The notes under the pieces: generated by a model | What the model was told of the DNA's origin: nothing | The model's database searches: none | What the model saw: only the letters and a program-made list of their open reading frames with translations | DNA from: Methylocystis parvus OBBP | GTDB taxonomy: Bacteria > Pseudomonadota > Alphaproteobacteria > Rhizobiales > Beijerinckiaceae | DNA length: 64,000 nucleotides | Direction: 5' to 3' | NCBI RefSeq assembly: GCF_027571405.1 | Contig: NZ_CP092968.1 | Location: 3,246,001-3,310,000, forward strand | Shown: piece after piece, positions 1 to 64,000 of the stretch | Position numbering within the stretch: position 1 is the stretch's first letter | Layout: each line of letters opens with the position of its first letter | Translations under genes and position numbers: made by a program

Positions 1-1429
1 TGGCTACACCTTGGCCGACGGCGTGGAATATGTGCGCGCCGGCGTCGCGGCGGGCCTCGACATCGACGCCTTCGCGCCGCGTCTCTCCTTCTTCTTCGCC
101 ATCGGCATGAATTTCTTCATGGAGGTCGCGAAGCTGCGCGCCGCGCGCCTGCTCTGGGCGCGTCTGATGAAGGATATCGGCGCCAAGTCGGAAAAGAGCC
201 TGACCCTGCGCACCCACTGCCAGACCTCCGGCTGGTCGCTCACCGCGCAGGACGTTTACGTCAACTCCATCCGCACCTGCGTCGAGGCCATGGCGGCGAC
301 GCAGGGCCATACCCAGTCGCTGCACACCAACGCGCTCGACGAGGCGCTCGCTTTGCCGACCGACTTTTCGGCCCGCATCGCCCGCAACACGCAGATCGTG
401 TTGCAGCAGGAGAGCGGCACGACGCGCGTGATCGATCCCTGGGGCGGCTCCTATTATGTCGAGCGTCTGACCGCCGAACTCGCCAAAAAGGCCTGGGCGC
501 ATATCGAGGAGATCGAGAAGCTCGGCGGTATGGCCAAGGCCATCGCGGCGGGCGTGCCCAAGCAGCGCATCGAGGAAGCCGCCGCCAAGACGCAGGCCCG
601 TATCGACAGCGGGACACAGGTTGTCGTGGGCGTCAATAAATATCAGCCGGAGAACGACGCCAAGCCGAACGTTCTGAAGGTCGACAACGCCGCCGTGCGC
701 GCCGCGCAACTGGCCAAGCTCGCCCGCCTGCGCGGCGAACGCAATGAAGCCGAATGCCAGGCGGCGCTGAACGCGCTGACGGAAGGCGCCACGTCCGGCG
801 CCAATCTTCTCGACCTCGCCGTCAAGGCGGCGCGCGCCAAGGCCAGCGTCGGCGAAATCTCCTACGCGCTGGAGAAGGTCTTCACCCGCCACAAGCCCAA
901 GGCGAATGTCATTTCCGGCGTCTATGCGAAGGAAGCCGGGAAGGACAGCCAGCAGGTCGGCCGCGTCGTCGGCATGACCCGCGACTTCGAGGAGAATACC
1001 GGCCGCAAGCCGCGCATTCTCGTCGCCAAAATGGGCCAGGACGGCCACGACCGCGGCCAGAAGGTCATCGCCTCCGCCTTCGCCGATATGGGTTTTGACG
1101 TGGTCATCGGCGACCTCTTCGCAACCCCCGACGAAGTGGCGCAGAAGGCGAAGGAGGCCGACGTGCACATTGTCGGCGTCTCGACCATGACCGCCGGCCA
1201 TCTGACGCTGACCCCCGAACTGCGCGACGCGCTGGCCCGCGTCGGCCGCGAGGACATTATGATGGTCGTCGGCGGCGTTATCCCGCCGGATGATTTCCAG
1301 GCGCTCCTCGATTTCGGCGCCGCGGCGATCTTCCCGCCCGGCACCAACATCCCGCTCGCGGCCGAGAAGCTGCTGCACGAGCTGAACATCCGGCTGGGCT
1401 TCGCGCAGCGGGCGCCGGCGAAGGGGTAA
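1..1429 (+). CDS. mcmA: Methylmalonyl-CoA mutase large subunit, C-terminal part (5' end outside window)
   Basis: Adenosylcobalamin-dependent isomerase interconverting (R)-methylmalonyl-CoA and succinyl-CoA in propionyl-CoA assimilation and the ethylmalonyl-CoA route. About 475 codons are visible, open from base 2, so the N-terminal part of the substrate barrel lies upstream. The barrel segment with RTHCQTSGWSLT and the following HTNALDEALALPTDFSARIA stretch is typical of methylmalonyl-CoA mutase. The C-terminal B12-binding domain carries DGHDRG near bases 1040-1057, whose His is the lower axial cobalt ligand, then a Rossmann-like fold ending in the VGGVIPP and FPPGT elements. Ethylmalonyl-CoA mutase is a related alternative, but the barrel motifs favour methylmalonyl-CoA mutase. 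No small subunit is visible. Confidence 0.93.
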   Translation, partial: GYTLADGVEYVRAGVAAGLDIDAFAPRLSFFFAIGMNFFMEVAKLRAARLLWARLMKDIGAKSEKSLTLRTHCQTSGWSLTAQDVYVNSIRTCVEAMAATQGHTQSLHTNALDEALALPTDFSARIARNTQIVLQQESGTTRVIDPWGGSYYVERLTAELAKKAWAHIEEIEKLGGMAKAIAAGVPKQRIEEAAAKTQARIDSGTQVVVGVNKYQPENDAKPNVLKVDNAAVRAAQLAKLARLRGERNEAECQAALNALTEGATSGANLLDLAVKAARAKASVGEISYALEKVFTRHKPKANVISGVYAKEAGKDSQQVGRVVGMTRDFEENTGRKPRILVAKMGQDGHDRGQKVIASAFADMGFDVVIGDLFATPDEVAQKAKEADVHIVGVSTMTAGHLTLTPELRDALARVGREDIMMVVGGVIPPDDFQALLDFGAAAIFPPGTNIPLAAEKLLHELNIRLGFAQRAPAKG

Positions 1430-1527
1430 TTGGCGCGCGAGGCGGCATTCGAGCCGCCCTTGCATCGGCCCCGTTTCAGCGCCATCTGCAGGGCGGCCGC
1501 CGCGCGGGCGGCTGTTAGAGGCCGCTC

Positions 1528-2220
1528 ATGACCTTCATGTTCGACGCCGCGCTGGCGGCGCTGCGCGAGATCCTTTCCCCGCCTTTCCGCAATGTGCTGA
1601 TCAAGAGCATCGGCATGACGCTGCTCTTCCTGGCGCTCGCCTGGGTGGGCCTCGACAAGCTCGCTCTGTCCTATATCGCCGTGAACCACCCATGGCTTCA
1701 GATCGCCTTGACCTATGCGACGGGCGTCGGCCTCTTCCTGTTCCTCGCCTTTTTCCTCGGCCCGATCTCGGTCCTGGTCGCGGGCCTTTTCCTCGACGAT
1801 CTCGCCGACGTCGTGGAGGCCGACCTCTATCCGGCGGGTGAGCGCGGGCGGGCGATCCCCGCCGCGCAGGCGATCATGATGGGCGTCCGTTTCGCCGCGG
1901 TGTCGGCCGGGGTCAATTTATTGGCCTTGTTCCTGCTGCTCGTCCCCGGGATCAACGCCATCGCCTTCCTGCTGGCCAACGCCTATCTGCTCGGGCGCGA
2001 ATATTTCCTCTTCGCCGCCACCCGCTTTCGTTCGCTGGAGGAGGCGACAGAGCTGCGCCGCCGCTATGCGCCCCAGCTTTTTCTGGCGGGCCTGTTCATC
2101 GCCGCCTTCGTCATGACCCCCGGCCTCAATGTGCTGACCCCGCTTTTCGGCGTCGCCTTCATGTCGCGTATCCATAAAATGCTGTCGCTGGAGCGGGAGG
2201 CGCGCTGGGCGGGCCGCTGA
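1528..2220 (+). CDS. EI24/CysZ-like integral membrane protein
   Basis: A 230-residue polytopic inner-membrane protein resembling the EI24 (CysZ-like) family, some members of which move sulfate. Hydrophobic helices are visible at about residues 30-50, 62-90, 115-150 and 175-205, with an N-terminal FDAALAALREIL segment and a charged C-terminus rich in Arg, as in this family. The ATG at 1528 follows roughly 100 nt of non-coding sequence after the mutase gene, so it may be read from the same transcript. No sulfate-assimilation genes are nearby, so a sulfate role is not supported by context. Confidence 0.72.
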   Translation: MTFMFDAALAALREILSPPFRNVLIKSIGMTLLFLALAWVGLDKLALSYIAVNHPWLQIALTYATGVGLFLFLAFFLGPISVLVAGLFLDDLADVVEADLYPAGERGRAIPAAQAIMMGVRFAAVSAGVNLLALFLLLVPGINAIAFLLANAYLLGREYFLFAATRFRSLEEATELRRRYAPQLFLAGLFIAAFVMTPGLNVLTPLFGVAFMSRIHKMLSLEREARWAGR

Positions 2221-2264
2221 GGGGCGAAGGCCTGGCGCGACCTCTAAGGGAGGGAGATTTCCCC

Positions 2265-2293
2265 TTGGCGTTCCAGCCGGGACCCGCTATAAG
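2265..2293 (+). promoter_or_regulatory. Sigma70-type promoter for secE-nusG
   Basis: TTGGCG (2265-2270) and TATAAG (2288-2293) are separated by exactly 17 bases and lie about 110 nt upstream of the secE ATG. Both hexamers match the housekeeping consensus well. No tRNA-Trp or tuf gene, common secE neighbours in many bacteria, is found between here and the upstream gene. Confidence 0.55.
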
Positions 2294-2403
2294 GCTCGTT
2301 AACGTGGCGCGTGGCCGGAAGGTCCCGCGCCGCGACTGTTTTGCGGCGGACGTCTCTTTTGCAGCGCCAAAGGAACCCGCCAAGAGGAAACCGGGCAAGC
2401 GAA

Positions 2404-2595
2404 ATGGTCAACCCGTTCACATTCCTGCAGGAAGTTCGCGCCGAGGCGGGCAAGGTCACCTGGCCCACGCGCCGCGAGACCATGATCACGACCGGCCTCG
2501 TGATCCTCATGGTTCTTTTTGCGAGCCTTTTCTTCGTCCTCGTCGACTCGGCCCTTCGCTTCGGCGTCGGCCTGCTGTTGCGCGTCGGACAGTGA
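2404..2595 (+). CDS. secE: Preprotein translocase subunit SecE
   Basis: Essential small subunit of the SecYEG channel that clamps SecY in the inner membrane. The 63-residue product has the single-helix form of SecE: an amphipathic N-terminal segment with the signature EVRAEAGKVTWPTRRET, then one membrane helix (about residues 30-58). I chose the ATG at 2404 because the product then starts MVNPFTFLQEV, as typical of alphaproteobacterial SecE; reading further upstream adds a basic, non-conserved extension. nusG follows after 23 nt, the classic pairing. Confidence 0.93.
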   Translation: MVNPFTFLQEVRAEAGKVTWPTRRETMITTGLVILMVLFASLFFVLVDSALRFGVGLLLRVGQ

Positions 2596-2618
2596 TTTTC
2601 AGGAGCTGAGCGCGCCCC

Positions 2619-3149
2619 ATGGCCATGCGCTGGTATATCGTCCACGCTTATTCGAACTTCGAGAAGAAGGTCGCGGAATCGATCCGCGAGGGCGCCGCGC
2701 AGCGGGGCCTGACCGACGCTTTCGAGGAAATCCTCGTGCCGACCGAGCAGGTCGTCGAGGTGCGCCGCGGCCGCAAGGTCTCGACCGAGCGCAAATTCTT
2801 TCCCGGCTATGTGCTGGTCAAGTGCAACCTCACCGACAATGTGTTCTCGCTGATCAAGAACACGCCGAAGGTGACGGGCTTCCTGGGCGCCGACAACAAG
2901 CCGATGCCGATCTCCGAAGAGGAGGCGATGCGCATCAAGGGTCAGGTCGCCGAGGGCGTCGAGCGTCCCAAGCCCACGATCAGCTTCGAGGTGGGCGAGA
3001 CGGTGCGCGTCGCCGACGGCCCCTTCGCGTCGTTCAACGGCCTCGTCGAGGAAGTGGACGAAGCCCGCTCACGCCTCAAGGTCGCCGTCTCGATCTTCGG
3101 CCGCCCGACGCCGGTGGAACTGGAATTCGGGCAGGTGGAGAAGGTTTGA
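2619..3149 (+). CDS. nusG: Transcription termination/antitermination factor NusG
   Basis: RNA polymerase-associated elongation factor that links to Rho or to ribosomal S10. The 176-residue protein has the NGN domain ([20 protein letters not shown] and the [10 protein letters not shown] core) and a C-terminal KOW domain ([22 protein letters not shown]). Length is normal. The start at 2619 gives MAMRW; an in-frame ATG six bases later (MRW) is an equally plausible start. It forms an operon with secE. The next conserved genes, rplK-rplA, are about 2.2 kb away instead of adjacent. Confidence 0.96.
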
Positions 3150-3364
3150 TCGCCCACTTTCTCTAAGGGAATGGAAGCTCGCGCCGCTCCGGGCGTGAGG
3201 ACGCCGCCGGCGTAAAAAAAATTGCGAACGCCCTTACGCATTTGTGGCCGTCGCATCCCGATCCGCGCGCCTTTCGATCGCGGGATAGGTAGAGAATCGC
3301 GCGGTTTCGTGTAAGCTTTCCGGGTTGTATGCCTGCGCTTTTTGCGGCGGCGATGGAAGCTACG

Positions 3365-3682
3365 ATGAGCGACGAAGCCGAGAACTTCACCCTGGCCCTG
3401 CTGCGCAAGATCGACGTGAAGGTGGATACTCTTCGCGACGAGATCGCCGATGTCCGTTCGGAGGTCCATTCGCTGCGCGCGGATGTGGCCTCTGACCTGG
3501 TGAACATGGAAAAACGCATTGGCGAACAGGGGAAGCGTCTGAGCGATCAGATCGTCGGGCTGCGTCGCTCGGTGATGGAATACCACTCCTCCGCGATTGG
3601 CCATGGCGTGCTGTTGACAGAACTCGAAGAGCGCGTGCGTCGGCTCGAACAGCATGTGGGCCTTTCGCCCGAAGGGCATTGA
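3365..3682 (+). CDS. Small coiled-coil protein of unknown function
   Basis: A 105-residue acidic soluble protein predicted to be almost entirely alpha-helical. Heptad-like spacing of Leu, Ile and Val (RKIDVKVDTLRDEIADVRSEV, and later LLTELEERVRRLEQHVGL) indicates a coiled coil. The ATG at 3365 has GGAAG about 6 nt upstream; earlier in-frame ATGs at 3329 and 3353 are less convincing. It sits between nusG and a GNAT gene in a stretch that interrupts the usual nusG-rplK order. Similar small coiled-coil proteins are common in Rhizobiales but I recognise no function. Confidence 0.6.
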   Translation: MSDEAENFTLALLRKIDVKVDTLRDEIADVRSEVHSLRADVASDLVNMEKRIGEQGKRLSDQIVGLRRSVMEYHSSAIGHGVLLTELEERVRRLEQHVGLSPEGH

Positions 3683-3807
3683 GGTCGGCTATCGTTGAAT
3701 GTCGATGATGTGGCGATGCGAACGCCCCAGAGGCAGGTTCCATCGGTCAGTTATGCGAACTCCCCGCCATCAGCGAAGAGTCGCCGACAACGGAGCTGTT
3801 TTACATC

Positions 3808-4281
3808 ATGGAATTGGGCCGTCTCTTTCTTCGACAAGCCTCTGAGTGCGACGTTCCTGCGCTCATCCGGCTCCTTCACCGCTCATGGTTGGTAGCTTGG
3901 GCTCCTGAATTGCCCTTCGAGGCGGTTCAGGCGTTCGCGGCCGCCGATCCGGCTCGCACCCACGCCGAAACCATGTGGCTCCACTTTTACGTGGCCGTCG
4001 TCGATGACGAACTCGTTGGCGTCATTCATGTCGCTGAGGACCGCATCATCGATTTGCACGTTGATCCGCAAATATGGCGCGAGGGTATCGGATCGAAGCT
4101 GATGGATTTCGCGGAACAACAAATCGGGCGGTCTTACCCTGTTGCTCGTCTAGAAGTTCGAGCCTTCAACAAACGTGCTCGGGCCTTCTATGAAAGTCGG
4201 GGGTGGAGCGAGACGAGAAGGTATCCGGGAATAGAATGTGGAAGCCCGGTCGAGAACCTCGAAATGCAGAAGCTGCTTTAA
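3808..4281 (+). CDS. GNAT-family N-acetyltransferase
   Basis: A 157-residue single-domain GNAT enzyme that would transfer an acetyl group from acetyl-CoA to an unknown amine. The acetyl-CoA binding region is visible as DLHVDPQIWREGIGSKLMDFAEQ (motif A, Q/R-x-x-G-x-G/A variant REGIGS), followed by the C-terminal VRAFNKRARAFYESRGWSE beta-strand and helix typical of the fold. It lies with the coiled-coil gene and the EF-G fragment between nusG and rplK. The substrate is not predictable; RimI-like protein acetylation is one possibility. Confidence 0.8.
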   Translation: MELGRLFLRQASECDVPALIRLLHRSWLVAWAPELPFEAVQAFAAADPARTHAETMWLHFYVAVVDDELVGVIHVAEDRIIDLHVDPQIWREGIGSKLMDFAEQQIGRSYPVARLEVRAFNKRARAFYESRGWSETRRYPGIECGSPVENLEMQKLL

Positions 4282-4408
4282 AGCCGCCAAAAGCTGGGAG
4301 TGGCTTTTGGCGCAAAACTCAAAAATTATGCATCGCTCCGAAACGCCTGTGTTATAAGAAGAAATAGCCGCTTTCTAACCCTCAGCGTTATGCATGAAGG
4401 AAAGAGCG

Positions 4409-4984
4409 ATGGCTGATGCGCCGCCGCCGCTGCTGGTCGAAGTGACGATCGAGCCGAAGTCCAAAGCCGATTGGCAAAAGTTTTCCGCTGCCTTAGTGCA
4501 ACTCGCTGCTGATGATCTGTTCCTCAAGGTCGATGTCGATCAGGAGACCGGCCGTGCGCTTCTCAGGGGCGCGAGCGAAAGCCATCTTGGATTGGCGATA
4601 GATCGTCTGACCGGCGTCGACTCCTCGGTGCTGGCCTTCGAAATCGCCTCGCGCGCCGCTTTCCGCGAAGCACTGCAAAAGGGCCAGTCCGTTCTGCTCG
4701 AACCGATCATGAAGGTCGAGGTGGTGACGCCGGAAGAATATACCGGCACTGTCATCGGCGATCTGAACTCGCGTCGCGGCCAGATCCAGGGTCAGGACCT
4801 GCGCACCAACGCCGTAGTCATCAACGCTATGGTGCCGCTCGTGAATATGTTCGGCTATGTCAACAATCTGCGTTCCGGCACGCAGGGCCGCGCGAACTAC
4901 GCGATGCAATTTAGCCATTATGCGCCATTGCCGCCGCCTGACGACGACAAGCCGTTTCGTCCCGCTATGGCGATGCGCGCATAA
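4409..4984 (+). CDS. EF-G-derived protein: domain III joined to domain V, no GTPase and no domain IV
   Basis: A 191-residue protein clearly derived from elongation factor G. Residues ~8-72 match domain III ([20 protein letters not shown], then a region equivalent to KGMGELHLDIKVDIL). The sequence then jumps directly to the domain V boundary ([60 protein letters not shown]). Domains I-II (GTPase) and IV (translocation arm) are absent. The domain V segment is very well conserved and open, arguing against simple decay. Start ATG 4409 has GAAGG 8 nt upstream. It could be a functional EF-G-like ribosome ligand or a recent fusA remnant. Confidence 0.8.
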
Positions 4985-5395
4985 CAACCAAAGACATGAT
5001 TGGGATTTCTACTGCTACACGGCGCTGTCTCGACGCAGCGCGGCGGCCAAGTGCAAAAATAAAGATTTTTGCACGTCTCGCGACCAATTAATTTTGCAGA
5101 GGAATTTCGTTGCATAAAACAGGCGCGAAATTCTATTTGCTTTCGACCCACCCCGTTGGCGCGATCGCGAACATCCCCTTTCGCTGCGACAAGACCGCCG
5201 CGCGCCCCTCCCTTGCGCTTTCCCCCGCCTTCCTCTAAAAGCCGCTTTTCCTCGGGCGCTCCCCGCGCCGCGAGGAAATCATACGTGGCGGGTCCGCCCT
5301 GATCGCCATCGGGGAGAACGGACCGGACCACGACCTGCAACCGGCGCCGGTTGGGCTTTGCGGCCCCGCCGGGCGTCATTCGTTGGAGAAAGTAA
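4985..5395 (+). promoter_or_regulatory. Non-coding leader region of rplK-rplA with candidate promoter
   Basis: No convincing gene is seen in these 411 bases. A promoter candidate, TTGCAT (5110-5115), 17-nt spacer, CTATTT (5133-5138), fits the alphaproteobacterial CTTGAC-N17-CTATAT pattern. It would give a leader of about 250 nt before rplK, long enough for the L1 feedback site found in the L11 operon of other bacteria, although I cannot identify that site by eye. GGAG (5382-5386 region) precedes the rplK ATG. Confidence 0.4.
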
Positions 5396-5842
5396 ATGGC
5401 GAAGAAAATTGCCGGCTACATAAAGCTGCAAGTGCCGGCCGGCGCGGCGAATCCCTCGCCGCCGATCGGCCCCGCGCTCGGTCAGCGCGGCCTCAACATC
5501 ATGGAGTTCTGCAAGGCGTTCAACGCCAAGACGGCGCAGATGGAGAAGGGGACGCCCATCCCCGTCATCATCACCGCCTATCAGGACCGCTCCTTCACCT
5601 TCGAGATGAAGCAGCCGCCGGTCTCCTTCTTCCTGAAGAAGGCCGTTGGCCTCAAGATCGGCAAGAAGCCGGCTTCGGGCTCGAAGACTCCTGGCCGTAA
5701 CGTCGTCGGCAAGGTGACCAAGGCGCAGATTCGCGAGATCGCCGAGAAGAAGATCGTCGATCTGAACTGCGCCTCGATCGAATCCGCAATGTCGATGATC
5801 GAAGGCTCGGCCCGCGCGATGGGCCTCCAGGTGGTGGAGTAA
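5396..5842 (+). CDS. rplK: 50S ribosomal protein L11
   Basis: Large-subunit protein of the GTPase-associated centre. The 148-residue product opens [20 protein letters not shown] and carries the conserved [23 protein letters not shown] segment that contacts 23S rRNA; the C-terminal domain has the ALGLK-type elements. It is a few residues longer than the usual 141-143. rplA follows after 4 nt. nusG, normally directly upstream, is 2.2 kb away across the GNAT/EF-G-fragment insertion. Confidence 0.97.
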
Positions 5843-5846
5843 GACC

Positions 5847-6551
5847 ATGGCGCATATTGGAAAGAGAATCGCCAAGGCCCGCGAGGGCGTCGAGCGCACC
5901 AAGCTCTACGGGATCGACGAGGCCGTGAAAATGGTGCGCGAACGCGCCAAGGCCAAGTTCGACGAGTCGGTCGAGATCGCCATGAATCTCGGCGTCGACC
6001 CCAAGCACGCCGACCAGATGGTCCGCGGCGTCGTCAATCTGCCGAACGGCACGGGCCGCGTTCTGCGCGTCGGCGTTTTCGCGCGCGGCGCCAAGGCGGA
6101 CGAGGCGAAGGCCGCGGGCGCCGACGTCGTGGGCGCAGAGGACCTGGTCACTATCGTCCAGGGCGGCACGATCGAGTTCGATCGCTGCATCGCCACGCCC
6201 GACATGATGCCGCTCGTCGGCCGTCTCGGCAAGGTGCTCGGCCCGCGCGGCATGATGCCGAACCCCAAGGTCGGCACGGTGACCATGGACGTCGCCGGCG
6301 CGGTGAAGGCCTCCAAGGGCGGCGCGGTCGAGTTCCGCGTCGAGAAGGCGGGCATCGTGCAGGGCACGGTCGGCAAGGCTTCCTTCGACGAAGGCAAGCT
6401 CATCGAGAACATCAAGGCCTTTGTCGACGCCGTCGCCAAGGCCAAGCCCACGGGCGCCAAGGGCACCTATATTCAGCGCGTGGCCATCAGCTCGACCCAG
6501 GGTCCGGGCGTGAAGGTCGAGGTGTCGAGCCTCGGCGCGACCACGGCGTAA
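5847..6551 (+). CDS. rplA: 50S ribosomal protein L1
   Basis: L1 stalk protein of the large subunit and autogenous repressor of the rplKA operon in many bacteria. The 234-residue length is normal; [15 protein letters not shown] at the N-terminus, the [21 protein letters not shown] segment and the [19 protein letters not shown] signature are all present. Unlike most proteobacteria, rplJ, rplL, rpoB and rpoC do not follow; a strong terminator and a toxin-antitoxin pair on the opposite strand come next. Confidence 0.97.
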
Positions 6552-6577
6552 AGGCCTAGAAGAAGGCCAGTTTTCGG

Positions 6578-6609
6578 AGCCGGCGGGGAGACCCGCCGGC
6601 TTTCTGTTT
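6578..6609 (+). terminator. Intrinsic terminator after rplA
   Basis: Perfect 9-bp stem GCCGGCGGG (6579-6587) / CCCGCCGGC (6592-6600), loop GAGA, extended by an A-T pair and followed by TTTCTGTTT. It lies 28 nt after the rplA stop, marking the true end of the rplKA operon. Confidence 0.85.
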
Positions 6610-6627
6610 GAAAAAAATGCCCGTAGC

Positions 6628-6912
6628 TCAGAGCAATTCGCGCCACTGCCGGGCGCCATGCAGAATGCGCACGATTTCCACGTCAAGGCCGGCTTCCCGG
6701 TAGGCAATGAGATAATTTCCGACAGGAAAGGTCCGCAGATCAGGCCGGATTTCCGGGCGCGCCACGCCCATTTTCGGCATTTCGGCCAGACGCTCGCAGG
6801 CGCGGCGCATGCTTTCGAACCACTGTCGAGCAGCGGCGGGGCTGTCCGCGGCGATGTAGGAGACGATTTCCTCGATGTCCTGCTCCGCCCGCGGCTTGAG
6901 CTTGAAACTCAT
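6628..6912 (-). CDS. parE: RelE/ParE-family toxin
   Basis: A 94-residue toxin of the RelE/ParE superfamily. The core MSFKLKPRAEQDIEEIVSYI, the ARQWFESMRRACERLAEMP helix, and the FPVGNYLIAYREAGLDVEIVRILHGARQW strands match ParE (VFYRIDGDTVEIVRVLHGRRD). The target could be gyrase (ParE) or mRNA (RelE); sequence alone favours ParE. Its ATG overlaps the TGA of the antitoxin by 4 nt (ATGA), so the two are translationally coupled. Confidence 0.85.
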   Translation of the reverse strand: MSFKLKPRAEQDIEEIVSYIAADSPAAARQWFESMRRACERLAEMPKMGVARPEIRPDLRTFPVGNYLIAYREAGLDVEIVRILHGARQWRELL

Positions 6913-7181
6913 TTTTCAGAGAATTTGGGCGCGAGTCGCGCGCTCAGACGGGCGAACGCCTCGTTCCCGTCAGTCGCTGGGCCGCTGTCGACCCCCTCAT
7001 CCCAAAGGCGTCGCAACTCGTCGACCGCCTGTTCCCGTTGCCGGCGGCGCAGCCTCCAGTCCCGCAGCGCCTCGCGCATGACTTCGCTTGCGGAAGCATA
7101 TTCGCCCGTCTCGACGACCTCGCGCATCATCGCCGCCATTTCGGACGTTATGGCGACGCTGATTTTTTCGACTCTTGGCAC
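6909..7181 (-). CDS. parD: ParD-family antitoxin
   Basis: Ribbon-helix-helix antitoxin partner of the adjacent toxin. The N-terminal VEKISVAITSEMAAMMREVVETGEYASASEVMREALRDW matches the ParD DNA-binding domain, and the C-terminal half binds the toxin. I use the GTG at 7181 (90 residues): GGGAGAG lies about 8 nt upstream and the start coincides with conserved ParD N-termini. A TTG at 7205 would add eight residues but would have no good ribosome site. Gene order antitoxin then toxin with a 4-nt overlap is classical. Confidence 0.83.
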   Translation of the reverse strand: MPRVEKISVAITSEMAAMMREVVETGEYASASEVMREALRDWRLRRRQREQAVDELRRLWDEGVDSGPATDGNEAFARLSARLAPKFSEK

Positions 7182-7206
7182 CGCAGCGTCTCTCCCTCGG
7201 CGCAAA

Positions 7207-7225
7207 GGTAGGCATATTTCCTACC
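7207..7225. promoter_or_regulatory. Inverted repeat upstream of parDE, candidate operator
   Basis: GGTAGG (7207-7212), 7-nt spacer CATATTT, CCTACC (7220-7225). It lies about 26 bases upstream of the antitoxin GTG. ParD proteins usually repress their own operon through such palindromes, so autoregulation is the natural inference. Confidence 0.5.
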
Positions 7226-7431
7226 GCTTGCAATGATCGGCCTTTCCCGCCTCCAATTTGATCGCGTCCCCTTGCCGCATGCGTATCTTCCGGGCGCTTT
7301 CCGCCTTGTAAGCGGGCGCTCGTACCAATAGTTTGGCGGCGCGAAATCTGCGGCGTGAGACCGGCTCTCTCAAACGGGAGCCGGACGCTCGCGCTTTCCC
7401 CGCGCCGCCCGTTCTCTTTAGGAATAGCTGC

Positions 7432-8316
7432 ATGTCCGTCCTGATCGACAAGAACACCAAAGTCATCACGCAAGGGTTCACCGGCAAGACCGCCACTTTC
7501 CATTCGGAGCAGGCGATCGCCTATGGAACCAAGATGGTCGGCGGCGTTTCCCCGGGCAAAGGCGGCTCCGCGCATCTTGGCCTTCCCGTTTTCGACACCG
7601 TGGCGGAAGCTCGTGAAAAGACCGGGGCCGACGCCTCGGTCGTCTATGTCCCGCCGCCGGGCGCCGCCGACGCCATCTGCGAGGCGATCGACGCGGAAAT
7701 CCCGCTGATCGTCTGCATCACCGAGGGCGTGCCGGTGCAGGACATGATCCGCGTCAAGCGCGCGCTCACGGGCTCCAAATCCCGCCTCATCGGCCCCAAC
7801 TGCCCGGGCGTCGTCACGGCGGGCGAGAGCAAGATCGGCATCATGCCGGGCAATATTTTTTCGCGCGGCTCCGTGGGCGTCGTGTCGCGCTCCGGCACGC
7901 TGACCTATGAGGCGGTTTTCCAGACGACCCGCGAGGGCCTCGGCCAGACCTCGGCGGTCGGCATTGGCGGCGATCCCGTCAAGGGCACGGACTTCATCGA
8001 AGTGCTGGAATTGTTTTTGGCCGACGACGCGACCAAGTCGATCATCATGATCGGCGAGATCGGCGGCTCGGCGGAAGAGGAAGCGGCCCAATTCTTGAAA
8101 GACGAGGCCAGGCGCGGCCGCAAGAAGCCCATGGTGGGCTTCATCGCCGGCCGTACGGCCCCTCCCGGCCGTCGCATGGGCCATGCCGGCGCGATCATCT
8201 CCGGCGGCAAGGGCGATGCGGAGAGCAAGATCGCGGCGATGGAGTCGGCGGGCGTCCGCGTGTCGCCTTCGCCGGCGCGGCTGGGCAAGACATTGGTCGA
8301 GGTGCTCAAAGGTTAG
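7432..8316 (+). CDS. sucD: Succinate-CoA ligase (ADP-forming) alpha subunit
   Basis: TCA-cycle enzyme subunit that is phosphorylated on His while converting succinyl-CoA plus ADP/Pi to succinate plus ATP. The 294-residue product begins [18 protein letters not shown] and has the CoA-binding fold, the GPNCPGV loop, and the active-site His251 in [11 protein letters not shown]. The ATG at 7432 gives the conserved N-terminus; an upstream in-frame extension is non-conserved. The beta subunit gene sucC and mdh, normally directly upstream, are absent; a toxin-antitoxin pair is there instead. Malate thiokinase alpha (MtkB) is a relative, but the sucA-sucB context supports SucD. Confidence 0.93.
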
Positions 8317-8459
8317 GCGCTGCTGCGCCCTTCTTTGCCGCCTTCGAGAACTTAGATGAGGGGCGTCGCCGTTTTTGAGCGGCGCTCCACAACAAGCCTT
8401 CGGCGGCGGGCGACTGGCTCCCGGGCGCGCCGCTGTCGGCTTCAAGAGAAGCGAGACTT

Positions 8460-11444
8460 ATGGCGCGTCTTGAAACTGATGGCGTGACCGGACCGGCGGC
8501 TCCCGGCGGTCCGCGTTCTGCGCAAAATCACGGCTTCGCAGCCACGTCATTTCTCCAGGGCGCGAACGCCGCCTATATTGAGGGGCTTCTAGACGCCTAT
8601 GAGGCCGACGCCTCTTCGGTAAGTCCCGAATGGGCGAAATTTTTCTTTGAGATGGGCGCCGTTCCGGGCGCCGCGCCGGCCAATGGCCCGTCCTGGGCGC
8701 GTCCCGACTGGCCGCTGACCGCCAATGGCGAATGGGTGAGCGCGCTCACGGGCGACTATCCCGCGCCGGCCCCCAAGGCCGCGCAAAAAGGCGCGCCGGT
8801 TCCGCCGCCGACGGCCGCGACCGCCGACGAGATTCAGCGCGCCACGCGCGATTCCGTGCGCGCCCTCATGATGATCCGCGCCTATCGCATGCGCGGCCAT
8901 CTCCACGCCAATCTCGATCCGCTGGGTCTGGAGCAGCGCCACGATCATGGCGAGCTGCATCCGGAAACATACGGCTTCAAGGACGAGGATTACGACCGCA
9001 AGATCTTCATCGACGGCGTTCTTGGCCTGCAATACGCCAGCGTCTTCGAGATGGTGACGATCCTGCGCCGCACCTATTGCGGCTCGATCGGCTTCGAATT
9101 CATGCACATCTCCAATCCCGAGGAGAAAGCCTGGCTGCAGGCGCGCATCGAAGGCCCCAAGAAGGAGATCGTCTTCACCGATCAGGGCAAGCGCGCGATC
9201 TACAACAAGCTCGTCGAGGCCGAGGGCTTCGAGAAGTTTCTCGACGTGAAATATACGGGCACGAAGCGCTTCGGCCTCGACGGCGCCGAGGCGATCGTGC
9301 CGGCGCTGGAGCAGATCATCAAGCGCGGCGGCGCGCTCGGCGTGAAGGAGATCGTGCTCGGCATGGCCCATCGCGGCCGCCTCAACGTTCTCTGTCAGGT
9401 GATGGCGAAACCCCACCGCGCGCTCTTCCACGAATTCAAGGGCGGCTCCTTCCTGCCCGACGAGGTGGAAGGTTCGGGCGACGTGAAATATCACCTCGGC
9501 GCCTCGTCGGATCGCGAATTCGACGGCAACAAGGTGCATCTCTCGCTCACCGCCAATCCGTCGCATCTCGAAATCGTCGATCCCGTCGTGCTCGGCAAGG
9601 TCCGCGCCAAGCAGGACCAGCATGGCGGCGACCGCCGCGTCGTGCTGCCGCTGCTCATCCATGGCGACGCGGCTTTTGCGGGTCAGGGCGTCGTGGCGGA
9701 ATGCTTCGGCCTTTCCGGCCTCAAGGGCCATCGCACGGGCGGCTCGGTGCATTTCATCATCAATAATCAGATCGGCTTCACCACCTATCCGCGCTTCTCG
9801 CGTTCCTCGCCCTATCCGTCGGACGTCGCGAAGATGGTCGAGGCGCCGATCTTCCATGTGAATGGCGACGATCCCGAGGCTGTCGTCTTCGCCGCGCGCG
9901 TCGCGACGGAATTCCGCCAGCAGTTCCAGAAGCCGGTCGTCATCGACATGTGGTGCTACCGCCGCTTCGGCCATAATGAGGGCGACGAGCCGGGCTTCAC
10001 CCAGCCGCTGATGTACAAGAAGATCCGGTCGCATCGCACGACGCTCGATCTCTACGCCGAGAAGCTCGCAAGCGAAGGCCAGCTTTCCAGGGCCGACGCC
10101 GACAGGATGAAGGAGGATTGGCGCGCGCGGCTCGAAAGCGAGTTCGAGGCGAGCCAGTCCTATAAGCCGAACAAGGCCGATTGGCTCGACGGCCGCTGGG
10201 CGGGCCTCAAGCCGGGCTATCAGGCGACGGAGGACGAGCGCAAGGGCAAGACCGGCGCGCCGCTGGAATCCTTGCGCGACATCGGCGCGAAGCTCACGAC
10301 GGTTCCCGCGGATTTCCACCTGCACCGCACCATCCAGCGCTTCCTCGACAATCGCCGCGCCGCCATCGAGGAGGGAACGGCGATCGATTGGGCGACGGCG
10401 GAGGCGCTCGCCTTCGGCACGCTGCTCACCGAGGGCTACAAGGTGCGCCTCTCCGGCCAGGACAGCGAGCGGGGCACCTTCTCGCAGCGACACAGCGTGC
10501 TGATCGATCAGGAGACGGAAGCGCGCTACATCCCTCTCGATCATCTTTCGCCCGACCAGGGCAGGTTCGAGGTCATCAATTCGATGCTGTCCGAAGAGGC
10601 CGTGCTCGGCTTCGAATATGGCTATTCGCTCGCCGAACCGGGCGCGCTGGTTCTGTGGGAAGCGCAGTTCGGCGACTTCGCCAATGGCGCTCAGGTGATC
10701 TTCGATCAGTTCCTGTCGGCGGGCGAGCGCAAATGGCTGCGCATGTCGGGCCTCGTCTGCCTGCTGCCGCATGGTTATGAAGGGCAGGGGCCGGAGCACT
10801 CTTCCGCGCGTCTGGAGCGCTATCTCCAGCTCTGCGCCGAAGACAATATGCAGGTCGCGAACGTTTCGACGCCGGCGAATTATTTCCACATTCTGCGCCG
10901 GCAGCTTCACCGCAACATGCGCAAGCCGCTCATTCTCATGGCGCCCAAATCGCTGCTGCGCCACAAGCGCTGCGTCTCGCGGCTGGGCGAAATGGGCGTG
11001 GCGTCGAGCTTCCAGAGAATTTTGCTCGACGATGGCGAGACGCATGAAAAGGCGACGCTGCGGCCCGACGAGGAGATCCGCCGCGTCGTGCTCTGCTCGG
11101 GCAAGGTCTATTACGATCTGCTCGAAGATCGCGAGAAGCGCGGCGTCGACGACGTCTATCTGCTGCGCGTCGAACAGCTTTATCCTTTCCCGCTGAAGAG
11201 TCTCGTCACCGCCATGTCGCGCTTCAAGAGCGCTGATGTGGTCTGGTGCCAGGAGGAGCCCAAGAATATGGGCGCCTGGTTCTTCGTCGAACCCTATCTC
11301 GAATGGGTGCTCGGGCAGGTGAACGGCAAAACGAAACGCGCGCGCTATGTCGGGCGTCCGGCGTCGGCCTCAACGGCGGCGGGCACCATGTCCAAGCATC
11401 TCGCGCAACTGAAGGCTTTCCAGGACGACGCCTTCGGGACCTGA
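8460..11444 (+). CDS. sucA: 2-oxoglutarate dehydrogenase E1 component
   Basis: Thiamine-diphosphate decarboxylase of the 2-oxoglutarate dehydrogenase complex. The 994-residue protein has the N-terminal E2-binding segment ([19 protein letters not shown], then the FFEMG motif), the ThDP domain with [10 protein letters not shown] and the GD..FAGQGVV metal/ThDP region, and the C-terminal transketolase-like domain ([20 protein letters not shown]). Length matches the family. It lies 143 nt after sucD and is followed by sucB after a spacer carrying two REP-like palindromes. Confidence 0.97.
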
Positions 11445-11446
11445 TT

Positions 11447-11591
11447 CCCTCTCCCCGCATATGCGGGGAGAGGGTTAGGGCGAGGGCAGGCCGCTTTCGC
11501 CCGCCGAAACAGTTGTGGCGCGTATCCTACGAAACGATTTTTAGCTTGCTTGCCCCTCACCCCAGCCCTCTCCCCGCGAGCGGGGAAAGGG
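11447..11591. repeat. Pair of inverted REP-like palindromic repeats between sucA and sucB
   Basis: First copy: a perfect 28-bp palindrome with arms CCCTCTCCCCGCAT (11447-11460) and ATGCGGGGAGAGGG (11461-11474), followed by TTAGGGCGAGGGCA. Second copy, in opposite orientation: TGCCCCTCACCCCAG (11551-11565), then arms CCCTCTCCCCGC (11566-11577) and GCGGGGAAAGGG (11580-11591). This CCCTCTCCCCGC family is a widespread extragenic palindrome in Rhizobiales genomes. The hairpins may stabilise or attenuate the sucA-sucB transcript; the second ends about 20 nt before the sucB start. Confidence 0.85.
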
Positions 11592-11611
11592 AGCCGCGAA
11601 GGAAGAGGCTT

Positions 11612-12853
11612 ATGACTGAAATTCGCGTTCCGACGCTCGGCGAATCCGTCACCGAGGCGACGATCGGCCGTTGGTTCAAGAAGGCGGGCGACGTGGTGCG
11701 CGCCGACGAGACCTTGGCCGAGCTGGAAACCGACAAGGTGACGCTGGAGGTCAATGCGCCGGCGGCCGGCGTGCTTGCGGAGATCGTCGCCAAGGAAGGC
11801 GAGACGGTGACGCCGGGCGCGCTTCTTGGCCAGATCATGCCTGGCGGCGCCGCGGCCGCGCCTGCGTCCGCCGCGAAACCCGCTCCCGCGCCTGTCGCGC
11901 CCGTCGCGGCGCCGGTCGCCGCCGCCCAGGCGACGACAATGCCGCCGTCCCCGGCCGCCGCCAAGATCGCGGTTGAAAGGGGCGTCGACGTCTCGCAGGT
12001 TGCGGGCTCGGGGAAGCGCGGACAGGCGTTGAAGTCCGACGTGATCGACTTCGCCGCCCGCGCCCCGGCGACGGCGCAGGCTGTCGCGCCAGCCCCGGTC
12101 GTCGAGGCTCCGCCGCCGCCATTGCCGCGCGCGCCCGTTCCGCAGGAGGACGCCGCGCGCGAGGAGCGCGTGAAGATGACGCGTCTGCGCCAGACGATTG
12201 CGCGGCGCCTGAAGGAAGCGCAGAGCGTCGCGGCGATGCTCACGACCTTCAATGAGGTCGATATGTCGGCGCTGATCGCGCAGCGCAACAAATACAAGGA
12301 GCTCTTCGAGAAGAAACACGGCGTGAAGCTCGGCTTCATGGGCTATTTCGTGAGAGCCTGTTGCCAGGCGCTCGAAGAGATTCCCGCCGTCAACGCCGAG
12401 ATCGACGGAACCGACATCATCTACAAGCGCTTCTGCCATATCGGCGTGGCGGTCGGAACCGAGAAAGGCCTCGTCGTGCCGGTCGTGCGCGACGCGGATC
12501 GCATGTCGCTCGCCGAGATCGAGAAGTCGATCGCGGCGCTCGGCAAGAAGGCGCGCGAGGGCGCGCTCGACATTTCGGACCTGCAGGGCGGCACCTTCAC
12601 CATCTCGAATGGCGGCGTTTATGGCTCGCTGATGTCGACGCCGATCCTCAACGCGCCGCAATCCGGCATTCTCGGCATGCACAAGATTCAGGAGCGCCCG
12701 GTCGCCGTCGAGGGCAAGATCGAGATCCGCCCGATGATGTATCTTGCGCTCTCCTATGACCATCGCATCGTCGACGGGAAGGAGGCCGTGACCTTCCTCG
12801 TGCGCGTCAAGGAAACGCTGGAGGACCCCGGCCGCCTGGCGCTGGCGCTGTAA
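11612..12853 (+). CDS. sucB: Dihydrolipoyllysine succinyltransferase, E2 of 2-oxoglutarate dehydrogenase
   Basis: Core acyltransferase of the 2-oxoglutarate dehydrogenase complex. The 413-residue protein has one lipoyl domain ([16 protein letters not shown], lipoylated Lys42 in ETDKVTLEV), an Ala/Pro-rich linker, the peripheral subunit-binding domain ([20 protein letters not shown]), a second linker and the catalytic domain ending in [13 protein letters not shown] (His384, Asp388). ATG 11612 is preceded by GGAAGAGG. No lpd gene follows in this window, so E3 is encoded elsewhere. Confidence 0.96.
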
Positions 12854-12992
12854 AGCCCGGCTGAGGCGCGGCTTCACAATTGGCCGCGCCGGCCTCTTTA
12901 AAACTCCTCGAAAGCGCCACATCTCTAGCAGGAAGACGCGCTGCAGGGCAGGCGTCGATGGGCGGGTCGAACTGAACGCCGAGGAGGAGGCA

Positions 12993-13262
12993 ATGGAAGC
13001 TAAGTTGACGATCGAACGAAAGGCGCCTCTGCTGACGCCCGAGCAGTTCGCCAATCTGGGCGACGGCATGATCGCCTATGTGAAAGAGATGCGCTCCGAG
13101 GACGTGAACCGCCTCTATCCGCAGGCGCCTCAGATCCAGCCGGGGCTCACCATCTTCGCGCTTATCGGCGCCGACGGCGCGCCCATCGTGCTCGCCGACT
13201 CTGAAGAAGGCGCCATCGGCAACGCCCGCGAAAATGATCTGACCATGGTCAGCCTGCATTGA
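12993..13262 (+). CDS. DUF1150 family protein
   Basis: An 89-residue protein matching the alphaproteobacterial DUF1150 family: LTPEQFANLGDGMIAYVKEM, then the IFALIGADGAPIVLADSEEGAIGNARENDL segment that defines it. Function is unknown; family members often sit near small heat-shock protein genes, though none is seen here. GAGGAGGAG lies 5-8 nt before the ATG, a strong ribosome site. Its stop codon is followed closely by the Rieske gene. Confidence 0.85.
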   Translation: MEAKLTIERKAPLLTPEQFANLGDGMIAYVKEMRSEDVNRLYPQAPQIQPGLTIFALIGADGAPIVLADSEEGAIGNARENDLTMVSLH

Positions 13263-13375
13263 TCCAGAGCGCCTCCCCGGCTTCGAGGGGCCGGGGCGCT
13301 TCCTCTCGGCGAGATAATTCCATTAGAGGCAGGGATTTTGCTTCCATGGCGCAAAGGTCCGCCATGGAGCCGGTC

Positions 13376-13807
13376 ATGTCGACAAACGAACTCTATGCAG
13401 TCTGCCACGTCAACGACGTCGCCAAGCGCGGCGCGGTGGGCTTCGTCCTCGCGCGGCGGGAGGGGGACAAGACCGTCGCTTTTCCGATCTTCGTCGTAAG
13501 GCAGGGAAAGAATTTCCACGCTTATCTCAACCGCTGCCCGCATCAGGGCGCGCGCATCGATTTCCAGCCCGGTCACTTTCTGGATCAGGGCCATCGCGCC
13601 ATCGTTTGCGGCAAGCATGGCGCGATGTTCGAATTGACCACCGGCAAATGCTATGACGGTCCTTGTGCAGGAGCGTCGCTGGAAAAGATCGAATGCGTGG
13701 TCGATGGCGAGGATGTTTGCATCACGGGCGTCGAACTCGCGGAAGAGGACGGACTCGACCGCGAGGAGCATGACGAGTTCCCGCCGGTTATGATCACGTC
13801 TGATTGA
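13376..13807 (+). CDS. Rieske [2Fe-2S] domain protein
   Basis: A 143-residue soluble Rieske ferredoxin-like protein. Ligands are clear: Cys54 and His56 in CPHQG, and Cys78 and His81 in CGKHGAMF, with 21 residues between the pairs, as in nitrite reductase small-subunit or dioxygenase-ferredoxin types. I chose ATG 13376 (MSTNELYAVC), which has GGAG about 8 nt upstream; further upstream reading adds a low-complexity extension. No oxygenase component is adjacent, so its electron partner is unknown. Confidence 0.82.
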   Translation: MSTNELYAVCHVNDVAKRGAVGFVLARREGDKTVAFPIFVVRQGKNFHAYLNRCPHQGARIDFQPGHFLDQGHRAIVCGKHGAMFELTTGKCYDGPCAGASLEKIECVVDGEDVCITGVELAEEDGLDREEHDEFPPVMITSD

Positions 13808-13856
13808 GGGCCCTCGGGGCTGCGGGTGAACGGCAATCTTGAACCATTCGCCCGGC

Positions 13857-13883
13857 CAATACTTCCGTAAAGGGGAAGTATTG
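13857..13883. terminator. 10-bp inverted repeat between convergent genes
   Basis: CAATACTTCC (13857-13866), loop GTAAAGG, GGAAGTATTG (13874-13883). It lies between the convergent Rieske and PBP1A genes and could serve as a bidirectional terminator, but it lacks a long T-run on either side and has a lower GC stem than usual. Confidence 0.4.
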
Positions 13884-13921
13884 CTCGCGCCCGGCGTTGC
13901 CTTCTTGGAGCGGGACGCGAC

Positions 13922-16228
13922 TCACCCGCCCCCGAAAAGCTGCTCGATAATATTCTTCTCCCGCGTCGCCGGGCGGCGGCCGCGCGGGGTTGGCGGCGGG
14001 CCGGCGTCGGGGATGTCCTCCGGGGGCGTCAGGTCGTCGGGCTCGCGCGCCGCGCGGCGTCCGCGGGGCGACTGTGGCGGGGCGATCGTCGCGGTCTCGT
14101 CGCGCGACTCGGGCGACGGCTGCTCCTGCGCATGGCTTTCCGGCGGCGGCGTGGCGGCGCGCTTCTGCGGCCTCGCCTGCGGCGCGGGCTTGTCCTGCCC
14201 GGTGAAGATGCCGATGAGATCGTCCAGCGGCTTGGCGACGATTTCCTCCGCCTCCGAACGCCATGACCCCGTCGGCAGGCCCGCGACGGGCGCGCCCTTC
14301 AGGGCGATGGACATATAGCGGCTCCATATCTCGACCGGGAGATTGCCGCCAGAAGCCTTTCTGGTCGGAGAAGAATCGTCATTGCCGAGCCAGACGCCGG
14401 TGACGAGTCGGCTCGTATAGCCGATGAACCAGGCGTCGCGGAAATCCTGGCTGGTGCCGGTCTTGCCCGCCGCCTGCCAGCCCGGCAGCTCCGCCTTGCG
14501 GGCCGTGCCGGTGAGCAGCGTCTCCTGCATCATCGTATTCATCATCGCCACATATTGCGGCTCGATCACGCGGCCGAAGGTGGAGCCCTTGCGCTGATAG
14601 AGCGTCTTCCCCGCGGCGGTTCTGACGCGCGTGATGATATGCGGCTGCACGCCGACGCCGCCATTGGCGAAAGGGGCGAAAGCGGTGACGAGTTCGAGCG
14701 GCGTGACTTCCGACGTGCCGAGCGCGATGGAGGCGTTGGGCTGCAAATCCGACTGAATGCCGAGTCGATGCGCGATCTTCGCGACGGTTTTCGGCCCGAC
14801 CTCCATGCCGACGCGCACCGCCACCGTGTTCAGCGACAGCGCCAGCGCCTTGGTCAGCGTGACGGGACCGAAATATTCGTGGCTGTAATTTTCGGGCGTC
14901 CAGCCCTTGATGTTGAGCGGCCCGTCCTCGCGCACGGAATCGGGCGTCAGCCCGTGTTCGAGGCCGGCGAGATAGACGAAGGGTTTGAAGGCCGAGCCCG
15001 GCTGCCGCCTGGCGGAGACGGCGCGGTTGAACTGGCTTTCGGAATAGTCGCGTCCCCCGACGAGCGCCCGAATGGCCCCGTTCGGATCGATCGAGACGAC
15101 GGCGCCCTGCGAGACGTTGTATTTGGGGCCTTTTTTGTCGAGCTCTTCCTTCAGCGCGCCTTCCGCGATTGTCTGCAGTCGTCCGTCGATCGTCGTCGTG
15201 ACGACAATGTCCTCGTCGATCGCGCCGATCGTGTCGTCGAGCATGTCCATGACGTAATCGGCCGCGTAATTGATTGAACCGCCCGCCTGCTCCTTCATGG
15301 CGCGCGCCGGATGGGCGAGGGCGGATTTGGCCATGGCTTCGCTGATATGGCCTTCCTGGGTCATGGCGGTGACGACCTGCGCGGCGCGTTCGGTCGCGCC
15401 TTCCGGATTGCGGTCGGGCGCGAGCTTCGACGGCGCTTTCATCAGCCCCGCGAGCACGGCGGATTCCGAGAGCGTCGCGGTTCTGGCGCTATGGCCGAAA
15501 TAGCGCTGCGAGGCCGCTTCGACGCCATAGGCGCCCGAGCCGAAATAGACGCGGTTGAGATAGAGTTCGAGGATCTGGTCCTTCGAATATTTATGCTCGA
15601 GCCAGAGCGCGAGGATCGCTTCCTGAATCTTGCGCGACAAGGTCCGCTCCTGCGTCAGGAACAGATTCTTGGCGAGCTGCTGGGTGAGGGTCGAGCCGCC
15701 CTGCATGCCGCCGCGGCCCGAGACGTTGCGCAGCAAAGCTCGGCCGATGCCCTGCGGATCGACGCCCCAATGCGAATAGAAGCGCCGGTCCTCGATGGCG
15801 ATGAAGGCTTTGGGCAGATATGGCGGAAGGTCCGAAATGCGGATCGCCGCGCCGCCGGTGTCGCCCCGATTGGCGAGCAATTCGCCATCCGCGCCCATGA
15901 TCGCGATGTTCGGCGGCCGCTTCGGCACGGCGAGCTGGTCGATGGGCGGAAGCTGCGAGCCGTAATAGACCGCGAGCGCGCCGCCGCCGATCATGCCCCA
16001 GATGGAGAGGGTCAAGCCCCAGTAGAACAGCGCGCCGATCATCGATCCCGGCCGCCGTCTCGGCTTTGATTGAGCCGGTTCATCGGAATCGTCGTCCTCG
16101 AATTCGTCCGGCTCGTCGGTCTCCGGCGCGCGTCTGGCGCGGGCCGGGGGGCGTCTCTCGGCGCGCAGCGCGCCGTCATCCGCCTCCTCGTCGAACTTCG
16201 GTTCCCGACGTCTGCCGCCACGCGCCAT
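13922..16228 (-). CDS. mrcA: Penicillin-binding protein 1A, bifunctional transglycosylase/transpeptidase
   Basis: Class A PBP that polymerises and crosslinks peptidoglycan in the periplasm. The 768-residue protein has a charged cytoplasmic N-terminus (~60 residues), one membrane anchor (FYWGLTLSIWGMIGGGALAV), a GT51 domain with EDRRFYSHWGVD and GGSTLTQQLAKN, and a transpeptidase domain with the SxxK serine in QPGSAFKPF, an SLN motif (ALSLNTVAV) and AGKTGTSQDFRDAWF. The C-terminal tail is long, Pro/Arg-rich and disordered. The 1A rather than 1B or 1C label is by family resemblance. Confidence 0.93.
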   Translation of the reverse strand: MARGGRRREPKFDEEADDGALRAERRPPARARRAPETDEPDEFEDDDSDEPAQSKPRRRPGSMIGALFYWGLTLSIWGMIGGGALAVYYGSQLPPIDQLAVPKRPPNIAIMGADGELLANRGDTGGAAIRISDLPPYLPKAFIAIEDRRFYSHWGVDPQGIGRALLRNVSGRGGMQGGSTLTQQLAKNLFLTQERTLSRKIQEAILALWLEHKYSKDQILELYLNRVYFGSGAYGVEAASQRYFGHSARTATLSESAVLAGLMKAPSKLAPDRNPEGATERAAQVVTAMTQEGHISEAMAKSALAHPARAMKEQAGGSINYAADYVMDMLDDTIGAIDEDIVVTTTIDGRLQTIAEGALKEELDKKGPKYNVSQGAVVSIDPNGAIRALVGGRDYSESQFNRAVSARRQPGSAFKPFVYLAGLEHGLTPDSVREDGPLNIKGWTPENYSHEYFGPVTLTKALALSLNTVAVRVGMEVGPKTVAKIAHRLGIQSDLQPNASIALGTSEVTPLELVTAFAPFANGGVGVQPHIITRVRTAAGKTLYQRKGSTFGRVIEPQYVAMMNTMMQETLLTGTARKAELPGWQAAGKTGTSQDFRDAWFIGYTSRLVTGVWLGNDDSSPTRKASGGNLPVEIWSRYMSIALKGAPVAGLPTGSWRSEAEEIVAKPLDDLIGIFTGQDKPAPQARPQKRAATPPPESHAQEQPSPESRDETATIAPPQSPRGRRAAREPDDLTPPEDIPDAGPPPTPRGRRPATREKNIIEQLFGGG

Positions 16229-16429
16229 GGTCTTCGCCTCGAGGCGCTCCGCCGCCGCCTCCTTGCGTCAAGAATTCAGCTTAACGAAGGCGCTTTAAGG
16301 GCCGGTTAAGAAATGCCGGCGCCGCGCCGCGTCTTGTGCGCTGCAGTACAAAAAGCCTGTGGAGGAAACGAAACCTTATTGCTCGTCGCGCATTCTAATC
16401 ACGGCGCAATTTTCACGCCGGAGGCGCCA

Positions 16430-16576
16430 ATGCTTGCCTTTTTAAGCTTCGCTACGCTCCTGGGGCTTCTCATCGTCGCCATTCCGGCGCTGGTGATCGA
16501 GGTCTCGAGGGAGCTCGACCATCGCAGGCGTTCGCGCTTCGGCCGCCGCGGCGCCGGCGGGCAACCTTCGGCCTGA
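16430..16576 (+). CDS. Very small single-helix membrane protein
   Basis: A 48-residue protein with one membrane helix (LAFLSFATLLGLLIVAIPAL) followed by a highly basic tail (RELDHRRRSRFGRRGAGG). GGAGG lies 6 nt before the ATG at 16430, a near-ideal ribosome site. It sits between the divergent PBP1A gene and dnaN. I do not recognise a family; the topology resembles small regulatory membrane peptides. The coding call rests on ribosome site, topology and position, not on homology. Confidence 0.5.
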   Translation: MLAFLSFATLLGLLIVAIPALVIEVSRELDHRRRSRFGRRGAGGQPSA

Positions 16577-16707
16577 CCAGGCAAACCCGCCTTTGGCGCT
16601 CTTCTCCACAAGCCGGGCCTCGACGCCCCTTGCGATTCCGCGCCCGGCTTGTCAAAGTCACCGCCCCCGGGCGTTTGCGCCCCTTGATGCGGACGGTTTT
16701 TGAGGCG

Positions 16708-17823
16708 ATGAAGGTCACGATCGAAAGAGCCGCGCTGTTGCGGGCGCTCGGCCATGTTCACCGTGTTGTTGAACGGCGCACCACGATCCCCATTCTCGCC
16801 AATGTCCTCATCGACGCGCGCGACGGCGCCCTGACGCTCAAGGCGACCGACCTCGACCTCGAAGTCACCGAGAAGACCGTCGCCGAAGCAGGGCAGGCGG
16901 GCGCGACGACGCTGCCGGCGCACACGCTTTACGACATCGTCCGCAAATTGCCCGAGGGCGCGCAGGTGTCTCTCGACGAGTCGGGCGACGGCCAGCTCAC
17001 CTTGCGTTCGGGCCGCTCGCGCTTCAACCTCTCGACCCTGCCGGAAAGCGACTTCCCCGACGTCACCTCGGGCGAGTTCAGCCATAAATTCTCGCTTCCG
17101 CCCGCTGACCTCAAGCGGCTGATCGAGAAGACGCAATTCGCGATCTCGAATGAAGAGACCCGTTATTATCTCAATGGCATCTACATTCACGCCATGGAGG
17201 TCGACGGCCAGCTCATGCTGCGCGCCGTGGCGACCGACGGCCATCGCCTCGCGCGGCTCGAATTGCCGGCTCCCGAAGGCTGCGCCGGCATGCCCGGCGT
17301 CATCCTGCCGCGCAAGGCCGTGCAGGAGGTGCAAAAGCTCATCGAGGATGCGCAGGGCGACGTGCTGGTCGAACTCTCGACCAACAAGATGCGTTTCACT
17401 TTCGGCGACGCGCTGCTGACGACCAAGCTCATCGACGGCACTTTTCCCGATTACGCCCGCGTCATTCCCGCCAATAACGACAAGCGCCTCACCGTCGAGC
17501 GCGACGTCTTCGCCAAGGCGGTGGATCGCGTCTCGACAATTTCCTCCGAGCGCGGCCGCGCCGTGAAGCTGGCGCTCACCTCGGGCAAGCTCGTGCTCTC
17601 CGTCACCAATCCCGATCAGGGTTCGGCCGTCGAGGAGATCGAAGCCGATTATGACGGCGAGCCGCTCGATGTCGGCTTCAACGCCCGCTATCTGCTCGAC
17701 ATCACCCAGCAGCTCGACAGCGACACGGCGCTGTTCAAGCTCGCCGATCCGGGCTCGCCGACGCTGATCCAGGACCGCGACGGCGCGAGCGCTCTTTACG
17801 TGCTGATGCCGATGCGGGTGTGA
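16708..17823 (+). CDS. dnaN: DNA polymerase III beta subunit (sliding clamp)
   Basis: Ring-shaped processivity clamp that tethers DNA polymerase III to DNA. The 371-residue product starts MKVTIERAALLRALGHVHRVVERRTTIPIL, and the C-terminus ends in the conserved ALYVLMPMRV. Three clamp domains are present at normal length. ATG 16708 gives the conserved start; reading upstream adds 26 unlikely residues. dnaA and recF, common neighbours, are not adjacent. Confidence 0.97.
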   Translation: MKVTIERAALLRALGHVHRVVERRTTIPILANVLIDARDGALTLKATDLDLEVTEKTVAEAGQAGATTLPAHTLYDIVRKLPEGAQVSLDESGDGQLTLRSGRSRFNLSTLPESDFPDVTSGEFSHKFSLPPADLKRLIEKTQFAISNEETRYYLNGIYIHAMEVDGQLMLRAVATDGHRLARLELPAPEGCAGMPGVILPRKAVQEVQKLIEDAQGDVLVELSTNKMRFTFGDALLTTKLIDGTFPDYARVIPANNDKRLTVERDVFAKAVDRVSTISSERGRAVKLALTSGKLVLSVTNPDQGSAVEEIEADYDGEPLDVGFNARYLLDITQQLDSDTALFKLADPGSPTLIQDRDGASALYVLMPMRV

Positions 17824-17866
17824 AATCTTGCTTTCGACAGCCCTTGTCATTGGAGCTGTGTGAAAA

Positions 17867-18094
17867 TTGCTCGCTAATAAATTTCTGCCCCGACAGGTTT
17901 GGGAAGCCAAGCTCCGTCGCTATGGTTGTAAACCTAGCGGGGCGATCCCGAAATTAGAGACTGCCGAATGGTGGATTGCTCCCGGGGAACGGCTGTTTGC
18001 GGTTCCAGTGGAACGCGACGGGAGTTGTGAATTCTGGGCGGTCCAAAAATTGGTGCAGCAGTTTTGCTGGGATGCAGGCGAAACAAAGCACTAA
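17867..18094 (+). CDS. Small uncharacterised protein convergent with a HicB-like gene
   Basis: A 75-residue protein starting at TTG 17867, with GGAG 11 nt upstream. Visible features are LPRQVWEAKLRRYGCKP near the N-terminus and ERLFAVPVERDGSCEFWAVQKLV near the C-terminus. The pattern loosely recalls HicA-type folds but lacks the conserved His, so I do not assign it. Its last 4 nt overlap the 3' end of the HicB-like gene on the other strand. Base use is AT-richer than the flanking dnaN. Whether it is translated is uncertain. Confidence 0.4.
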   Translation: MLANKFLPRQVWEAKLRRYGCKPSGAIPKLETAEWWIAPGERLFAVPVERDGSCEFWAVQKLVQQFCWDAGETKH

Positions 18095-18387
18095 CCGGTC
18101 GTCACCGCCAGATATGATTTTTCCATCCGATCAAGCTGCCTCGGCGTCATCTTGAAATTGAGGAATCCGGCGTGCTGCAATTCGTCTTTTAAATTCCCGA
18201 TCAAAACCGCGCGAACTGGCTTACCGTGTACGTGGGACAAGATCCCTTCGAGCGCGGGCTGAACATCTCCAAGGAGAAGCGTCGGGTCGGCGTGGGATAG
18301 GACAAATCCGGGCACGTCGTTGCTATAAGCACGAAGACCGCCGTCCTCGCGTCGCTCAAAAATCACCGTTATTTCAATATTTTGCAC
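18091..18387 (-). CDS. HicB/DUF1902-like antitoxin-type protein
   Basis: A 98-residue protein from GTG 18387 (GGAAAC upstream). The segment ITVIFERREDGGLRAYSNDVPGFVLSHADPTLLLGDVQPALEGIL follows the HicB/DUF1902 beta-alpha pattern (strand, DGG-aY-D-PGF, helix). HicB proteins are usually antitoxins that repress their own promoter. A promoter with an overlapping perfect palindrome lies just upstream, which supports autoregulation. No ordinary HicA gene is adjacent in the same direction; the only small neighbour is convergent. It may be a solitary HicB-like protein. Confidence 0.55.
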   Translation of the reverse strand: MQNIEITVIFERREDGGLRAYSNDVPGFVLSHADPTLLLGDVQPALEGILSHVHGKPVRAVLIGNLKDELQHAGFLNFKMTPRQLDRMEKSYLAVTTG

Positions 18388-18423
18388 GTTGTTTCCGGCG
18401 ACCGAGGCAACATCTGGGCTATT

Positions 18424-18455
18424 ATTATATGGGAACGTTGCTTGGAAGCAACGTT
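18424..18455 (-). promoter_or_regulatory. Promoter with overlapping palindromic operator for the HicB-like gene
   Basis: Reading the minus strand, TTGCTT (bases 18451-18446) and a perfect TATAAT (18429-18424) are separated by 16 nt. Arms AACGTTGCTT (18434-18443) and AAGCAACGTT (18446-18455) form a perfect inverted repeat with a 2-nt centre that covers the -35 hexamer and most of the spacer. The position is that expected for a repressor site. The palindrome may also help terminate the rhomboid transcript. Confidence 0.65.
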
Positions 18456-18500
18456 ACGGCGACCTACAAGGAGTCGAGGGGACGACGCTGTCTGGGCCTT

Positions 18501-20018
18501 TCAGCGCGCCTTTGCGTTGACAAAGAGCCCGACGAACAGCCCGAAGCCGAAGCCCGAGAGATGCGCGGCGAGGCTGGACATGGGCAACAGGAAATCGGCG
18601 GCGATCTGAACCAGCATGGCGAGGCCGAGCGCCGTGGCGCGGAAGGCGTCGAGACTTGCGCGGTGACGCAGCCAATCTTTGATCCGCAGCGCGCCCACAA
18701 CCCCGAAAAGCGCGAAAATGGCGCCCGATGCGCCGACATAGAGGCCATAGCCGACGAGCCCGCTCGCCATCAGCGCCAGAATGAAGGCAGACGAAAACAG
18801 CGCGCCGCCGAGATAGATGAAGAATGTCTTGAGCGACCCGGCCTCATGTTCGAGCTCGCGGCCGATCAGGGCCAGCATCAACATATTGAGTCCGAAATGC
18901 AGCGGGCCGTAATGCAGCAGGGTCGAGGTCAGCACGCGCCAGCTTTCGCCGTGCAAAGCAAGCGGCGCCCATAGCGCGCCGAGCGTGATGAGCGTCTCGG
19001 CGTCCTGCGAGCCGCCAAGCGCCAGCTCCGCGACGAACATCGCGGAATTGGCGAAGATGAGCAGCAGCGTCGCCGGCGGCAGGCGCCAGCCGCGCGCCTG
19101 CCGGGCGCTTTCCGCGGCGACGCGCGACGCGACGCCCTCGACGATCTCCCGGGCGCGCGGCGAAAGATGCGGCGGCGGGGCGGAGGACTTAGCCAGTTGG
19201 CGGCGCGCCGCGATCGCCGCCGGCGTCTCCTTGCGGCTCATGGCGAGGCCTTCAAATTCGGCCCGCGCATGCGCTTCGTCGCCCGCATGGCGTTTGGCGA
19301 CGGCGATCCAATAATCGGCCGTATCGGCGTCGAGGCGCATCACGCGGAACGCCAGCTCCTCGACTTCGTGCGGCCGCCCCGCGAATGCGAGGACGAAAAG
19401 CCACGCAAAGACCGTCTGCTCCAGCGGGGTCGAATCCGCGGAGCGCGCAAAGTCGCGGATCATCTCCTCGATGCGGCCCGTCTCGCCGAGCGCGCGCAGG
19501 CGATAGCTTGCGAGCTGGCGGGCGTTTTCCGGGTTCTGGGCGAGGACGAGCGCCTTTTCCCAGTCGCCGCGATCCGCAAGAAGGCGCGTCTCGATGACGG
19601 CCGCCTGCTCCGCCGGCGCGCGGGCGGCGAGCGCGGCGAAGGCCTGAGCTTTTTCGCGCGGATCCTCTATCGCGGCGGCGCGGGCGAAGGCGGCCGAAAG
19701 CCGCATGGCCGAGGTCGGGTGAAAGAGGGCGATGAGATCCGCGCAGCGCGCCGCCGCATCGAGCCGGCCAACCCGCGCGTAACGGGCCTGAAGCGCGCCA
19801 AGCGCCATGGGCGCGCCGATGAGCGGGATGAAGACGAGGGAGACGAGACCGCCCGCCTCCTGCGGGAAGCTCCAAAGCGCAAGGCCGCCGACAATGAGGA
19901 CGAGCGCGTTCGCCAGCGAGAAGGAGCGCAGCTCGCGCCGGCGCTGCAGGAGGGCGAGCAGTAGCGAAAGCGCGGAAACCGCCATCAGATTGACGGCGAG
20001 AATGCTTTGAAAATCCAT
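18501..20018 (-). CDS. Rhomboid-family intramembrane serine protease with N-terminal TPR-like region
   Basis: A 505-residue membrane protein. The N-terminal third has two membrane segments followed by about 220 residues of helical TPR-like repeats (for example AARAPAEQAAVIETRLLADRGDWEKALVLAQ). The C-terminal rhomboid domain carries the HxxxN element (PLHFGLNML), the catalytic Ser431 in GASGAIFALFG and the catalytic His486 in HLSGFGFG, so it should be active. ATG 20018 is chosen because it starts directly before the first membrane helix. Substrates are unknown; TPR-rhomboid fusions occur in several bacterial groups. Confidence 0.85.
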   Translation of the reverse strand: MDFQSILAVNLMAVSALSLLLALLQRRRELRSFSLANALVLIVGGLALWSFPQEAGGLVSLVFIPLIGAPMALGALQARYARVGRLDAAARCADLIALFHPTSAMRLSAAFARAAAIEDPREKAQAFAALAARAPAEQAAVIETRLLADRGDWEKALVLAQNPENARQLASYRLRALGETGRIEEMIRDFARSADSTPLEQTVFAWLFVLAFAGRPHEVEELAFRVMRLDADTADYWIAVAKRHAGDEAHARAEFEGLAMSRKETPAAIAARRQLAKSSAPPPHLSPRAREIVEGVASRVAAESARQARGWRLPPATLLLIFANSAMFVAELALGGSQDAETLITLGALWAPLALHGESWRVLTSTLLHYGPLHFGLNMLMLALIGRELEHEAGSLKTFFIYLGGALFSSAFILALMASGLVGYGLYVGASGAIFALFGVVGALRIKDWLRHRASLDAFRATALGLAMLVQIAADFLLPMSSLAAHLSGFGFGLFVGLFVNAKAR

Positions 20019-20160
20019 CTGCGTCTCGAGGCGCTCGGCTTGTCCCGCGCGAGCATGTCCGACGCCGCGCGCCCAAGTCAAATGCTCCGGCGGAGCTTGC
20101 GATTAACCACATGGCGCCCCATTCTTGAAAACGCGGCCTTCGCCCGCGCAAAAGGGCGCC

Positions 20161-21162
20161 ATGCTGGACTTCTACGCCTATCTTTGGCCTTGGCTCGCCG
20201 CCTGCTTCGTCGTGGGCGCGGCGACGGGGGCGCTCGTCGCCAAGAACCCGCTCCGTCTGCGGCCGGCGCGCTGGCTCGTCTGGATGAGCCTCGCCTGTCT
20301 CGCGGCCGCCGCGGCGCTCGCGTTAGGCGCGATGCGAGGCGCCGTTTCGATCTATATCGAAAGCGCGCTTGGCTGCTTTTTCGCCTTTATCGGCGGTTGC
20401 GCGGCCGCCGCTTACGGTTTCCGGCGCAGCTTCGCTTCCCATGAGCGATGGGCTCTGGGTCTCGCGCCCGCCGCGCTTCTATGGTTTGGAGCGACGCAAT
20501 TCGCTCAGCCGGCTTATGAAGCGGTTCTCGAAAAGCGCGTGTCGGCGCTCGCTCAGGCGGCGGGCGTTGATCCGGCGGGCCTCGCTTTTTCCGGCCGCGA
20601 CGTGACGGCGCCCGCCAGTCTCGGTGAGAGCAAGGAACTGATGGCGCGCATCGCCGCCGCGCCGGGCGTGCGCCGCATTGTCGCCGCTGAGATTCCGGAA
20701 GCCTCCGCCGAAGCGCCGCCCCCGCCCGCAGCGACGGACGCCAAGCCCGACGCGACCGCGACGATTGCGCCGCCCGCGCCGACGCCTTCCGTCGATCCAA
20801 AGGACATTCTCGCCTCGCTGCCGGCAGGCGATCTCGACGCGGCGACCTGCCAGCGCGCGCTCGACGCCGTTGCGGTCGCCGAGCCGGTTTCCTTCCGCGC
20901 GGCGCGCGCCACCGTCAATCGGCGCGTCGCGGCGGCGCTCGACAAGGCGGTGGAAATCATTCGCCGCTGTCCCGACGCGACAATCGAACTGCGTGGGCAT
21001 GGCGACGAGGGGAGCCTCGAAGACTCGCTGTCGCGGCGTCGCGCCGCCGCGGCGGAACGTTATCTGCGCCGCGAAGGCGTCGCCGGCAGGCGGCTCGTCG
21101 CCGTCGGCTGTTGCGCGCGCGAAGGGCAGCGCGCCGGCGCGATCGACTATATACTGCGCTGA
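20161..21162 (+). CDS. Membrane protein with C-terminal OmpA-like peptidoglycan-binding domain
   Basis: A 333-residue protein with three or four N-terminal membrane helices (LWPWLAACFVVGAATGALVA, LVWMSLACLAAAAALALGA and following), an Ala/Pro-rich linker around residues 180-215, and a C-terminal OmpA domain (VEIIRRCPDATIELRGHGDEG, then LSRRRAAAAERYLRREGV). It is probably an inner-membrane protein reaching the cell wall, like MotB or TolR-linked proteins, although no motor genes are near. It is divergent from the rhomboid gene with 142 nt between starts. Confidence 0.75.
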   Translation: MLDFYAYLWPWLAACFVVGAATGALVAKNPLRLRPARWLVWMSLACLAAAAALALGAMRGAVSIYIESALGCFFAFIGGCAAAAYGFRRSFASHERWALGLAPAALLWFGATQFAQPAYEAVLEKRVSALAQAAGVDPAGLAFSGRDVTAPASLGESKELMARIAAAPGVRRIVAAEIPEASAEAPPPPAATDAKPDATATIAPPAPTPSVDPKDILASLPAGDLDAATCQRALDAVAVAEPVSFRAARATVNRRVAAALDKAVEIIRRCPDATIELRGHGDEGSLEDSLSRRRAAAAERYLRREGVAGRRLVAVGCCAREGQRAGAIDYILR

Positions 21163-21318
21163 TCGCGTTCTCTTTTGCGCAACCATGTTCGCATGTTGAT
21201 CAAACTATCGGCGCCTTCGCCGTCTCCTGTTTACGTCCGCAACCCCGTTGTTTAATCTTTATTATGCGGCGGACCGCCAAGCTCCTGGCGTTGAAATGGA
21301 TCGGCCCGGCCCCTTTGG

Positions 21319-23832
21319 ATGCGCGCATCGCGCCATGACGCCGCGCTTCAGCGATCCCCGGACGGCTTGCAGCGAGAACCGACTTTGAACGCAATCGACA
21401 CGACACATCACGCCCATGCCGCCAACGTCGCCGCGTTGCGGGACGAAGTGCTGAGCCGTCTCACCTATACGGTCGGCAAGGATAGCGCGACCGCGAGCCC
21501 GCGCGACTGGTTCGTCGCGACGGCGCTCGCGACGCGCGATCGCGTGGTCGAATCCTGGCTCGCCTCGACCAAGCGCAATTACCGCGAGGATCGCCGCCGC
21601 GTTTATTACCTCTCGCTCGAATTCCTGATCGGGCGCCTGCTCATCGACACGCTCGCCAATCTCGGCCTGACCGGCGCCATGCGCGACGCGCTCGGCGAAC
21701 TCGGCGTCGATCTCGACAAGCTCCGCGAGGTCGAGCCCGACGCGGCGCTCGGCAATGGCGGTCTGGGACGCCTCGCCGCCTGCTTCATGGACAGCATGGC
21801 GACGCTCGAAATCGCGGCGGTGGGCTACGGCATCCGCTACGATCACGGCCTTTTCCGCCAGACGATCAAGGACGGCTGGCAGCACGAATATCCGGAGGAC
21901 TGGCTGTCCTTCGGCAATAGCTGGCAATTCCCGCGACCGGAAATCACTTACGACGTCGGCTTTGGCGGCCATGTGGAAAGTGCGCGGCTCACCGACGGCA
22001 TGCTCGCCCATGTCTGGCGCCCCGGCGAAACGATCGTCGCCGTCGCCTATGACACGCCGGTCGTCGGCTGGCGGGGCAAGCATGTGAACACGTTGCGCCT
22101 CTGGTCGGCGCGCGCGCTCGATCCGCTGCGGCTCGACGCCTTCAACCAGGGCGACCATGTCGGCGCGCTGACCGAGCAGGTGCGCGCCGAGGCCATCTCG
22201 AAAGTGCTTTATCCGAGCGACTCGACGCCGGCGGGCCAGGAGCTGCGCCTGCGTCAGGAATATTTCTTCGTCTCCGCGTCGCTGCAGGACCTCATCCGCC
22301 GTCATATGAAGCAGACCGGCGACATTGCGAAGCTCGCCGGGAAAAACGCGATCCAGCTCAACGACACGCATCCGGCGATCGGGGTCGCGGAGTTGATGCG
22401 TCTCCTCGTCGACGTCTACGGCGTCGACTGGAAGGAGGCGTGGAAGATCACGCAGGCCACCTTCTCCTACACCAATCACACGCTGCTGCCCGAGGCGCTG
22501 GAGACCTGGCCGGTTTGGCTGATGGAGAAGCTGCTGCCGCGCCACATGCAGATCATCTATCTCATCAACGCCATGCATCTCGACGGCCTGCGCGAGCAGG
22601 GCGTGAAGGACGCCGGCGTCCTTTCCTCCGTCTCGCTCATCGACGAGCATAATGGCCGCCATGTGCGCATGGGCCATCTCGCCTTTCTCGGCTCGCACAA
22701 GGTCAATGGCGTTTCGGCGCTGCACAGCGAGCTGGTGAAGGAGACGGTGTTCAAGGATTTTCACCGCCTTTATCCCGATCGCATCGTCAACAAGACAAAT
22801 GGCGTCACTTTCCGGCGCTGGCTGCTCGAGGCCAATCCGGCATTGTCGCGCCTGCTCGCCGAGACCATCGGGGCGGCCGTCTTCGACGATCCCGAGCGGC
22901 TCGTCGACCTCGAAGCTTTCGCCGACGATCCGACCTTCCAGCAGCGCTACGCGGCCGCCAAACGCGAGAACAAGGAACGACTCGCCGCCAGGATTTTCGA
23001 CAGCGTCGGCGTCCGCGTCGATCCGAATGCGCTGTTCGACGTTCAGATCAAGCGCATACACGAATATAAGCGCCAATTGCTGAACGTGCTGGAAGCGGTC
23101 GCGCTCTATCTCGACATCAAGTCGCAGCCGTCTCGCGACTTCGTGCCGCGCGTGAAGATTTTCGCCGGCAAGGCGGCGGCGAGCTATCACCAGGCGAAGC
23201 TGATCATCAAGCTCGCCAACGACGTCGCCCGGATCGTCAACGCCGATCCGGAAACGCGCGGCCTGCTGAAAGTGGTCTTTCTTCCGAACTACAATGTCAG
23301 CCTCGCCGAAACCATCATTCCGGCGGCGGATCTGTCCGAGCAGATTTCGACGGCCGGCATGGAGGCCTCGGGCACGGGCAATATGAAATTCGCGCTCAAC
23401 GGCGCGCTCACGATCGGAACGCTGGACGGCGCCAATGTCGAGATCAGGGAGCGCGTGGGCGACGACAACATCTTCATCTTCGGCCTCACGGCGCAGGAAG
23501 TGGAAGAAAGCCGCGCCCGCGGCATCGACGCGCGCGAGACGATCGCGGCGAGTCCCCGCCTGACGGAAACGCTCGCCGCCATTTCGAGCGGGCTCTTTTC
23601 GCCCGACGATCGGCACCGCTACGCGCAGCTCGTCGATACGCTGACCTATTACGATCACTTCCTCGTCACGAAGGATTTCGACAGCTATTGCGAGGCGCAG
23701 CGCAAGGCCGACGCGCGCTGGCGCGATCAGAAGGCCTGGCGACGGTCCTGCATTCTCAATACGGCGCGCGTCGCCTGGTTCTCGTCAGACCGCACGATTC
23801 GGGAATATGCGGAAGAGATTTGGAAAGTGTGA
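21319..23832 (+). CDS. glgP: Glycogen/starch/alpha-glucan phosphorylase
   Basis: Releases glucose-1-phosphate from alpha-1,4-glucan using phosphate and pyridoxal phosphate. The 837-residue length fits the family. Conserved segments include RRRVYYLSLEFLIGRLL, the NGGLGRLAACFMDSMAT region and the PLP-binding Lys690 in EASGTGNMKFALNG. Start ATG 21319 yields a short non-conserved extension; a TTG at 21385 would begin LNAIDTTHHAH and is an alternative. Other glycogen genes are absent from the window. galU further along supplies UDP-glucose, not ADP-glucose, so no direct link is implied. Confidence 0.95.
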   Translation: MRASRHDAALQRSPDGLQREPTLNAIDTTHHAHAANVAALRDEVLSRLTYTVGKDSATASPRDWFVATALATRDRVVESWLASTKRNYREDRRRVYYLSLEFLIGRLLIDTLANLGLTGAMRDALGELGVDLDKLREVEPDAALGNGGLGRLAACFMDSMATLEIAAVGYGIRYDHGLFRQTIKDGWQHEYPEDWLSFGNSWQFPRPEITYDVGFGGHVESARLTDGMLAHVWRPGETIVAVAYDTPVVGWRGKHVNTLRLWSARALDPLRLDAFNQGDHVGALTEQVRAEAISKVLYPSDSTPAGQELRLRQEYFFVSASLQDLIRRHMKQTGDIAKLAGKNAIQLNDTHPAIGVAELMRLLVDVYGVDWKEAWKITQATFSYTNHTLLPEALETWPVWLMEKLLPRHMQIIYLINAMHLDGLREQGVKDAGVLSSVSLIDEHNGRHVRMGHLAFLGSHKVNGVSALHSELVKETVFKDFHRLYPDRIVNKTNGVTFRRWLLEANPALSRLLAETIGAAVFDDPERLVDLEAFADDPTFQQRYAAAKRENKERLAARIFDSVGVRVDPNALFDVQIKRIHEYKRQLLNVLEAVALYLDIKSQPSRDFVPRVKIFAGKAAASYHQAKLIIKLANDVARIVNADPETRGLLKVVFLPNYNVSLAETIIPAADLSEQISTAGMEASGTGNMKFALNGALTIGTLDGANVEIRERVGDDNIFIFGLTAQEVEESRARGIDARETIAASPRLTETLAAISSGLFSPDDRHRYAQLVDTLTYYDHFLVTKDFDSYCEAQRKADARWRDQKAWRRSCILNTARVAWFSSDRTIREYAEEIWKV

Positions 23833-23878
23833 TCCGCCCGCGTCGCGCGGCCTCGCGGAAGCGAGCCTTAAAAAGAAA

Positions 23879-24376
23879 TCAACCCACGGAGCGGCGCGGC
23901 GCGCGCAGATTGAGCTTCGTCAAGCGGCGCGGCTCGGGCAGCGCCGTGACGACGGCGGCGGGCGATTCATATTCCTCCTCGACAGCCGGCCCGACCTTGG
24001 CCGCCGTTTCGGATCTGGCCTCCCGGCGCGCGGCGCCCGCCATTTCCGCCACATTGGCGGAGCCGTTGAGAACCGCGCCGCGCGCGACCTCGATCGTCCC
24101 GCAATCCCATTTTCCCTCGATGCGGCCGGTGGCCCGCACGGTCAAAAGTTGTCCCGCAGCGATTTCCGCGTTGACGCTGCCGGCAATGTCGGCGTTCGCG
24201 ACATTGACCTTTCCTTTGATCGTCCCCCCTTGCCCGACGACAAGATGGTTGCAGACAATCTCGCCGTCGAACGAACCGTCGACGACAACGCTGTCGCGCG
24301 CCCGGATGACGCCGGTCAGCTCCGCGCCCTCGCCAATATAGACGGAATTCGCCTCTTCGTTCCTGAACGTCGCCAT
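23879..24376 (-). CDS. Bactofilin (polymer-forming cytoskeletal protein)
   Basis: A 165-residue bactofilin. The central beta-helix region (YIGEGAELTGVIRARDSVVVDG, then VCNHLVVGQGGTIKGKVNVANADIAGSV) shows the regular hydrophobic repeats of DUF583. Bactofilins self-assemble into filaments at the membrane and organise cell-shape or polar functions. The Ala/Glu-rich C-terminal tail is likely disordered. It is convergent with glgP and is not next to a peptidase gene as in some bactofilin loci. Confidence 0.9.
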   Translation of the reverse strand: MATFRNEEANSVYIGEGAELTGVIRARDSVVVDGSFDGEIVCNHLVVGQGGTIKGKVNVANADIAGSVNAEIAAGQLLTVRATGRIEGKWDCGTIEVARGAVLNGSANVAEMAGAARREARSETAAKVGPAVEEEYESPAAVVTALPEPRRLTKLNLRAPRRSVG

Positions 24377-24493
24377 TTCGCTTCCCCTTCCCGCGAATCG
24401 CGTCTGACGGCGAAGTTAAACTCTTTCTCGCATCCGCGCGGCAAATTCATGTCGCGGCGACCGCTTTTCGGATTGGAGGACGTTCATTTTCCA

Positions 24494-24614
24494 CCGTCAT
24501 TGCGAGCATTTTTTTCGAAGTCGGGTATACCCGACTTCGCGGAAGCGCAAAGCAATCCAGGGCCGTGATGAGGCTCTGGATTGCTTCGGCGGCTGCGCCG
24601 CCTCGCAATGACGG
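24494..24614. repeat. Palindromic repeat element (CGTCATTGCGAG family), copy 1
   Basis: A 121-bp element bounded by perfect 13-bp inverted ends CCGTCATTGCGAG (24494-24506) and CTCGCAATGACGG (24602-24614). It contains a perfect 24-bp inner palindrome with arms CGAAGTCGGGTA (24516-24527) and TACCCGACTTCG (24528-24539), and a second pair AAGCAATCCAG / CTGGATTGCTT. This family is common in Rhizobiales genomes. A second copy lies at 42970-43086. Confidence 0.88.
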
Positions 24615-24662
24615 CGGAAAAAACATGAGCAAAAAGGCCGGCAACTCAGGTGACGGAAACCA

Positions 24663-25589
24663 CTAGGCTGGCGTGTCCTTCTCAACGGCCCGAACGAGCT
24701 GGATGAAGGCGTCCGCGGCGGGGGAATGCGTTCGGTCTCGCTTCCAGACGAAGCCGTAGTTCAAGCGCATCCAGGGCAGGTCGATTGGCAGCAGGGCGCA
24801 CAGGCCGTCCCTCAATTCCCGTTCGATCAAAGCAGGCAAAGTCACCGACAGACCGTCGCTGACGATGACGACGTCTTTCGCGGCCGAGACGGACCCGACG
24901 ACGATCCGGGGTCGAAAGCGATTATTGACCTCGCTGAAAAAGCCGAACGGCCTTTCGGTCTGCGGCATCTCCATTCGCATGCGCGCAGGCGCCGTCGGAC
25001 CGACCCATGGAAACGCCATCAAGTCGTCAAGGCAAAGCTTTCGCCGTCCGGCGAGCGGATGGCCGGTCCGGCAATAGAAATGGAGAGGGGAGGCGCGAAT
25101 GAGCTCCGTTTCCAGTTCCGAATGCTCGGCGGCTTCGGAGATGTCGGCGAGTCCGAGGTCGGCGCGTCCCTGGGAGATGTCGTCGACGACCCGCGTCCAG
25201 TCTGTCGTCGAAAGCTCGATCTGAAGGCCGGGATGGCGCGCCGCGAGCATTCCCATCGCTTTCTGAGCCGAGATTTCAGCGGGAAAGGGGGCGACGGCGA
25301 CCGTCAGCTCGCCAATATCCAGCCCCTTCGTCAAGGTGATCTCCCGCAGGAGTTCCGAATAGCCGCGGAGCAGCATCTCGCCTTTTTCGATTACGATCCG
25401 CCCGAAAAGAGTGGGCGTCACGCCGTCATGGCGTTCGAAAAGACGGACGCCGAGCGTATCCTCAAGATGTTTGAGACTCCGCGTCAAAGAAGGTTGGGAC
25501 ACGCCGAGCGCCTTGGCCGCGCGCCCGAAATGGCGGTGCTGGGCCAGGGCGCGAACCATTTCCAGATGACGCAATGATTGCAAGACCAT
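24663..25589 (-). CDS. LysR-family transcriptional regulator
   Basis: A 308-residue LysR regulator. The N-terminal winged helix-turn-helix is clear (LRHLEMVRALAQHRHFGRAAKALGVSQPSLTRSLKHLEDTLG, residues ~5-47), followed by a normal effector-binding domain (ELTVAVAPFPAEISAQ, ADLGLADI, then HFYCRTGHPLAG). The ATG at 25589 gives the canonical start; reading upstream would run across the intergenic region. It is divergent from the arylsulfatase gene with about 146 nt between starts, so control of that operon is likely. Confidence 0.88.
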   Translation of the reverse strand: MVLQSLRHLEMVRALAQHRHFGRAAKALGVSQPSLTRSLKHLEDTLGVRLFERHDGVTPTLFGRIVIEKGEMLLRGYSELLREITLTKGLDIGELTVAVAPFPAEISAQKAMGMLAARHPGLQIELSTTDWTRVVDDISQGRADLGLADISEAAEHSELETELIRASPLHFYCRTGHPLAGRRKLCLDDLMAFPWVGPTAPARMRMEMPQTERPFGFFSEVNNRFRPRIVVGSVSAAKDVVIVSDGLSVTLPALIERELRDGLCALLPIDLPWMRLNYGFVWKRDRTHSPAADAFIQLVRAVEKDTPA

Positions 25590-25605
25590 GAAACAGCGTC
25601 CCGAA

Positions 25606-25643
25606 ATAACGTCGATGTTATCGATCCATACCATTAGTGGTAT
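25606..25643. promoter_or_regulatory. Two palindromes in the LysR-sulfatase divergent intergenic region
   Basis: ATAAC (25606-25610) with GTTAT (25617-25621), 6-nt spacer, and ATACCA (25628-25633) with TGGTAT (25638-25643), 4-nt spacer. Both are placed where a LysR regulator could bind the divergent promoters. The spacing does not exactly fit the T-N11-A pattern, so the assignment is tentative. Confidence 0.4.
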
Positions 25644-25735
25644 TGGACGATTGAGAGTCCGGCTGTCATTGTCATGGCCCGGCCGGTGACTGACAAGCCG
25701 GCGTTTTAGACGAATTTTTGCGGGAGGAATGGACC

Positions 25736-27301
25736 ATGACCTGGAGGCCGATCCACTGGCTCGCACTCTGCGCGGGCCTTGCGCTTGCGGCTGCGTTCCC
25801 GGCGAACGCCGCTCCCGAGCAAGGCAAAAAGCCAAATATTCTTGTCATCTGGGGCGACGACATCGGCATGTGGAACATCAGCGCCAATAGCCGCGGCATG
25901 ATGGGCTACAAGACGCCGAATATCGATCGTATCGCCAAGGAAGGCCTGTCCTTCACCGATTATTACGGCCAGCAGAGCTGCACGGCGGGCCGCGCCGCTT
26001 TCATCGGCGGCAATGTGCCGGTGCGCACCGGCATGACCAAGGTCGGCCTGCCCGGCGCCAAGGAAGGCTGGCAGAAGACCGACGTCACCATCGCGACCGT
26101 GATGAAAAGCCTTGGCTATGCGACGGGCCAGTTCGGCAAGAACCATCAGGGCGATCGCGACGAGCACTTGCCGACGATGCACGGCTTCGACGAGTTCTTC
26201 GGCAATCTGTATCACCTGAACGCCGAGGAGGAGCCGGAGAATTTCGACTATCCGAAGAATCCCGAGTTCCGCAAGAAATTCGGTCCGCGCGGCGTCATCA
26301 AATCATTCGCCGACGGCAAGGGCGGCCAGACGATCGAGGATACTGGCCCTCTGACGCGGAAGCGCATGGAGACGATCGACGACGAGACCGTCGCCGCCGT
26401 CAAGGACTTCATCACGAGGCAGACGAAAGCCGGCAAGCCCTTCTTCGCCTGGTGGAACGGCACCCGCATGCATTTGCGCACCCATGTGAAGGCGGAGCAT
26501 CGCGGAATTTCGGGCCAGGACGAATATAGCGACGGCATGGTCGAGCACGACATGCATGTCGGAGAGCTCTTGAAGCTCGTCGACGATCTCGGGATCGCCG
26601 ACGATACGCTGGTCTTCTATTCGACGGATAACGGCCCGCATTACAATAGCTGGCCGGATGCGGGCACCACCATCTTCCGCAGCGAGAAGAATTCGAACTG
26701 GGAGGGCGCCTATCGGGTGCCGGCCTATGTTCGCTGGCCGAAGCATTTCCCCGCGGGGGAGACGCTGAACGGCATTGTGGCGCATGAGGACTGGCTGCCG
26801 ACCTTCGCCGCGATCGCCGGCGACGACAAGATCAAAGACAAGCTCGCGGCGGGCGTGAAGCTCGAGGGCCGCAAATATCACAACAAGATCGACGGCTATG
26901 ATCAGATCGACTATCTGTCGGGCAAGGCCAAGGATTCGCCGCGCCACGAGTTCATCTACGTCAATGATGACGGCCAGGTCGTCGCGCTCCGTTATGACGA
27001 CTGGAAGGCGGTCTTCCTGGAAAATCGCGGCCAGGCGTTCGGCGTCTGGCGGGAGCCTTTCATTGAATTGCGCGTGCCGCTGCTGTTCAATCTGCGGCGC
27101 GATCCGCTGGAGCGCTCGCAGCACAATTCCAACACCTATAATGACTGGTTCCTCGACAGACCTTTCGTGATCGTGCCGCTACAGAAGATCGCGGGGGAAT
27201 TCCTGATGTCGATGAAACAATATCCGCCGAGCCAGACGCCGGGCTCCTTCAATCTGGAAAAGATTCAGAAGGAGATCGAGGCAGCCGGGCGCGGGCATTG
27301 A
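25736..27301 (+). CDS. Arylsulfatase, exported
   Basis: A 521-residue sulfatase hydrolysing sulfate esters in the periplasm. An N-terminal signal peptide is present (LALCAGLALAAAFPANAAPEQ). The metal-binding WGDDIGMWN motif and the formylglycine site Cys82 in CTAGRAAF (CxAxR sulfatase consensus) are intact, so a formylglycine-generating enzyme is needed; none is seen here. ATG 25736 has GGGAGGA directly upstream. Further conserved elements are TDNGPHYNSWPDAGTT and the C-terminal sulfatase core. Phosphonate or phospholipid substrates remain possible for this superfamily. Confidence 0.9.
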   Translation: MTWRPIHWLALCAGLALAAAFPANAAPEQGKKPNILVIWGDDIGMWNISANSRGMMGYKTPNIDRIAKEGLSFTDYYGQQSCTAGRAAFIGGNVPVRTGMTKVGLPGAKEGWQKTDVTIATVMKSLGYATGQFGKNHQGDRDEHLPTMHGFDEFFGNLYHLNAEEEPENFDYPKNPEFRKKFGPRGVIKSFADGKGGQTIEDTGPLTRKRMETIDDETVAAVKDFITRQTKAGKPFFAWWNGTRMHLRTHVKAEHRGISGQDEYSDGMVEHDMHVGELLKLVDDLGIADDTLVFYSTDNGPHYNSWPDAGTTIFRSEKNSNWEGAYRVPAYVRWPKHFPAGETLNGIVAHEDWLPTFAAIAGDDKIKDKLAAGVKLEGRKYHNKIDGYDQIDYLSGKAKDSPRHEFIYVNDDGQVVALRYDDWKAVFLENRGQAFGVWREPFIELRVPLLFNLRRDPLERSQHNSNTYNDWFLDRPFVIVPLQKIAGEFLMSMKQYPPSQTPGSFNLEKIQKEIEAAGRGH

Positions 27302-27318
27302 TCGAGCGATCGCTCCGG

Positions 27319-27348
27319 GCCGCCGCGTATATGCGCGGCGGCTTTTTT
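27319..27348 (+). terminator. Intrinsic terminator after the arylsulfatase gene
   Basis: GCCGCCGCG (27319-27327), loop TATATG, CGCGGCGGC (27334-27342), then TTTTTT. It is a textbook terminator, 18 nt after the sulfatase stop and about 20 nt before the DUF4345 start, so the two downstream genes depend on read-through or their own promoter. Confidence 0.88.
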
Positions 27349-27366
27349 CGGGACCGAAGGTCGTTC

Positions 27367-27744
27367 ATGCGCGTCAAGAAAATCTACCTGATCTTCGCCT
27401 TCGTCGTGGTGTCGATCATCGCCCTGCTTTACGGAGTCTCGCCCGGATGGTTCGCGGAGGCGCTTCTCGGCCTCGCCGGCCCGGACGCCAGCGCCGCCCA
27501 TATGCTTCGGGCCATGATGGGCCTTTATCTCGCGCTCGGCTTGTTCTGGCTCTACGCCGCCTTTCACGACGCCTATCGCAACGCCGCGGTGCTGACGACC
27601 GTGATCTTTTGCGTCGGGCTCGTCTCGGGACGGCTGATCAGCCTTGTCATTGACGGGCGGCCGGCGCCGCTGCTGCTGCTTTACGTCTGCATGGAATTCG
27701 CGCTCGTTCCGATCGGCCTTTGGGTTTTCAGACTGGAGGACTGA
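27367..27744 (+). CDS. DUF4345 family membrane protein
   Basis: A 125-residue inner-membrane protein with four predicted helices: IYLIFAFVVVSIIALLYGVSP, MLRAMMGLYLALGLFWLYAAF, VLTTVIFCVGLVSGRLISLV and LLLLYVCMEFALVPIGLWVF. The RAMMGLYLALGLFWLYA segment is typical of DUF4345. Function is unknown. The HAD gene starts directly after its stop, so the two are translationally coupled. Confidence 0.7.
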   Translation: MRVKKIYLIFAFVVVSIIALLYGVSPGWFAEALLGLAGPDASAAHMLRAMMGLYLALGLFWLYAAFHDAYRNAAVLTTVIFCVGLVSGRLISLVIDGRPAPLLLLYVCMEFALVPIGLWVFRLED

Positions 27745-28743
27745 ATGCGACGCACGAAGAGAGGGTTTTGCATGCGCTTGCATCTCCTTGTCGTTCTGAT
27801 TCTTTCCTTCGCGACGCCGCTCCGCGCCGAAGACGCGCTTTCTTCCTGGAATGAGGGGCAGGCGAAAAAGGCGATCGTCGCCTTCGTATCGCGAGTCACG
27901 CAGCCGGGCCCCGACTTTGTGAAGCCGGAGGATCGCATCGCGGTCTTCGACAATGACGGGACGCTCTGGACGGAATGGCCAGCCTATTCGCAGCTGCTTT
28001 TTGCGCTTGACCGCGTCAAGGCGCTCGCCCCGCAACATCCGGAATGGCGCGGAAGGCAGCCCTTCAAGGCGGCGCTTGCGGGAGACGTCAAGGCGCTCGC
28101 GGCGAGCGGCGAGAAGGGCGCCGTCGAGATTGTCGGCGCGACGCATGCCGGAAACACGCCGGAGGCGTTCCAGGCGATCGTTTCGCAATGGCTGGCGAGC
28201 GCCGAGCACCCCAGATTCAAGGCGCGATATGATCGGCTCGTCTATCAGCCAATGTTGGATCTCCTCGCTTATCTACGCGCAAACGGCTTCAAAACCTACA
28301 TCGTCTCGGGCGGGGGCGCGGAATTCCTGCGCGCCTTTTCCGAGCGGGTTTACGGCGTTCCGCCGGAGCAGGTGGTGGGATCGACGATCGTCACGAAATA
28401 TGAGGTTCTCGACGGCGCGCCCGTGCTGATGCGCGAGGCGAAGATCGATTTTATCGACGACAAGGCCGGCAAGCCCGTCGCGATCAACAAATATATCGGC
28501 AAGCGGCCCATCGCCGCCTTCGGCAATTCGGACGGCGACTTTCAGATGCTGGAATGGACGACCGCCGGTCCGGGTCCGCGTTTCGGCCTCATCGTGCATC
28601 ATGACGACGAAGCGCGGGAAGCCGCCTATGACCGCAAATCCTCCGTCGGGCGCCTCGACCGCGCGCTGGATGAGGCCGGCAAGCGCGGCTGGACGCTGGT
28701 CAGCATGAAGAACGACTGGAAGAGAATTTTTCCCGCGCCGTGA
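27745..28743 (+). CDS. Exported HAD-superfamily phosphatase
   Basis: A 332-residue haloacid dehalogenase-superfamily hydrolase, probably a periplasmic phosphomonoesterase. Motif I is VFDNDGTLWTEW with nucleophile Asp69 and Asp71; motif II is IVSGGG; motif IV is FGNSDGDFQM. An N-terminal signal (LHLLVVLILSFATPLRAED) indicates export. GGAGG lies 6 nt before ATG 27745; an internal ATG at 27772 would start right before the signal peptide and is an alternative. Coupled to DUF4345 and downstream of the sulfatase, it may act on the same ester-containing substrates. Confidence 0.85.
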   Translation: MRRTKRGFCMRLHLLVVLILSFATPLRAEDALSSWNEGQAKKAIVAFVSRVTQPGPDFVKPEDRIAVFDNDGTLWTEWPAYSQLLFALDRVKALAPQHPEWRGRQPFKAALAGDVKALAASGEKGAVEIVGATHAGNTPEAFQAIVSQWLASAEHPRFKARYDRLVYQPMLDLLAYLRANGFKTYIVSGGGAEFLRAFSERVYGVPPEQVVGSTIVTKYEVLDGAPVLMREAKIDFIDDKAGKPVAINKYIGKRPIAAFGNSDGDFQMLEWTTAGPGPRFGLIVHHDDEAREAAYDRKSSVGRLDRALDEAGKRGWTLVSMKNDWKRIFPAP

Positions 28744-28768
28744 GCGCGCCTATGCGCGCCGGGCGCAA

Positions 28769-30568
28769 TCAGCGCTGACGCACATAGCTCCCGGGCGCGG
28801 GCGCCAGCGGCACGAAGCCCTTCTCCGGCGCGCCCATTGGCGGCGGCGCGACGCGATCGGGCGCGCTCAGGCGTTCGAGCCATGAGGCCCAGGCCGGCCA
28901 CCAGGAGCCTTCGAGAAGCTTCGCGCGCTCGCGCCAGTGATCGGCGCCGATATAGCGATCGTTTGGCGCACGCACGGCGAGGTGGTAGCGCCGGCCCGGA
29001 TGACCGGGCTCGGAGACGATGCCGGCGTTGTGCCCGCCATTCGTGAGCACGAAGGTCATTTCATTGTCGGTGAAGAGATGGACTTTGTAGACCGAGCGCC
29101 AGGGCGAAATATGGTCCGTTTCGGTCCCCACGACGAACATGGGGACGGAAATGTCCTTGAGGGCGATGACGTCGTCCTCGACCGCGTAGCGCCCCGCCGT
29201 CAGCCTGTTCTCAAGAAAGAGCCCGCGCAGATATTGCGCATGCATGCGATAGGGCATGCGCGTCTGATCGGCGCTCCAGGCCATGAGGTCGGTGGCCTGT
29301 TCCCGCTCGCCGAGCAAATATTCCTTGATGGCGCGCGCCCAGAAGAGCTCGTTGGAGCGCAGCGCCATGAAGACGCCCGACATCTGATAGGTGTCGAGAA
29401 AACCCTGGTCCCACATCATGTCTTCGAGAAACGCGACCTGCGCCGCATCGACGAAGAGCATGAGGTCGCCCGGTTCGCTGAAATCGGTCTGCGACGCGAG
29501 CAGCGTCACGGAAGCGAAACGCGCGTCGCCGTCGCGTGCCATCGTCGCGGCGGCGATGGAGAGCAGCGTGCCGCCGAGGCAGTAGCCCGCCCCATGCACG
29601 CGCCGGCCCGGCAGAATGGCGTTAACGACGTCGAGCGCCTCCATGACGCCGAGTTTGCGGTAATCGTCGAGGCTGACGTCGCGATCCTCGGCGATCGGAT
29701 TTCGCCAGGAAATCATGAAGACCGTGAAGCCGCGTTCGACCAGATAGCGCACCAGCGAATGATGCGCGGCGAGATCGAGCACGTAATATTTCATGATCCA
29801 GGCGGGAACGATCAGGATCGGCTCGGCGGCGACCGTTTCGCTCGTCGGCTGATATTGAATGAGTTCGATCAGATGATTGCGATAGATTACCTCGCCCGGC
29901 GTCGCCGCGACGTCCTTGCCGATCTCATAACCGCTTTCGCCGTTCTGGGACTGAGTCGCCGCGTCGAAGAAATCCTCGACGAAATGCTCGAAGCCGCGCA
30001 GGAGATTGGCTCCGGCTTCGCGCCGCGTCTGCTCGATGACGACGGGATTGAGCCAGGGCAGGTTTGAAGGCGAGAAACTGTCGAGATATTTCGACGCGAG
30101 AAAGGAGACGCGCGCCGCATTGTTGGCGCGCATGCCGCGCACCTCGCGCGTCGCCTTCCGCCACCATTGCCGCTGGGCGAGGAAGGCCTGCTCGAAGAAC
30201 AGGAAAGGGAACGAATTCCAGGCGTCGTCGTCGAAACGCCTGTCCGACGGTTCCGGCGCGAAGGGACGGGCGGCCTTGTCGCTGACGAGATTGTGGAGGC
30301 CGAAATGCGCGAGCCGGGCGGCGGAGCTGAAGGCGTCTATCGAGAGTTCGAGCTGACGGCCCGGCGATTGCGCGAGATGCGCCGCCCAATCGATCCAGGC
30401 GGACATTTGCGCATGCACGGATATGCCTTGCGTGAAACGGGCCGCGGTCGCCTGCGCCGCTCGGTCCAGCGTTTCAAAAGATGCGGCGTGCAGCAACGGC
30501 GAAAGCGGCGACGGCGCGCGTCGCTCCAAAGCGCGGGAGGCGGCGGGGATCAGTTTCTTCGTGTTCAT
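28769..30568 (-). CDS. phaC: Poly(3-hydroxyalkanoate) synthase (class I type)
   Basis: Polymerises hydroxyacyl-CoA into storage granules. The 599-residue protein has the PhaC N-terminal domain (GFEHFVEDFF region) and the alpha/beta-hydrolase core with the modified lipase box GYCLGGT (catalytic Cys330), Asp in GTETDHISPW and His in GGHNAGIV. Length matches class I synthases. No phaA or phaB gene adjoins it; a shorter PhaC-like hydrolase is encoded two genes upstream on the same strand. Confidence 0.93.
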   Translation of the reverse strand: MNTKKLIPAASRALERRAPSPLSPLLHAASFETLDRAAQATAARFTQGISVHAQMSAWIDWAAHLAQSPGRQLELSIDAFSSAARLAHFGLHNLVSDKAARPFAPEPSDRRFDDDAWNSFPFLFFEQAFLAQRQWWRKATREVRGMRANNAARVSFLASKYLDSFSPSNLPWLNPVVIEQTRREAGANLLRGFEHFVEDFFDAATQSQNGESGYEIGKDVAATPGEVIYRNHLIELIQYQPTSETVAAEPILIVPAWIMKYYVLDLAAHHSLVRYLVERGFTVFMISWRNPIAEDRDVSLDDYRKLGVMEALDVVNAILPGRRVHGAGYCLGGTLLSIAAATMARDGDARFASVTLLASQTDFSEPGDLMLFVDAAQVAFLEDMMWDQGFLDTYQMSGVFMALRSNELFWARAIKEYLLGEREQATDLMAWSADQTRMPYRMHAQYLRGLFLENRLTAGRYAVEDDVIALKDISVPMFVVGTETDHISPWRSVYKVHLFTDNEMTFVLTNGGHNAGIVSEPGHPGRRYHLAVRAPNDRYIGADHWRERAKLLEGSWWPAWASWLERLSAPDRVAPPPMGAPEKGFVPLAPAPGSYVRQR

Positions 30569-30615
30569 CGCATCCCAACATGTCGCAAAAATGTAGCGAT
30601 TGCGTGAAGCCGCGC

Positions 30616-31611
30616 TCAGGCCCCGTCTTCGAGCAATTGCGCGATCGACCCGCCTTCATGGAGGCGACGGATCGCCTCGGCGAAGAGGGGCGCAACCGAA
30701 ACGATCGTCAGTCGCTCCTGCAAGGCGGCGACCGTCTCGTCCTTGGCGGAAAGCGGAACCGAATCGGTGACGAAGATGCGATCGACGGCCGCGTCCCGCA
30801 AGGTTGCGGCCGCCCCTTTCGCAAAGACAGCATGCGTCGCGGCGACAAGGACCGCCGTCGCGCCATGCGCGCGGCAGGCCGTCGCGGCGCGCGCGACCGT
30901 TCCCCCGCCGGCGACAAGGTCGTCGAGAATGATGGCGATGCGGCCACTGACGTCGCCGGCGAAAATGTCGCCCGTAACGCGCCCTTCGCTGCGCACCTTA
31001 TCCAGAAAGGCCTTGGCGACGGGACGCTGGAGCGCGCGCTCCATGCGTTGACGGAACAGTTCCGCGCGTTTCTCGCCGCCAAGATCGGGCGAAACGACTG
31101 CGACCGGCGCTTCGCCGACAAGCGGCGCGAGGCGGCGCGCGAAGAGCGCATGGGCGTCAAGCGGAACCGTCTCGCAGCGGAAGGCGTTCTCGAAAGCCGC
31201 GATATTGTGCGCGTCTATGGCCATTACGCGGTCTGTGCGCATCGCCTCGAAAAGCTGCGCGATATATCGCGTTGAGATCGGATCGCGCGGCTTGGTGCGT
31301 CGGTCTTTGCGCGAAAAGCCGAGATATGGCGTCACGGCCGTCACGCGGGCCGCGCCCGAGTCCTTGAGCGCGCCGATGAACATCAGGAGCCTGAGAAGCT
31401 TGTCGGCGCCGCTCGCTTCCGCCGCGCCGTTGAGGGACGAAATCGCATAGACGTCGCCGCCGCGAACGCCCGCCAGAGGCCGAAGCTTAAATTCGCCGTC
31501 TTCGAAATCGCGCTCCTCCAGCGGCGAAAGAGCGACGCCGAGCGCGCCGGCCAGTTGCGCGCCGAAGCCGTGGCTGGACCCCAACGCGAAAAGAGCGATT
31601 TCAGGGGGCAT
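30616..31611 (-). CDS. Ribose-phosphate pyrophosphokinase paralogue
   Basis: A 331-residue PRPP synthetase-like protein: ribose-5-phosphate plus ATP to PRPP plus AMP. Two tandem PRT domains are present. The flexible-loop region YLGFSRKDRRTKPRDPIS and the PRPP loop ILDDLVAGGGTVARAA are recognisable, but several positions differ from housekeeping Prs, for example IDAHNIAAFE in place of the usual VDLHADQIQGF. It starts at ATG 31611, overlapping the upstream PhaC-like gene by 11 nt, with AGGAAG upstream. It is likely a specialised paralogue, not the sole Prs. Confidence 0.83.
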   Translation of the reverse strand: MPPEIALFALGSSHGFGAQLAGALGVALSPLEERDFEDGEFKLRPLAGVRGGDVYAISSLNGAAEASGADKLLRLLMFIGALKDSGAARVTAVTPYLGFSRKDRRTKPRDPISTRYIAQLFEAMRTDRVMAIDAHNIAAFENAFRCETVPLDAHALFARRLAPLVGEAPVAVVSPDLGGEKRAELFRQRMERALQRPVAKAFLDKVRSEGRVTGDIFAGDVSGRIAIILDDLVAGGGTVARAATACRAHGATAVLVAATHAVFAKGAAATLRDAAVDRIFVTDSVPLSAKDETVAALQERLTIVSVAPLFAEAIRRLHEGGSIAQLLEDGA

Positions 31612-32665
31612 CGACCGCTTCCTCCTTTCGCAAGAGCCATTGCGCGATGCGCGGCCATTCGTTTTCGATCGTGCGGCGCCCCATGAAGAGCGCGAGATGA
31701 CCGCAAGGCGCGCGCGCCGCTTCGACAGCGCCGCGCACAAGGTTCTGAACGGCGAAAACCTGCGCAGGCGGCGCGATGACGTCTTCCGCGCCAGCCAGCA
31801 GAAAAAGGGGACAAGAAAAAGTTCTTGGATCGATGCGCTTGCCGAGCGCTGGAAATTTTCCCCCTGCGAGAAGATTTTCGCGGAACAGATGTTCCAGGAC
31901 GTCGCGAAAATAGGGCGCCGGAAGGTCGAGCCGGCGCCGATCCCAGCGCTGGAAAGCGTCGATTGCATCCTGTGACGCAGGGGCGTCGCAAGACGATTGC
32001 AGAGCGTCGGCGAGACGCGTCGCTTCGCTCTTCTCTCGCGGCCAGAGCGGCGCCATGTCGTCGCCTCGGATGACGCCGCCGCCCATGTCGACCAGCCGGT
32101 CGATCGCGAAATCCGACGTCCTTTCGACGGGCTCCGCCAGAACCGAGCGCGCCGCGGCGATGTCGACCGGGGCGCCGGCAAGGACGAGACGACGAATTTT
32201 ATCCCGAAAACGGACGGCGTAAGCCAGCGACAGCCATCCGCCCTGGCACAGTCCGATAAGGTCGGGGCGCCCTTCCAGCTCGTCCACCGCGACATTGAGC
32301 TCCGCAAGGAGATGATCGATGCCGTAAAACTGCGTCGCGGCGCCCGCTGAAACCCATTCGACGAGAAAAAGCCGTCTGCAGCCGCCGCGCAGCAATGCGT
32401 CGATCAGACTATGGCCGGGCGCGAGGTCGGCGATCTGCGCGTCGTGAAGCGCATAAGGCGAGACGATGAGCGCCGGCGTCTCGGCGTCGCCGGTCGAGAA
32501 ATCCCAAAGGCGCAACAGGCCGAACTCGAGCGCCAGCCGCGCGGGCGTCGTCCATTGCGGCCCTTCTTTTTGGGGTTGACCGAGCGGAAGCTCGAGCGTG
32601 CGGCGCCAGAGATCCATTGTCGCGAGCGGCCACGCCCAGAGGCTTCGCGTCCAAATGTCCCACAT
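31601..32665 (-). CDS. Short PhaC-like alpha/beta hydrolase
   Basis: A 354-residue alpha/beta hydrolase related to PHA synthases. The nucleophile elbow is GLCQGGW with Cys in place of Ser, as in PhaC. The acid residue lies in the LAGAEDVIAPP region and the His in APCGHLALF. It lacks the long N-terminal domain of PhaC, so it may be a depolymerase or acyltransferase of PHA metabolism. It overlaps the PRPP synthetase gene by 11 nt and is divergent from the APH-like gene at 32748. Confidence 0.75.
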   Translation of the reverse strand: MWDIWTRSLWAWPLATMDLWRRTLELPLGQPQKEGPQWTTPARLALEFGLLRLWDFSTGDAETPALIVSPYALHDAQIADLAPGHSLIDALLRGGCRRLFLVEWVSAGAATQFYGIDHLLAELNVAVDELEGRPDLIGLCQGGWLSLAYAVRFRDKIRRLVLAGAPVDIAAARSVLAEPVERTSDFAIDRLVDMGGGVIRGDDMAPLWPREKSEATRLADALQSSCDAPASQDAIDAFQRWDRRRLDLPAPYFRDVLEHLFRENLLAGGKFPALGKRIDPRTFSCPLFLLAGAEDVIAPPAQVFAVQNLVRGAVEAARAPCGHLALFMGRRTIENEWPRIAQWLLRKEEAVDAP

Positions 32666-32747
32666 CGGATGTCCCGTCGAGATCGAGAGGGGACTATCAT
32701 ATGTGGACTCGACGCGGGAATGCGACAGCCTTGATTGGGAACGAGCA

Positions 32748-33809
32748 ATGACGATGGCCGCAGAAGCTGGACCGAGCGCGCCCCGGGCGACGCTTGCGGA
32801 TAAGCTTTCGTTTCTCGGTCAGCCCGCCGCTTACGGACTTTCGGGCGCGACGGTGGAGGTCGTCGAGACCCACATGTCCTACGTCTTTCTCGCCGGTCCC
32901 CGCGCGTTCAAGCTCAAAAAGCCGGTGCGTTATCCTTTCCTGGACTTCTCGACGCTCGCCGACCGGGAGCGCAATTGCCGCGAGGAGCTGCGCCTCAACC
33001 GCCGGCTGACGACGGACGTCTATCTCGGCGTCGTTGCGTTGACGGCGGGCGAAGCCGGTCTTGCGCTCGGCGGCGGGGGCGTCGTCGTCGACTGGCTGGT
33101 CGAGATGCGCCGCCTGCCGCGCGAACGCATGCTCGACGCGCTGATCTGCGCGCATGCGGCGGATGGCGAGACGATCGGCTCGATTTGCGACGCGCTGGCG
33201 CGCTTCTATGAGGGCGCCGGACGGACGAGCATGAATCCCGCGGACTATGCGGCGCGCTTTCTGCGAGAGCAGGCGCTCAATCGAGACATTCTGACGCGCG
33301 CCGAGTTCGGTCTGGCGAAGGCGCGCCTGAGCGCGCTCGATCTCCTGGACGCGCGTCTCGCCGTGAATCTGAAACGTCTGAAGGCGCGGGTGGACGACGG
33401 ATATGTTCTCGACGGCCATGGCGATCTGCGCCCGGAGCATATCTGCGTGGTTCGGCCGGTGGCGATCTTCGACTGCCTGGAGTTCAATGCGGCGCTGAGG
33501 CAGGTCGATCCTTTCGACGAGATCGCCCTGCTCGGCGTCGAATGCGCGCGGCTCGGCGCGCCGCGGCTTCTGCGCGGCTTCGCCGCTGAGCTCGCGACGC
33601 GGCTCGGCTGCGCGCCGCCTTGGGATTTGGTTGCTCTCTACGCCGGCTGGCGGGCGGCGTTGCGCGCGCGTCTCTGCCTCGCGCATCTCTTGGAGCCTTC
33701 GCCTCGCGATCCCGCAAAATGGCGCCCGCTCGCCGGTCTTTATCTCGACATTGCGGGCCGCGCGTTGTCCGGGTCCATTGAGGAGGGAGACGATCTTGCC
33801 TTTTCGTGA
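32748..33809 (+). CDS. Aminoglycoside phosphotransferase-like kinase (COG2187 N-terminal type)
   Basis: A 353-residue protein of the kinase-like COG2187 group. Features seen: SYVFLAGPRAFKLKKPVRYPFLDFS (ATP-binding Lys region), VDWLVEMRRLP, and the catalytic-loop equivalent LDGHGDLRPEHICV followed by AIFDCLEFN (metal-binding Asp). The C-terminal P-loop domain found in many COG2187 proteins is absent. ATG 32748 has GGGAACGAGC upstream. It overlaps the phosphoribosyltransferase gene by 14 nt. Substrate unknown; aminoglycoside resistance is not implied. Confidence 0.72.
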   Translation: MTMAAEAGPSAPRATLADKLSFLGQPAAYGLSGATVEVVETHMSYVFLAGPRAFKLKKPVRYPFLDFSTLADRERNCREELRLNRRLTTDVYLGVVALTAGEAGLALGGGGVVVDWLVEMRRLPRERMLDALICAHAADGETIGSICDALARFYEGAGRTSMNPADYAARFLREQALNRDILTRAEFGLAKARLSALDLLDARLAVNLKRLKARVDDGYVLDGHGDLRPEHICVVRPVAIFDCLEFNAALRQVDPFDEIALLGVECARLGAPRLLRGFAAELATRLGCAPPWDLVALYAGWRAALRARLCLAHLLEPSPRDPAKWRPLAGLYLDIAGRALSGSIEEGDDLAFS

Positions 33810-34452
33810 TCGCGCGCAGGCGGGGGCGCGCCTCGCCAAGGCGCTCGCCGCATATAAAGGAAAGGACGCCGTGGTCTTCGCCTTGCCGCGCGGCGGCGTT
33901 CCCGTCGCGGCGCCGATCGCGGACGCCCTGCATGCCCCGCTCGACTTGTCGCTGGTGCGCAAGATCGGCGTTCCCGGTCAGCCCGAGCTTGCAATGGGCG
34001 CCATAGCGAATGGCGGCGCGCCCATTGTCGTGCGCAATGAGGATGTCATTGCGCTGGCTGGCGTCAGCGAATGTCAATTCGAACGCGCTTGCGCGGAGGC
34101 GAGCGCGGAGATCGCGCGCCGCCGACGTCTTTATTTCGGCGACAGGCCCCGGGCGTCGGCGGCCGGGCGGATCGCCATCGTCGCGGATGACGGCGTGGCC
34201 ACGGGCGCGACGACGCGGGCGGCGCTGCGGGCGGTTCGCGCGCAGGAGCCCTCCAAACTCATTCTGGCCGTGCCCGTGGCGCCGGGCGAGACGCTCGACA
34301 TGCTGGGTCGGGAAGCGGACGAGATCGTCTGTCTGGAAACGCACGATTATTTCATGGGCGTTGGGTGCTATTACGACGATTTCCGTCAGATCGAGGACGA
34401 TGAGGTCGTCTCTCTTCTCGAGCGTTACGGCCCGCGGCGCCCGCGCGGCTAA
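33796..34452 (+). CDS. Phosphoribosyltransferase-family protein
   Basis: A 218-residue type I phosphoribosyltransferase fold. The PRPP-binding motif IAIVADDGVATGATTRAAL and the N-terminal VFALPRGGVPVAAPIADAL are clear. I take TTG 33796 as start because AGGAGGGAGA lies upstream; this overlaps the preceding gene by 14 nt. Reading further upstream only retraces that gene. Proteins of this group often have unknown substrates. A PRPP synthetase paralogue is encoded nearby on the other strand. Confidence 0.78.
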   Translation: MPFRDRAQAGARLAKALAAYKGKDAVVFALPRGGVPVAAPIADALHAPLDLSLVRKIGVPGQPELAMGAIANGGAPIVVRNEDVIALAGVSECQFERACAEASAEIARRRRLYFGDRPRASAAGRIAIVADDGVATGATTRAALRAVRAQEPSKLILAVPVAPGETLDMLGREADEIVCLETHDYFMGVGCYYDDFRQIEDDEVVSLLERYGPRRPRG

Positions 34453-34572
34453 ATGTCTCACGCCGAGGTCGCGCCGATGCGGGATCGCCTGCTAAGCTTG
34501 ATGGCGTATTGTCAGGTCGTCGACGGCGGGGCATGTGACATGGATCCGCGGCGTCACAGCGATGGTTCAAGC

Positions 34573-37020
34573 ATGAGCGACACGATGAAGGCGAACAAGA
34601 ATGCGCGCCCGGGCGAAGGGCGTTATGTCCGTTTCTTCTCACAGATCGGCATTGGCGACGTGCCGCTCGTCGGCGGAAAGAACGCTTCGCTCGGCGAAAT
34701 GTATCGTGAGCTGACCGCAAAGGGCATTTCGATTCCAAACGGTTTCGCCGTCACCGCCGAGGCCTATCGGCATGCGCTCGACGAGGCGGGCGCATGGCCG
34801 GCTTTGAAAGAGTCTTTGGAGGGGCTGAACCCTGACGACGTCGATGATCTGGCGAGGCGCGCGGCGCGGGCGAGGGAGATCGTCTACGCCGTCGGGCTGC
34901 CCGCGAATGTCGAGGCGGATATTCGCGACGCGCTTGCTCGTTTGAGCGAGGAATACGGAGCCGAGCTGACGGTCGCGGTTCGCTCCTCGGCCACCGCCGA
35001 GGATCTGCCGAGCGCAAGTTTCGCCGGGCAGCACGACACCTATCTCAATATTCACGGCGCCGCCAATGTGCTGGACGCCGTGCGCCGCTGCTTCGCCAGC
35101 CTCTTCACCGACCGCGCCATCCGTTATCGCATCGACAATGGCTTCGACCATTTCAAGGTCTTCAATTCTGTGACGGTGATGAAGATGGTTCGCTCGGATC
35201 TCGCGGCGTCCGGCGTCATCTTCACGATCGACACGGAGACCGGCTTCGAGGACGTCGTCTTCATCACCGGCGCCTATGGGCTCGGCGAGAATGTCGTGCA
35301 GGGCGCGGTCGATCCGGATGAATTCTACGTTTTCAAGCCGACCTACGCGCAAGGCAGGCGCGCCGTGCTGAAGCGCGCGCTTGGTCCCAAGAAGATCAAG
35401 ATGATCTTCTCCAATAGCGGACGCGCCACGACGCGCAATATTCCGACGGACCGCAAGGAGCGCGGGAAATTCTGCATCGGCGACGATGAGGCGCTGACGC
35501 TGGCGGGGCAGGCGATCGCGATCGAAGCGCATTACAGCGCCAAGGCCGGCGAGCATCGCCCGATGGATATAGAATGGGCGAAGGACGGCTTGGACGGCAA
35601 GCTCTACATCGTTCAGGCGCGGCCCGAGACGGTCGCCTCGCGCCGCAATCGCAACGTTGTCGAGGAATATAAGGTCAAGACGCATGGGTCGGTCATGGTC
35701 GAGGGCCGCGCGGTGGGCGCGAAGATCGCCTTCGGCAAGGCGCGGGTCATCGAACATATGAGCGAGCTGTCGAGCTTCGCGCCCGGCGAGATTCTCGTGG
35801 CCGACACCACGTCGCCCGATTGGGGAACGGTCATGAAATCGGCGGGCGGAATCGTGACCAATCGCGGCGGCCGCACCTGTCATGCCGCGATCGTCGCCCG
35901 TGAACTCGGCATCCCCGCGATCGTCGGCACGGATCGGGCGACGCATGTCATCAAGACGGGCGACCTCGTCGCCGTCTGCTGCGCCGAAGGGGATGTCGGC
36001 AAGGTCTATGAGGGCGAGATCGATTTCGACGTCGTCAAGACGGATCTCTCCAATCTGGAAAGGCCGGCGACCCATGTGATGATGAATGTCGGCAATCCGG
36101 ACGTCGCCTTCGGCGTCTCCGCGCTGCCCAATGACGGTGTGGGCCTCGCCCGCATGGAGTTCATCATCGCCGAGTCGATCAAGGCGCATCCCATGGCGCT
36201 CGTGCATCCGGAGCGGCTCGACGCGAAAGAACGCGCCGAGATCGAAAAGCTCACGGTGCAATATGAGAGTCCGAGCGCCTTCTTCATCGAACGCCTTTCC
36301 GAGGGCGTCGCGACGATCGCGGCGGCGTTCTATCCCAAGCCCGTCATCGTGCGCATGTCCGATTTCAAAAGCAATGAATACGCCACGCTGCTCGGCGGCC
36401 GCGCCTTCGAGGGCGGCGAAGAGAACCCGATGATCGGCTTCCGCGGCGCCTCGCGATATGCGCATCCCGATTATCGCGAGGGCTTCGCGCTTGAATGCGC
36501 CGCGATGAAACGCGTGCGCGAGGATATGGGGCTGACGAATGTAAGGCTGATGATTCCGTTTTGCCGTCGTATCGACGAGGCCGCCAAAGTCATCGCCCTC
36601 ATGAGCGAATTCGGCCTCGAACGGGGAAAGAACGGACTCGAAATCTATGTCATGTGCGAAATTCCGAACAATGTGATGCTGATTGACGAATTTTCGAAAC
36701 ATTTCGACGGATTTTCGATCGGCTCCAATGACCTGACCCAGCTCACGCTCGGCGTCGATCGCGATTCCCAAATCGTGGCTTTCGATTTCGACGAGCGCGA
36801 TCCGGGCGTGAAGAAGATGATCGCCCTCGCCGTGGAGGGCGCGCGGCGCAATGGCCGCCACATCGGCATTTGCGGGCAGGCGCCGTCCGATTATCCGGAA
36901 ATGGCGGAGTTCCTCGTGCGCCTCGGCATTGATTCGATCAGCCTGAATCCGGACACGGTTCTGCGCACGACGACGCGCATCGTCGCTCTGGAGAAGGAGT
37001 TGGGCCGCAGCCGAAAATAG
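34573..37020 (+). CDS. ppsA: Phosphoenolpyruvate synthase (pyruvate, water dikinase)
   Basis: Converts pyruvate, ATP and water to PEP, AMP and phosphate, used in gluconeogenesis and in C1 assimilation by serine-cycle organisms. The 815-residue product has the ATP-grasp domain (VPLVGGKNASLGEMYREL, RSSATAEDLPSASFAGQHDT), the phosphohistidine domain with His437 in GGRTCHAAIVARELGIPAIVG, and the PEP-utiliser barrel (FSIGSNDLTQLTLGVDRDS). ATG 34573 is chosen as the conserved N-terminus starts shortly after; upstream codons to 34453 are non-conserved. It follows the phosphoribosyltransferase gene closely. Confidence 0.95.
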   Translation: MSDTMKANKNARPGEGRYVRFFSQIGIGDVPLVGGKNASLGEMYRELTAKGISIPNGFAVTAEAYRHALDEAGAWPALKESLEGLNPDDVDDLARRAARAREIVYAVGLPANVEADIRDALARLSEEYGAELTVAVRSSATAEDLPSASFAGQHDTYLNIHGAANVLDAVRRCFASLFTDRAIRYRIDNGFDHFKVFNSVTVMKMVRSDLAASGVIFTIDTETGFEDVVFITGAYGLGENVVQGAVDPDEFYVFKPTYAQGRRAVLKRALGPKKIKMIFSNSGRATTRNIPTDRKERGKFCIGDDEALTLAGQAIAIEAHYSAKAGEHRPMDIEWAKDGLDGKLYIVQARPETVASRRNRNVVEEYKVKTHGSVMVEGRAVGAKIAFGKARVIEHMSELSSFAPGEILVADTTSPDWGTVMKSAGGIVTNRGGRTCHAAIVARELGIPAIVGTDRATHVIKTGDLVAVCCAEGDVGKVYEGEIDFDVVKTDLSNLERPATHVMMNVGNPDVAFGVSALPNDGVGLARMEFIIAESIKAHPMALVHPERLDAKERAEIEKLTVQYESPSAFFIERLSEGVATIAAAFYPKPVIVRMSDFKSNEYATLLGGRAFEGGEENPMIGFRGASRYAHPDYREGFALECAAMKRVREDMGLTNVRLMIPFCRRIDEAAKVIALMSEFGLERGKNGLEIYVMCEIPNNVMLIDEFSKHFDGFSIGSNDLTQLTLGVDRDSQIVAFDFDERDPGVKKMIALAVEGARRNGRHIGICGQAPSDYPEMAEFLVRLGIDSISLNPDTVLRTTTRIVALEKELGRSRK

Positions 37021-37177
37021 CGGCCAGTCGCGCGAGGGCTTGAAAGAAAGGCGTAGCGCGACAGGTTCCGTCCATCGCGCATGCGCCGAACAGGCAGTGA
37101 GTCAAATTGCGCGTTTCTTGCCCTTTCCGCCGCTGAGCGTTTGAGTGAGCGGCGGCCTTGCAGAGAGGATGATCGTG

Positions 37178-37426
37178 ATGAACGCTTCTGCAAAACTCGT
37201 CGTCTGCGCCGTCTTCGCTTGCGGCTTCTCCGCGCTCGCATCCAGTTCGGCGTCCGCCATGCCCGTCGCCGATATTGGTCTTGCGCCCGCGACCGAAGAA
37301 GCGCACGCCGTGCGCGTCTGCAATCGCTATCGCTGCTGGTGGACCTATGCGGGCCATTATCACGGCCGCTATGGATGGGGCCGTGGCTGGCGGCATGGCT
37401 GGCATCGCGGCTGGCGTCGCTGGTGA
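37178..37426 (+). CDS. Small exported Trp/His/Gly-rich protein
   Basis: An 82-residue protein with a signal peptide (AKLVVCAVFACGFSALASSSASA) and a mature part ending in a Trp-, His-, Arg- and Gly-rich tail (CWWTYAGHYHGRYGWGRGW and on). GAGAGGA lies 9 nt before ATG 37178. Such GWRHG-type tails are common in small secreted proteins of Rhizobiales; function is unknown, metal or surface binding being guesses. Confidence 0.65.
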   Translation: MNASAKLVVCAVFACGFSALASSSASAMPVADIGLAPATEEAHAVRVCNRYRCWWTYAGHYHGRYGWGRGWRHGWHRGWRRW

Positions 37427-37623
37427 CGGGGCGCCGCCGCTGCGCGCATCCATGAGCGCGTCCAATGCGAAAAACGACCCGTCGGTACATCCGCGCTCGG
37501 GCCGTTTTTCTCCGACGAATCCAGCTCCGTCGGCGCCTCAAAGAGTTAAGGCTCGATGGGGCGATTGCAAGGCGAGCAGTTGGCCGTTCGGCGCCCGCTT
37601 CTTTTTCGCCTCTGTTGCGTCCG

Positions 37624-37660
37624 CGTCATTGTGAGCCCGAGTGGAAGCGGTCAATCTGAC
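37624..37660. repeat. Degenerate half-copy of the CGTCATTGCGAG repeat
   Basis: CGTCATTGTGAGC (37624-37636) then GGAAGCGGTCAATCTGA resemble the left half of the palindromic element seen at 24494 and 42970, with several changes and without the right half. It lies just upstream of the porin gene, in a 262-nt intergenic stretch where I see no other gene. Confidence 0.35.
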
Positions 37661-37688
37661 CGCGTGCGATTCTGCTCGGGACGCGACC

Positions 37689-39008
37689 GTGAGGCGGCTA
37701 TTCAAATTTTCCGGATTGACGCTCGCCTTCCTTCTCGCCGTTCATGGCGCGGCGGCGAAGGAGCGGCGCGAAGCCGCGAGGGCCGAGGAGTCGCTCTCGC
37801 TTCCTGTACAGAAATCCTTGGGCGATCTGCCGAATGGACCGAAGGCGGAACTGCGCCGCTTCGGGATCGACGCCGACATCTGGGTCACGCAATTCTTCCA
37901 GGGCGTCGCCGCCGGCGCGAATGACGGCGTGTCGCGCTATGGCGGCAAGCTCGACGCTTTCCTGAAGATCGACGCCGAGAAGCTCGGCCTCTGGCGGGGG
38001 CTGCGCGTCAATGCGCAATATGAGCATTATATCGGCCTGAACATCAATCAGAAGGATTACGCGCTCGTTCCCGTCAGCGCGGCGCAGGCTTTCGTCGCGC
38101 AGGACAATTATCACTCGGCGCTTTCGCTCGTCGTCACGCAGCAGATGAGCAATCAGCTTTCCGTAAGCGTCGGCAAGTTCAACACCATGACGCTCGCCGC
38201 CCAGACGCCGCTCATCGGCGGCGGCGGACTCGATACTTTCATGAACCGCGCCTTCGCGCTTCCTTCGACCGGAATCGGCGTCGCCTCTCCGGGCACGGTG
38301 GCGGACAGGCTCATCGTGTCGCCGCCCTATATTCTGGGCGGCATCGCGACCTTGAAAACCGACGTCGCAACCTTCACCCTCGCTTTCGCGGACCCCCGCA
38401 ACGCCGCCAATCCGCGCGTGCTCGAGCGGCCCTTCGAGCGCGGCGTCGGCGTCGTCGGCGGCGTGACGGTTCCGACGCAGATCGCGGGGCTGCGCGGCTT
38501 CCACACCATCCGCGGCGGCTACAGCAATGCGCGCGGATTCGATCTCGACGACATCGGCGCGTTGCGCGCGCGGCTCGCTTCGCTCGTGGGCGTCACCAGG
38601 AAAGGCTTCTGGCTGGCTTCCTACGCGGTCCAGCAATATCTCGTGCAGAGCGCGGACAATCCGGCGGCGGGCTGGGGCCTCTTCGCCCTGGCGACGCTCT
38701 CCGACGGCAACCCGAATCCCGTGCGCTGGAGCGCTCTCGCCGGGTTTGCGGGCAATAATCTTCTGCCCGGCCGCGTGAATGACCAATGGGGCGTCGGCTT
38801 CTTTCATTATGGGCTGACGGCGCCGCTGCTCTCGGGTCTCGCCGAGCGCGGTCTCTACAGACGCAGCGAAGGCGGGATCGAGGCCTTCTATAATTGGGCG
38901 ATCACGCCCTGGCTTCGGCTGACGGGCGATCTGCAGATCGTGGAGCCCTGGACCGTCAATCGCCCGCGCGCGACCTATATGGCGCTGCGGCTGCAGACGC
39001 GATTCTGA
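37689..39008 (+). CDS. OprB-family carbohydrate-selective porin
   Basis: A 439-residue outer-membrane porin. GTG 37689 gives a clean signal peptide (RRLFKFSGLTLAFLLAVHGAAA), with GGGA about 8 nt upstream. The mature protein has alternating beta-strand patterns and the OprB elements VNAQYEHYIGLNIN, SVGKFNTM, and a C-terminal aromatic residue (YMALRLQTRF) for barrel assembly. It most likely admits sugars or other small solutes. No sugar transporter is adjacent; citrate synthase follows. Confidence 0.82.
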   Translation: MRRLFKFSGLTLAFLLAVHGAAAKERREAARAEESLSLPVQKSLGDLPNGPKAELRRFGIDADIWVTQFFQGVAAGANDGVSRYGGKLDAFLKIDAEKLGLWRGLRVNAQYEHYIGLNINQKDYALVPVSAAQAFVAQDNYHSALSLVVTQQMSNQLSVSVGKFNTMTLAAQTPLIGGGGLDTFMNRAFALPSTGIGVASPGTVADRLIVSPPYILGGIATLKTDVATFTLAFADPRNAANPRVLERPFERGVGVVGGVTVPTQIAGLRGFHTIRGGYSNARGFDLDDIGALRARLASLVGVTRKGFWLASYAVQQYLVQSADNPAAGWGLFALATLSDGNPNPVRWSALAGFAGNNLLPGRVNDQWGVGFFHYGLTAPLLSGLAERGLYRRSEGGIEAFYNWAITPWLRLTGDLQIVEPWTVNRPRATYMALRLQTRF

Positions 39009-39095
39009 CCCCGGTCTGCTTGGCGCCGCCTCATATTGCGGTGCAAAAATTGCATCGGCTTCGTTGGCAAAACCTATAGAGCGCGAGGCCGGTCC

Positions 39096-40382
39096 ATGAC
39101 GCAGGCGAAGGGCTCCGTTCACATTGGCGAAAAAATCGTCGATCTCCCAATCATGACGGGAACGATGGGCGCCGACGTCATCGACATGCGCGCGCTCGCG
39201 GCGCAATCCGGCTTGTTCAGCTTCGATCCGGGATTCATGTCCACCGCAAGCTGCGAGTCGAAGATCACCTTTCTCGACGGCGCGGCCGGCGTGCTTCTCC
39301 ATCGCGGCTATCCGATCGACCAGCTCGCCGAGCGCGGCGATTATCTGGAGGTCTGCTATCTCCTTCTCCATGGCGAGCTTCCGACCGCCGAGGAGAAGGC
39401 CGATTTCGATTATCGCGTCACCCACCACACGATGGTGCATGAGCAGATGGCGCGGTTTTTCCAGGGCTTCCGCCGCGACGCCCATCCCATGTCGATCATG
39501 GTGGCCTCTATCGGCGCATTGTCGGCCTTCTATCACGACTCGACCGACATCACCGATCCCATGCAGCGCATGATCGCGTCGATGCGCCTGATCGCGAAAG
39601 CGCCGACGCTCGCCGCCATGGCCTATAAATATTCAATCGGCCAACCCTTCGTCTATCCGCGCAACGATCTCGATTACGCCTCGAACTTCCTGCGCATGTG
39701 CTTCGCCGTTCCGGCGGAGGAATATCGCGTCAATCCCGTCTTCGCGCGGGCCTTGGATCGCATTTTCATCCTGCATGCCGATCTCGCCCAGGTCGCTTCG
39801 ACCTCGACCGTGCGTCTCGCGGGGTCGTCGGGCGCCGATCCCTTCGCCTGCGTCGCGGCGGGCATCGCCTCCCTTTGGGGGCCGGCGCATGGCGGCGCGA
39901 ATGAGGCGGTGCTCAAAATGCTGTCAGAGATTGGCGCGCCAGAGCGCATTCCGCACTTTATCGCGCGCGCCAAGGACAAGGGCGATCCCTTTCGCCTCAT
40001 GGGGTTCGGCCACCGCATCTTCAAGAATTACGATCCGCGCGCGAAAATCATGCAGCGCACCGCGCATGAGGTCTTCGACCAGCTCGGCGTCAGCGATCCG
40101 CTGCTCGACGTGGCGCACGAGCTGGAGCGCGTCGCCCTGTCGGACGATTATTTCATCAAGCGGCGGCTGTTCCCCAATGTCGATTTCTATTCGGGGCTCA
40201 TCTTGCGCGCCATGGGCTTCCCGACCGCCATGTTTCCGGCCCTGTTCGCGGTCGCGCGAACGGTCGGATGGCTCGCGCAGTGGAAGGAGATGATCGAGGA
40301 CCCGAATTCGCGCATGGGCCATCCGAGTCAGCTCTATACCGGCGCGGGGCCGCGCGATTATGTGCCGATCGAGAAACGCTGA
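39096..40382 (+). CDS. Citrate synthase paralogue with altered oxaloacetate site
   Basis: A 428-residue type II citrate synthase-fold protein, highly similar to alphaproteobacterial GltA ([34 protein letters not shown]). The catalytic triad is kept: His265 ([10 protein letters not shown]), His306 (GFGHRIF) and Asp363 (NVDFYSG). However, the usual HADHEQNAS segment reads HADLAQVAS (Leu230 in place of the oxaloacetate-binding His), and the usual RPRQLYTG reads HPSQLYTG (His409 in place of an Arg that binds substrate carboxylate). It may be inactive or use a different keto acid. Start ATG 39096 gives the conserved N-terminal length. Confidence 0.9.
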
Positions 40383-40406
40383 ACGGGAAGAGCCGGATCA
40401 GACGAA

Positions 40407-40428
40407 GACGGAGCCGCGCGACTCCGTC
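40407..40428. terminator. Hairpin between convergent citrate synthase and leuA genes
   Basis: GACGGAG (40407-40413), 8-nt loop, CTCCGTC (40422-40428), between two convergent stop codons. No clear T-run is present, so its terminator role is tentative. Confidence 0.35.
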
Positions 40429-40450
40429 TCCGCCGATCAAAACGCCTGCG

Positions 40451-42022
40451 TCACACCGCCTGCATGGCCTCGGGTCTGGCGCGGCCGCGTTTCACGATCA
40501 GCTTGTTGAGCGCCGAGACATAGGCGCGCGCCGAGGCGACGAGCGTGTCCGGATCGGCGCCGCGGCCGGTGACGGACTTGCCGTCTTCCGAGAGGCGCAC
40601 CGAGACTTCCGCCTGCGCGTCCGTGCCTTCGGTGACGGCGTGGACCTGATAGAGCTCCAGCGTCGTCGCCTCATGCGGCGCCAGCGCCTTGATGGCGTTG
40701 AAGATGGCGTCGACCGGGCCGTTGCCGGTCGCCTGATGCGTGACCTTGTCGCCATCAATGTCCAGCGTCAGCGCCGCCGATTGCGGACCCTGCGTGCCGG
40801 CCATCACCATCAGCGCGAGCACTTTGATATGGTCATGCGCGGTGACGATCTCGTCGTCGACCAGCGCGATCAGGTCCTCGTCGTAAACGAACTTCTTGCG
40901 GTCGGCCAAGTCCTTGAAGCGGTTGAAGGCGTCGTTGAGCTGGTTTTCGCCCAGATCATAACCCAGCTCCTTCAGCTTCTCGCGGAAGGCGTGGCGGCCC
41001 GAATGCTTGCCCATGACGAGCGAGGTCTTCGAGACGCCGACGCTCTCGGGCGTCATGATCTCGTATGTGTGCGCATTTTTGAGCATGCCGTCCTGATGAA
41101 TGCCGCTCTCATGCGCGAAGGCGTTCCGGCCGACGATCGCCTTGTTGTACTGCACCGGGAAGGACGTCACCGCCGAGACGAGCTTCGAGGCGCGCGTCAG
41201 CAGCTTCGCGTCGATATTGGTGTGATAGGGCAGGATGTCGGGGCGCGTTTTCAGCGCCATGACGACCTCCTCCATCGCGGCGTTGCCGGCGCGCTCGCCC
41301 AGCCCGTTGATGGTGCATTCCACCTGACGCGCGCCGCCGCGCACGCCGGCCAGGGAATTCGCGACGGCCAAGCCCAGATCGTCATGGCAATGCACCGAGA
41401 AGATCGCTTTGTCCGCATTCGGAACGCGCTCGCGCACGGTTCGGAAGAGGGCTTCATATTCCTGCGGCGTCGTATAGCCCACCGTATCGGGAATATTGAT
41501 CGTCGAGGCGCCCGCCTTGATCGCCGTCTCGACGCAGCGGCACAAAAAGTCGATCTCGGTGCGCGTGCCGTCCTCCGCCGACCATTCCACTTCCGCGACG
41601 TGATTGCGCGCGCGGGTGACGGACGACGCCACCAGCTCCAGCACGCGCTCGGGCTCCATCTGGAGCTTGTATTTCATATGAACGGGCGAGGTGGAGATGA
41701 AGGTGTGGATGCGCGGACGTTTCGCCTCGCGCAGCGCTTCCGCGCAGCGGTCAATGTCCTTGTCGGAAGCGCGCGCCAGACCGGCGACGGAGGCGTTCTT
41801 CACGCGGCGCGCGACCTCCGCGACGCTCTCGAAATCGCCGGGGCTGGCGATGGGAAAACCCGCCTCGATAATGTCGACGCCCAATTGGTCGAGCAGATCG
41901 GCGACTTCCAGCTTCTCCTCCAGCGTCATGGAGGCGCCGGGGGATTGTTCGCCGTCGCGCAAGGTCGTGTCGAAGATGACGACGCGCTCGCTAGTGTTGG
42001 AGCCGTTCGCGGAATGGGTCAT
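40451..42022 (-). CDS. leuA: 2-isopropylmalate synthase
   Basis: First committed enzyme of leucine synthesis: 3-methyl-2-oxobutanoate plus acetyl-CoA to 2-isopropylmalate. The 523-residue protein has the TIM-barrel domain with VVIFDTTLRDGEQSPGASM, the metal-binding HCHDDLGLAVAN, the NGLGERAGN motif, and a C-terminal LeuA allosteric domain (residues ~390-510) for leucine feedback. ATG 42022 gives the conserved N-terminus (MTHSANGSNTSERVVIFD); the frame is open far upstream but that region is the leader. A Leu-codon leader peptide and hairpins precede it. Confidence 0.96.
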   Translation of the reverse strand: MTHSANGSNTSERVVIFDTTLRDGEQSPGASMTLEEKLEVADLLDQLGVDIIEAGFPIASPGDFESVAEVARRVKNASVAGLARASDKDIDRCAEALREAKRPRIHTFISTSPVHMKYKLQMEPERVLELVASSVTRARNHVAEVEWSAEDGTRTEIDFLCRCVETAIKAGASTINIPDTVGYTTPQEYEALFRTVRERVPNADKAIFSVHCHDDLGLAVANSLAGVRGGARQVECTINGLGERAGNAAMEEVVMALKTRPDILPYHTNIDAKLLTRASKLVSAVTSFPVQYNKAIVGRNAFAHESGIHQDGMLKNAHTYEIMTPESVGVSKTSLVMGKHSGRHAFREKLKELGYDLGENQLNDAFNRFKDLADRKKFVYDEDLIALVDDEIVTAHDHIKVLALMVMAGTQGPQSAALTLDIDGDKVTHQATGNGPVDAIFNAIKALAPHEATTLELYQVHAVTEGTDAQAEVSVRLSEDGKSVTGRGADPDTLVASARAYVSALNKLIVKRGRARPEAMQAV

Positions 42023-42047
42023 GGGGAATCTTTCTGGAAGCTGCTGC

Positions 42048-42124
42048 GCCCGTGTTTCGGGCAGGATCTGGTTGCGTCGCATCCCCTGAAGGCCTGGGCT
42101 CAAAGCCCTGCGGGCGGTCAGGGG
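42048..42124 (-). promoter_or_regulatory. Attenuator-like hairpins in the leuA leader
   Basis: On the minus strand a long hairpin has outer arms CCCCTGA and TCAGGGG (42083-42124) enclosing GGGC-TTTGA-GCCC; it overlaps the stop codon of the Leu-rich leader peptide. A second stem, GCCCG/CGGGC (42048-42062), lies just before leuA. A ribosome stalled at the Leu codons would block the first stem. This arrangement matches ribosome-mediated attenuation; I did not see a T-run for an intrinsic terminator, so the exact mechanism is uncertain. Confidence 0.5.
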
Positions 42125-42237
42125 CGACGAAGAAGCAGCAGGCCGAGCGCGCGCGAAGACGCGGCGGCGCAGGCGCATGTCGCGCCGCGCAGCTCGCACG
42201 CCTTTTCGGCTCCATATGTGGCGGCGATCACGGCCAC
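42118..42237 (-). CDS. leuA leader peptide with four consecutive Leu codons
   Basis: A 39-residue frame from GTG 42237 ends in ALGLLLLRRP then TGA. Four adjacent Leu codons (CTG CTG CTT CTT) followed by two Arg codons lie directly before the stop, within 100 nt of leuA. GGGGAA lies about 12-16 nt upstream of this GTG; a second in-frame GTG sits at 42231. Charged leucyl-tRNA would be sensed by ribosome progress here. The frame differs from that of leuA and overlaps the hairpin region. Confidence 0.6.
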   Translation of the reverse strand: MAVIAATYGAEKACELRGATCACAAASSRALGLLLLRRP

Positions 42238-42435
42238 GATAAATTCCCCGCTTCCTCGGAAATCGCCGAGTCACATGCAGAATAAGCAATCGCGTCGCAG
42301 CAGGCAAGCAGACGCGCATGCGATTGACGCGCTGCAACGTTAACAAAAATTAAACCGGACCGCATTTGTTTTTTTACGCTTTCGACCGTTCGGGCCTCTT
42401 GCCGAAAGGCCGATAGGAGACCTAACATCCTGCTT

Positions 42436-42957
42436 ATGGTCAAAACCGCCTTCTCCATTCGCCATGCGCGGCCCGGCGACGCCGAGGAAATCGCGCGCGT
42501 CCATGACGCGTCCTGGCGGGACGCCTATCGCGGCGTGATTCCCGGCGTGGAGCTCGAGCGGATGATCGCGCGGCGCGGCCCGGCCTGGTGGCACTCCGCC
42601 ATCATGCGGGGCACGGGCCTGCTCGTTCTCGATTTCGACAAGCAGATCGTCGGTTATTCGACCTATGGACGAAACCGCGTGCCGTCCATGCCCTATTCGG
42701 GCGAAATCTTCGAGATTTATCTGTCGCCGCAGCATCAGGGCCTCGGACTCGGCCGCCGCCTCTTCGCGGCGGCGCGGCGGGAGCTCGCCGAGCACGGCTA
42801 TCTCTCGACCATCGTCTGGGCGCTTGCGGATAATGAAAAGGCGCTGGCTTTCTACCGCAGCCTCGGCGGGCAGACCGTGCGCCGCGCGGAAGAACGTTTC
42901 GGCGCCGACATGCTGACCCGCGTCGCCTTCGGCTTCGTCTCCGCCCCGGTGCGGTGA
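42436..42957 (+). CDS. GNAT-family N-acetyltransferase
   Basis: A 173-residue GNAT enzyme. The N-terminal SIRHARPGDAEEIARVHDASWRDAYRGVIP and the acetyl-CoA-binding segment IFEIYLSPQHQGLGLGRRLFAAARREL (Q-x-x-G-x-G pattern QGLGLG) are standard, followed by ADNEKALAFYRSLGG. Substrate not predictable. It is divergent from the leuA leader and is followed by a palindromic repeat element. Confidence 0.85.
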   Translation: MVKTAFSIRHARPGDAEEIARVHDASWRDAYRGVIPGVELERMIARRGPAWWHSAIMRGTGLLVLDFDKQIVGYSTYGRNRVPSMPYSGEIFEIYLSPQHQGLGLGRRLFAAARRELAEHGYLSTIVWALADNEKALAFYRSLGGQTVRRAEERFGADMLTRVAFGFVSAPVR

Positions 42958-42969
42958 GCCCGCATCAGG

Positions 42970-43086
42970 CCGTCATTGCGAGCTTGTTTTCGAAGTCGGG
43001 TATACCCGACTTCGTAGATAGGCGAAGCAACCCAGAGCCGCGTGCAGCCCCTGGATTGCCGCGTCGCTGCGCTCCTCGCAATGACG
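42970..43086. repeat. Palindromic repeat element (CGTCATTGCGAG family), copy 2
   Basis: A 117-bp element with ends CCGTCATTGCGAG (42970-42982) and CTCGCAATGACG (43075-43086). It contains the same perfect 24-bp inner palindrome as copy 1 (arms CGAAGTCGGGTA and TACCCGACTTCG, 42991-43014), whereas the rest of the element is more diverged. It lies between the convergent GNAT and lytic transglycosylase genes. Confidence 0.88.
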
Positions 43087-43096
43087 AGGCCAGGGC

Positions 43097-44308
43097 TCAC
43101 TTCCCCCTTAGCCGCGCCAAAATCTCCTTCGTCGCAAAGCCGTCCGCCGGCTGAATCCCCTCCGCGAGCTGGAAGGCATGCACGGCGTTGCGGCTGGTGC
43201 GGCCCAGCTTTCCGTCGATCGTCCCGCGATAATGCCCCTTTTGCGTCAGGAGCTGCTGCATCGCCTTGACGTCGGCGGTCGAGAGCGGCGCGACCTTCGG
43301 CCAGGACGCGACCGGCATGTCGCGGCCGGCGATGCGCTCGGCGAGGACGGCGACCGACATCGCATAGGCGTCCGAGGTGTTATATTGCCGGATCACCTCG
43401 AAATTATCGGAGATGAGGAAGGCTGGACCGCTCGCGCCGGCGGGAAGATAGAGGCTCGCCGCGCCGCTCGAGGGAAGAGCGCCGCCATCCGCCCGCGCGA
43501 CCCCCAGCGCCCGCCAGCGGGGGAAATCGAGGTCGAAGGACGCATAGTCGAAGCCGTCGGGCAGGCGGATCTCCATGACGGCCGGCAGCCCCGCGATCCA
43601 GCCGGACTTGGCGAGAAAATTGGCGATCGAGGCGATGGCGTCGGCATGCGAGCGCCAGATGTCGGGCGCGCCGGCGCCGTCGTCGGTTTCGGCGAATTTC
43701 AGATAGGCCGAGGGCATGAATTGCGGCTGGCCCATCGCCCCCGCCCAGGAGCCTCTCAACTGGCCGCGCGTCGCGTAGCCCTTCTCCAGCATGACGAGGG
43801 CGTCGACGAATTCCTCGATGAAGGTCTCGGCGCGGTGGCCCTTCCAGGCGAGCGTCGCCAGAACTTTCAAGACGTCGGCTCCGCCGGTCGCCGTTCCGAA
43901 ATTGCTCTCGACCCCGAGAATGGCGACGATGATCTCGCCGGGGACGCCGTGGCGGGCGGCCGCGCGATTGAGCGGTCCGGCAAGCTCCGCGGCGACCGAC
44001 TGGCCCCGCGAGACGCGACCATTTGTCACTATTCCGGCGAGATAGGCGGGGATGGAAATGGTGAATTCGGCTTGCGCCTTTGGTTTCGCCAGCACGCCGG
44101 GCTCCGGCGAGAGGCCCGAAACCGCCGCCTCGAAGGTCTCGCGGGAGACGCCCGCCGCCTGCGCCTGCGGCCAGAGACCCTGAAGAAAACCGGCGAAATC
44201 CTCCGCCTGCGCCGGACGCGCCGCTGCGAAGACGCCAAGCGCCAGGCCGATCAGCGCGCGCCGGCGGTCGAGCGCCGCGAGGGGAAAATCTTGTCTCTTC
44301 ATCGTCAT
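43097..44308 (-). CDS. Lytic murein transglycosylase (MltB type)
   Basis: A 403-residue periplasmic peptidoglycan lyase. It has a signal sequence (RRALIGLALGVFAAARPAQAED), the SLT/MltB catalytic domain with Glu in ILGVESNFGTATGG, the GAMGQPQFMPSAYLKFA segment, and a C-terminal peptidoglycan-binding domain (MQQLLTQKGHYRGTIDGKLG). ATG 44308 is used; a second ATG two codons later is equally possible. It is divergent from irr. Confidence 0.92.
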   Translation of the reverse strand: MTMKRQDFPLAALDRRRALIGLALGVFAAARPAQAEDFAGFLQGLWPQAQAAGVSRETFEAAVSGLSPEPGVLAKPKAQAEFTISIPAYLAGIVTNGRVSRGQSVAAELAGPLNRAAARHGVPGEIIVAILGVESNFGTATGGADVLKVLATLAWKGHRAETFIEEFVDALVMLEKGYATRGQLRGSWAGAMGQPQFMPSAYLKFAETDDGAGAPDIWRSHADAIASIANFLAKSGWIAGLPAVMEIRLPDGFDYASFDLDFPRWRALGVARADGGALPSSGAASLYLPAGASGPAFLISDNFEVIRQYNTSDAYAMSVAVLAERIAGRDMPVASWPKVAPLSTADVKAMQQLLTQKGHYRGTIDGKLGRTSRNAVHAFQLAEGIQPADGFATKEILARLRGK

Positions 44309-44348
44309 GCCGGCGCCGCTTGTTTGGAAATCTTACATATTGAGACAT

Positions 44349-44377
44349 TTGACAGGCCAGCCGCGCTGCCGTCTACT
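44349..44377 (+). promoter_or_regulatory. Candidate irr promoter
   Basis: TTGACA (44349-44354), 17-nt spacer, TCTACT (44372-44377), about 50 nt before the irr ATG. The -35 is perfect; the -10 matches four of six positions. Confidence 0.45.
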
Positions 44378-44426
44378 GATGTCTACACTGTTTCAGGGGG
44401 CGAGATATCTCGCTGTCGGCCTTAAA

Positions 44427-44900
44427 ATGACGCATCAGCCTATAGCCCGGAGTTTCGACAATTCCCGCCGACTGCGCGAGCAGCCCGCAGGCGTCCCGGT
44501 TGATCCGAAGACCCGGCTGCGCAACGCCGGCCTGCGTCCGACCGTTCAGCGGCTGGCGCTGAGCAAGCTGCTTTTCGGCAAGGGCGACCGCCATGTGAGC
44601 GCAGAGGCGCTGCACGCCGAGGCCCGCGAGGCCGGGCTGACGATGTCGCTTTCGACGGTCTACAACACGCTCAACCAGTTCGCCGAAGCGGGCCTGTTGC
44701 GCGAAATCGCCGTGCAAGGTCCGCGCACCTATTTCCACACCCGCACCTCGCCGCATCACCATTTCATGGACGAGGCCACGGGCCGCATGTTCGACGCCGC
44801 CGACGGCTCGGTCGAATTCTCCCGCCTTCCGGCGCCGCCCGAGGGCATGGAGATCGTGGGCTGCGACGTGATCATCCGCATCCGCCCGAAGAAGGGGTAA
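44427..44900 (+). CDS. irr: Iron response regulator Irr (Fur family)
   Basis: A 157-residue Fur-family regulator that controls iron and haem genes in Rhizobiales. The DNA-binding domain is PKTRLRNAGLRPTVQRLALSKLLFG followed by SAEALHAEAREAGLTMSLSTVYNTLNQFAEAGLLREI. The metal/haem-binding SPHHHFMDE motif (His110-112) is typical of Irr, not Fur. The N-terminal haem regulatory motif of Bradyrhizobium Irr is not present. ATG 44427 gives the usual length. It is relevant to the haem-rich cluster farther along, though no direct link is shown. Confidence 0.9.
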   Translation: MTHQPIARSFDNSRRLREQPAGVPVDPKTRLRNAGLRPTVQRLALSKLLFGKGDRHVSAEALHAEAREAGLTMSLSTVYNTLNQFAEAGLLREIAVQGPRTYFHTRTSPHHHFMDEATGRMFDAADGSVEFSRLPAPPEGMEIVGCDVIIRIRPKKG

Positions 44901-44921
44901 GGCCGCTCCCGCGGGGCGAAG

Positions 44922-45245
44922 ATGGCCCGCAAAATCTGGCTCTTCTACGCCGTCGCGACCATCGCCGCCGCGCTCGTTCTGCTCAGCGTCTACGTCAACG
45001 CATATGACGATTACGACATAGGCGACAGGCTGCGCGCCGTCGGCCGCTTCGCCCGGCTGGGCATGGCGGCGATTTCTTTCCCGCTGGGTCCGCTCGCTGG
45101 CCTGCTCGCCGACCGCCCGCTCGAATCCGCGTTCGCCTGCGGCGACCCGAACGAACCTTGCGCCTTTTTCTTGAACTGGAATACGCGCTTCGCCGCGCTC
45201 TGCGTCCAGATCGCCATTTTAAGATGGGCCGCAGGGCGGCGATAG
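44922..45245 (+). CDS. Small membrane protein of unknown function
   Basis: A 107-residue protein with an N-terminal membrane helix (IWLFYAVATIAAALVLLSVYV), an intermediate hydrophobic stretch (AAISFPLGPLAGLLA), two Cys (FACGDPNEPCAFF) and a C-terminal hydrophobic region. It starts 22 nt after irr and may share its transcript. I recognise no family. Confidence 0.6.
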   Translation: MARKIWLFYAVATIAAALVLLSVYVNAYDDYDIGDRLRAVGRFARLGMAAISFPLGPLAGLLADRPLESAFACGDPNEPCAFFLNWNTRFAALCVQIAILRWAAGRR

Positions 45246-45288
45246 CGGCGACGAAGCCGAGAATGCTTTAAACCAATCGCGCGACGCA

Positions 45289-45312
45289 GGAAGGCGCCCG
45301 CGGGCGCCTTCC
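45289..45312. terminator. Perfect palindrome between convergent genes, bidirectional terminator
   Basis: Arms GGAAGGCGCCCG (45289-45300) and CGGGCGCCTTCC (45301-45312) form an uninterrupted 24-bp palindrome between the convergent 44922 gene and galU. GC-rich and in the right place for termination in both directions, though a T-run is lacking. Confidence 0.6.
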
Positions 45313-45334
45313 GAATTCGCCGGCAAGCTCCCGA

Positions 45335-46219
45335 TCAGCCCAGGAGCTTCCTGATCTCCGCCTTCAGCCCCTCGGCGATGTCGCCGCGGGCGAGGCCGAA
45401 GGCGATATTGGCGGCGAGGAAGCCGAGCTTCGAACCCGTGTCATAGGTGCGGCCGTCGAAGCGCACGCCGTGGAAGGGACGCTCCTTGGCGAGATGGATC
45501 ATGGCGTCGGTGAGCTGGATCTCTCCGCCCGCGCCCTTCTCTCCCTTTTCGAGCAGTTCGAAAATCTTCGGCTCGAGAATGTAGCGGCCCGAGATAATGT
45601 AATTGCTCGGCGCCGCGCCCTGCGGCGGCTTCTCGACCATGCCGGTGATCTCGAAGCTGGAGCCATAGTCCTCGCCGGTGGCGACGACGCCGTATTGATG
45701 CGTCTCCTCCGGCTTCACCTCTTCGACGGCGATGATGTTTCCACCATGTTTTTCATAGGCTTCGACAGCCTGCGCGAGGCAGCGGGCGGTCTTGCCGGCG
45801 GCGGGCAGGGTGATCATGTCGGGCAGCAGCACGGCGAAAGGCTCGTCGCCGATGATCTCGCGCGCGCACCAGACAGCGTGGCCGAGGCCGAGAGGCGCCT
45901 GCTGACGGGTGAAGCTCGTGGCGCCGGCCGGGGGCAGATCCGCCATGAGAGCGTCATATTCCTTGGTCTTGTTACGGCGGCGCAAGGTGTCCTCAAGTTC
46001 ATAGGCCATGTCGAAATGGTCCTCTATGACCGCCTTGCCGCGTCCTGTAACAAATACGAAATGCTCGATGCCGGCTTCACGGGCTTCGTCGACGACGTGC
46101 TGAACGACGGGACGGTCGACGACGGTGAGCATTTCCTTCGGCACGGCTTTGGTCGCCGGAAGGAAACGGGTGCCGAGGCCGGCGACGGGGAAAACCGCTT
46201 TGCGAATGCGCTTGGTCAT
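45335..46219 (-). CDS. galU: UTP-glucose-1-phosphate uridylyltransferase
   Basis: Makes UDP-glucose from UTP and glucose-1-phosphate for surface polysaccharides. The 294-residue length is normal. The nucleotide-binding N-terminus FPVAGLGTRFLPATKAVPKEML, the VFVTGRGKAVIEDHFD segment, VLLPDMI and the GEIQLTDAM element are present. It is divergent from galE, with which it shares the UDP-glucose branch. Confidence 0.96.
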   Translation of the reverse strand: MTKRIRKAVFPVAGLGTRFLPATKAVPKEMLTVVDRPVVQHVVDEAREAGIEHFVFVTGRGKAVIEDHFDMAYELEDTLRRRNKTKEYDALMADLPPAGATSFTRQQAPLGLGHAVWCAREIIGDEPFAVLLPDMITLPAAGKTARCLAQAVEAYEKHGGNIIAVEEVKPEETHQYGVVATGEDYGSSFEITGMVEKPPQGAAPSNYIISGRYILEPKIFELLEKGEKGAGGEIQLTDAMIHLAKERPFHGVRFDGRTYDTGSKLGFLAANIAFGLARGDIAEGLKAEIRKLLG

Positions 46220-46348
46220 GAGAGTCCGCTTGGAGAGTGTGAGGTGGCGAAAGACGCGGCAAATCGCGAAAGGGCGAACTTCGTCCGCGAGTTCCTGTTT
46301 TTTAAGGTTGCCGCGTTAATTTCGTATGATGAAGGATAGGAAGGGAAC

Positions 46349-47332
46349 ATGGCCGTTTTAGTGACGGGGGGCGCCGGCTATATCGGCAGCCATACGGTGC
46401 TCGAATTGTTGGACGCGGGCGAGAAGCCTGTCGTGCTCGACGACCTCTCGACCGGTTTCCGCTGGGCGGTGCCCGAAGGCGTCCCGCTTGTCGTCGGCGA
46501 CGACAGCGACGAGGACCTCGTCACCGAGACCATCGGCCGGTACGCCGTCGACGCGATCATCCACTTCGCCGCCAAGATCGTGGTCCCGGATTCGGTTGCT
46601 GATCCGCTGGGCTACTATCTCAACAATACGGCGAAAGCGCGCACGCTGATCGCCACCGCCATAGGCTGCGACGTCAAGCATTTCATCTTCTCCTCCACAG
46701 CGGCGGTCTATGGCGATCCGGACCATCTGCCGGTCACGGAAGACGAGCCTCTAAAGCCCGTCTCGCCTTACGGGCGCTCCAAGCTCATGGTGGAATGGAT
46801 GCTGGAGGACGCTGCGCGGGCGTATGACTTCGCCTATGTCGCCTTGCGTTATTTCAACGTCGCGGGCGCGGATCCGAAGGGGCGTTCGGGGCAGTCGACG
46901 CCCAACGCGACTCATCTCATAAAGGTCGCGGCGCAGACGGCGCTGGGGAAGCGCCCCAAAATGCAGGTCTTCGGCACGGATTATCCGACGCCGGACGGCG
47001 CCTGCGTGCGCGATTACATTCAGGTCACTGACCTCGCTTGCGCCCATATCGACGCCTTGCGCCATCTGCGCGGCGGCGGCGAGAGTCTCGTCGCCAATTG
47101 CGGCTACGCGAGGGGTTTCTCGGTTCTCGAGGTGATCGAGGCCGTCAAGCGCATCAGCGGCGTGGATTTTAAAGTGGAATATGTGCCCCGCCGGCCCGGC
47201 GATCCGGCCGCGATCGTCGCTTCCAATGAGCGTGCGCGCAACATTCTCGGCTGGAAGCCACAGCACGACAATCTCGACGAGATCGTGCGTCAGGCGCTCG
47301 ACTGGGAAAAGCGGCTGGGCGAGAAAGTTTAG
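46349..47332 (+). CDS. galE: UDP-glucose 4-epimerase
   Basis: Interconverts UDP-glucose and UDP-galactose. The 327-residue SDR-fold protein has the NAD-binding TGGAGYIGSHTVLELL, catalytic Ser/Thr region FSSTAAVYG, and the Tyr-x-x-x-Lys pair in SPYGRSKLMVEWML. Further conserved parts are LRYFNVAGADP and GTDYPTPDGACVRDYIQVTDL. It is divergent from galU with 129 nt between starts. Confidence 0.96.
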   Translation: MAVLVTGGAGYIGSHTVLELLDAGEKPVVLDDLSTGFRWAVPEGVPLVVGDDSDEDLVTETIGRYAVDAIIHFAAKIVVPDSVADPLGYYLNNTAKARTLIATAIGCDVKHFIFSSTAAVYGDPDHLPVTEDEPLKPVSPYGRSKLMVEWMLEDAARAYDFAYVALRYFNVAGADPKGRSGQSTPNATHLIKVAAQTALGKRPKMQVFGTDYPTPDGACVRDYIQVTDLACAHIDALRHLRGGGESLVANCGYARGFSVLEVIEAVKRISGVDFKVEYVPRRPGDPAAIVASNERARNILGWKPQHDNLDEIVRQALDWEKRLGEKV

Positions 47333-47345
47333 CCGTTTCAAGCGG

Positions 47346-47361
47346 GACGCGGCGCCGCGTC
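47346..47361. terminator. 16-bp palindrome after galE
   Basis: GACGCGGC/GCCGCGTC (47346-47361) lies 14 nt after the galE stop and before a convergent gene. GC-rich, but with only a short TT after it; a terminator role is plausible. Confidence 0.4.
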
Positions 47362-47378
47362 TTCACGCGCGACCATCG

Positions 47379-47729
47379 TCATGCCTGACCGGCGACGGCG
47401 CTGACGCTGCACGCTGTCCCGCCCGACGGTCGCATGTCTTCCAGAGACCGTTTCGCCGCATGATCGATCAGCGAAACGCAGGGCCGCTCCGCGATGAGCG
47501 CGCGCAGTTCGATCGCGGCGCGCCGCGCGGCCTGTCGCATATCCTCAGGCAGGCGGCGGCTCTCCGCCAGATGGTTCGCCTCGATAAGCTTGAGGCGTAA
47601 GACCGCCGGTCCCGCGGCGGCGATGAATTCGTCGTCGGAAAAATTCAGCAGCGCCAGGGCGTCTTTCCCCTGCATCTCGATCCTCGCAACGCGTCTCTCC
47701 TTCCCGATAGGAAGGGTCTTCCTGAACAT
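47379..47729 (-). CDS. Hypothetical protein
   Basis: A 116-residue soluble protein that I do not recognise. Visible segments are ARIEMQGKDALALLNFSDDEFIAAAG and LRLKLIEANHLAESRRLPEDMRQAARRAAIELRALIAERP. It is helical in the second half, with a Cys-containing stretch near the C-terminus. A start at the internal ATG 47675 (MQGKDALALL, AGGATCGAG upstream) is at least as likely as ATG 47729. It is convergent with galE. Confidence 0.5.
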   Translation of the reverse strand: MFRKTLPIGKERRVARIEMQGKDALALLNFSDDEFIAAAGPAVLRLKLIEANHLAESRRLPEDMRQAARRAAIELRALIAERPCVSLIDHAAKRSLEDMRPSGGTACSVSAVAGQA

Positions 47730-47818
47730 GACGCCTGCAAAGATTAGGCTCGCCGACTGTCGCGAAGCTTGCGGCGCTCAAGATCAAGACGCCGCCCGTG
47801 ACGGAAGGCGGGGGCGGG

Positions 47819-48202
47819 TCATTCGCGACACAGATGTTCTATCTGCCGATTGCACAATTTCCCAAGCGCAACGGCGACTGAGAAAGGCGGCAATCCGTGG
47901 AGGTCCGCATTCGTCAGCAGGAAATCGAGAATCGCGGCGACCCATTCGGCCTGATCCAAAGCGCCTTTGTTGCGCGCGGCGAAAGCCGTCAGCTGCTTGT
48001 GCCTGGCGCATAAAAGCACGCGCGCGTCCTCGACGACCTTTCGCCCGCGCGCTTGCGCATTCGGCGTTCCAAAGACGTAACGATCATTCAAGGCGGCGTC
48101 GTTTTTTTCAGCAACTTCGTTGCCGATGAGCGAGAACAACTCGGACAGGCTGTAGCCGTCGTAAGTATCGATCAAAGCCTTTTGCTTGTCGGTGAGCTCC
48201 AA
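47819..48202 (-). CDS. Uncharacterised helical partner of the HExxH protein
   Basis: A 127-residue, mostly helical soluble protein from TTG 48202. The N-terminal MELTDKQKALIDTYDGYSLSELFSLIG recalls short helical adaptor domains. The C-terminal AAILDFLLTNADLHGLPPFSVAVALGKLC is a conserved-looking hydrophobic repeat. GGGGAGGA lies 8 nt upstream, inside the end of the upstream HExxH gene, from which it is separated by 4 nt, so co-translation is likely. Family and function are unknown. Confidence 0.6.
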   Translation of the reverse strand: MELTDKQKALIDTYDGYSLSELFSLIGNEVAEKNDAALNDRYVFGTPNAQARGRKVVEDARVLLCARHKQLTAFAARNKGALDQAEWVAAILDFLLTNADLHGLPPFSVAVALGKLCNRQIEHLCRE

Positions 48203-48206
48203 GATC

Positions 48207-49739
48207 CTATCCTCCCCTGAATGTCACGTTGCGGCCCCATTCTTTTATGAACTTTTGCGTCAGATACGCGAAAGGGCAAGCCATCGGCTGGGTTGAAGCA
48301 AATGCGCCGTTATAGGCGCCGCAAGCCGAGCTATCGATGTAAGCCGTGCAACTCGTCCGGGGCAAGGCGCGCTCAATGTCCGGAAACGCCATGAATCGTC
48401 CCGCAGCGCGCATGTGATGTCGAATGGGGCAGCGCACTTCGCCATGTTCCAGAATGCCTTCGACAAAGGCGATCAGAAACGTCCAGATGACGAACTGGAC
48501 GCCGTCCATGTCTTCCCTGCGAACTCTGAATTCGCCGCTGACGAAACGTAGCGGAGGCAAGGGCAGCTTGTCGCAGTTTTCGAGATAATCATAAGGATGA
48601 AGCCAGCTCTGCAAATGATCTCTTTTGCTTCTCATCAACACCAGATGCTCGTTGACGACCGCCTTGCGGATATAGCGCACAATTCCGTTGGTCGCCGCTT
48701 CTGGCGACAGCCTTTGCGGCATATGTTCCCGGCCTTCTTCAAGGCGTCTGACATAGGAGGCGAGATAGTCGTCATAAGAGGCGTTGACGCAAGCCTTCGA
48801 CACGGCGTTGGCGATCTCGGTCAGCGATTTCTTCTCCAACTCGGCCGACAGTTCTCCCAGAAAATGAAAATAGGCGAGACCGGGATGTTCGAACTCCCAG
48901 CTATGCCCGCCCCATGGCGTCGCTATCGCCTGATATCCCGAGAAATCCAGCGCCGTCTGTGCGATCGGCATAAGCATCGCCATTGGAGGCGTCGTTCGCG
49001 CGGGGGGCAGTCCCCTACGCTGCATCCGATCATATTCCGCGATCAGTCTCGCCGAGAAATATCGCGTATAGCCGCCTCGAAAGAGCCGGCCGCACAGATC
49101 GAGGTAGCGCAACGCCCGCGGAGCCATGTCATCTTCATCTTTTCCGGCGCCGACCGCTGAAAGCACGAATTGAATCTCGGTGGCGGTCAGCTCCATCAGC
49201 GCCCGCAACCCGACCGGATGCGCAAATTCCTCGAATTCTCCGGTCAGGCCATTTTGCTTAGGTATGGGAGCCAGAGGATATCTGGTCGTAACGGGCGGAT
49301 CTTCGGAGGCGAACTCCACTATCGAATGGCGTAGTTCAGAATCATCTGGCGCAGGGCGTATTTCTCCATCGCCGATAACAACGTCCATGAAACGCTTATA
49401 GCTCCGATGCAGAGTCGCGATCGCCGAATCCGGCTGACGCTTGCGGATCGGAACTGTGATCTCTCCTTCGCTCTCCGCCAGCGCCGTCAGGATGCGATCC
49501 ACCCATGCCGTGCTTTCGAGGAAGGTGTGGAGACCACAAACGCTTCCGACAAGGTCGTGATAATGCCGCAGCTCGTGAAAATAGGCCGTGTCCGCGAGCC
49601 AGGCGTCGAGGCGCTCCTCGTCGGTTTCCGGCTCGACCTCGTCGAGGCGCTTCCGGTCATTGACCATGATCAGGGATAGATTGGCGAGGGAAAACTCCCC
49701 GACGCCGTCCGACTCGAAAAATGTGTCGACGAGAGGCAT
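48207..49739 (-). CDS. Uncharacterised HExxH-containing protein
   Basis: A 510-residue protein that I do not recognise. The notable feature is FHELRHYHDL at residues 54-63, where His55-Glu56-Leu-Arg-His59 fits the zincin HExxH motif and an Asp follows at 62. It could be a metallopeptidase, but no distal third ligand is obvious. No signal peptide or membrane helix is seen. A Cys-rich C-terminus contains CTAYIDSSACGAYNGAF and CPFAYLTQKF. It is followed after 4 nt by the small 127-residue gene on the same strand. Base use is somewhat less GC-biased than in neighbours, hinting at acquisition. Confidence 0.6.
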   Translation of the reverse strand: MPLVDTFFESDGVGEFSLANLSLIMVNDRKRLDEVEPETDEERLDAWLADTAYFHELRHYHDLVGSVCGLHTFLESTAWVDRILTALAESEGEITVPIRKRQPDSAIATLHRSYKRFMDVVIGDGEIRPAPDDSELRHSIVEFASEDPPVTTRYPLAPIPKQNGLTGEFEEFAHPVGLRALMELTATEIQFVLSAVGAGKDEDDMAPRALRYLDLCGRLFRGGYTRYFSARLIAEYDRMQRRGLPPARTTPPMAMLMPIAQTALDFSGYQAIATPWGGHSWEFEHPGLAYFHFLGELSAELEKKSLTEIANAVSKACVNASYDDYLASYVRRLEEGREHMPQRLSPEAATNGIVRYIRKAVVNEHLVLMRSKRDHLQSWLHPYDYLENCDKLPLPPLRFVSGEFRVRREDMDGVQFVIWTFLIAFVEGILEHGEVRCPIRHHMRAAGRFMAFPDIERALPRTSCTAYIDSSACGAYNGAFASTQPMACPFAYLTQKFIKEWGRNVTFRGG

Positions 49740-49843
49740 GCGCTGACCGTTTCAAATTATGAGTTGGTCAATATAGGGGTTCGGCTGTGTTCCACGGTCG
49801 CCGCAAAACCTGTTGAGAGACGCCCGCGACGAAATTAACGCGC

Positions 49844-51325
49844 TCAAGCCTCGAGCCGTTCCACGATCGTGCGCAAGACTTTCAGCCGCGCATATTTCTT
49901 GTCGTTGGCCTCCACCATTGTCCAGGGCGCGAGGCGGGAGCTGGTGCGATCGATCATCTCGGTCATCGCCGCTTCGTAAAGGCTCCATTTTTCCCGGTTG
50001 CGCCAGTCGTCGGGCGTGAGCTTGTAGCGTTTGAAGGGTTTTTCCTCGCGATCCTGGAAGCGCCGCAACTGCTCCTCCTGCGAGATGGCGAGCCAGAATT
50101 TGACGACGAGATAGCCGGTCTCGCCCAGTTGGCGCTCGAAATCGTTGATCTCCTGATAGGCGCGCATCCAATCTTCGGGCGCGGCGAAGCCTTCGACGCG
50201 CTCCACCAGGACGCGGCCGTACCAGCTGCGATCGAAGATGGCGACGTCGCCCCGGCGGGGGACGTTGCGCCAGAAACGCCACAGATAGGGACGCGCCCGC
50301 TCTTCGTCGGTCGGCGCGGCGACCCCATGGACTCGAAAACGCCGTGGATCGAGCGCCTCGCGAACGCGGCGAATGGTTCCTCCTTTGCCCGCGGCGTCAT
50401 TGCCTTCGAAAACGAGGACCAGGCCGCTGTCGCGAAAGCCCTTCGCCGTCGTCGCCTCGGTGAGGCGACGCTGGAGCGCGCGCAGTTCCTGCGCATAGGC
50501 GTCCGGGTCGTGCTTTCTCGACAAATCGAGCGCGGAGACGAGACTCGGCCGCGGCAGGGCCGAGGCCGGCGCGGCGATGGCGCGCGTCCGGTGCGAGGGC
50601 TCGGCTCCGGCGGCGGCCTGCTGAAGCGTCTGAAGCAGCAGATCGCCGACGGCGGCGTCGCGATAGCGCGGGTCCGACGCCGGCACCACCGCCCAGGGCG
50701 CACCCCCCGTCGACGTCTTCTCGATCATCTCCAGGGCCGCGTCGATGAGCCGCGCGCGTGCTTTCGGCGCGTCGAACTCGGCCCATTCGATCACCGCCGG
50801 GCGGCGCAGCGCGCCATCGAACTCGCGCAGCTTCGCCAGCCGCTTCTGCGCCTCCGCATCATCCATCTGCAACCAGATTTTGATTAGATGCACGCCTTCG
50901 AGCCGGAGCATCTCCTCGGAGCGGATCATCTCCTCGAGAGCGTTGTCATAGGCGTTTTTGTCGAGCCGCCGCAGCGCCCGGTTGCGCAAGAGGCGATGGT
51001 GCCAGGAGCCGAGCACAAGGCCGATGCGGCCCTTTGCGGGCATGTCGCGCCAATAGCGCCACGCCCCCGGCCGCGCCCGCTCCTCGTCGGTGGGTTCGCC
51101 GTAAGAGAGCGTCTCGACGAGGTGATCGTCCAGCCAGTCATAGAGCCGGTTGACGACTTCGCCCTTGCCCGCGCCGTCCGAGCCATTGATCAAGACCATG
51201 ATCGCGGCGCGTTTTTGCTCCGCCACCTCGAATTGAGCGTCGAGCAGCCGCTCCCGCAACCGCGCCTCGGCGGCGGCGAATTCCTCCCTGGTCATGACAT
51301 GCGGCAGGCGCGCGGATTCGAACAT
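49844..51325 (-). CDS. pap: Polyphosphate:AMP phosphotransferase (two-domain PPK2)
   Basis: Class II PPK2 enzyme that makes ADP from AMP using polyphosphate. The 493-residue protein has two tandem PPK2 domains: the first with a Walker A-like GSDGAGKGEVVNRL and the second with GNDAAGKGGTIRRV plus the FDRSWYGRVLVERVEGF signature. Two-domain architecture is diagnostic of Pap. ATG 51325 is preferred (GGGAAGA about 6 nt upstream) over ATG 51385. Pap would recycle AMP from PEP synthase and PRPP synthetase. Confidence 0.9.
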   Translation of the reverse strand: MFESARLPHVMTREEFAAAEARLRERLLDAQFEVAEQKRAAIMVLINGSDGAGKGEVVNRLYDWLDDHLVETLSYGEPTDEERARPGAWRYWRDMPAKGRIGLVLGSWHHRLLRNRALRRLDKNAYDNALEEMIRSEEMLRLEGVHLIKIWLQMDDAEAQKRLAKLREFDGALRRPAVIEWAEFDAPKARARLIDAALEMIEKTSTGGAPWAVVPASDPRYRDAAVGDLLLQTLQQAAAGAEPSHRTRAIAAPASALPRPSLVSALDLSRKHDPDAYAQELRALQRRLTEATTAKGFRDSGLVLVFEGNDAAGKGGTIRRVREALDPRRFRVHGVAAPTDEERARPYLWRFWRNVPRRGDVAIFDRSWYGRVLVERVEGFAAPEDWMRAYQEINDFERQLGETGYLVVKFWLAISQEEQLRRFQDREEKPFKRYKLTPDDWRNREKWSLYEAAMTEMIDRTSSRLAPWTMVEANDKKYARLKVLRTIVERLEA

Positions 51326-51565
51326 GGCGTCTTCCCGTAATCGTAACTTCTCAACCGTCATAGGTCGGCGCAACTCTGCAATCATAGCATGGAGAGGCGC
51401 CTGCGTCGGCTCCGCGGGACGCCGGAACGAAAGAGATGCGTGCGCGACTCATGTGTGCTAACCCTACGCACAGGCGTCTGGCGAAGCCGGTTTCCCGGCC
51501 TGTCAACGCTCTGCTAGCTCGCTGGAATTTCAATGGTTATGGCTATTGAGCGAGTTAAATCAGCC

Positions 51566-51642
51566 GGTCCCGTAGCTCAGCAGGATAGAGCAGCGGTTTC
51601 CTAAACCGAAGGTCACAGGTTCGAATCCTGTCGGGACCGCCA
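51566..51642 (+). tRNA. tRNA-Arg (anticodon CCT)
   Basis: A 77-nt tRNA. Acceptor arms GGTCCCG (51566-51572) and CGGGACC (51632-51638) pair fully; discriminator G and encoded CCA (51640-51642). D-arm TAGCTCAG...GAGC, anticodon loop TTCCTAA giving CCT (Arg, AGG), T-arm with GGTTCGAATCC. The 3' CCA is genome-encoded. A tandem repeat and an H-NS-like gene follow immediately. Confidence 0.96.
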
Positions 51643-51650
51643 CAAATCAG

Positions 51651-51695
51651 TGATTTACTTGCCCTTGATTTACTTGTCCTTGATTTACTCGGCCT
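51651..51695 (+). repeat. Three tandem 15-bp repeats just after tRNA-Arg
   Basis: TGATTTACTTGCCCT (51651-51665), TGATTTACTTGTCCT (51666-51680) and TGATTTACTCGGCCT (51681-51695). The first two differ at one base. They begin 8 nt after the tRNA CCA and could affect tRNA processing or be a replication-slippage product. Confidence 0.85.
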
Positions 51696-51778
51696 GTTGC
51701 GGGCGCCTGTCCGCTGTTGGATTTTGAACGGCGCTGGGCTAGGAACAGGTCTTTCGGAAACTCCGTGGAGACGATCGG

Positions 51779-52144
51779 ATGAACGACGAGTTCGCCAGCT
51801 TGTCGGACCTTGAATTGTTGTCGCTGATCCGTCGGGCGCAGGAGGAATCCGAGCGGCGCAAGGAAGCGAATAAGCGGCGCCTCCGGACCAGGATCGAAGA
51901 CGAGCTGAAGAAGGCTGGCGTGAGCCTCAGCGAAGTCTTCCCCGAGATCGGCGCCGATCAATTGGACGACGCGGCCAGCCTCGCTCAGAAGCCGCGCATG
52001 GCGAAATTCAAGAATCATGCGACGGGCGACGCCTGGTCCGGGCGGGGCCCGCATCCGCCGAACTGGGTAAAGGCGATCATGGCGGAACGGGGTTGGACGC
52101 TCGACGAGTTCAAAGCCGCCGAGGAGTTCCAGGCTCAGAACTAG
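51779..52144 (+). CDS. H-NS family nucleoid protein
   Basis: A 121-residue H-NS-like protein. A helical N-terminal oligomerisation region (SDLELLSLIRRAQEESERRKEANKRRLRTRIEDEL) precedes a linker and the DNA-binding motif ATGDAWSGRGPHPPNWVKAIM, matching the H-NS pattern (ATG-x-x-WSGRG-x-x-P-x-W). Such proteins often silence acquired AT-richer DNA. GGAG is 9 nt before the ATG. Its 3' end overlaps the convergent cytochrome b gene by 4 nt. Its location at the edge of the electron-transfer cluster is suggestive of regulation. Confidence 0.82.
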   Translation: MNDEFASLSDLELLSLIRRAQEESERRKEANKRRLRTRIEDELKKAGVSLSEVFPEIGADQLDDAASLAQKPRMAKFKNHATGDAWSGRGPHPPNWVKAIMAERGWTLDEFKAAEEFQAQN

Positions 52145-52683
52145 AATCTGTGCACCGCCCATATATGGACGAGCGCGGAAACGATCAAAACGACGCAGAG
52201 CGGCGCGTGCAGGAGCCGCCATGCCGCGAAGACGCGCTCGAGGGCCGTCATCTCGGAATGATAGGCGAAGCGATAGAGATAACGTCCCACCACGCCGCTC
52301 GCGACGACGGCGCCCATCGACAGCAATGCGACATTGCTGTTGAAGGCGCCGAGACGGAAATTGCAATGGAACAGGATAAGCGCCGGGCCCGCCACGCCGC
52401 TTATGACGTGAAGCCTGAACCATGACGGAAGCGCGCGCGCTGATTTGGCGCCCGTCGCGAGCCGCTTGCGAATATAGTAGGCGAGTGAAAGCGCCATCAT
52501 GGAGGCGCCGGCGATTCCGAGCCAATAACCCAGGCCCGCTTTCGGCGTCACCGGCTCGTCATAGCTAGCAAGCCATCCCGCGAGGAGCACGGCCGTCAGG
52601 CAGAATGCGATGAGCGCCGGAGCCCATTCGATAAGCGGCGTCACCACGCGCCGCACATTGGCGGCGTTGGAAGCAAGCGGCAT
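52141..52683 (-). CDS. b-type cytochrome-like membrane protein
   Basis: A 180-residue integral membrane protein with five predicted helices. Two pairs of His with 14-residue spacing on separate helices (His92/His106 and His159/His173) are the arrangement expected to ligate two b haems between helices, as in the cytochrome b561 / ferric-reductase-like four-helix families. It could pass electrons between the quinone pool and periplasmic cytochromes. Convergent with H-NS and about 140 nt divergent from the 9-haem cytochrome gene. Function inferred, not shown. Confidence 0.65.
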   Translation of the reverse strand: MPLASNAANVRRVVTPLIEWAPALIAFCLTAVLLAGWLASYDEPVTPKAGLGYWLGIAGASMMALSLAYYIRKRLATGAKSARALPSWFRLHVISGVAGPALILFHCNFRLGAFNSNVALLSMGAVVASGVVGRYLYRFAYHSEMTALERVFAAWRLLHAPLCVVLIVSALVHIWAVHRF

Positions 52684-52823
52684 AAGCGGCGTCCCTCCCT
52701 GGCGCAGGCGCTGTGGAGATCACACGGGCAAATCGCCTGAAATGAGGCAAAAGTCTTTTATAAACAAAGATCACGCAATCTTCGCAATTCGGCTCCAATC
52801 GCGCCGTGTGCCCTGCTTAAGGC

Positions 52824-53759
52824 ATGGCTCTTATGTCGGGAGCCGCGTCACGCCCTTGCATCTATGTTGCGCTTCGCCGCCTGGTCTTGCTGCTTGCGGC
52901 CGGCTTGTGCCTCTGCGCCTCCGCCACGCGCCTCGATGCGCAGACGACAACGCCCGGGGGCTATTTTCTGCCGAGCTTCGGACAGCCGCTCAAGAGTTCC
53001 TTCGATCACGCCAGGACGCAATTTCCGCTGACGGGCGCGCATGCGCAGGCATCCTGCGAGGCTTGTCACTTCAACGGCCAGTTCAAGAATACGCTCTACG
53101 CTTGTCCGGCTTGCCACAATGGCGACAGGACAATCGGCAAATCGCCGAACCATCCGCCGACTTCGCTGAAATGTGCGGGCTGTCACGAGACGACGCTTTT
53201 CTCCGACATCAAGGTGATCGACCATTTGCAGGCGTCGACCAAATGCGTCGCCTGTCATGACGGCCGCATCGCGCGCGGCAAGTCCGCGACGCATATTCCG
53301 ACGGCGGCGCCCTGCGCGGATTGTCACCATACGACATTGAGCTTCACCGTCGGCGTCACGGCGAATGCCGGCAGCGTGTCGAAGACGCCCCTGCCGATGA
53401 CTTTCGTACGGCGCGGTCTCGCCTCCGATTCGCCCGCGGGATCCGGCCGCTTCGATCACCAAAGCGCGGTCGGCCCCTGCGCGACCTGCCACAATGGAGT
53501 CAATGCGACGGGCAAGCCGCCGCGTCACGTCATGACGCAGGCGCCTTGCGATTCCTGCCATAGAGGCGCGACGACATTTTCGGGCGCGCGCTTCGATCAT
53601 ATGGCCGCAAAAGGCCCCTGCCTCTCCTGCCACAATGGACGCGACGCGCAGGGCAAGCCGCCGACGCATGTCGTCACCTCGGAATCCTGCGACGCTTGTC
53701 ACAAGAGCTTCCTCAGTTTCGACGCGGGCCAGCCCACCCTTCGCCGTCCCGGCCGCTGA
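52824..53759 (+). CDS. Nine-haem c-type cytochrome, exported
   Basis: A 311-residue periplasmic protein with nine CxxCH haem-binding motifs: CEACH, CPACH, CAGCH, CVACH, CADCH, CATCH, CDSCH, CLSCH and CDACH. A signal segment (YVALRRLVLLLAAGLCLCA) precedes them. Extra His residues in FDH, GAH and THI contexts are likely sixth ligands. The FDHARTQFPLTGAHAQASCEACH block has the same FDH-FPL-H-CxxCH grammar as the 21-haem protein downstream, so the two belong to one family. It lies directly before the large outer-membrane protein gene. Confidence 0.9.
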   Translation: MALMSGAASRPCIYVALRRLVLLLAAGLCLCASATRLDAQTTTPGGYFLPSFGQPLKSSFDHARTQFPLTGAHAQASCEACHFNGQFKNTLYACPACHNGDRTIGKSPNHPPTSLKCAGCHETTLFSDIKVIDHLQASTKCVACHDGRIARGKSATHIPTAAPCADCHHTTLSFTVGVTANAGSVSKTPLPMTFVRRGLASDSPAGSGRFDHQSAVGPCATCHNGVNATGKPPRHVMTQAPCDSCHRGATTFSGARFDHMAAKGPCLSCHNGRDAQGKPPTHVVTSESCDACHKSFLSFDAGQPTLRRPGR

Positions 53760-53911
53760 TCGCGCCGGCGCCCATGCGCCGCCGCAGAGCCTGAACGAAG
53801 TCCGGGCGCCGTTTTTCCAAGAAAAAACCGAGACTTGGCGACAGGTTTCCGCGCCTCTGTCCTTAAAGCTTTGCCACACAAGACGCATCGGTTTTTCGCG
53901 AAGGAGAGCGG

Positions 53912-56617
53912 ATGCGTCGCGTGGGTCGCAGTTTGCGTTGTGTTTCGTTGCTTGTCGTTGCTTCGATCCTTTCATGCCGCGCGGTCGCCGAGCCGTCGAC
54001 GGAAGGCGCGCTGGAGAAAGCGCGCGAATTCATTCGCGCCAAACACTACGCTCAGGCCGTTTCCCTGCTCGAGCAATCATTGGCCGGCGGATCCTCCATC
54101 CCCCCAGCGGAGATTCTCGAACTTTTCGGCGAGGCGCTCGCAAAAGCCGGCCGTTATCAGCAGGCGCGCCTCGCCATGCAGGATTATATGCGCTTCTACC
54201 CAAAGGGCGACGGCGCGGCGCGCGTCAAAATGCGTCTGGGCGCGTTGCCGCCCGAAACGGCGCCGCCGCCCATGCTGGCGACGAAAAGCGCATCGAATCC
54301 AGGCGACACGACGAATCCCGATGATGTCGCCTGGTCGATGAACGGCAGTCTGAGCAGCTATTTTATTCGGGACGACAGTTACAATGCGGTGAAGGACATT
54401 TCGATCGCGCCGAACCCATCCGCCGATCCGGATGCGCATCGCCTGCATCAGAACACGTTTCTGACGACCTTCGATCAGCTCATTTTCATCAAGCATCCTT
54501 ACGCCAAAACGAAGATCAAGATTTCCGGCATGGACGAGCATCGCATGCGGCCGGGAGAAGTCGTCTCCGATCAATATGGGCTGTCGCAAGCCTATGTCGA
54601 AACGGTCTTCGATGCGCTCGACCTTTCGGTGCGGATCGGGCGGCAGACCCGCAATGCGGGCGGCGTGCTCGGTCGTTTCGACGGCGCCCTCGTCAGCTGG
54701 CGAATGAGCCAGATGCTGCGCCTCAACGCGGTCGCGGGTTCCGCCAATATCAGCCGTTTCGATGCGCCGCTCAAAGACGGCCGCTTTTTCGCGGGCGGAA
54801 GCGTCGATCTTCGATTGACGCCCAATCTCGACGTCAGCCTTTTCGCCATTCAGCAAAATATGCGAACGCTTCTCGACCGTCGCGCGGTCGGCGGGGAATT
54901 CCGCTATTTCAACAAAAACCTGTCCGTGCTGGGCATGGTCGATTACGACATCCATTTCAACCGGTTCAATGCGGGCACGATTTCTTCTTCCTATACGTTC
55001 GAGGACGGCTCCGTCGTCGCAGGCTCTTTCGATCGCCGCCGCGTTCCCTATCTCGCGAGTTTCAACGCTCTTCAGGGACAGCCCTTCCTGACGCTCTACG
55101 ACATGCTGAAATTCAGATCGCAGGACGAGGTGCGCCGCTTCGCCATCGACAGAACGCCTTATTTCCAATCGGCGATGATGAGCTATACGCGTCCGTTGAC
55201 CGACAAGCTTTCGATCAATTTCGATGCGACGACCACCTATGTGAGCGGCACATTGCCGTCTGGCGGCGTGGACGGAAGCAAGCCGCTCGGGCGCGAATAT
55301 TATGTGTCGGGCCAGCTCATCGCGAACGACATCTTCGCGCCTGGCGATCTCTATACGGGCGCGCTGCGCTTCGCGCGCCTCGCCGATTCATATGTCTACT
55401 TCATCGATCTCGACGCGCGCTTTCCTCTTACCGAGCAGTTTCGTGTGAGCCCGCGATTGCGGCTCGGCTATCGCGAGGACCGCAACGCGCCTCTGCAAGA
55501 AACCACGATCCTGCCGTCGCTGCTTCTCGACTATTTCGTCACGAGGAATCTCGCGATCGAAGCCGAGCTCGCCACAAAATGGATCGATACGGCGGCGGGA
55601 AATTTCCGCGGACAGACGCGCGATCTTTTCTTCACTTTGGGCGTGCGCTCCGATTTCGGCAGCGACGGGATCGCGCATTGCGTTGGGCGGCTGACGCCCT
55701 GTCTCGCTTCGATGTTCGGCGCCACGCATGCCGAAGGCAAAGCGGCGGGCGAGCGGCCCGCCGCCGCCGCGCCCGCGCTTTCCTCCGCCTATCTGTTCGA
55801 AGTCGGCGCGCGCTACTGGTTGGGCGGCGCAAGAACCGCTTACGATTATTTTGCGAGCGACACGCCGACATTGAAAGTCTCTTCTCTCTCTTATGATCGT
55901 CTCGTTGCGCAGTCGGGGGAGCTTTTCTTTCGCGGCGACGCGCGTGAAGGCTTGTTGCGAAACGTGTTCCTGAAGGGGAATATCGACGCGGGCGTTCTTC
56001 AATCCGGCCGCTTGCTCGATCACGATTATCCGATCGGCGATTTGGGATCATTGACGCGAAGCGCCGCATCCGGCCGCACCGTCTCCGCAACGATCGATCT
56101 TGGATATAACATCTATACGGGCGAGCGGATGAGGGTCGGCGCCTTTGTCGGCTGGCAATCCTGGTTCGATGCGATCGACGCCAAGGGCTGCGAACAAATC
56201 GGCCTCGGCGCCGTCTGCTTTCCGCCCATTTCGAACACGTTCCGGATGGCGAGTGAACGCGATCACTTCAAATCCTTTCGCGTCGGCGCGGCTTTGGACG
56301 TGGCTTTGACCGACAAGCTCTCATGGAGCGGCGAATTCGCCTTGGCCTCGACCTATCTGCGCGCGACCGATACGCATTATTTCACCTTCGGCGCGGACCC
56401 GGCAAAGGGCCGCGGCGGCGGTTTCGAAGCCGAAACGGCGATGAAATACGCCTTTACGGATCGGATGTCTTTGGGCGTCGGACTGAAGTGGCGTCATCTC
56501 AGCGCGGATGCGCTGGACATGTATGGACAGCTCTTGAAATATGAGGTGAACCGCATCGGGCTTTTCGCGCAGGCCAGCTATCGTTTCGGCTGGGGCGATC
56601 TTTTGAAGCGGGATTGA
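53912..56617 (+). CDS. Large outer-membrane protein: TPR-like N-terminus and beta-barrel
   Basis: A 901-residue exported protein. After a signal peptide (SLRCVSLLVVASILSCRAVAE), residues ~28-105 form TPR-like helices (ALEKAREFIRAKHYAQAVSLLEQSL, LFGEALAKAGRYQQARLAMQDY). From ~140 onwards alternating hydrophobic/polar beta-strands with aromatic girdles indicate an outer-membrane barrel of many strands, ending near QASYRFGWGDLLKRD. TPR-barrel proteins include polysaccharide exporters (PgaA, BcsC type); here the neighbours are multihaem cytochromes, which instead suggests a sheath for an electron conduit. No haem motif is present in it. Confidence 0.75.
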   Translation: MRRVGRSLRCVSLLVVASILSCRAVAEPSTEGALEKAREFIRAKHYAQAVSLLEQSLAGGSSIPPAEILELFGEALAKAGRYQQARLAMQDYMRFYPKGDGAARVKMRLGALPPETAPPPMLATKSASNPGDTTNPDDVAWSMNGSLSSYFIRDDSYNAVKDISIAPNPSADPDAHRLHQNTFLTTFDQLIFIKHPYAKTKIKISGMDEHRMRPGEVVSDQYGLSQAYVETVFDALDLSVRIGRQTRNAGGVLGRFDGALVSWRMSQMLRLNAVAGSANISRFDAPLKDGRFFAGGSVDLRLTPNLDVSLFAIQQNMRTLLDRRAVGGEFRYFNKNLSVLGMVDYDIHFNRFNAGTISSSYTFEDGSVVAGSFDRRRVPYLASFNALQGQPFLTLYDMLKFRSQDEVRRFAIDRTPYFQSAMMSYTRPLTDKLSINFDATTTYVSGTLPSGGVDGSKPLGREYYVSGQLIANDIFAPGDLYTGALRFARLADSYVYFIDLDARFPLTEQFRVSPRLRLGYREDRNAPLQETTILPSLLLDYFVTRNLAIEAELATKWIDTAAGNFRGQTRDLFFTLGVRSDFGSDGIAHCVGRLTPCLASMFGATHAEGKAAGERPAAAAPALSSAYLFEVGARYWLGGARTAYDYFASDTPTLKVSSLSYDRLVAQSGELFFRGDAREGLLRNVFLKGNIDAGVLQSGRLLDHDYPIGDLGSLTRSAASGRTVSATIDLGYNIYTGERMRVGAFVGWQSWFDAIDAKGCEQIGLGAVCFPPISNTFRMASERDHFKSFRVGAALDVALTDKLSWSGEFALASTYLRATDTHYFTFGADPAKGRGGGFEAETAMKYAFTDRMSLGVGLKWRHLSADALDMYGQLLKYEVNRIGLFAQASYRFGWGDLLKRD

Positions 56618-56667
56618 GGATCGCCTCTCCTCGCGCAAGGGCGATCGCCGCGTTGCTCATGCGTGCG

Positions 56668-58026
56668 TCAATTCGTGAATTGCTTGCGCGTCTTTTCATC
56701 GGCCGCAAGTTCGATCGCGGTCTCGCGCTTCTTGTTGCGCAATTTCGGATCGGCCCCTTTCGAGAGGAGCGCGCCGACAATTTCCGCGTGACCATTCCGC
56801 GCCGCGGCCATCAAGGCGCTCATGCCCTGTTCATCCCGGCGGTCGGGATCTGCGCCGCGTCGGAGAAGCGTCGCCACAACGCGCGCAAATCCATGATGCG
56901 CGGCGAGCATTAAGGGCGTCTTGCCGGCGCCGGTCCGCCGGTCGATATTCGCGCCTGAGCCTATGAGCAAAAGGGCGGTCTCTTCATGGCCCTGCTCAAG
57001 CGCCGCCAGAAGCGGCGCGACGCCGTCGCGATCGGCGGTCTCCAATGACGCGCCTTTCGTATGCAGCGCCGCCACAACCTCGCCGGCGCCGCGCGCGGCG
57101 GCGATCCACAGCGCCGACCGTCCGTTTTTGTCGGCGGCGTCGATCGCGTCGCCTTGCGCCAATCGCGCGGTCGCTTCCGGAGAACAGTTTGCGGCCGCCC
57201 GCATCAGCGGGGTCTCGCCATCCTTGCGCGGCGCCGGCCGGGCGTCTTTCTCCAGCAAGCGCGCGAGCGAGACTTCGTCGCAACTTGCCGTAGCGGCGAA
57301 AATGGCGGCGTCGAGCGACGTCTTTGCGATCTTCCCGGTGGCGATCAGCAGCGACGCGACATCCGGCCGCCGGTGAAGAACTGCATATTGCAGCGCGGAG
57401 ACGCCTTGACGATCTCGCGCATTTGAATCGGCGCCGCGTTCGAGGAGAATCCGCACAGATTCGACGCGGCCCTCTCGGGCGGCGGCCATCAGCGGCGTGA
57501 CGCCATTCGCGTCGGGCGCTTCGATAGAAGCTCCCGCGCGCAACAGAGCCACGAGCGCCGGGAGGTCGCCCCTGGCGGCCGCGTCGAAAACGCCGGCGGA
57601 GCCGTTTCGGATCGTCGCTTGCGGCGACAGCGCGAGCGGCGTCAATTGGAGCGTCCGCTTTGGAATTGACGGAGGCGGTTGCGGCGGGCGCTCGGTGACT
57701 TTGACGAGCAGCGCCGCCGCGCGTCTTTCCTTCGCCGAAGCCTTTCGCAGCCATTCGCGCGCAGCGTCCCCGTCGAATGGCGCTCCTCGTCCCTCGATCA
57801 GCATTTTCGCAAGCTCATATTGCGCGGCTGGAAGCCCTTTTTGCGCTGCTTCCCGCATGAAGCGAAAGGCGAGCGCGGGGTCCTGCTCCTTGCTTGCGGC
57901 GGAGCGATGGAAATTCGCCCGTTTCAGCAGCGCCGCCGCATCCGCGCCTGGGGACGAAGCGGGCTTCGCGGCGGCTTGGGCTCCGGCGCCGACGATGAGC
58001 GCAAGCGCGAAAGGCGCAAGTCTCAC
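56668..58026 (-). CDS. Exported ankyrin-repeat protein with Sel1-like segment
   Basis: A 452-residue periplasmic protein. GTG 58026 starts a signal peptide (LAPFALALIVGAGAQAAAKPA). Residues ~40-110 hold a Sel1-like helical repeat (ALAFRFMREAAQKGLPAAQYELAKMLIEG). Then about nine ankyrin repeats follow (for example DANGVTPLMAAAREGRVESVRILLERGADSN). The GTG comes one nucleotide after the stop of the FAD oxidoreductase gene, so expression is coupled. It is probably a scaffold for partner proteins of the cluster. Confidence 0.82.
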   Translation of the reverse strand: MRLAPFALALIVGAGAQAAAKPASSPGADAAALLKRANFHRSAASKEQDPALAFRFMREAAQKGLPAAQYELAKMLIEGRGAPFDGDAAREWLRKASAKERRAAALLVKVTERPPQPPPSIPKRTLQLTPLALSPQATIRNGSAGVFDAAARGDLPALVALLRAGASIEAPDANGVTPLMAAAREGRVESVRILLERGADSNARDRQGVSALQYAVLHRRPDVASLLIATGKIAKTSLDAAIFAATASCDEVSLARLLEKDARPAPRKDGETPLMRAAANCSPEATARLAQGDAIDAADKNGRSALWIAAARGAGEVVAALHTKGASLETADRDGVAPLLAALEQGHEETALLLIGSGANIDRRTGAGKTPLMLAAHHGFARVVATLLRRGADPDRRDEQGMSALMAAARNGHAEIVGALLSKGADPKLRNKKRETAIELAADEKTRKQFTN

Positions 58027-58027
58027 G

Positions 58028-59317
58028 TCACGGAACCCCGTATTTCGTCTCGATCTCGACGCCAATGTCGCGCAGGAACGCCGTCGGCATTTGACCGCCC
58101 GCGCAAATGATCACGACGTCGTTGGCGACGCTGGCGGTAACGCCGCCGACTCGCAGCGTCACCGATTGCGACTCTATTTTCTCGACGCTCGACAGCAGCA
58201 GGGTTCTGCAGGACGAGGCTGTGAGTCTTTTCCTGTTGGCGGGCTTGGCGCGATTGAAGGCGTCGCCGCGATAGGAGAGCGTCACTTGCGCGCCGGGCTC
58301 GGCGGCGAGGGCGCAGGCCGCTTCGAGCGCGCTGTCGCCGCCGCCGATGACGAGCGCGCGGCGGCCTCGATATTGCTGAGAATCAACCAGTCGATAGATG
58401 ACTTTCGAAAGCTCTTCGCCCGGAGCGCCAAGCTTGCGCGGCGTGCCCTGTCGCCCGAGCGCCAGCAAGACGGCGCGCGCGCGATAGGCGTCCTTTTGCG
58501 TGCGCACCTCGAAAGCGTCTCCCGATTTTGAGACCTGCGCGACGCGTTCGCCTTCCTTGATTGGAAGGCGGACCTTGGAAGCGGCGGCTTCGAAGATGGA
58601 GATCAATTCCTCCTTGCTGAGTTCGTGATAATTGTACGATCCGATCAAGGGCAACGTGAAGGGCGCCGTCATCACAAGCTTGCCGCGCGGATAATGCGCG
58701 ACGGCGCCGCCCAATTTCTCCTGTTCGAGCGTGACGAAGCGCAGAGCCTTTTCCTTAGCGGCGAGGCTGGCGGCAAGTCCGGCGGGTCCGCAGCCGACAA
58801 TGACGAGATCGAGCGCCGCGTCGTCGCCGGGCGTCGCATCGCCGCAGATCGACTCGATCGCCTGTCGTCCCTGCTCGACGGCGTTTCGCACGAGCCCCAT
58901 TCCGCCAAGTTCTCCGGCGATGTAGACGCCCGGCACATTGGTGCGGAAGGCGGGATCGACGGACGGAAGTTCAACGCCGCGCGTCTGCGTCCCGAAGACG
59001 AGCGTGATCGCATTTGCGGGACAGGCGGTCTTGCATGCGCCGTGGCCGATGCAATTGGCGGGCTCGACCAGTTCGGCCTTCCCGTCGATCACGCCGAGAA
59101 TGTCGCCTTCGGGACAGGCCCGCACGCATGTCGCGCAGCCCATGCAAAGGGCCGGATCGATTTTTGGATGAAGAGTCGGCGGCTCGACAAGTCCGGCCTC
59201 CCGCGCCTCCGCGCGTTTGGCTTCGCTTTCCGTCTCCACTCTTTGGCGCTTTGCGACATACATCGTCCAGGCAAACGCCAGAGGGACGCCATAAGCGACC
59301 AGAGCGGCTGACGGCAT
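58028..59317 (-). CDS. Membrane-anchored FAD/NAD(P) oxidoreductase with two ferredoxin-type Fe-S clusters
   Basis: A 429-residue protein. An N-terminal helix (ALVAYGVPLAFAWTMYVA) anchors it. Two ferredoxin-like motifs follow: Cys58-x2-Cys61-x2-Cys64-x3-Cys68 (CMGCATCVRACP) and Cys89-x2-His92-x2-Cys95-x3-Cys99 (CIGHGACKTACP), where His replaces the second Cys. The rest is a thioredoxin-reductase-like fold with FAD-binding VGCGPAGLAAS and NAD(P)-binding IGGGDSALEAA, but no CxxC redox-active disulfide typical of thioredoxin reductase. It likely moves electrons between NAD(P)H and Fe-S carriers. Coupled to the ankyrin gene. Confidence 0.82.
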   Translation of the reverse strand: MPSAALVAYGVPLAFAWTMYVAKRQRVETESEAKRAEAREAGLVEPPTLHPKIDPALCMGCATCVRACPEGDILGVIDGKAELVEPANCIGHGACKTACPANAITLVFGTQTRGVELPSVDPAFRTNVPGVYIAGELGGMGLVRNAVEQGRQAIESICGDATPGDDAALDLVIVGCGPAGLAASLAAKEKALRFVTLEQEKLGGAVAHYPRGKLVMTAPFTLPLIGSYNYHELSKEELISIFEAAASKVRLPIKEGERVAQVSKSGDAFEVRTQKDAYRARAVLLALGRQGTPRKLGAPGEELSKVIYRLVDSQQYRGRRALVIGGGDSALEAACALAAEPGAQVTLSYRGDAFNRAKPANRKRLTASSCRTLLLSSVEKIESQSVTLRVGGVTASVANDVVIICAGGQMPTAFLRDIGVEIETKYGVP

Positions 59318-59370
59318 GAGGCGAGACCCTTTCGTTACGCATAATGGCTTGCGCCCATAAATGCTGAGCT

Positions 59371-59392
59371 TCTTGCCGGCGTCCCGGCAAGA
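59371..59392. promoter_or_regulatory. Stem-loop in the divergent region between the oxidoreductase and 21-haem genes
   Basis: TCTTGCCGG (59371-59379), loop CGTC, CCGGCAAGA (59384-59392). A perfect 9-bp stem in the 204-nt intergenic region between divergent genes; it is a candidate regulator-binding site or RNA structure. No other feature is seen in this stretch. Confidence 0.4.
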
Positions 59393-59521
59393 TTGTGGAG
59401 TCTGCGAGACGATAGTGGGGTCCCTTCGTGATCGCGCTTCAAGTGACGCAACGGCCGCGCAATTGCCGCTTTCGCAAAGAAAAAGGCCCTTAGTCGATTA
59501 TCTGAAGGGGACGAAGGCGCG

Positions 59522-61087
59522 TTGCGAGTTTCGGTATGGATAGCGTTCTTGTGCGGCGCATTGGCGATCTGCATTTCTCGCGCGCATGCCGACAATCTCG
59601 TCGAAAGCCTCGTTATCCCCGGGCCGCTGATAAAGGGTCACGAGAAGCTCGAGCGCGAATGCGTTAAATGTCACGAGCCTTTTTCCCGCGCCTCGCAATC
59701 GAGACTATGCCTCGACTGTCACAAGGAGATCGCCCAGGATCGAACGAACCATGTTCGTTTCCACGGGCGCGACCGATTGGCGAGCGTGCAGGAATGCAAT
59801 CACTGTCATACCGACCATATGGGCCGGGACGCCGACATTCGTTCGCTCGACCGTGAAACGTTCGATCATGCGCTGACGGCCTATCCACTGCTCGGCGCGC
59901 ATCGCTCGGTCGCCTGCGGCGGCTGTCATGCGCCGCAGGCCTTCTTTCGCAAGACGCCGTCGCGATGCCTAGACTGCCATAAGAAGCTCGATCCGCATAA
60001 GGGCCGGTTGCAAGCTTGCGAAGCATGTCACGAGACGTCGAACTGGCGGACGCTCAAAGCCTATGATCACGGCAAGACGAAATTTCCCTTGAAAGACGCC
60101 CATAAGGCCGTCGCCTGCGCCACCTGCCACATCGGCGAGGCTTATAAGGATATTTCGACGTCCTGCGTTTCCTGCCACCGTCTCCAGGACGTGCATAACG
60201 GCCGTTATGGCGAGAAGTGCGAGAGCTGCCATAATGAGAAGAAATGGAAGGATGCGCGGTTCGATCATGAACGAACGCGCTTCCCCCTCCGTGGCGGCCA
60301 TGTCGATACGAAATGCGACGCTTGCCATGTCGGCGCCTTGACGGCGAAACTGGAGACGAGCTGCGTCTCATGCCACAAGGAGCAGGATGCACATCACGGC
60401 GCGCTCGGCGAGCGCTGCGAACGCTGCCACGGCGAGAGCGACTGGCGCAAGATTCATTTCGACCATGGACAGTCCGCTTTCCCGCTGCTCGGCAAACATA
60501 TCGCCGTTCCTTGCGCGGATTGTCACGCGACGCCGGCTTATAAGGAGACGCCCAAAGCCTGCCAGCAATGCCATAAAGACGTTCAGCACAAGGGACGGTT
60601 GGGCGCCGAGCCGCGTTGCGGGACCTGCCACAACGCCGAAAGCTGGCGCGCCGCCTCATATGATCATGCGCGGCTGGCGCATTACCCGCTGACGGGCGGA
60701 CACACGAAGCTGACTTGCGAAGCCTGCCACAAGGAGCCCAATCCCGCGACGCTGAAGCTCCCGACGGCCTGCGAAAGCTGCCACAAGGACAGTCAGCACA
60801 AGGGACGCCTCGGCGCTTCGCCGAAATGCGAAAACTGTCACGATACGTCAGGCTGGAGCCATTGGCGCTTCGATCATGCGCGCCAGACGAAATTCCCGCT
60901 CATCGGGCGCCATGAAGGCGTCGCTTGCGAAAGCTGCCACAAGGCGGTCAATTCCCCGAATCTGAAACTTTCGATGGCCTGCTACGACTGTCATGGCAAG
61001 CAGGACGCGCATAAGGGCGCATTCGGACGGCTGTGCGAGAGATGCCATACGCCGGAAGACTGGCGGAAAGTGAAGACCTCGAATTGA
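59522..61087 (+). CDS. 21-haem c-type cytochrome of seven tri-haem modules
   Basis: A 521-residue exported protein with 21 CxxCH motifs. A signal peptide (VSVWIAFLCGALAICISRAHA) is followed by one N-terminal module (CVKCH, CLDCH, CNHCH) and six closely similar modules of about 65-70 residues, each reading FDH...FPL.G.H....CxxCH...CxxCH....H.G...CxxCH....W. The conserved FDH and G.H histidines are probable sixth ligands. Start is TTG 59522 with AAGG upstream. It is probably a periplasm-spanning or surface electron wire. It is followed directly by ccmF. Confidence 0.92.
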   Translation: MRVSVWIAFLCGALAICISRAHADNLVESLVIPGPLIKGHEKLERECVKCHEPFSRASQSRLCLDCHKEIAQDRTNHVRFHGRDRLASVQECNHCHTDHMGRDADIRSLDRETFDHALTAYPLLGAHRSVACGGCHAPQAFFRKTPSRCLDCHKKLDPHKGRLQACEACHETSNWRTLKAYDHGKTKFPLKDAHKAVACATCHIGEAYKDISTSCVSCHRLQDVHNGRYGEKCESCHNEKKWKDARFDHERTRFPLRGGHVDTKCDACHVGALTAKLETSCVSCHKEQDAHHGALGERCERCHGESDWRKIHFDHGQSAFPLLGKHIAVPCADCHATPAYKETPKACQQCHKDVQHKGRLGAEPRCGTCHNAESWRAASYDHARLAHYPLTGGHTKLTCEACHKEPNPATLKLPTACESCHKDSQHKGRLGASPKCENCHDTSGWSHWRFDHARQTKFPLIGRHEGVACESCHKAVNSPNLKLSMACYDCHGKQDAHKGAFGRLCERCHTPEDWRKVKTSN

Positions 61088-61204
61088 CGAGGCGCAGCTT
61101 CCCTATAGACGCCTGAGATGGGTCACGAGATGAACCCATTGCGGCGCCGCTTCGCGCCGCATTGACATGGCTTGTTCGTCGCTTCGCAACGGATAGGCAA
61201 GCCA

Positions 61205-63187
61205 TTGATAACGAGCCAATTCGGTCACTACGCCCTGCTGCTCGCCTTCACGCTCTCGCTCGTGCAGGGCGCAACGCCGTTCATCTTCGCGCGGCGCGGC
61301 GACGTTGCGCTTCACGTCTTCTGCCGGCGCGTCGCCGTCGCGCATTGCGCCGCCGTCATCGCGGCTTTCGCCGCTCTGAGCTACGCTTTCGCGACGTCGG
61401 ATTTCTCGCTCGCCCTCGTCGCGGAAAATTCGCACACGGCGAAACCGCTTCTGTACAAATTCGCCGGCGTCTGGAGCAATCACGAAGGCTCGATGTTGCT
61501 CTGGACGCTCATCCTCGCGCTTTTCGGCGCATACGCCGCGCGTCGCGGAGACCAAATTCCCGGGCGGCTTCTTTCCTTTGCGCTCGCTATTCAGGCGTCG
61601 ATCAGCGCAGGTTTCCTCGGCTTCATCTTGATGACGTCGAACCCGTTCGCAACTCTGGCGCAGACGCCCGCGGAAGGGGCCGGGCTCAATCCAATCTTGC
61701 AGGATCCCGGCCTCGCTCTGCATCCGCCCTTTCTCTATCTCGGCTATGTCGGCTTCTCCATGGCCTTCTCCTTCGCGCTCGCCGGTCTGATCGACGGCGG
61801 CCCCGGCGCTGCCTGGGCGCGCTGGGTGCGGCCTTTCGCGCTCGCCGCATGGAGCTTTCTGACGATCGGCGTCACGCTCGGCAGTTTCTGGGCCTATTAC
61901 ACGCTGGGCTGGGGCGGATGGTGGTTCTGGGACCCGGTCGAGAACGCCTCGCTCATGCCGTGGCTCACGGGAACGGCCTTCCTGCATTCGGCGATCGTGA
62001 TGGAGCGGCGCAACGCGCTCGCCGCATGGACGATCCTTCTCGGTATTGTCACCTTCTCCTTGAGCCTTGTCGGCACGTTTCTCGTGCGCTCGGGCGTTCT
62101 TTCGAGCGTTCACGCCTTCGCGCAGGACCCGTCGCGCGGCGTCTTCATCCTTGCGCTCATCGCCACGGCGACGGGAGCGGCCTTGGCAATCTGGGCTTGG
62201 CGGGCGCCGAGGCTCGAGAAGAGCGCGCCCTTCGCGCTCGTCAGTCGCGAAAGCAGCCTCGCGTTGAACAATGTCTTGCTCAGCACGGCGGCCTTCACCG
62301 TCTTCCTCGGCACATTCTATCCGCTGGTCGTGGAGATGTTCGGCGCTGGGAAGATTTCGGTCGGGCCGCCTTATTTCGCGCGCACCTTCGCGCCGATCGG
62401 CGCCATCCTCGTCGCGGCGGCGGCTTTCGGGCCCGCGCTCAGCTGGAAGCGGGATACGATGCGCGGCGCTTTTGCGCGGCTGCGTCCCGCCGCTCTCGCA
62501 GGGATGGTTGCGCTCGCCGCGGTCACGATCTTCAGTCGAGACCTCGTTGCAGCTTTGCTCCTTGCCCTCGCGGCGTGGCTTGCGCTCGGCTCGCTCGTGG
62601 TTCTCGCGCGCCGCGTCCGCCTCTTCGAGGCGTCTTTGCTCACCTCTCTTCGTCTCGCGCGCACGACGCCGCAGGCTTTCTACGGATTGGTCGTCGCGCA
62701 TGCGGGCGTCGGCGTCATGCTCGCGGGCATGACCGGCGCGGCCTTCTGGTCGAGCGAGAAAACGGAGCGGCTTTACCCAGGCGATGCGCTCCGTTCAGGG
62801 CAAGTCGAATTGCGCCTCGATTCTGTCGGCGACGTCGAGGGGCCGAACTATCAGGCGGAGCAGGCGCGCTTTACGCTGAAACGGGACGGCGCCTTCGTCG
62901 CGCGTCTCGTCAGCGAGAGGCGCTATTTTCCGATGCGCGATCAGACGACGACGGCGGCCGGCATCCATACGAATCTCGTCGAGAACCTCTATGTCGCGCT
63001 GGGCGAAGCCGGCGATGGCGGCGGATGGGCGGTGCGTTTCTATCGGCATCCTTTCGTTCCGCTGGTCTGGATCGGCGGACTGATCATGGCGCTGGGCGGC
63101 TTCGTTTCGCTCGGCGACAAGAGACTGCGCATCGGCGCGCCGCAACGCGCGCGCGTTTGTCCAGTCGGAGCGGAGCAATGGTCGTGA
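61205..63187 (+). CDS. ccmF: Cytochrome c haem lyase subunit CcmF
   Basis: Inner-membrane component of the system I haem lyase, accepting haem from CcmE and ligating it to apocytochrome c with CcmH and CcmI. The 660-residue polytopic protein has the tryptophan-rich WWD motif region (GWGGWWFWDPVENASLMPWL) and conserved His residues in neighbouring loops (for example NHEGSMLLW). TTG 61205 gives the conserved start ITSQFGHYALLL; a TTG at 61172 is less likely. ccmH overlaps its 3' end by 10 nt. ccmE does not precede it here, unlike the cycHJKL order of most Rhizobiales. Confidence 0.93.
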   Translation: MITSQFGHYALLLAFTLSLVQGATPFIFARRGDVALHVFCRRVAVAHCAAVIAAFAALSYAFATSDFSLALVAENSHTAKPLLYKFAGVWSNHEGSMLLWTLILALFGAYAARRGDQIPGRLLSFALAIQASISAGFLGFILMTSNPFATLAQTPAEGAGLNPILQDPGLALHPPFLYLGYVGFSMAFSFALAGLIDGGPGAAWARWVRPFALAAWSFLTIGVTLGSFWAYYTLGWGGWWFWDPVENASLMPWLTGTAFLHSAIVMERRNALAAWTILLGIVTFSLSLVGTFLVRSGVLSSVHAFAQDPSRGVFILALIATATGAALAIWAWRAPRLEKSAPFALVSRESSLALNNVLLSTAAFTVFLGTFYPLVVEMFGAGKISVGPPYFARTFAPIGAILVAAAAFGPALSWKRDTMRGAFARLRPAALAGMVALAAVTIFSRDLVAALLLALAAWLALGSLVVLARRVRLFEASLLTSLRLARTTPQAFYGLVVAHAGVGVMLAGMTGAAFWSSEKTERLYPGDALRSGQVELRLDSVGDVEGPNYQAEQARFTLKRDGAFVARLVSERRYFPMRDQTTTAAGIHTNLVENLYVALGEAGDGGGWAVRFYRHPFVPLVWIGGLIMALGGFVSLGDKRLRIGAPQRARVCPVGAEQWS

Positions 63188-63639
63188 GGCGCGTCTTTCT
63201 CGCGATGTTTCTTTTCGTTTCGGCGCCAGCCCTGGCGGCGCAGCCAGATGAGTCCCTCGCCGACGCGTCGCTCGAGGCGCGCGCCATGGCATTAGGGCGC
63301 GAATTGAGATGCGTCGTCTGCCAGAATCAGAGCATCGAAGATTCAAATGCGTCTCTCGCCCATGACCTGCGCGTGCTGCTGCGCGAGAGGCTGTCGGGCG
63401 GCGACAGTAATGAGGCGGCGATCGCCTACATATCCGCGCGCTACGGCGATTTCGTGCTGCTGAAACCGCCGCTGAAAGCGATGACCGCGCTGCTATGGGC
63501 GGGACCCGCGCTCTTTCTATTCGGCGCGCTCGCCTTGTTCCTGCGCTTCACCCGGCGCGGCGCGGTCGGGCCAGCGCCTTTGACCGCCGACGAGAAAGCA
63601 AAACTGGCGGCCTTCTTCGATGAGCGAGAACGCGCATGA
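63178..63639 (+). CDS. ccmH: Cytochrome c-type biogenesis protein CcmH (CycL)
   Basis: A 153-residue thiol oxidoreductase that reduces the CxxCH disulfide of apocytochromes and works with CcmF. It has a signal peptide (FLAMFLFVSAPALAAQ), the RCxxC motif in LRCVVCQNQSIEDSNA, and a C-terminal membrane helix (LLWAGPALFLFGALALFLRF). It overlaps ccmF by 10 nt and ccmI by 4 nt (ATGA), a tight operon. Confidence 0.94.
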   Translation: MVVRRVFLAMFLFVSAPALAAQPDESLADASLEARAMALGRELRCVVCQNQSIEDSNASLAHDLRVLLRERLSGGDSNEAAIAYISARYGDFVLLKPPLKAMTALLWAGPALFLFGALALFLRFTRRGAVGPAPLTADEKAKLAAFFDERERA

Positions 63640-64000
63640 TCCTTTGGCTTGTCCTGACCGCGATGACGTCGATCGCGGCCGTCTTTGTCGCCGCGCCCTT
63701 TCTTCGCGATTGGGAGACGCAAGCGCCGCCTCGCGAACGAGACGTCTTTCTGGACCAGCTTCGAGAGATCGAATTGGAGCGTTCGCGCGGAGATATCGAC
63801 GCCTCCAGCGCGGAGGCCGCCGCCAATGAAGTGCGCCGGCGACTTCTGGCTGCGCGCATCAATGACAGTCTCCCGCAGCTTTCCGCGAAAGAGCGCGCAT
63901 TCGCCGCGATCGGCGTCGCGGGGGTCGTCGCGCTCGGTTCCGTCGGTCTCTTCGCGCTCACCAGCGGACAGGCGCCGATGGCGCGCGACGAGCGTGAGAT
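63636..64000 (+). CDS. ccmI: Cytochrome c biogenesis protein CcmI, N-terminal part (runs off window)
   Basis: The first 121 codons are visible. An N-terminal membrane helix (ILWLVLTAMTSIAAVFVAAPFL), the RERDVFLDQLREIELERSRGDIDASSAEAAANEVRRRLL helical segment typical of CcmI, and a second membrane helix (IGVAGVVALGSVGLFAL) are present. CcmI is the apocytochrome chaperone of the haem lyase; its TPR domain should lie beyond base 64000. ATG 63636 overlaps the ccmH stop. Confidence 0.9.
   Translation, partial: MILWLVLTAMTSIAAVFVAAPFLRDWETQAPPRERDVFLDQLREIELERSRGDIDASSAEAAANEVRRRLLAARINDSLPQLSAKERAFAAIGVAGVVALGSVGLFALTSGQAPMARDERE

What the first reader, a model, noticed from the sequence alone, without database searches (positions are those of the whole stretch)
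52141..64000. Candidate undescribed trans-envelope electron-transfer island
Seen: a dihaem b-type membrane cytochrome, a 9-haem cytochrome c, a 901-residue TPR/beta-barrel outer-membrane protein, an ankyrin scaffold, a membrane-anchored FAD/Fe-S oxidoreductase, a 21-haem cytochrome c and ccmFHI occur together over 12 kb. Known: porin-cytochrome conduits (MtrCAB, PioAB) combine a barrel and multihaem cytochromes to move electrons across the outer membrane. Inference: this is an analogous but differently built conduit, linking NAD(P)H or quinone to the cell surface or to an extracellular donor or acceptor. The barrel is not obviously MtrB/PioB-like, and the 7x3 haem protein differs from decahaem MtrA/PioA.
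Basis: partly seen in the sequence, partly recalled or inferred. Interest (0 to 1): 0.9.

Follow-up and report, generated by a model that had tools for sequence, protein, structure and literature searches.

The report
Methanotroph's compact outer-membrane electron conduit (PCC3)
A methane-eating bacterium carries a gene set that probably wires electrons between the cell interior and the outside world; the core belongs to a known but experimentally untested family called PCC3, here in an unusual short form with extra parts.

Summary
The "undescribed conduit" is not undescribed: it is a member of PCC3, the porin-cytochrome cluster named by He et al. 2017. The barrel aligns over 713 columns (E 2e-109) with PCC3-type porins, one from Uliginosibacterium gangwonense, a PCC3 carrier by He's text; homology to MtrB/PioB is not detectable. 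The 21-haem protein, the di-haem b motif and the surface-cytochrome N-terminus match too. Beyond the PCC3 text I read: (1) a membrane-anchored FAD/Fe-S oxidoreductase travels with it in many lineages (4 of 5 porin genomes, 0 of 293 others in the family; 19 of 32 named loci), with an invariant Cys-to-His swap; (2) a second, local CcmFHI; (3) 9 surface haems here, 190 in M. bryophila; (4) a second porin barrel with omptin-protease fold and motifs. Likeliest mechanism: NAD(P)H-linked electron export under oxygen limitation; direction and function are inferred. Verdict: new variant of a known kind.

The parts
52141..52683 (-). Inner-membrane di-haem b-type protein (PCC3 'IMP'), compact 180-aa form lacking the ~110-residue TM4-TM5 loop of most relatives
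   Evidence: Two WX3HX13H and SGxxG; 11 of the 120 homologs listed are 190 aa or shorter, the rest longer; alignment shows the missing loop; a profile of the family finds PCC3 loci in named genomes
52824..53759 (+). 9-haem c-type cytochrome, presumed surface/outer-membrane partner of the porin: 5-haem N-cap, variable linker, 4-haem C-domain
   Evidence: 9 CxxCH; N-cap aligns best at haem 1 in 7 of 9 relatives tested, the 2 misses lack their N-terminus; nine short forms aligned, the window's own included, have exactly 9
53912..56617 (+). Outer-membrane protein: signal, TPR (res 30-111), 22-strand part (138-589), disordered linker, omptin-fold 10-strand barrel (627-893)
55790..56590 (+). Omptin-fold C-terminal barrel with D703-x-D705 and D820-x-H822
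56668..58065 (-). Sel1 + ankyrin-repeat protein with N-terminal hydrophobic segment (probably exported), 38-bp overlap with the next gene
   Evidence: PF12796 1.9e-48, PF08238 7.4e-7; hydrophobic segment 14-32; adjacent to the FAD/Fe-S gene in 8 of 14 context loci
58028..59317 (-). Membrane-anchored FAD/NAD(P)/Fe-S oxidoreductase
59522..61087 (+). 21-haem c-type cytochrome, presumed periplasm-spanning wire (TTG start)
   Evidence: 21 CxxCH; aligns end to end with the 24-haem protein of U. gangwonense, 43% over 509
61172..63187 (+). ccmF-type haem lyase subunit, one of two in the genome
63180..63639 (+). ccmH (start approximate)
   Evidence: PF03918 1.6e-43 in the overlapping ORF
63636..64000 (+). 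ccmI, continues about 700 bases beyond the window

Best explanation
This is an alphaproteobacterial PCC3 porin-cytochrome conduit in compact form. Shown by sequence: homology of porin core, 21-haem cytochrome, surface-cytochrome N-cap and di-haem b protein to PCC3-type clusters, and frequent company of a FAD/Fe-S oxidoreductase. Inferred mechanism: on the cytoplasmic face the membrane-anchored flavoprotein takes two electrons from NAD(P)H, splits them through its Fe-S clusters and hands them singly to the di-haem b protein, which carries them across the inner membrane (a split analogue of NADPH oxidase/ferric reductase). The 21-haem protein spans the periplasm. The 9-haem protein sits in the 22-strand barrel, its constant 5-haem cap as the membrane-crossing piece and its 4-haem end outside, where electrons reach ferric minerals or another acceptor. 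The TPR and ankyrin proteins position the parts; the local CcmFHI attaches haems. In a methanotroph this would be an electron outlet under oxygen limitation. The confidence below is for a PCC3-type conduit in either direction; within it I put export at about 60:40.
For: Porin homology E 2e-109 to six PCC3-type porins from named genomes. 21-haem orthology. Surface-cytochrome N-cap orthology across classes. IMP signature as He 2017 defines it. Synteny: 30 of 32 IMP loci with flank; a gene with five or more CxxCH just upstream of the porin in 47 of 49 porin loci. FAD/Fe-S: in 12 of 14 context loci, the other 2 on contigs that end inside the cluster; in the host's family 4 of 5 porin-core genomes versus 0 of 293 others (the four are one genus, so not independent). 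No conserved redox disulfide in 54 rows. ES-1 PCC3 clusters go down on Fe(II) (PMC8788666, passages), against a dedicated Fe(II)-uptake role there. Methylocystis is linked to methane-dependent ferrihydrite reduction with unidentified cytochromes (PMC10960957, passages).
Against: I know of no functional test of any PCC3; a 2025 paper calls it 'functionally unverified' (PMC12442390, passages). The FAD/Fe-S gene was not found within the locus in 13 of 32 flanked named loci, and Leptothrix discophora L161 and Sideroxydans sp. L164, relatives of the bacteria in which PCC3 was first described, show none, so it is not universal. He 2017 proposed the quinone pool, not NAD(P)H, as partner, and uptake as direction. 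The hydropathy scan found 4 clear helices in the 180-aa IMP, not five. Nine haems is below the 10-35 published for Gallionellaceae surface proteins. That the L130 locus is the one He et al. meant is inferred. Localisation of every part is inferred.
Confidence: 0.8

Rival explanations
1. Same conduit, opposite direction: PCC3 takes electrons from Fe(II), a mineral or a partner cell and delivers them to quinone or, with proton motive force, to NAD(P)+. (Its odds are a share of the 0.8 above.)
For: He 2017 model and presence in some iron oxidisers; one PCC3 inner-membrane gene rises with iron oxidation in Sideroxydans CL21 (PMC12442390, passages).
Against: Both ES-1 PCC3 clusters fall on Fe(II); a methanotroph has another donor; electron flow inward to NAD(P)+ would work against the membrane potential (inference).
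Confidence: 0.3
2. The compact cluster is a decaying remnant of the giant-wire form found in congeners and does little.
For: Surface cytochrome of 9 haems against up to 190 in congeners; IMP loop and the N-terminal porin domain of most relatives absent.
Against: Six short cytochromes other than the window's own are 78-84% identical and two more 53-54%, all with exactly 9 haems; porin 78-86% identical over residues 34-610 in six relatives; reading frames open and all haem and b-haem motifs kept.
Confidence: 0.07
3. Not electron transfer across the outer membrane: a haem/iron store or periplasmic redox buffer with an unrelated outer-membrane porin or exporter.
For: No biochemical proof of conduit function; TPR-plus-barrel layout also occurs in exporters (recalled).
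Against: Porin and multihaem gene adjacent in 47 of 49 loci; the TPR-barrel matches PCC3 porins and no exporter family was hit; 25-31 residues per haem in relatives whose ORF is whole or nearly so, as argued by He 2017 for wires.
Confidence: 0.08

Closest known systems
PCC3 (He et al. 2017, PMC5566968, section 15 read whole)
   Same: Homologous porin core, 21-haem periplasmic cytochrome, surface-cytochrome N-cap, inner-membrane protein with SGxxG and two WX3HX13H
   Different: Surface cytochrome 9 haems; IMP 180 not ~300 aa; porin lacks the N-terminal domain of most relatives and carries an omptin-fold barrel; FAD/Fe-S, ankyrin and CcmFHI genes alongside, none of which section 15 mentions. He does note extra redox proteins in PCC4 and in other IMP clusters
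MtrCAB / MtoAB / PioAB
   Same: Works like: barrel plus multihaem cytochromes crossing the outer membrane. An MtrA/MtrB-type conduit is proposed for the methanotroph Methylobacter (PMC13322032, passages)
   Different: No detectable porin homology (hhalign E 0.16; no PF11854 in the genome); 21-haem instead of decahaem; not a member
PCC4 (He et al. 2017)
   Same: IMP with the same motif signature; extra redox protein in the cluster
   Different: PCC4 has three periplasmic multihaem cytochromes; its porin was not compared here
NADPH oxidase / ferric reductase-type di-haem b proteins (link made by He 2017; MsrQ recalled)
   Same: Two pairs of His spaced by 13 on two helices, here with a NAD(P)H-type flavoprotein in the cluster
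   Different: Flavoprotein is a separate Fe-S protein; no meaningful sequence match of the IMP to solved structures; its fold could not be predicted
Omptin outer-membrane proteases (E. coli OmpT)
   Same: 10-strand fold, D-x-D and D-x-H motifs
   Different: 13-14% identity in the structural alignments, fused to a conduit porin; activity unknown

Membership tests
PCC3 | Porin homologous to PCC3 porins | tested here: met
   hhalign prob 100, E 2e-109, 713 columns, against six porins incl. L130 U. gangwonense DSM 18521, named as PCC3 carrier by He 2017
PCC3 | Periplasmic multihaem cytochrome, about 21 haems | tested here: met
   21 CxxCH; 43% identity over 509 to the 24-haem protein in L130, both ends aligned. 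Localisation inferred
PCC3 | Surface multihaem cytochrome gene beside the porin | tested here: met
   Adjacent upstream; 5-haem N-cap best at haem 1 in L130 and six of eight others. Haem number (9) is under the 'usual' large count, median 34, which He does not make a condition. Surface location not tested
PCC3 | Inner-membrane protein with SGxxG and two WX3HX13H | tested here: met
   length 180 instead of ~300 aa; five helices not confirmed (4 by hydropathy)
PCC3 | Extracellular electron transfer | not testable with these tools
   Called functionally unverified in 2025
MtrAB/PioAB | MtrB/PioB porin (PF11854) | tested here: not met
   the same model passes its cut-off in 7 of 150 genomes of the order
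MtrAB/PioAB | Decahaem MtrA/DmsE cytochrome | tested here: not met
   TIGR03508 at 30.2 and 25.2 bits, cut-off 192.2
PCC4 | Three periplasmic multihaem cytochromes with PCC4 porin | tested here: inconclusive
   Only two multihaem genes in the window; no PCC4 porin was fetched for comparison
PgaA-type TPR/barrel exporter | PgaA barrel family match with synthase genes | tested here: inconclusive
   No such family among Pfam or NCBIfam hits of the 901-aa protein at E 1e-3; synthase genes not sought
Omptin (C-terminal domain only) | 10-strand omptin fold | tested here: met
Omptin (C-terminal domain only) | Catalytic D-x-D and D-x-H | tested here: inconclusive
   Motifs present and conserved; residue-level superposition not available, OmpT numbering recalled
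Thioredoxin/bacillithiol (YpdA) reductase | Redox-active cysteine(s) | tested here: not met
   No conserved CxxC in the flavin domain; Cys176 in 9 of 54; YpdA model 144.9 bits, cut-off 339.9

The most novel reading that the evidence does not exclude
A split NADPH-oxidase-like electron exporter whose outer-membrane end is a double barrel: one barrel is the conduit, the other a built-in omptin-type protease that trims or anchors the surface cytochrome, for instance at the RR found in the otherwise variable linker after haem 5 in 9 of 9 short forms. The exposed haem array is an accordion that evolution stretches from 9 to about 190 haems on a constant 5-haem plug, so methanotrophs of one genus carry outlets of very different reach.
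Probability: 0.15. Interest if true: 0.9.

Novelty: new variant of a known kind. Interest (0 to 1): 0.62.

Why it matters
Methylocystis has been tied to methane oxidation with Fe(III) in oxygen-poor soil and sediment, but the passages I read name no outer-membrane conduit (PMC10960957, PMC12366373); this offers one with a gene list that can be knocked out. It also gives the untested PCC3 family a candidate cytoplasmic electron partner. With the lowest haem count of the 47 surface genes counted and a 180-aa inner-membrane protein, the compact version is a tractable one to reconstitute. A congener's 190-motif protein exceeds the 113 that a 2020 paper calls the highest recorded (PMC7082337, one passage).

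Tried and rejected

Rows left out of counts: of the 12 short cytochromes printed, P0250 and P0255 (5 motifs, shorter proteins) and P0263 (10 motifs, 44% identity) are not among the nine. Only nine surface cytochromes were chosen for and, besides the nine short forms, 25. In one search genes cut by a locus end count as they stand, and for L086 the gene counted is the other cytochrome. The named set was ranked against a betaproteobacterial-type IMP of my choice, so such genomes are over-represented.

Paper searches for print precedent: PCC3/porin-cytochrome/multiheme, Methylocystis with extracellular electron transfer, PCC3 with CcmF, haem-number records, Methylocystis with porin-cytochrome (one review, unrelated by title), Methylocystis with iron, M. 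bryophila with cytochrome, PCC3 with ankyrin / pyridine nucleotide-disulfide / heme lyase (none). Supplementary files (He's gene lists) could not be read.

Full report
What is there. The window is G000:C1:3246001-3310000. The genome is a Methylocystis: the closest named porin relative is from Methylocystis sp. JAN1 (85% over residues 34-610), a same-genus genome (G857) has a contig of exactly the length of the M. bryophila contig (4,540,773), and three pmoA-family genes are present. 'M. bryophila' below rests on that contig length.

Identity of the core. He et al. 2017 (PMC5566968; [quoted passage not shown] The window's 180-aa protein has that signature. An IMP profile run over named genome contigs found 300 relatives, of which the best 80 were kept. 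Among them is Uliginosibacterium gangwonense DSM 18521 (L130), named in He's text as a PCC3 carrier; that this locus is the one meant is inferred. It holds homologs of IMP, porin, FAD/Fe-S protein, CcmF and CcmH and genes with 24 and 23 CxxCH. Of the 80 loci 74 hold a gene with nine or more CxxCH and 64 hold two; 32 have at least 3.5 kb left and 7 kb right of the IMP, and 30 of these 32 hold the porin core and at least two such genes; the two lacking the porin are L126 and L165. The other 48 had too little flank for that count.

Porin. Profile-profile comparison of 55 relatives with six porins (L130, Sideroxydans sp., Leptothrix discophora, Emcibacter sp. and two other MAGs) gives probability 100, E 2e-109 over 713 columns. 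The same profile against five PF11854 (MtrB/PioB) proteins gives probability 0.4, E 0.16, and the host genome has no PF11854 match. AlphaFold2 (mean pLDDT 80.6, pTM 0.52) shows TPR-like helices at 30-111, 22 strands at 138-589, a disordered linker at 589-623 and ten strands at 627-893. In the host's family the porin core is in 5 of 298 genomes and, within the genus, in 4 of 25; the other matches there are to the C-terminal domain.

Surface cytochrome. The gene next to the porin has 9 haems here. A gene with five or more motifs lies just upstream of the porin in 47 of 49 porin loci; counts run from 9 (window) to 117 in a cut gene, median 27. Read further, M. bryophila's is one ORF of 5918 aa with 190 CxxCH, and G889's is 5258 aa with 189 although its start is uncertain. 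A 2020 paper the highest recorded (PMC7082337, one passage); He 2017 gave 85. The window's 5-haem N-terminal part aligns best to the first five haems in 7 of 9 relatives tested, L130 included; the two misses lack their N-terminus. The 9-haem form is stable: six other close homologs at 78-84% and two at 53-54% all have exactly 9 motifs, with a near-identical 5-haem part, a variable linker and a 4-haem end.

FAD/Fe-S partner. A homolog is in 12 of 14 context loci (window included); the other two lie on contigs that end inside the cluster. Among 298 genomes of the host family (same size of draw, same handles as far as listed) 4 have it at E 1e-30 or better, all four genomes with the porin core; the fifth porin genome (G756) has its cluster on a 14-kb contig. 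These four are one genus, so not independent. In named loci with flank it is in 19 of 32; Leptothrix discophora L161 and Sideroxydans sp. L164 show none. In 54 aligned proteins the first Fe-S motif reads C-x2-S/C/A-x2-C-x3-C (S 35, C 17, A 2) and the second C-x2-H-x2-C-x3-C in all 54; no redox disulfide is conserved, while the two nucleotide-binding motifs are. Elsewhere in the host genome the next best match is E 3.5e-6. Section 15 of He 2017 does not mention such a gene, nor do the passages I read of three later PCC3 papers; He does note redox partners in PCC4 and other IMP clusters.

Other companions. An ankyrin protein beside the FAD/Fe-S gene occurs in 8 of 14 context loci, and CcmF or CcmH in 7 of 14; in the named set they are rare (ankyrin 3, CcmF 4, CcmH 3 of 32). 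The host has another ccmF at C1:3460680, so this is a second, local set. In both cytochromes the cysteines outside the N-terminal signal all belong to CxxCH (counts, sequences), so the extra lyase is not for odd haem motifs; high haem load is my guess.

Mechanism. The IMP's His spacing led He et al. to compare it with ferric reductase/NADPH oxidase domains. A NAD(P)H-type flavoprotein that travels with it sharpens that comparison: NAD(P)H to FAD, through two Fe-S clusters to b haems, out to the 21-haem wire and through porin plus surface cytochrome. I favour export, because electrons leaving fit the membrane potential and because Methylocystis is linked to methane-driven ferrihydrite reduction (PMC10960957 and PMC12366373, passages). 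In another methanotroph, Methylobacter, an MtrA/MtrB-type conduit is proposed for current on anodes (PMC13322032, passages). Shown: sequence families, order, co-occurrence. Inferred: localisation, partners, direction, protease activity.

Verdict. A member of PCC3 by each sequence feature tested, in a compact form, with a FAD/Fe-S partner, local CcmFHI and an omptin-fold domain that make it a new variant. Worth a specialist's attention chiefly for the methanotroph setting, the partner flavoprotein, the fused protease-like barrel and the 9-to-190 range of haems.

Noticed in passing
Both exceed the 113 a 2020 paper calls the record.
   Followed up: partly
window 55790-56590: Omptin-fold barrel fused to the conduit porin; similar domains occur without the porin core in other genomes of the order.
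   Followed up: partly
L163, L170, L172, L090: FAD/Fe-S plus ankyrin pair recurs with PCC3 genes outside the host family, including two MAGs labelled Nitrospinaceae (transfer or misbinning).
   Followed up: no
L122, L156: MAG contigs labelled Methanoperedens and Klebsiella carry PCC3-type genes; probably binning errors.
   Followed up: no
window 51566-52144: tRNA-Arg(CCT) followed by an H-NS-like gene whose end overlaps the IMP gene's end; no att-like repeat found.
   Followed up: partly
G238 C5:5682-6140, G899, G921: Weaker IMP-like proteins (E 1e-18 to 1e-16) in genomes without the porin core, perhaps another di-haem b family.
   Followed up: no
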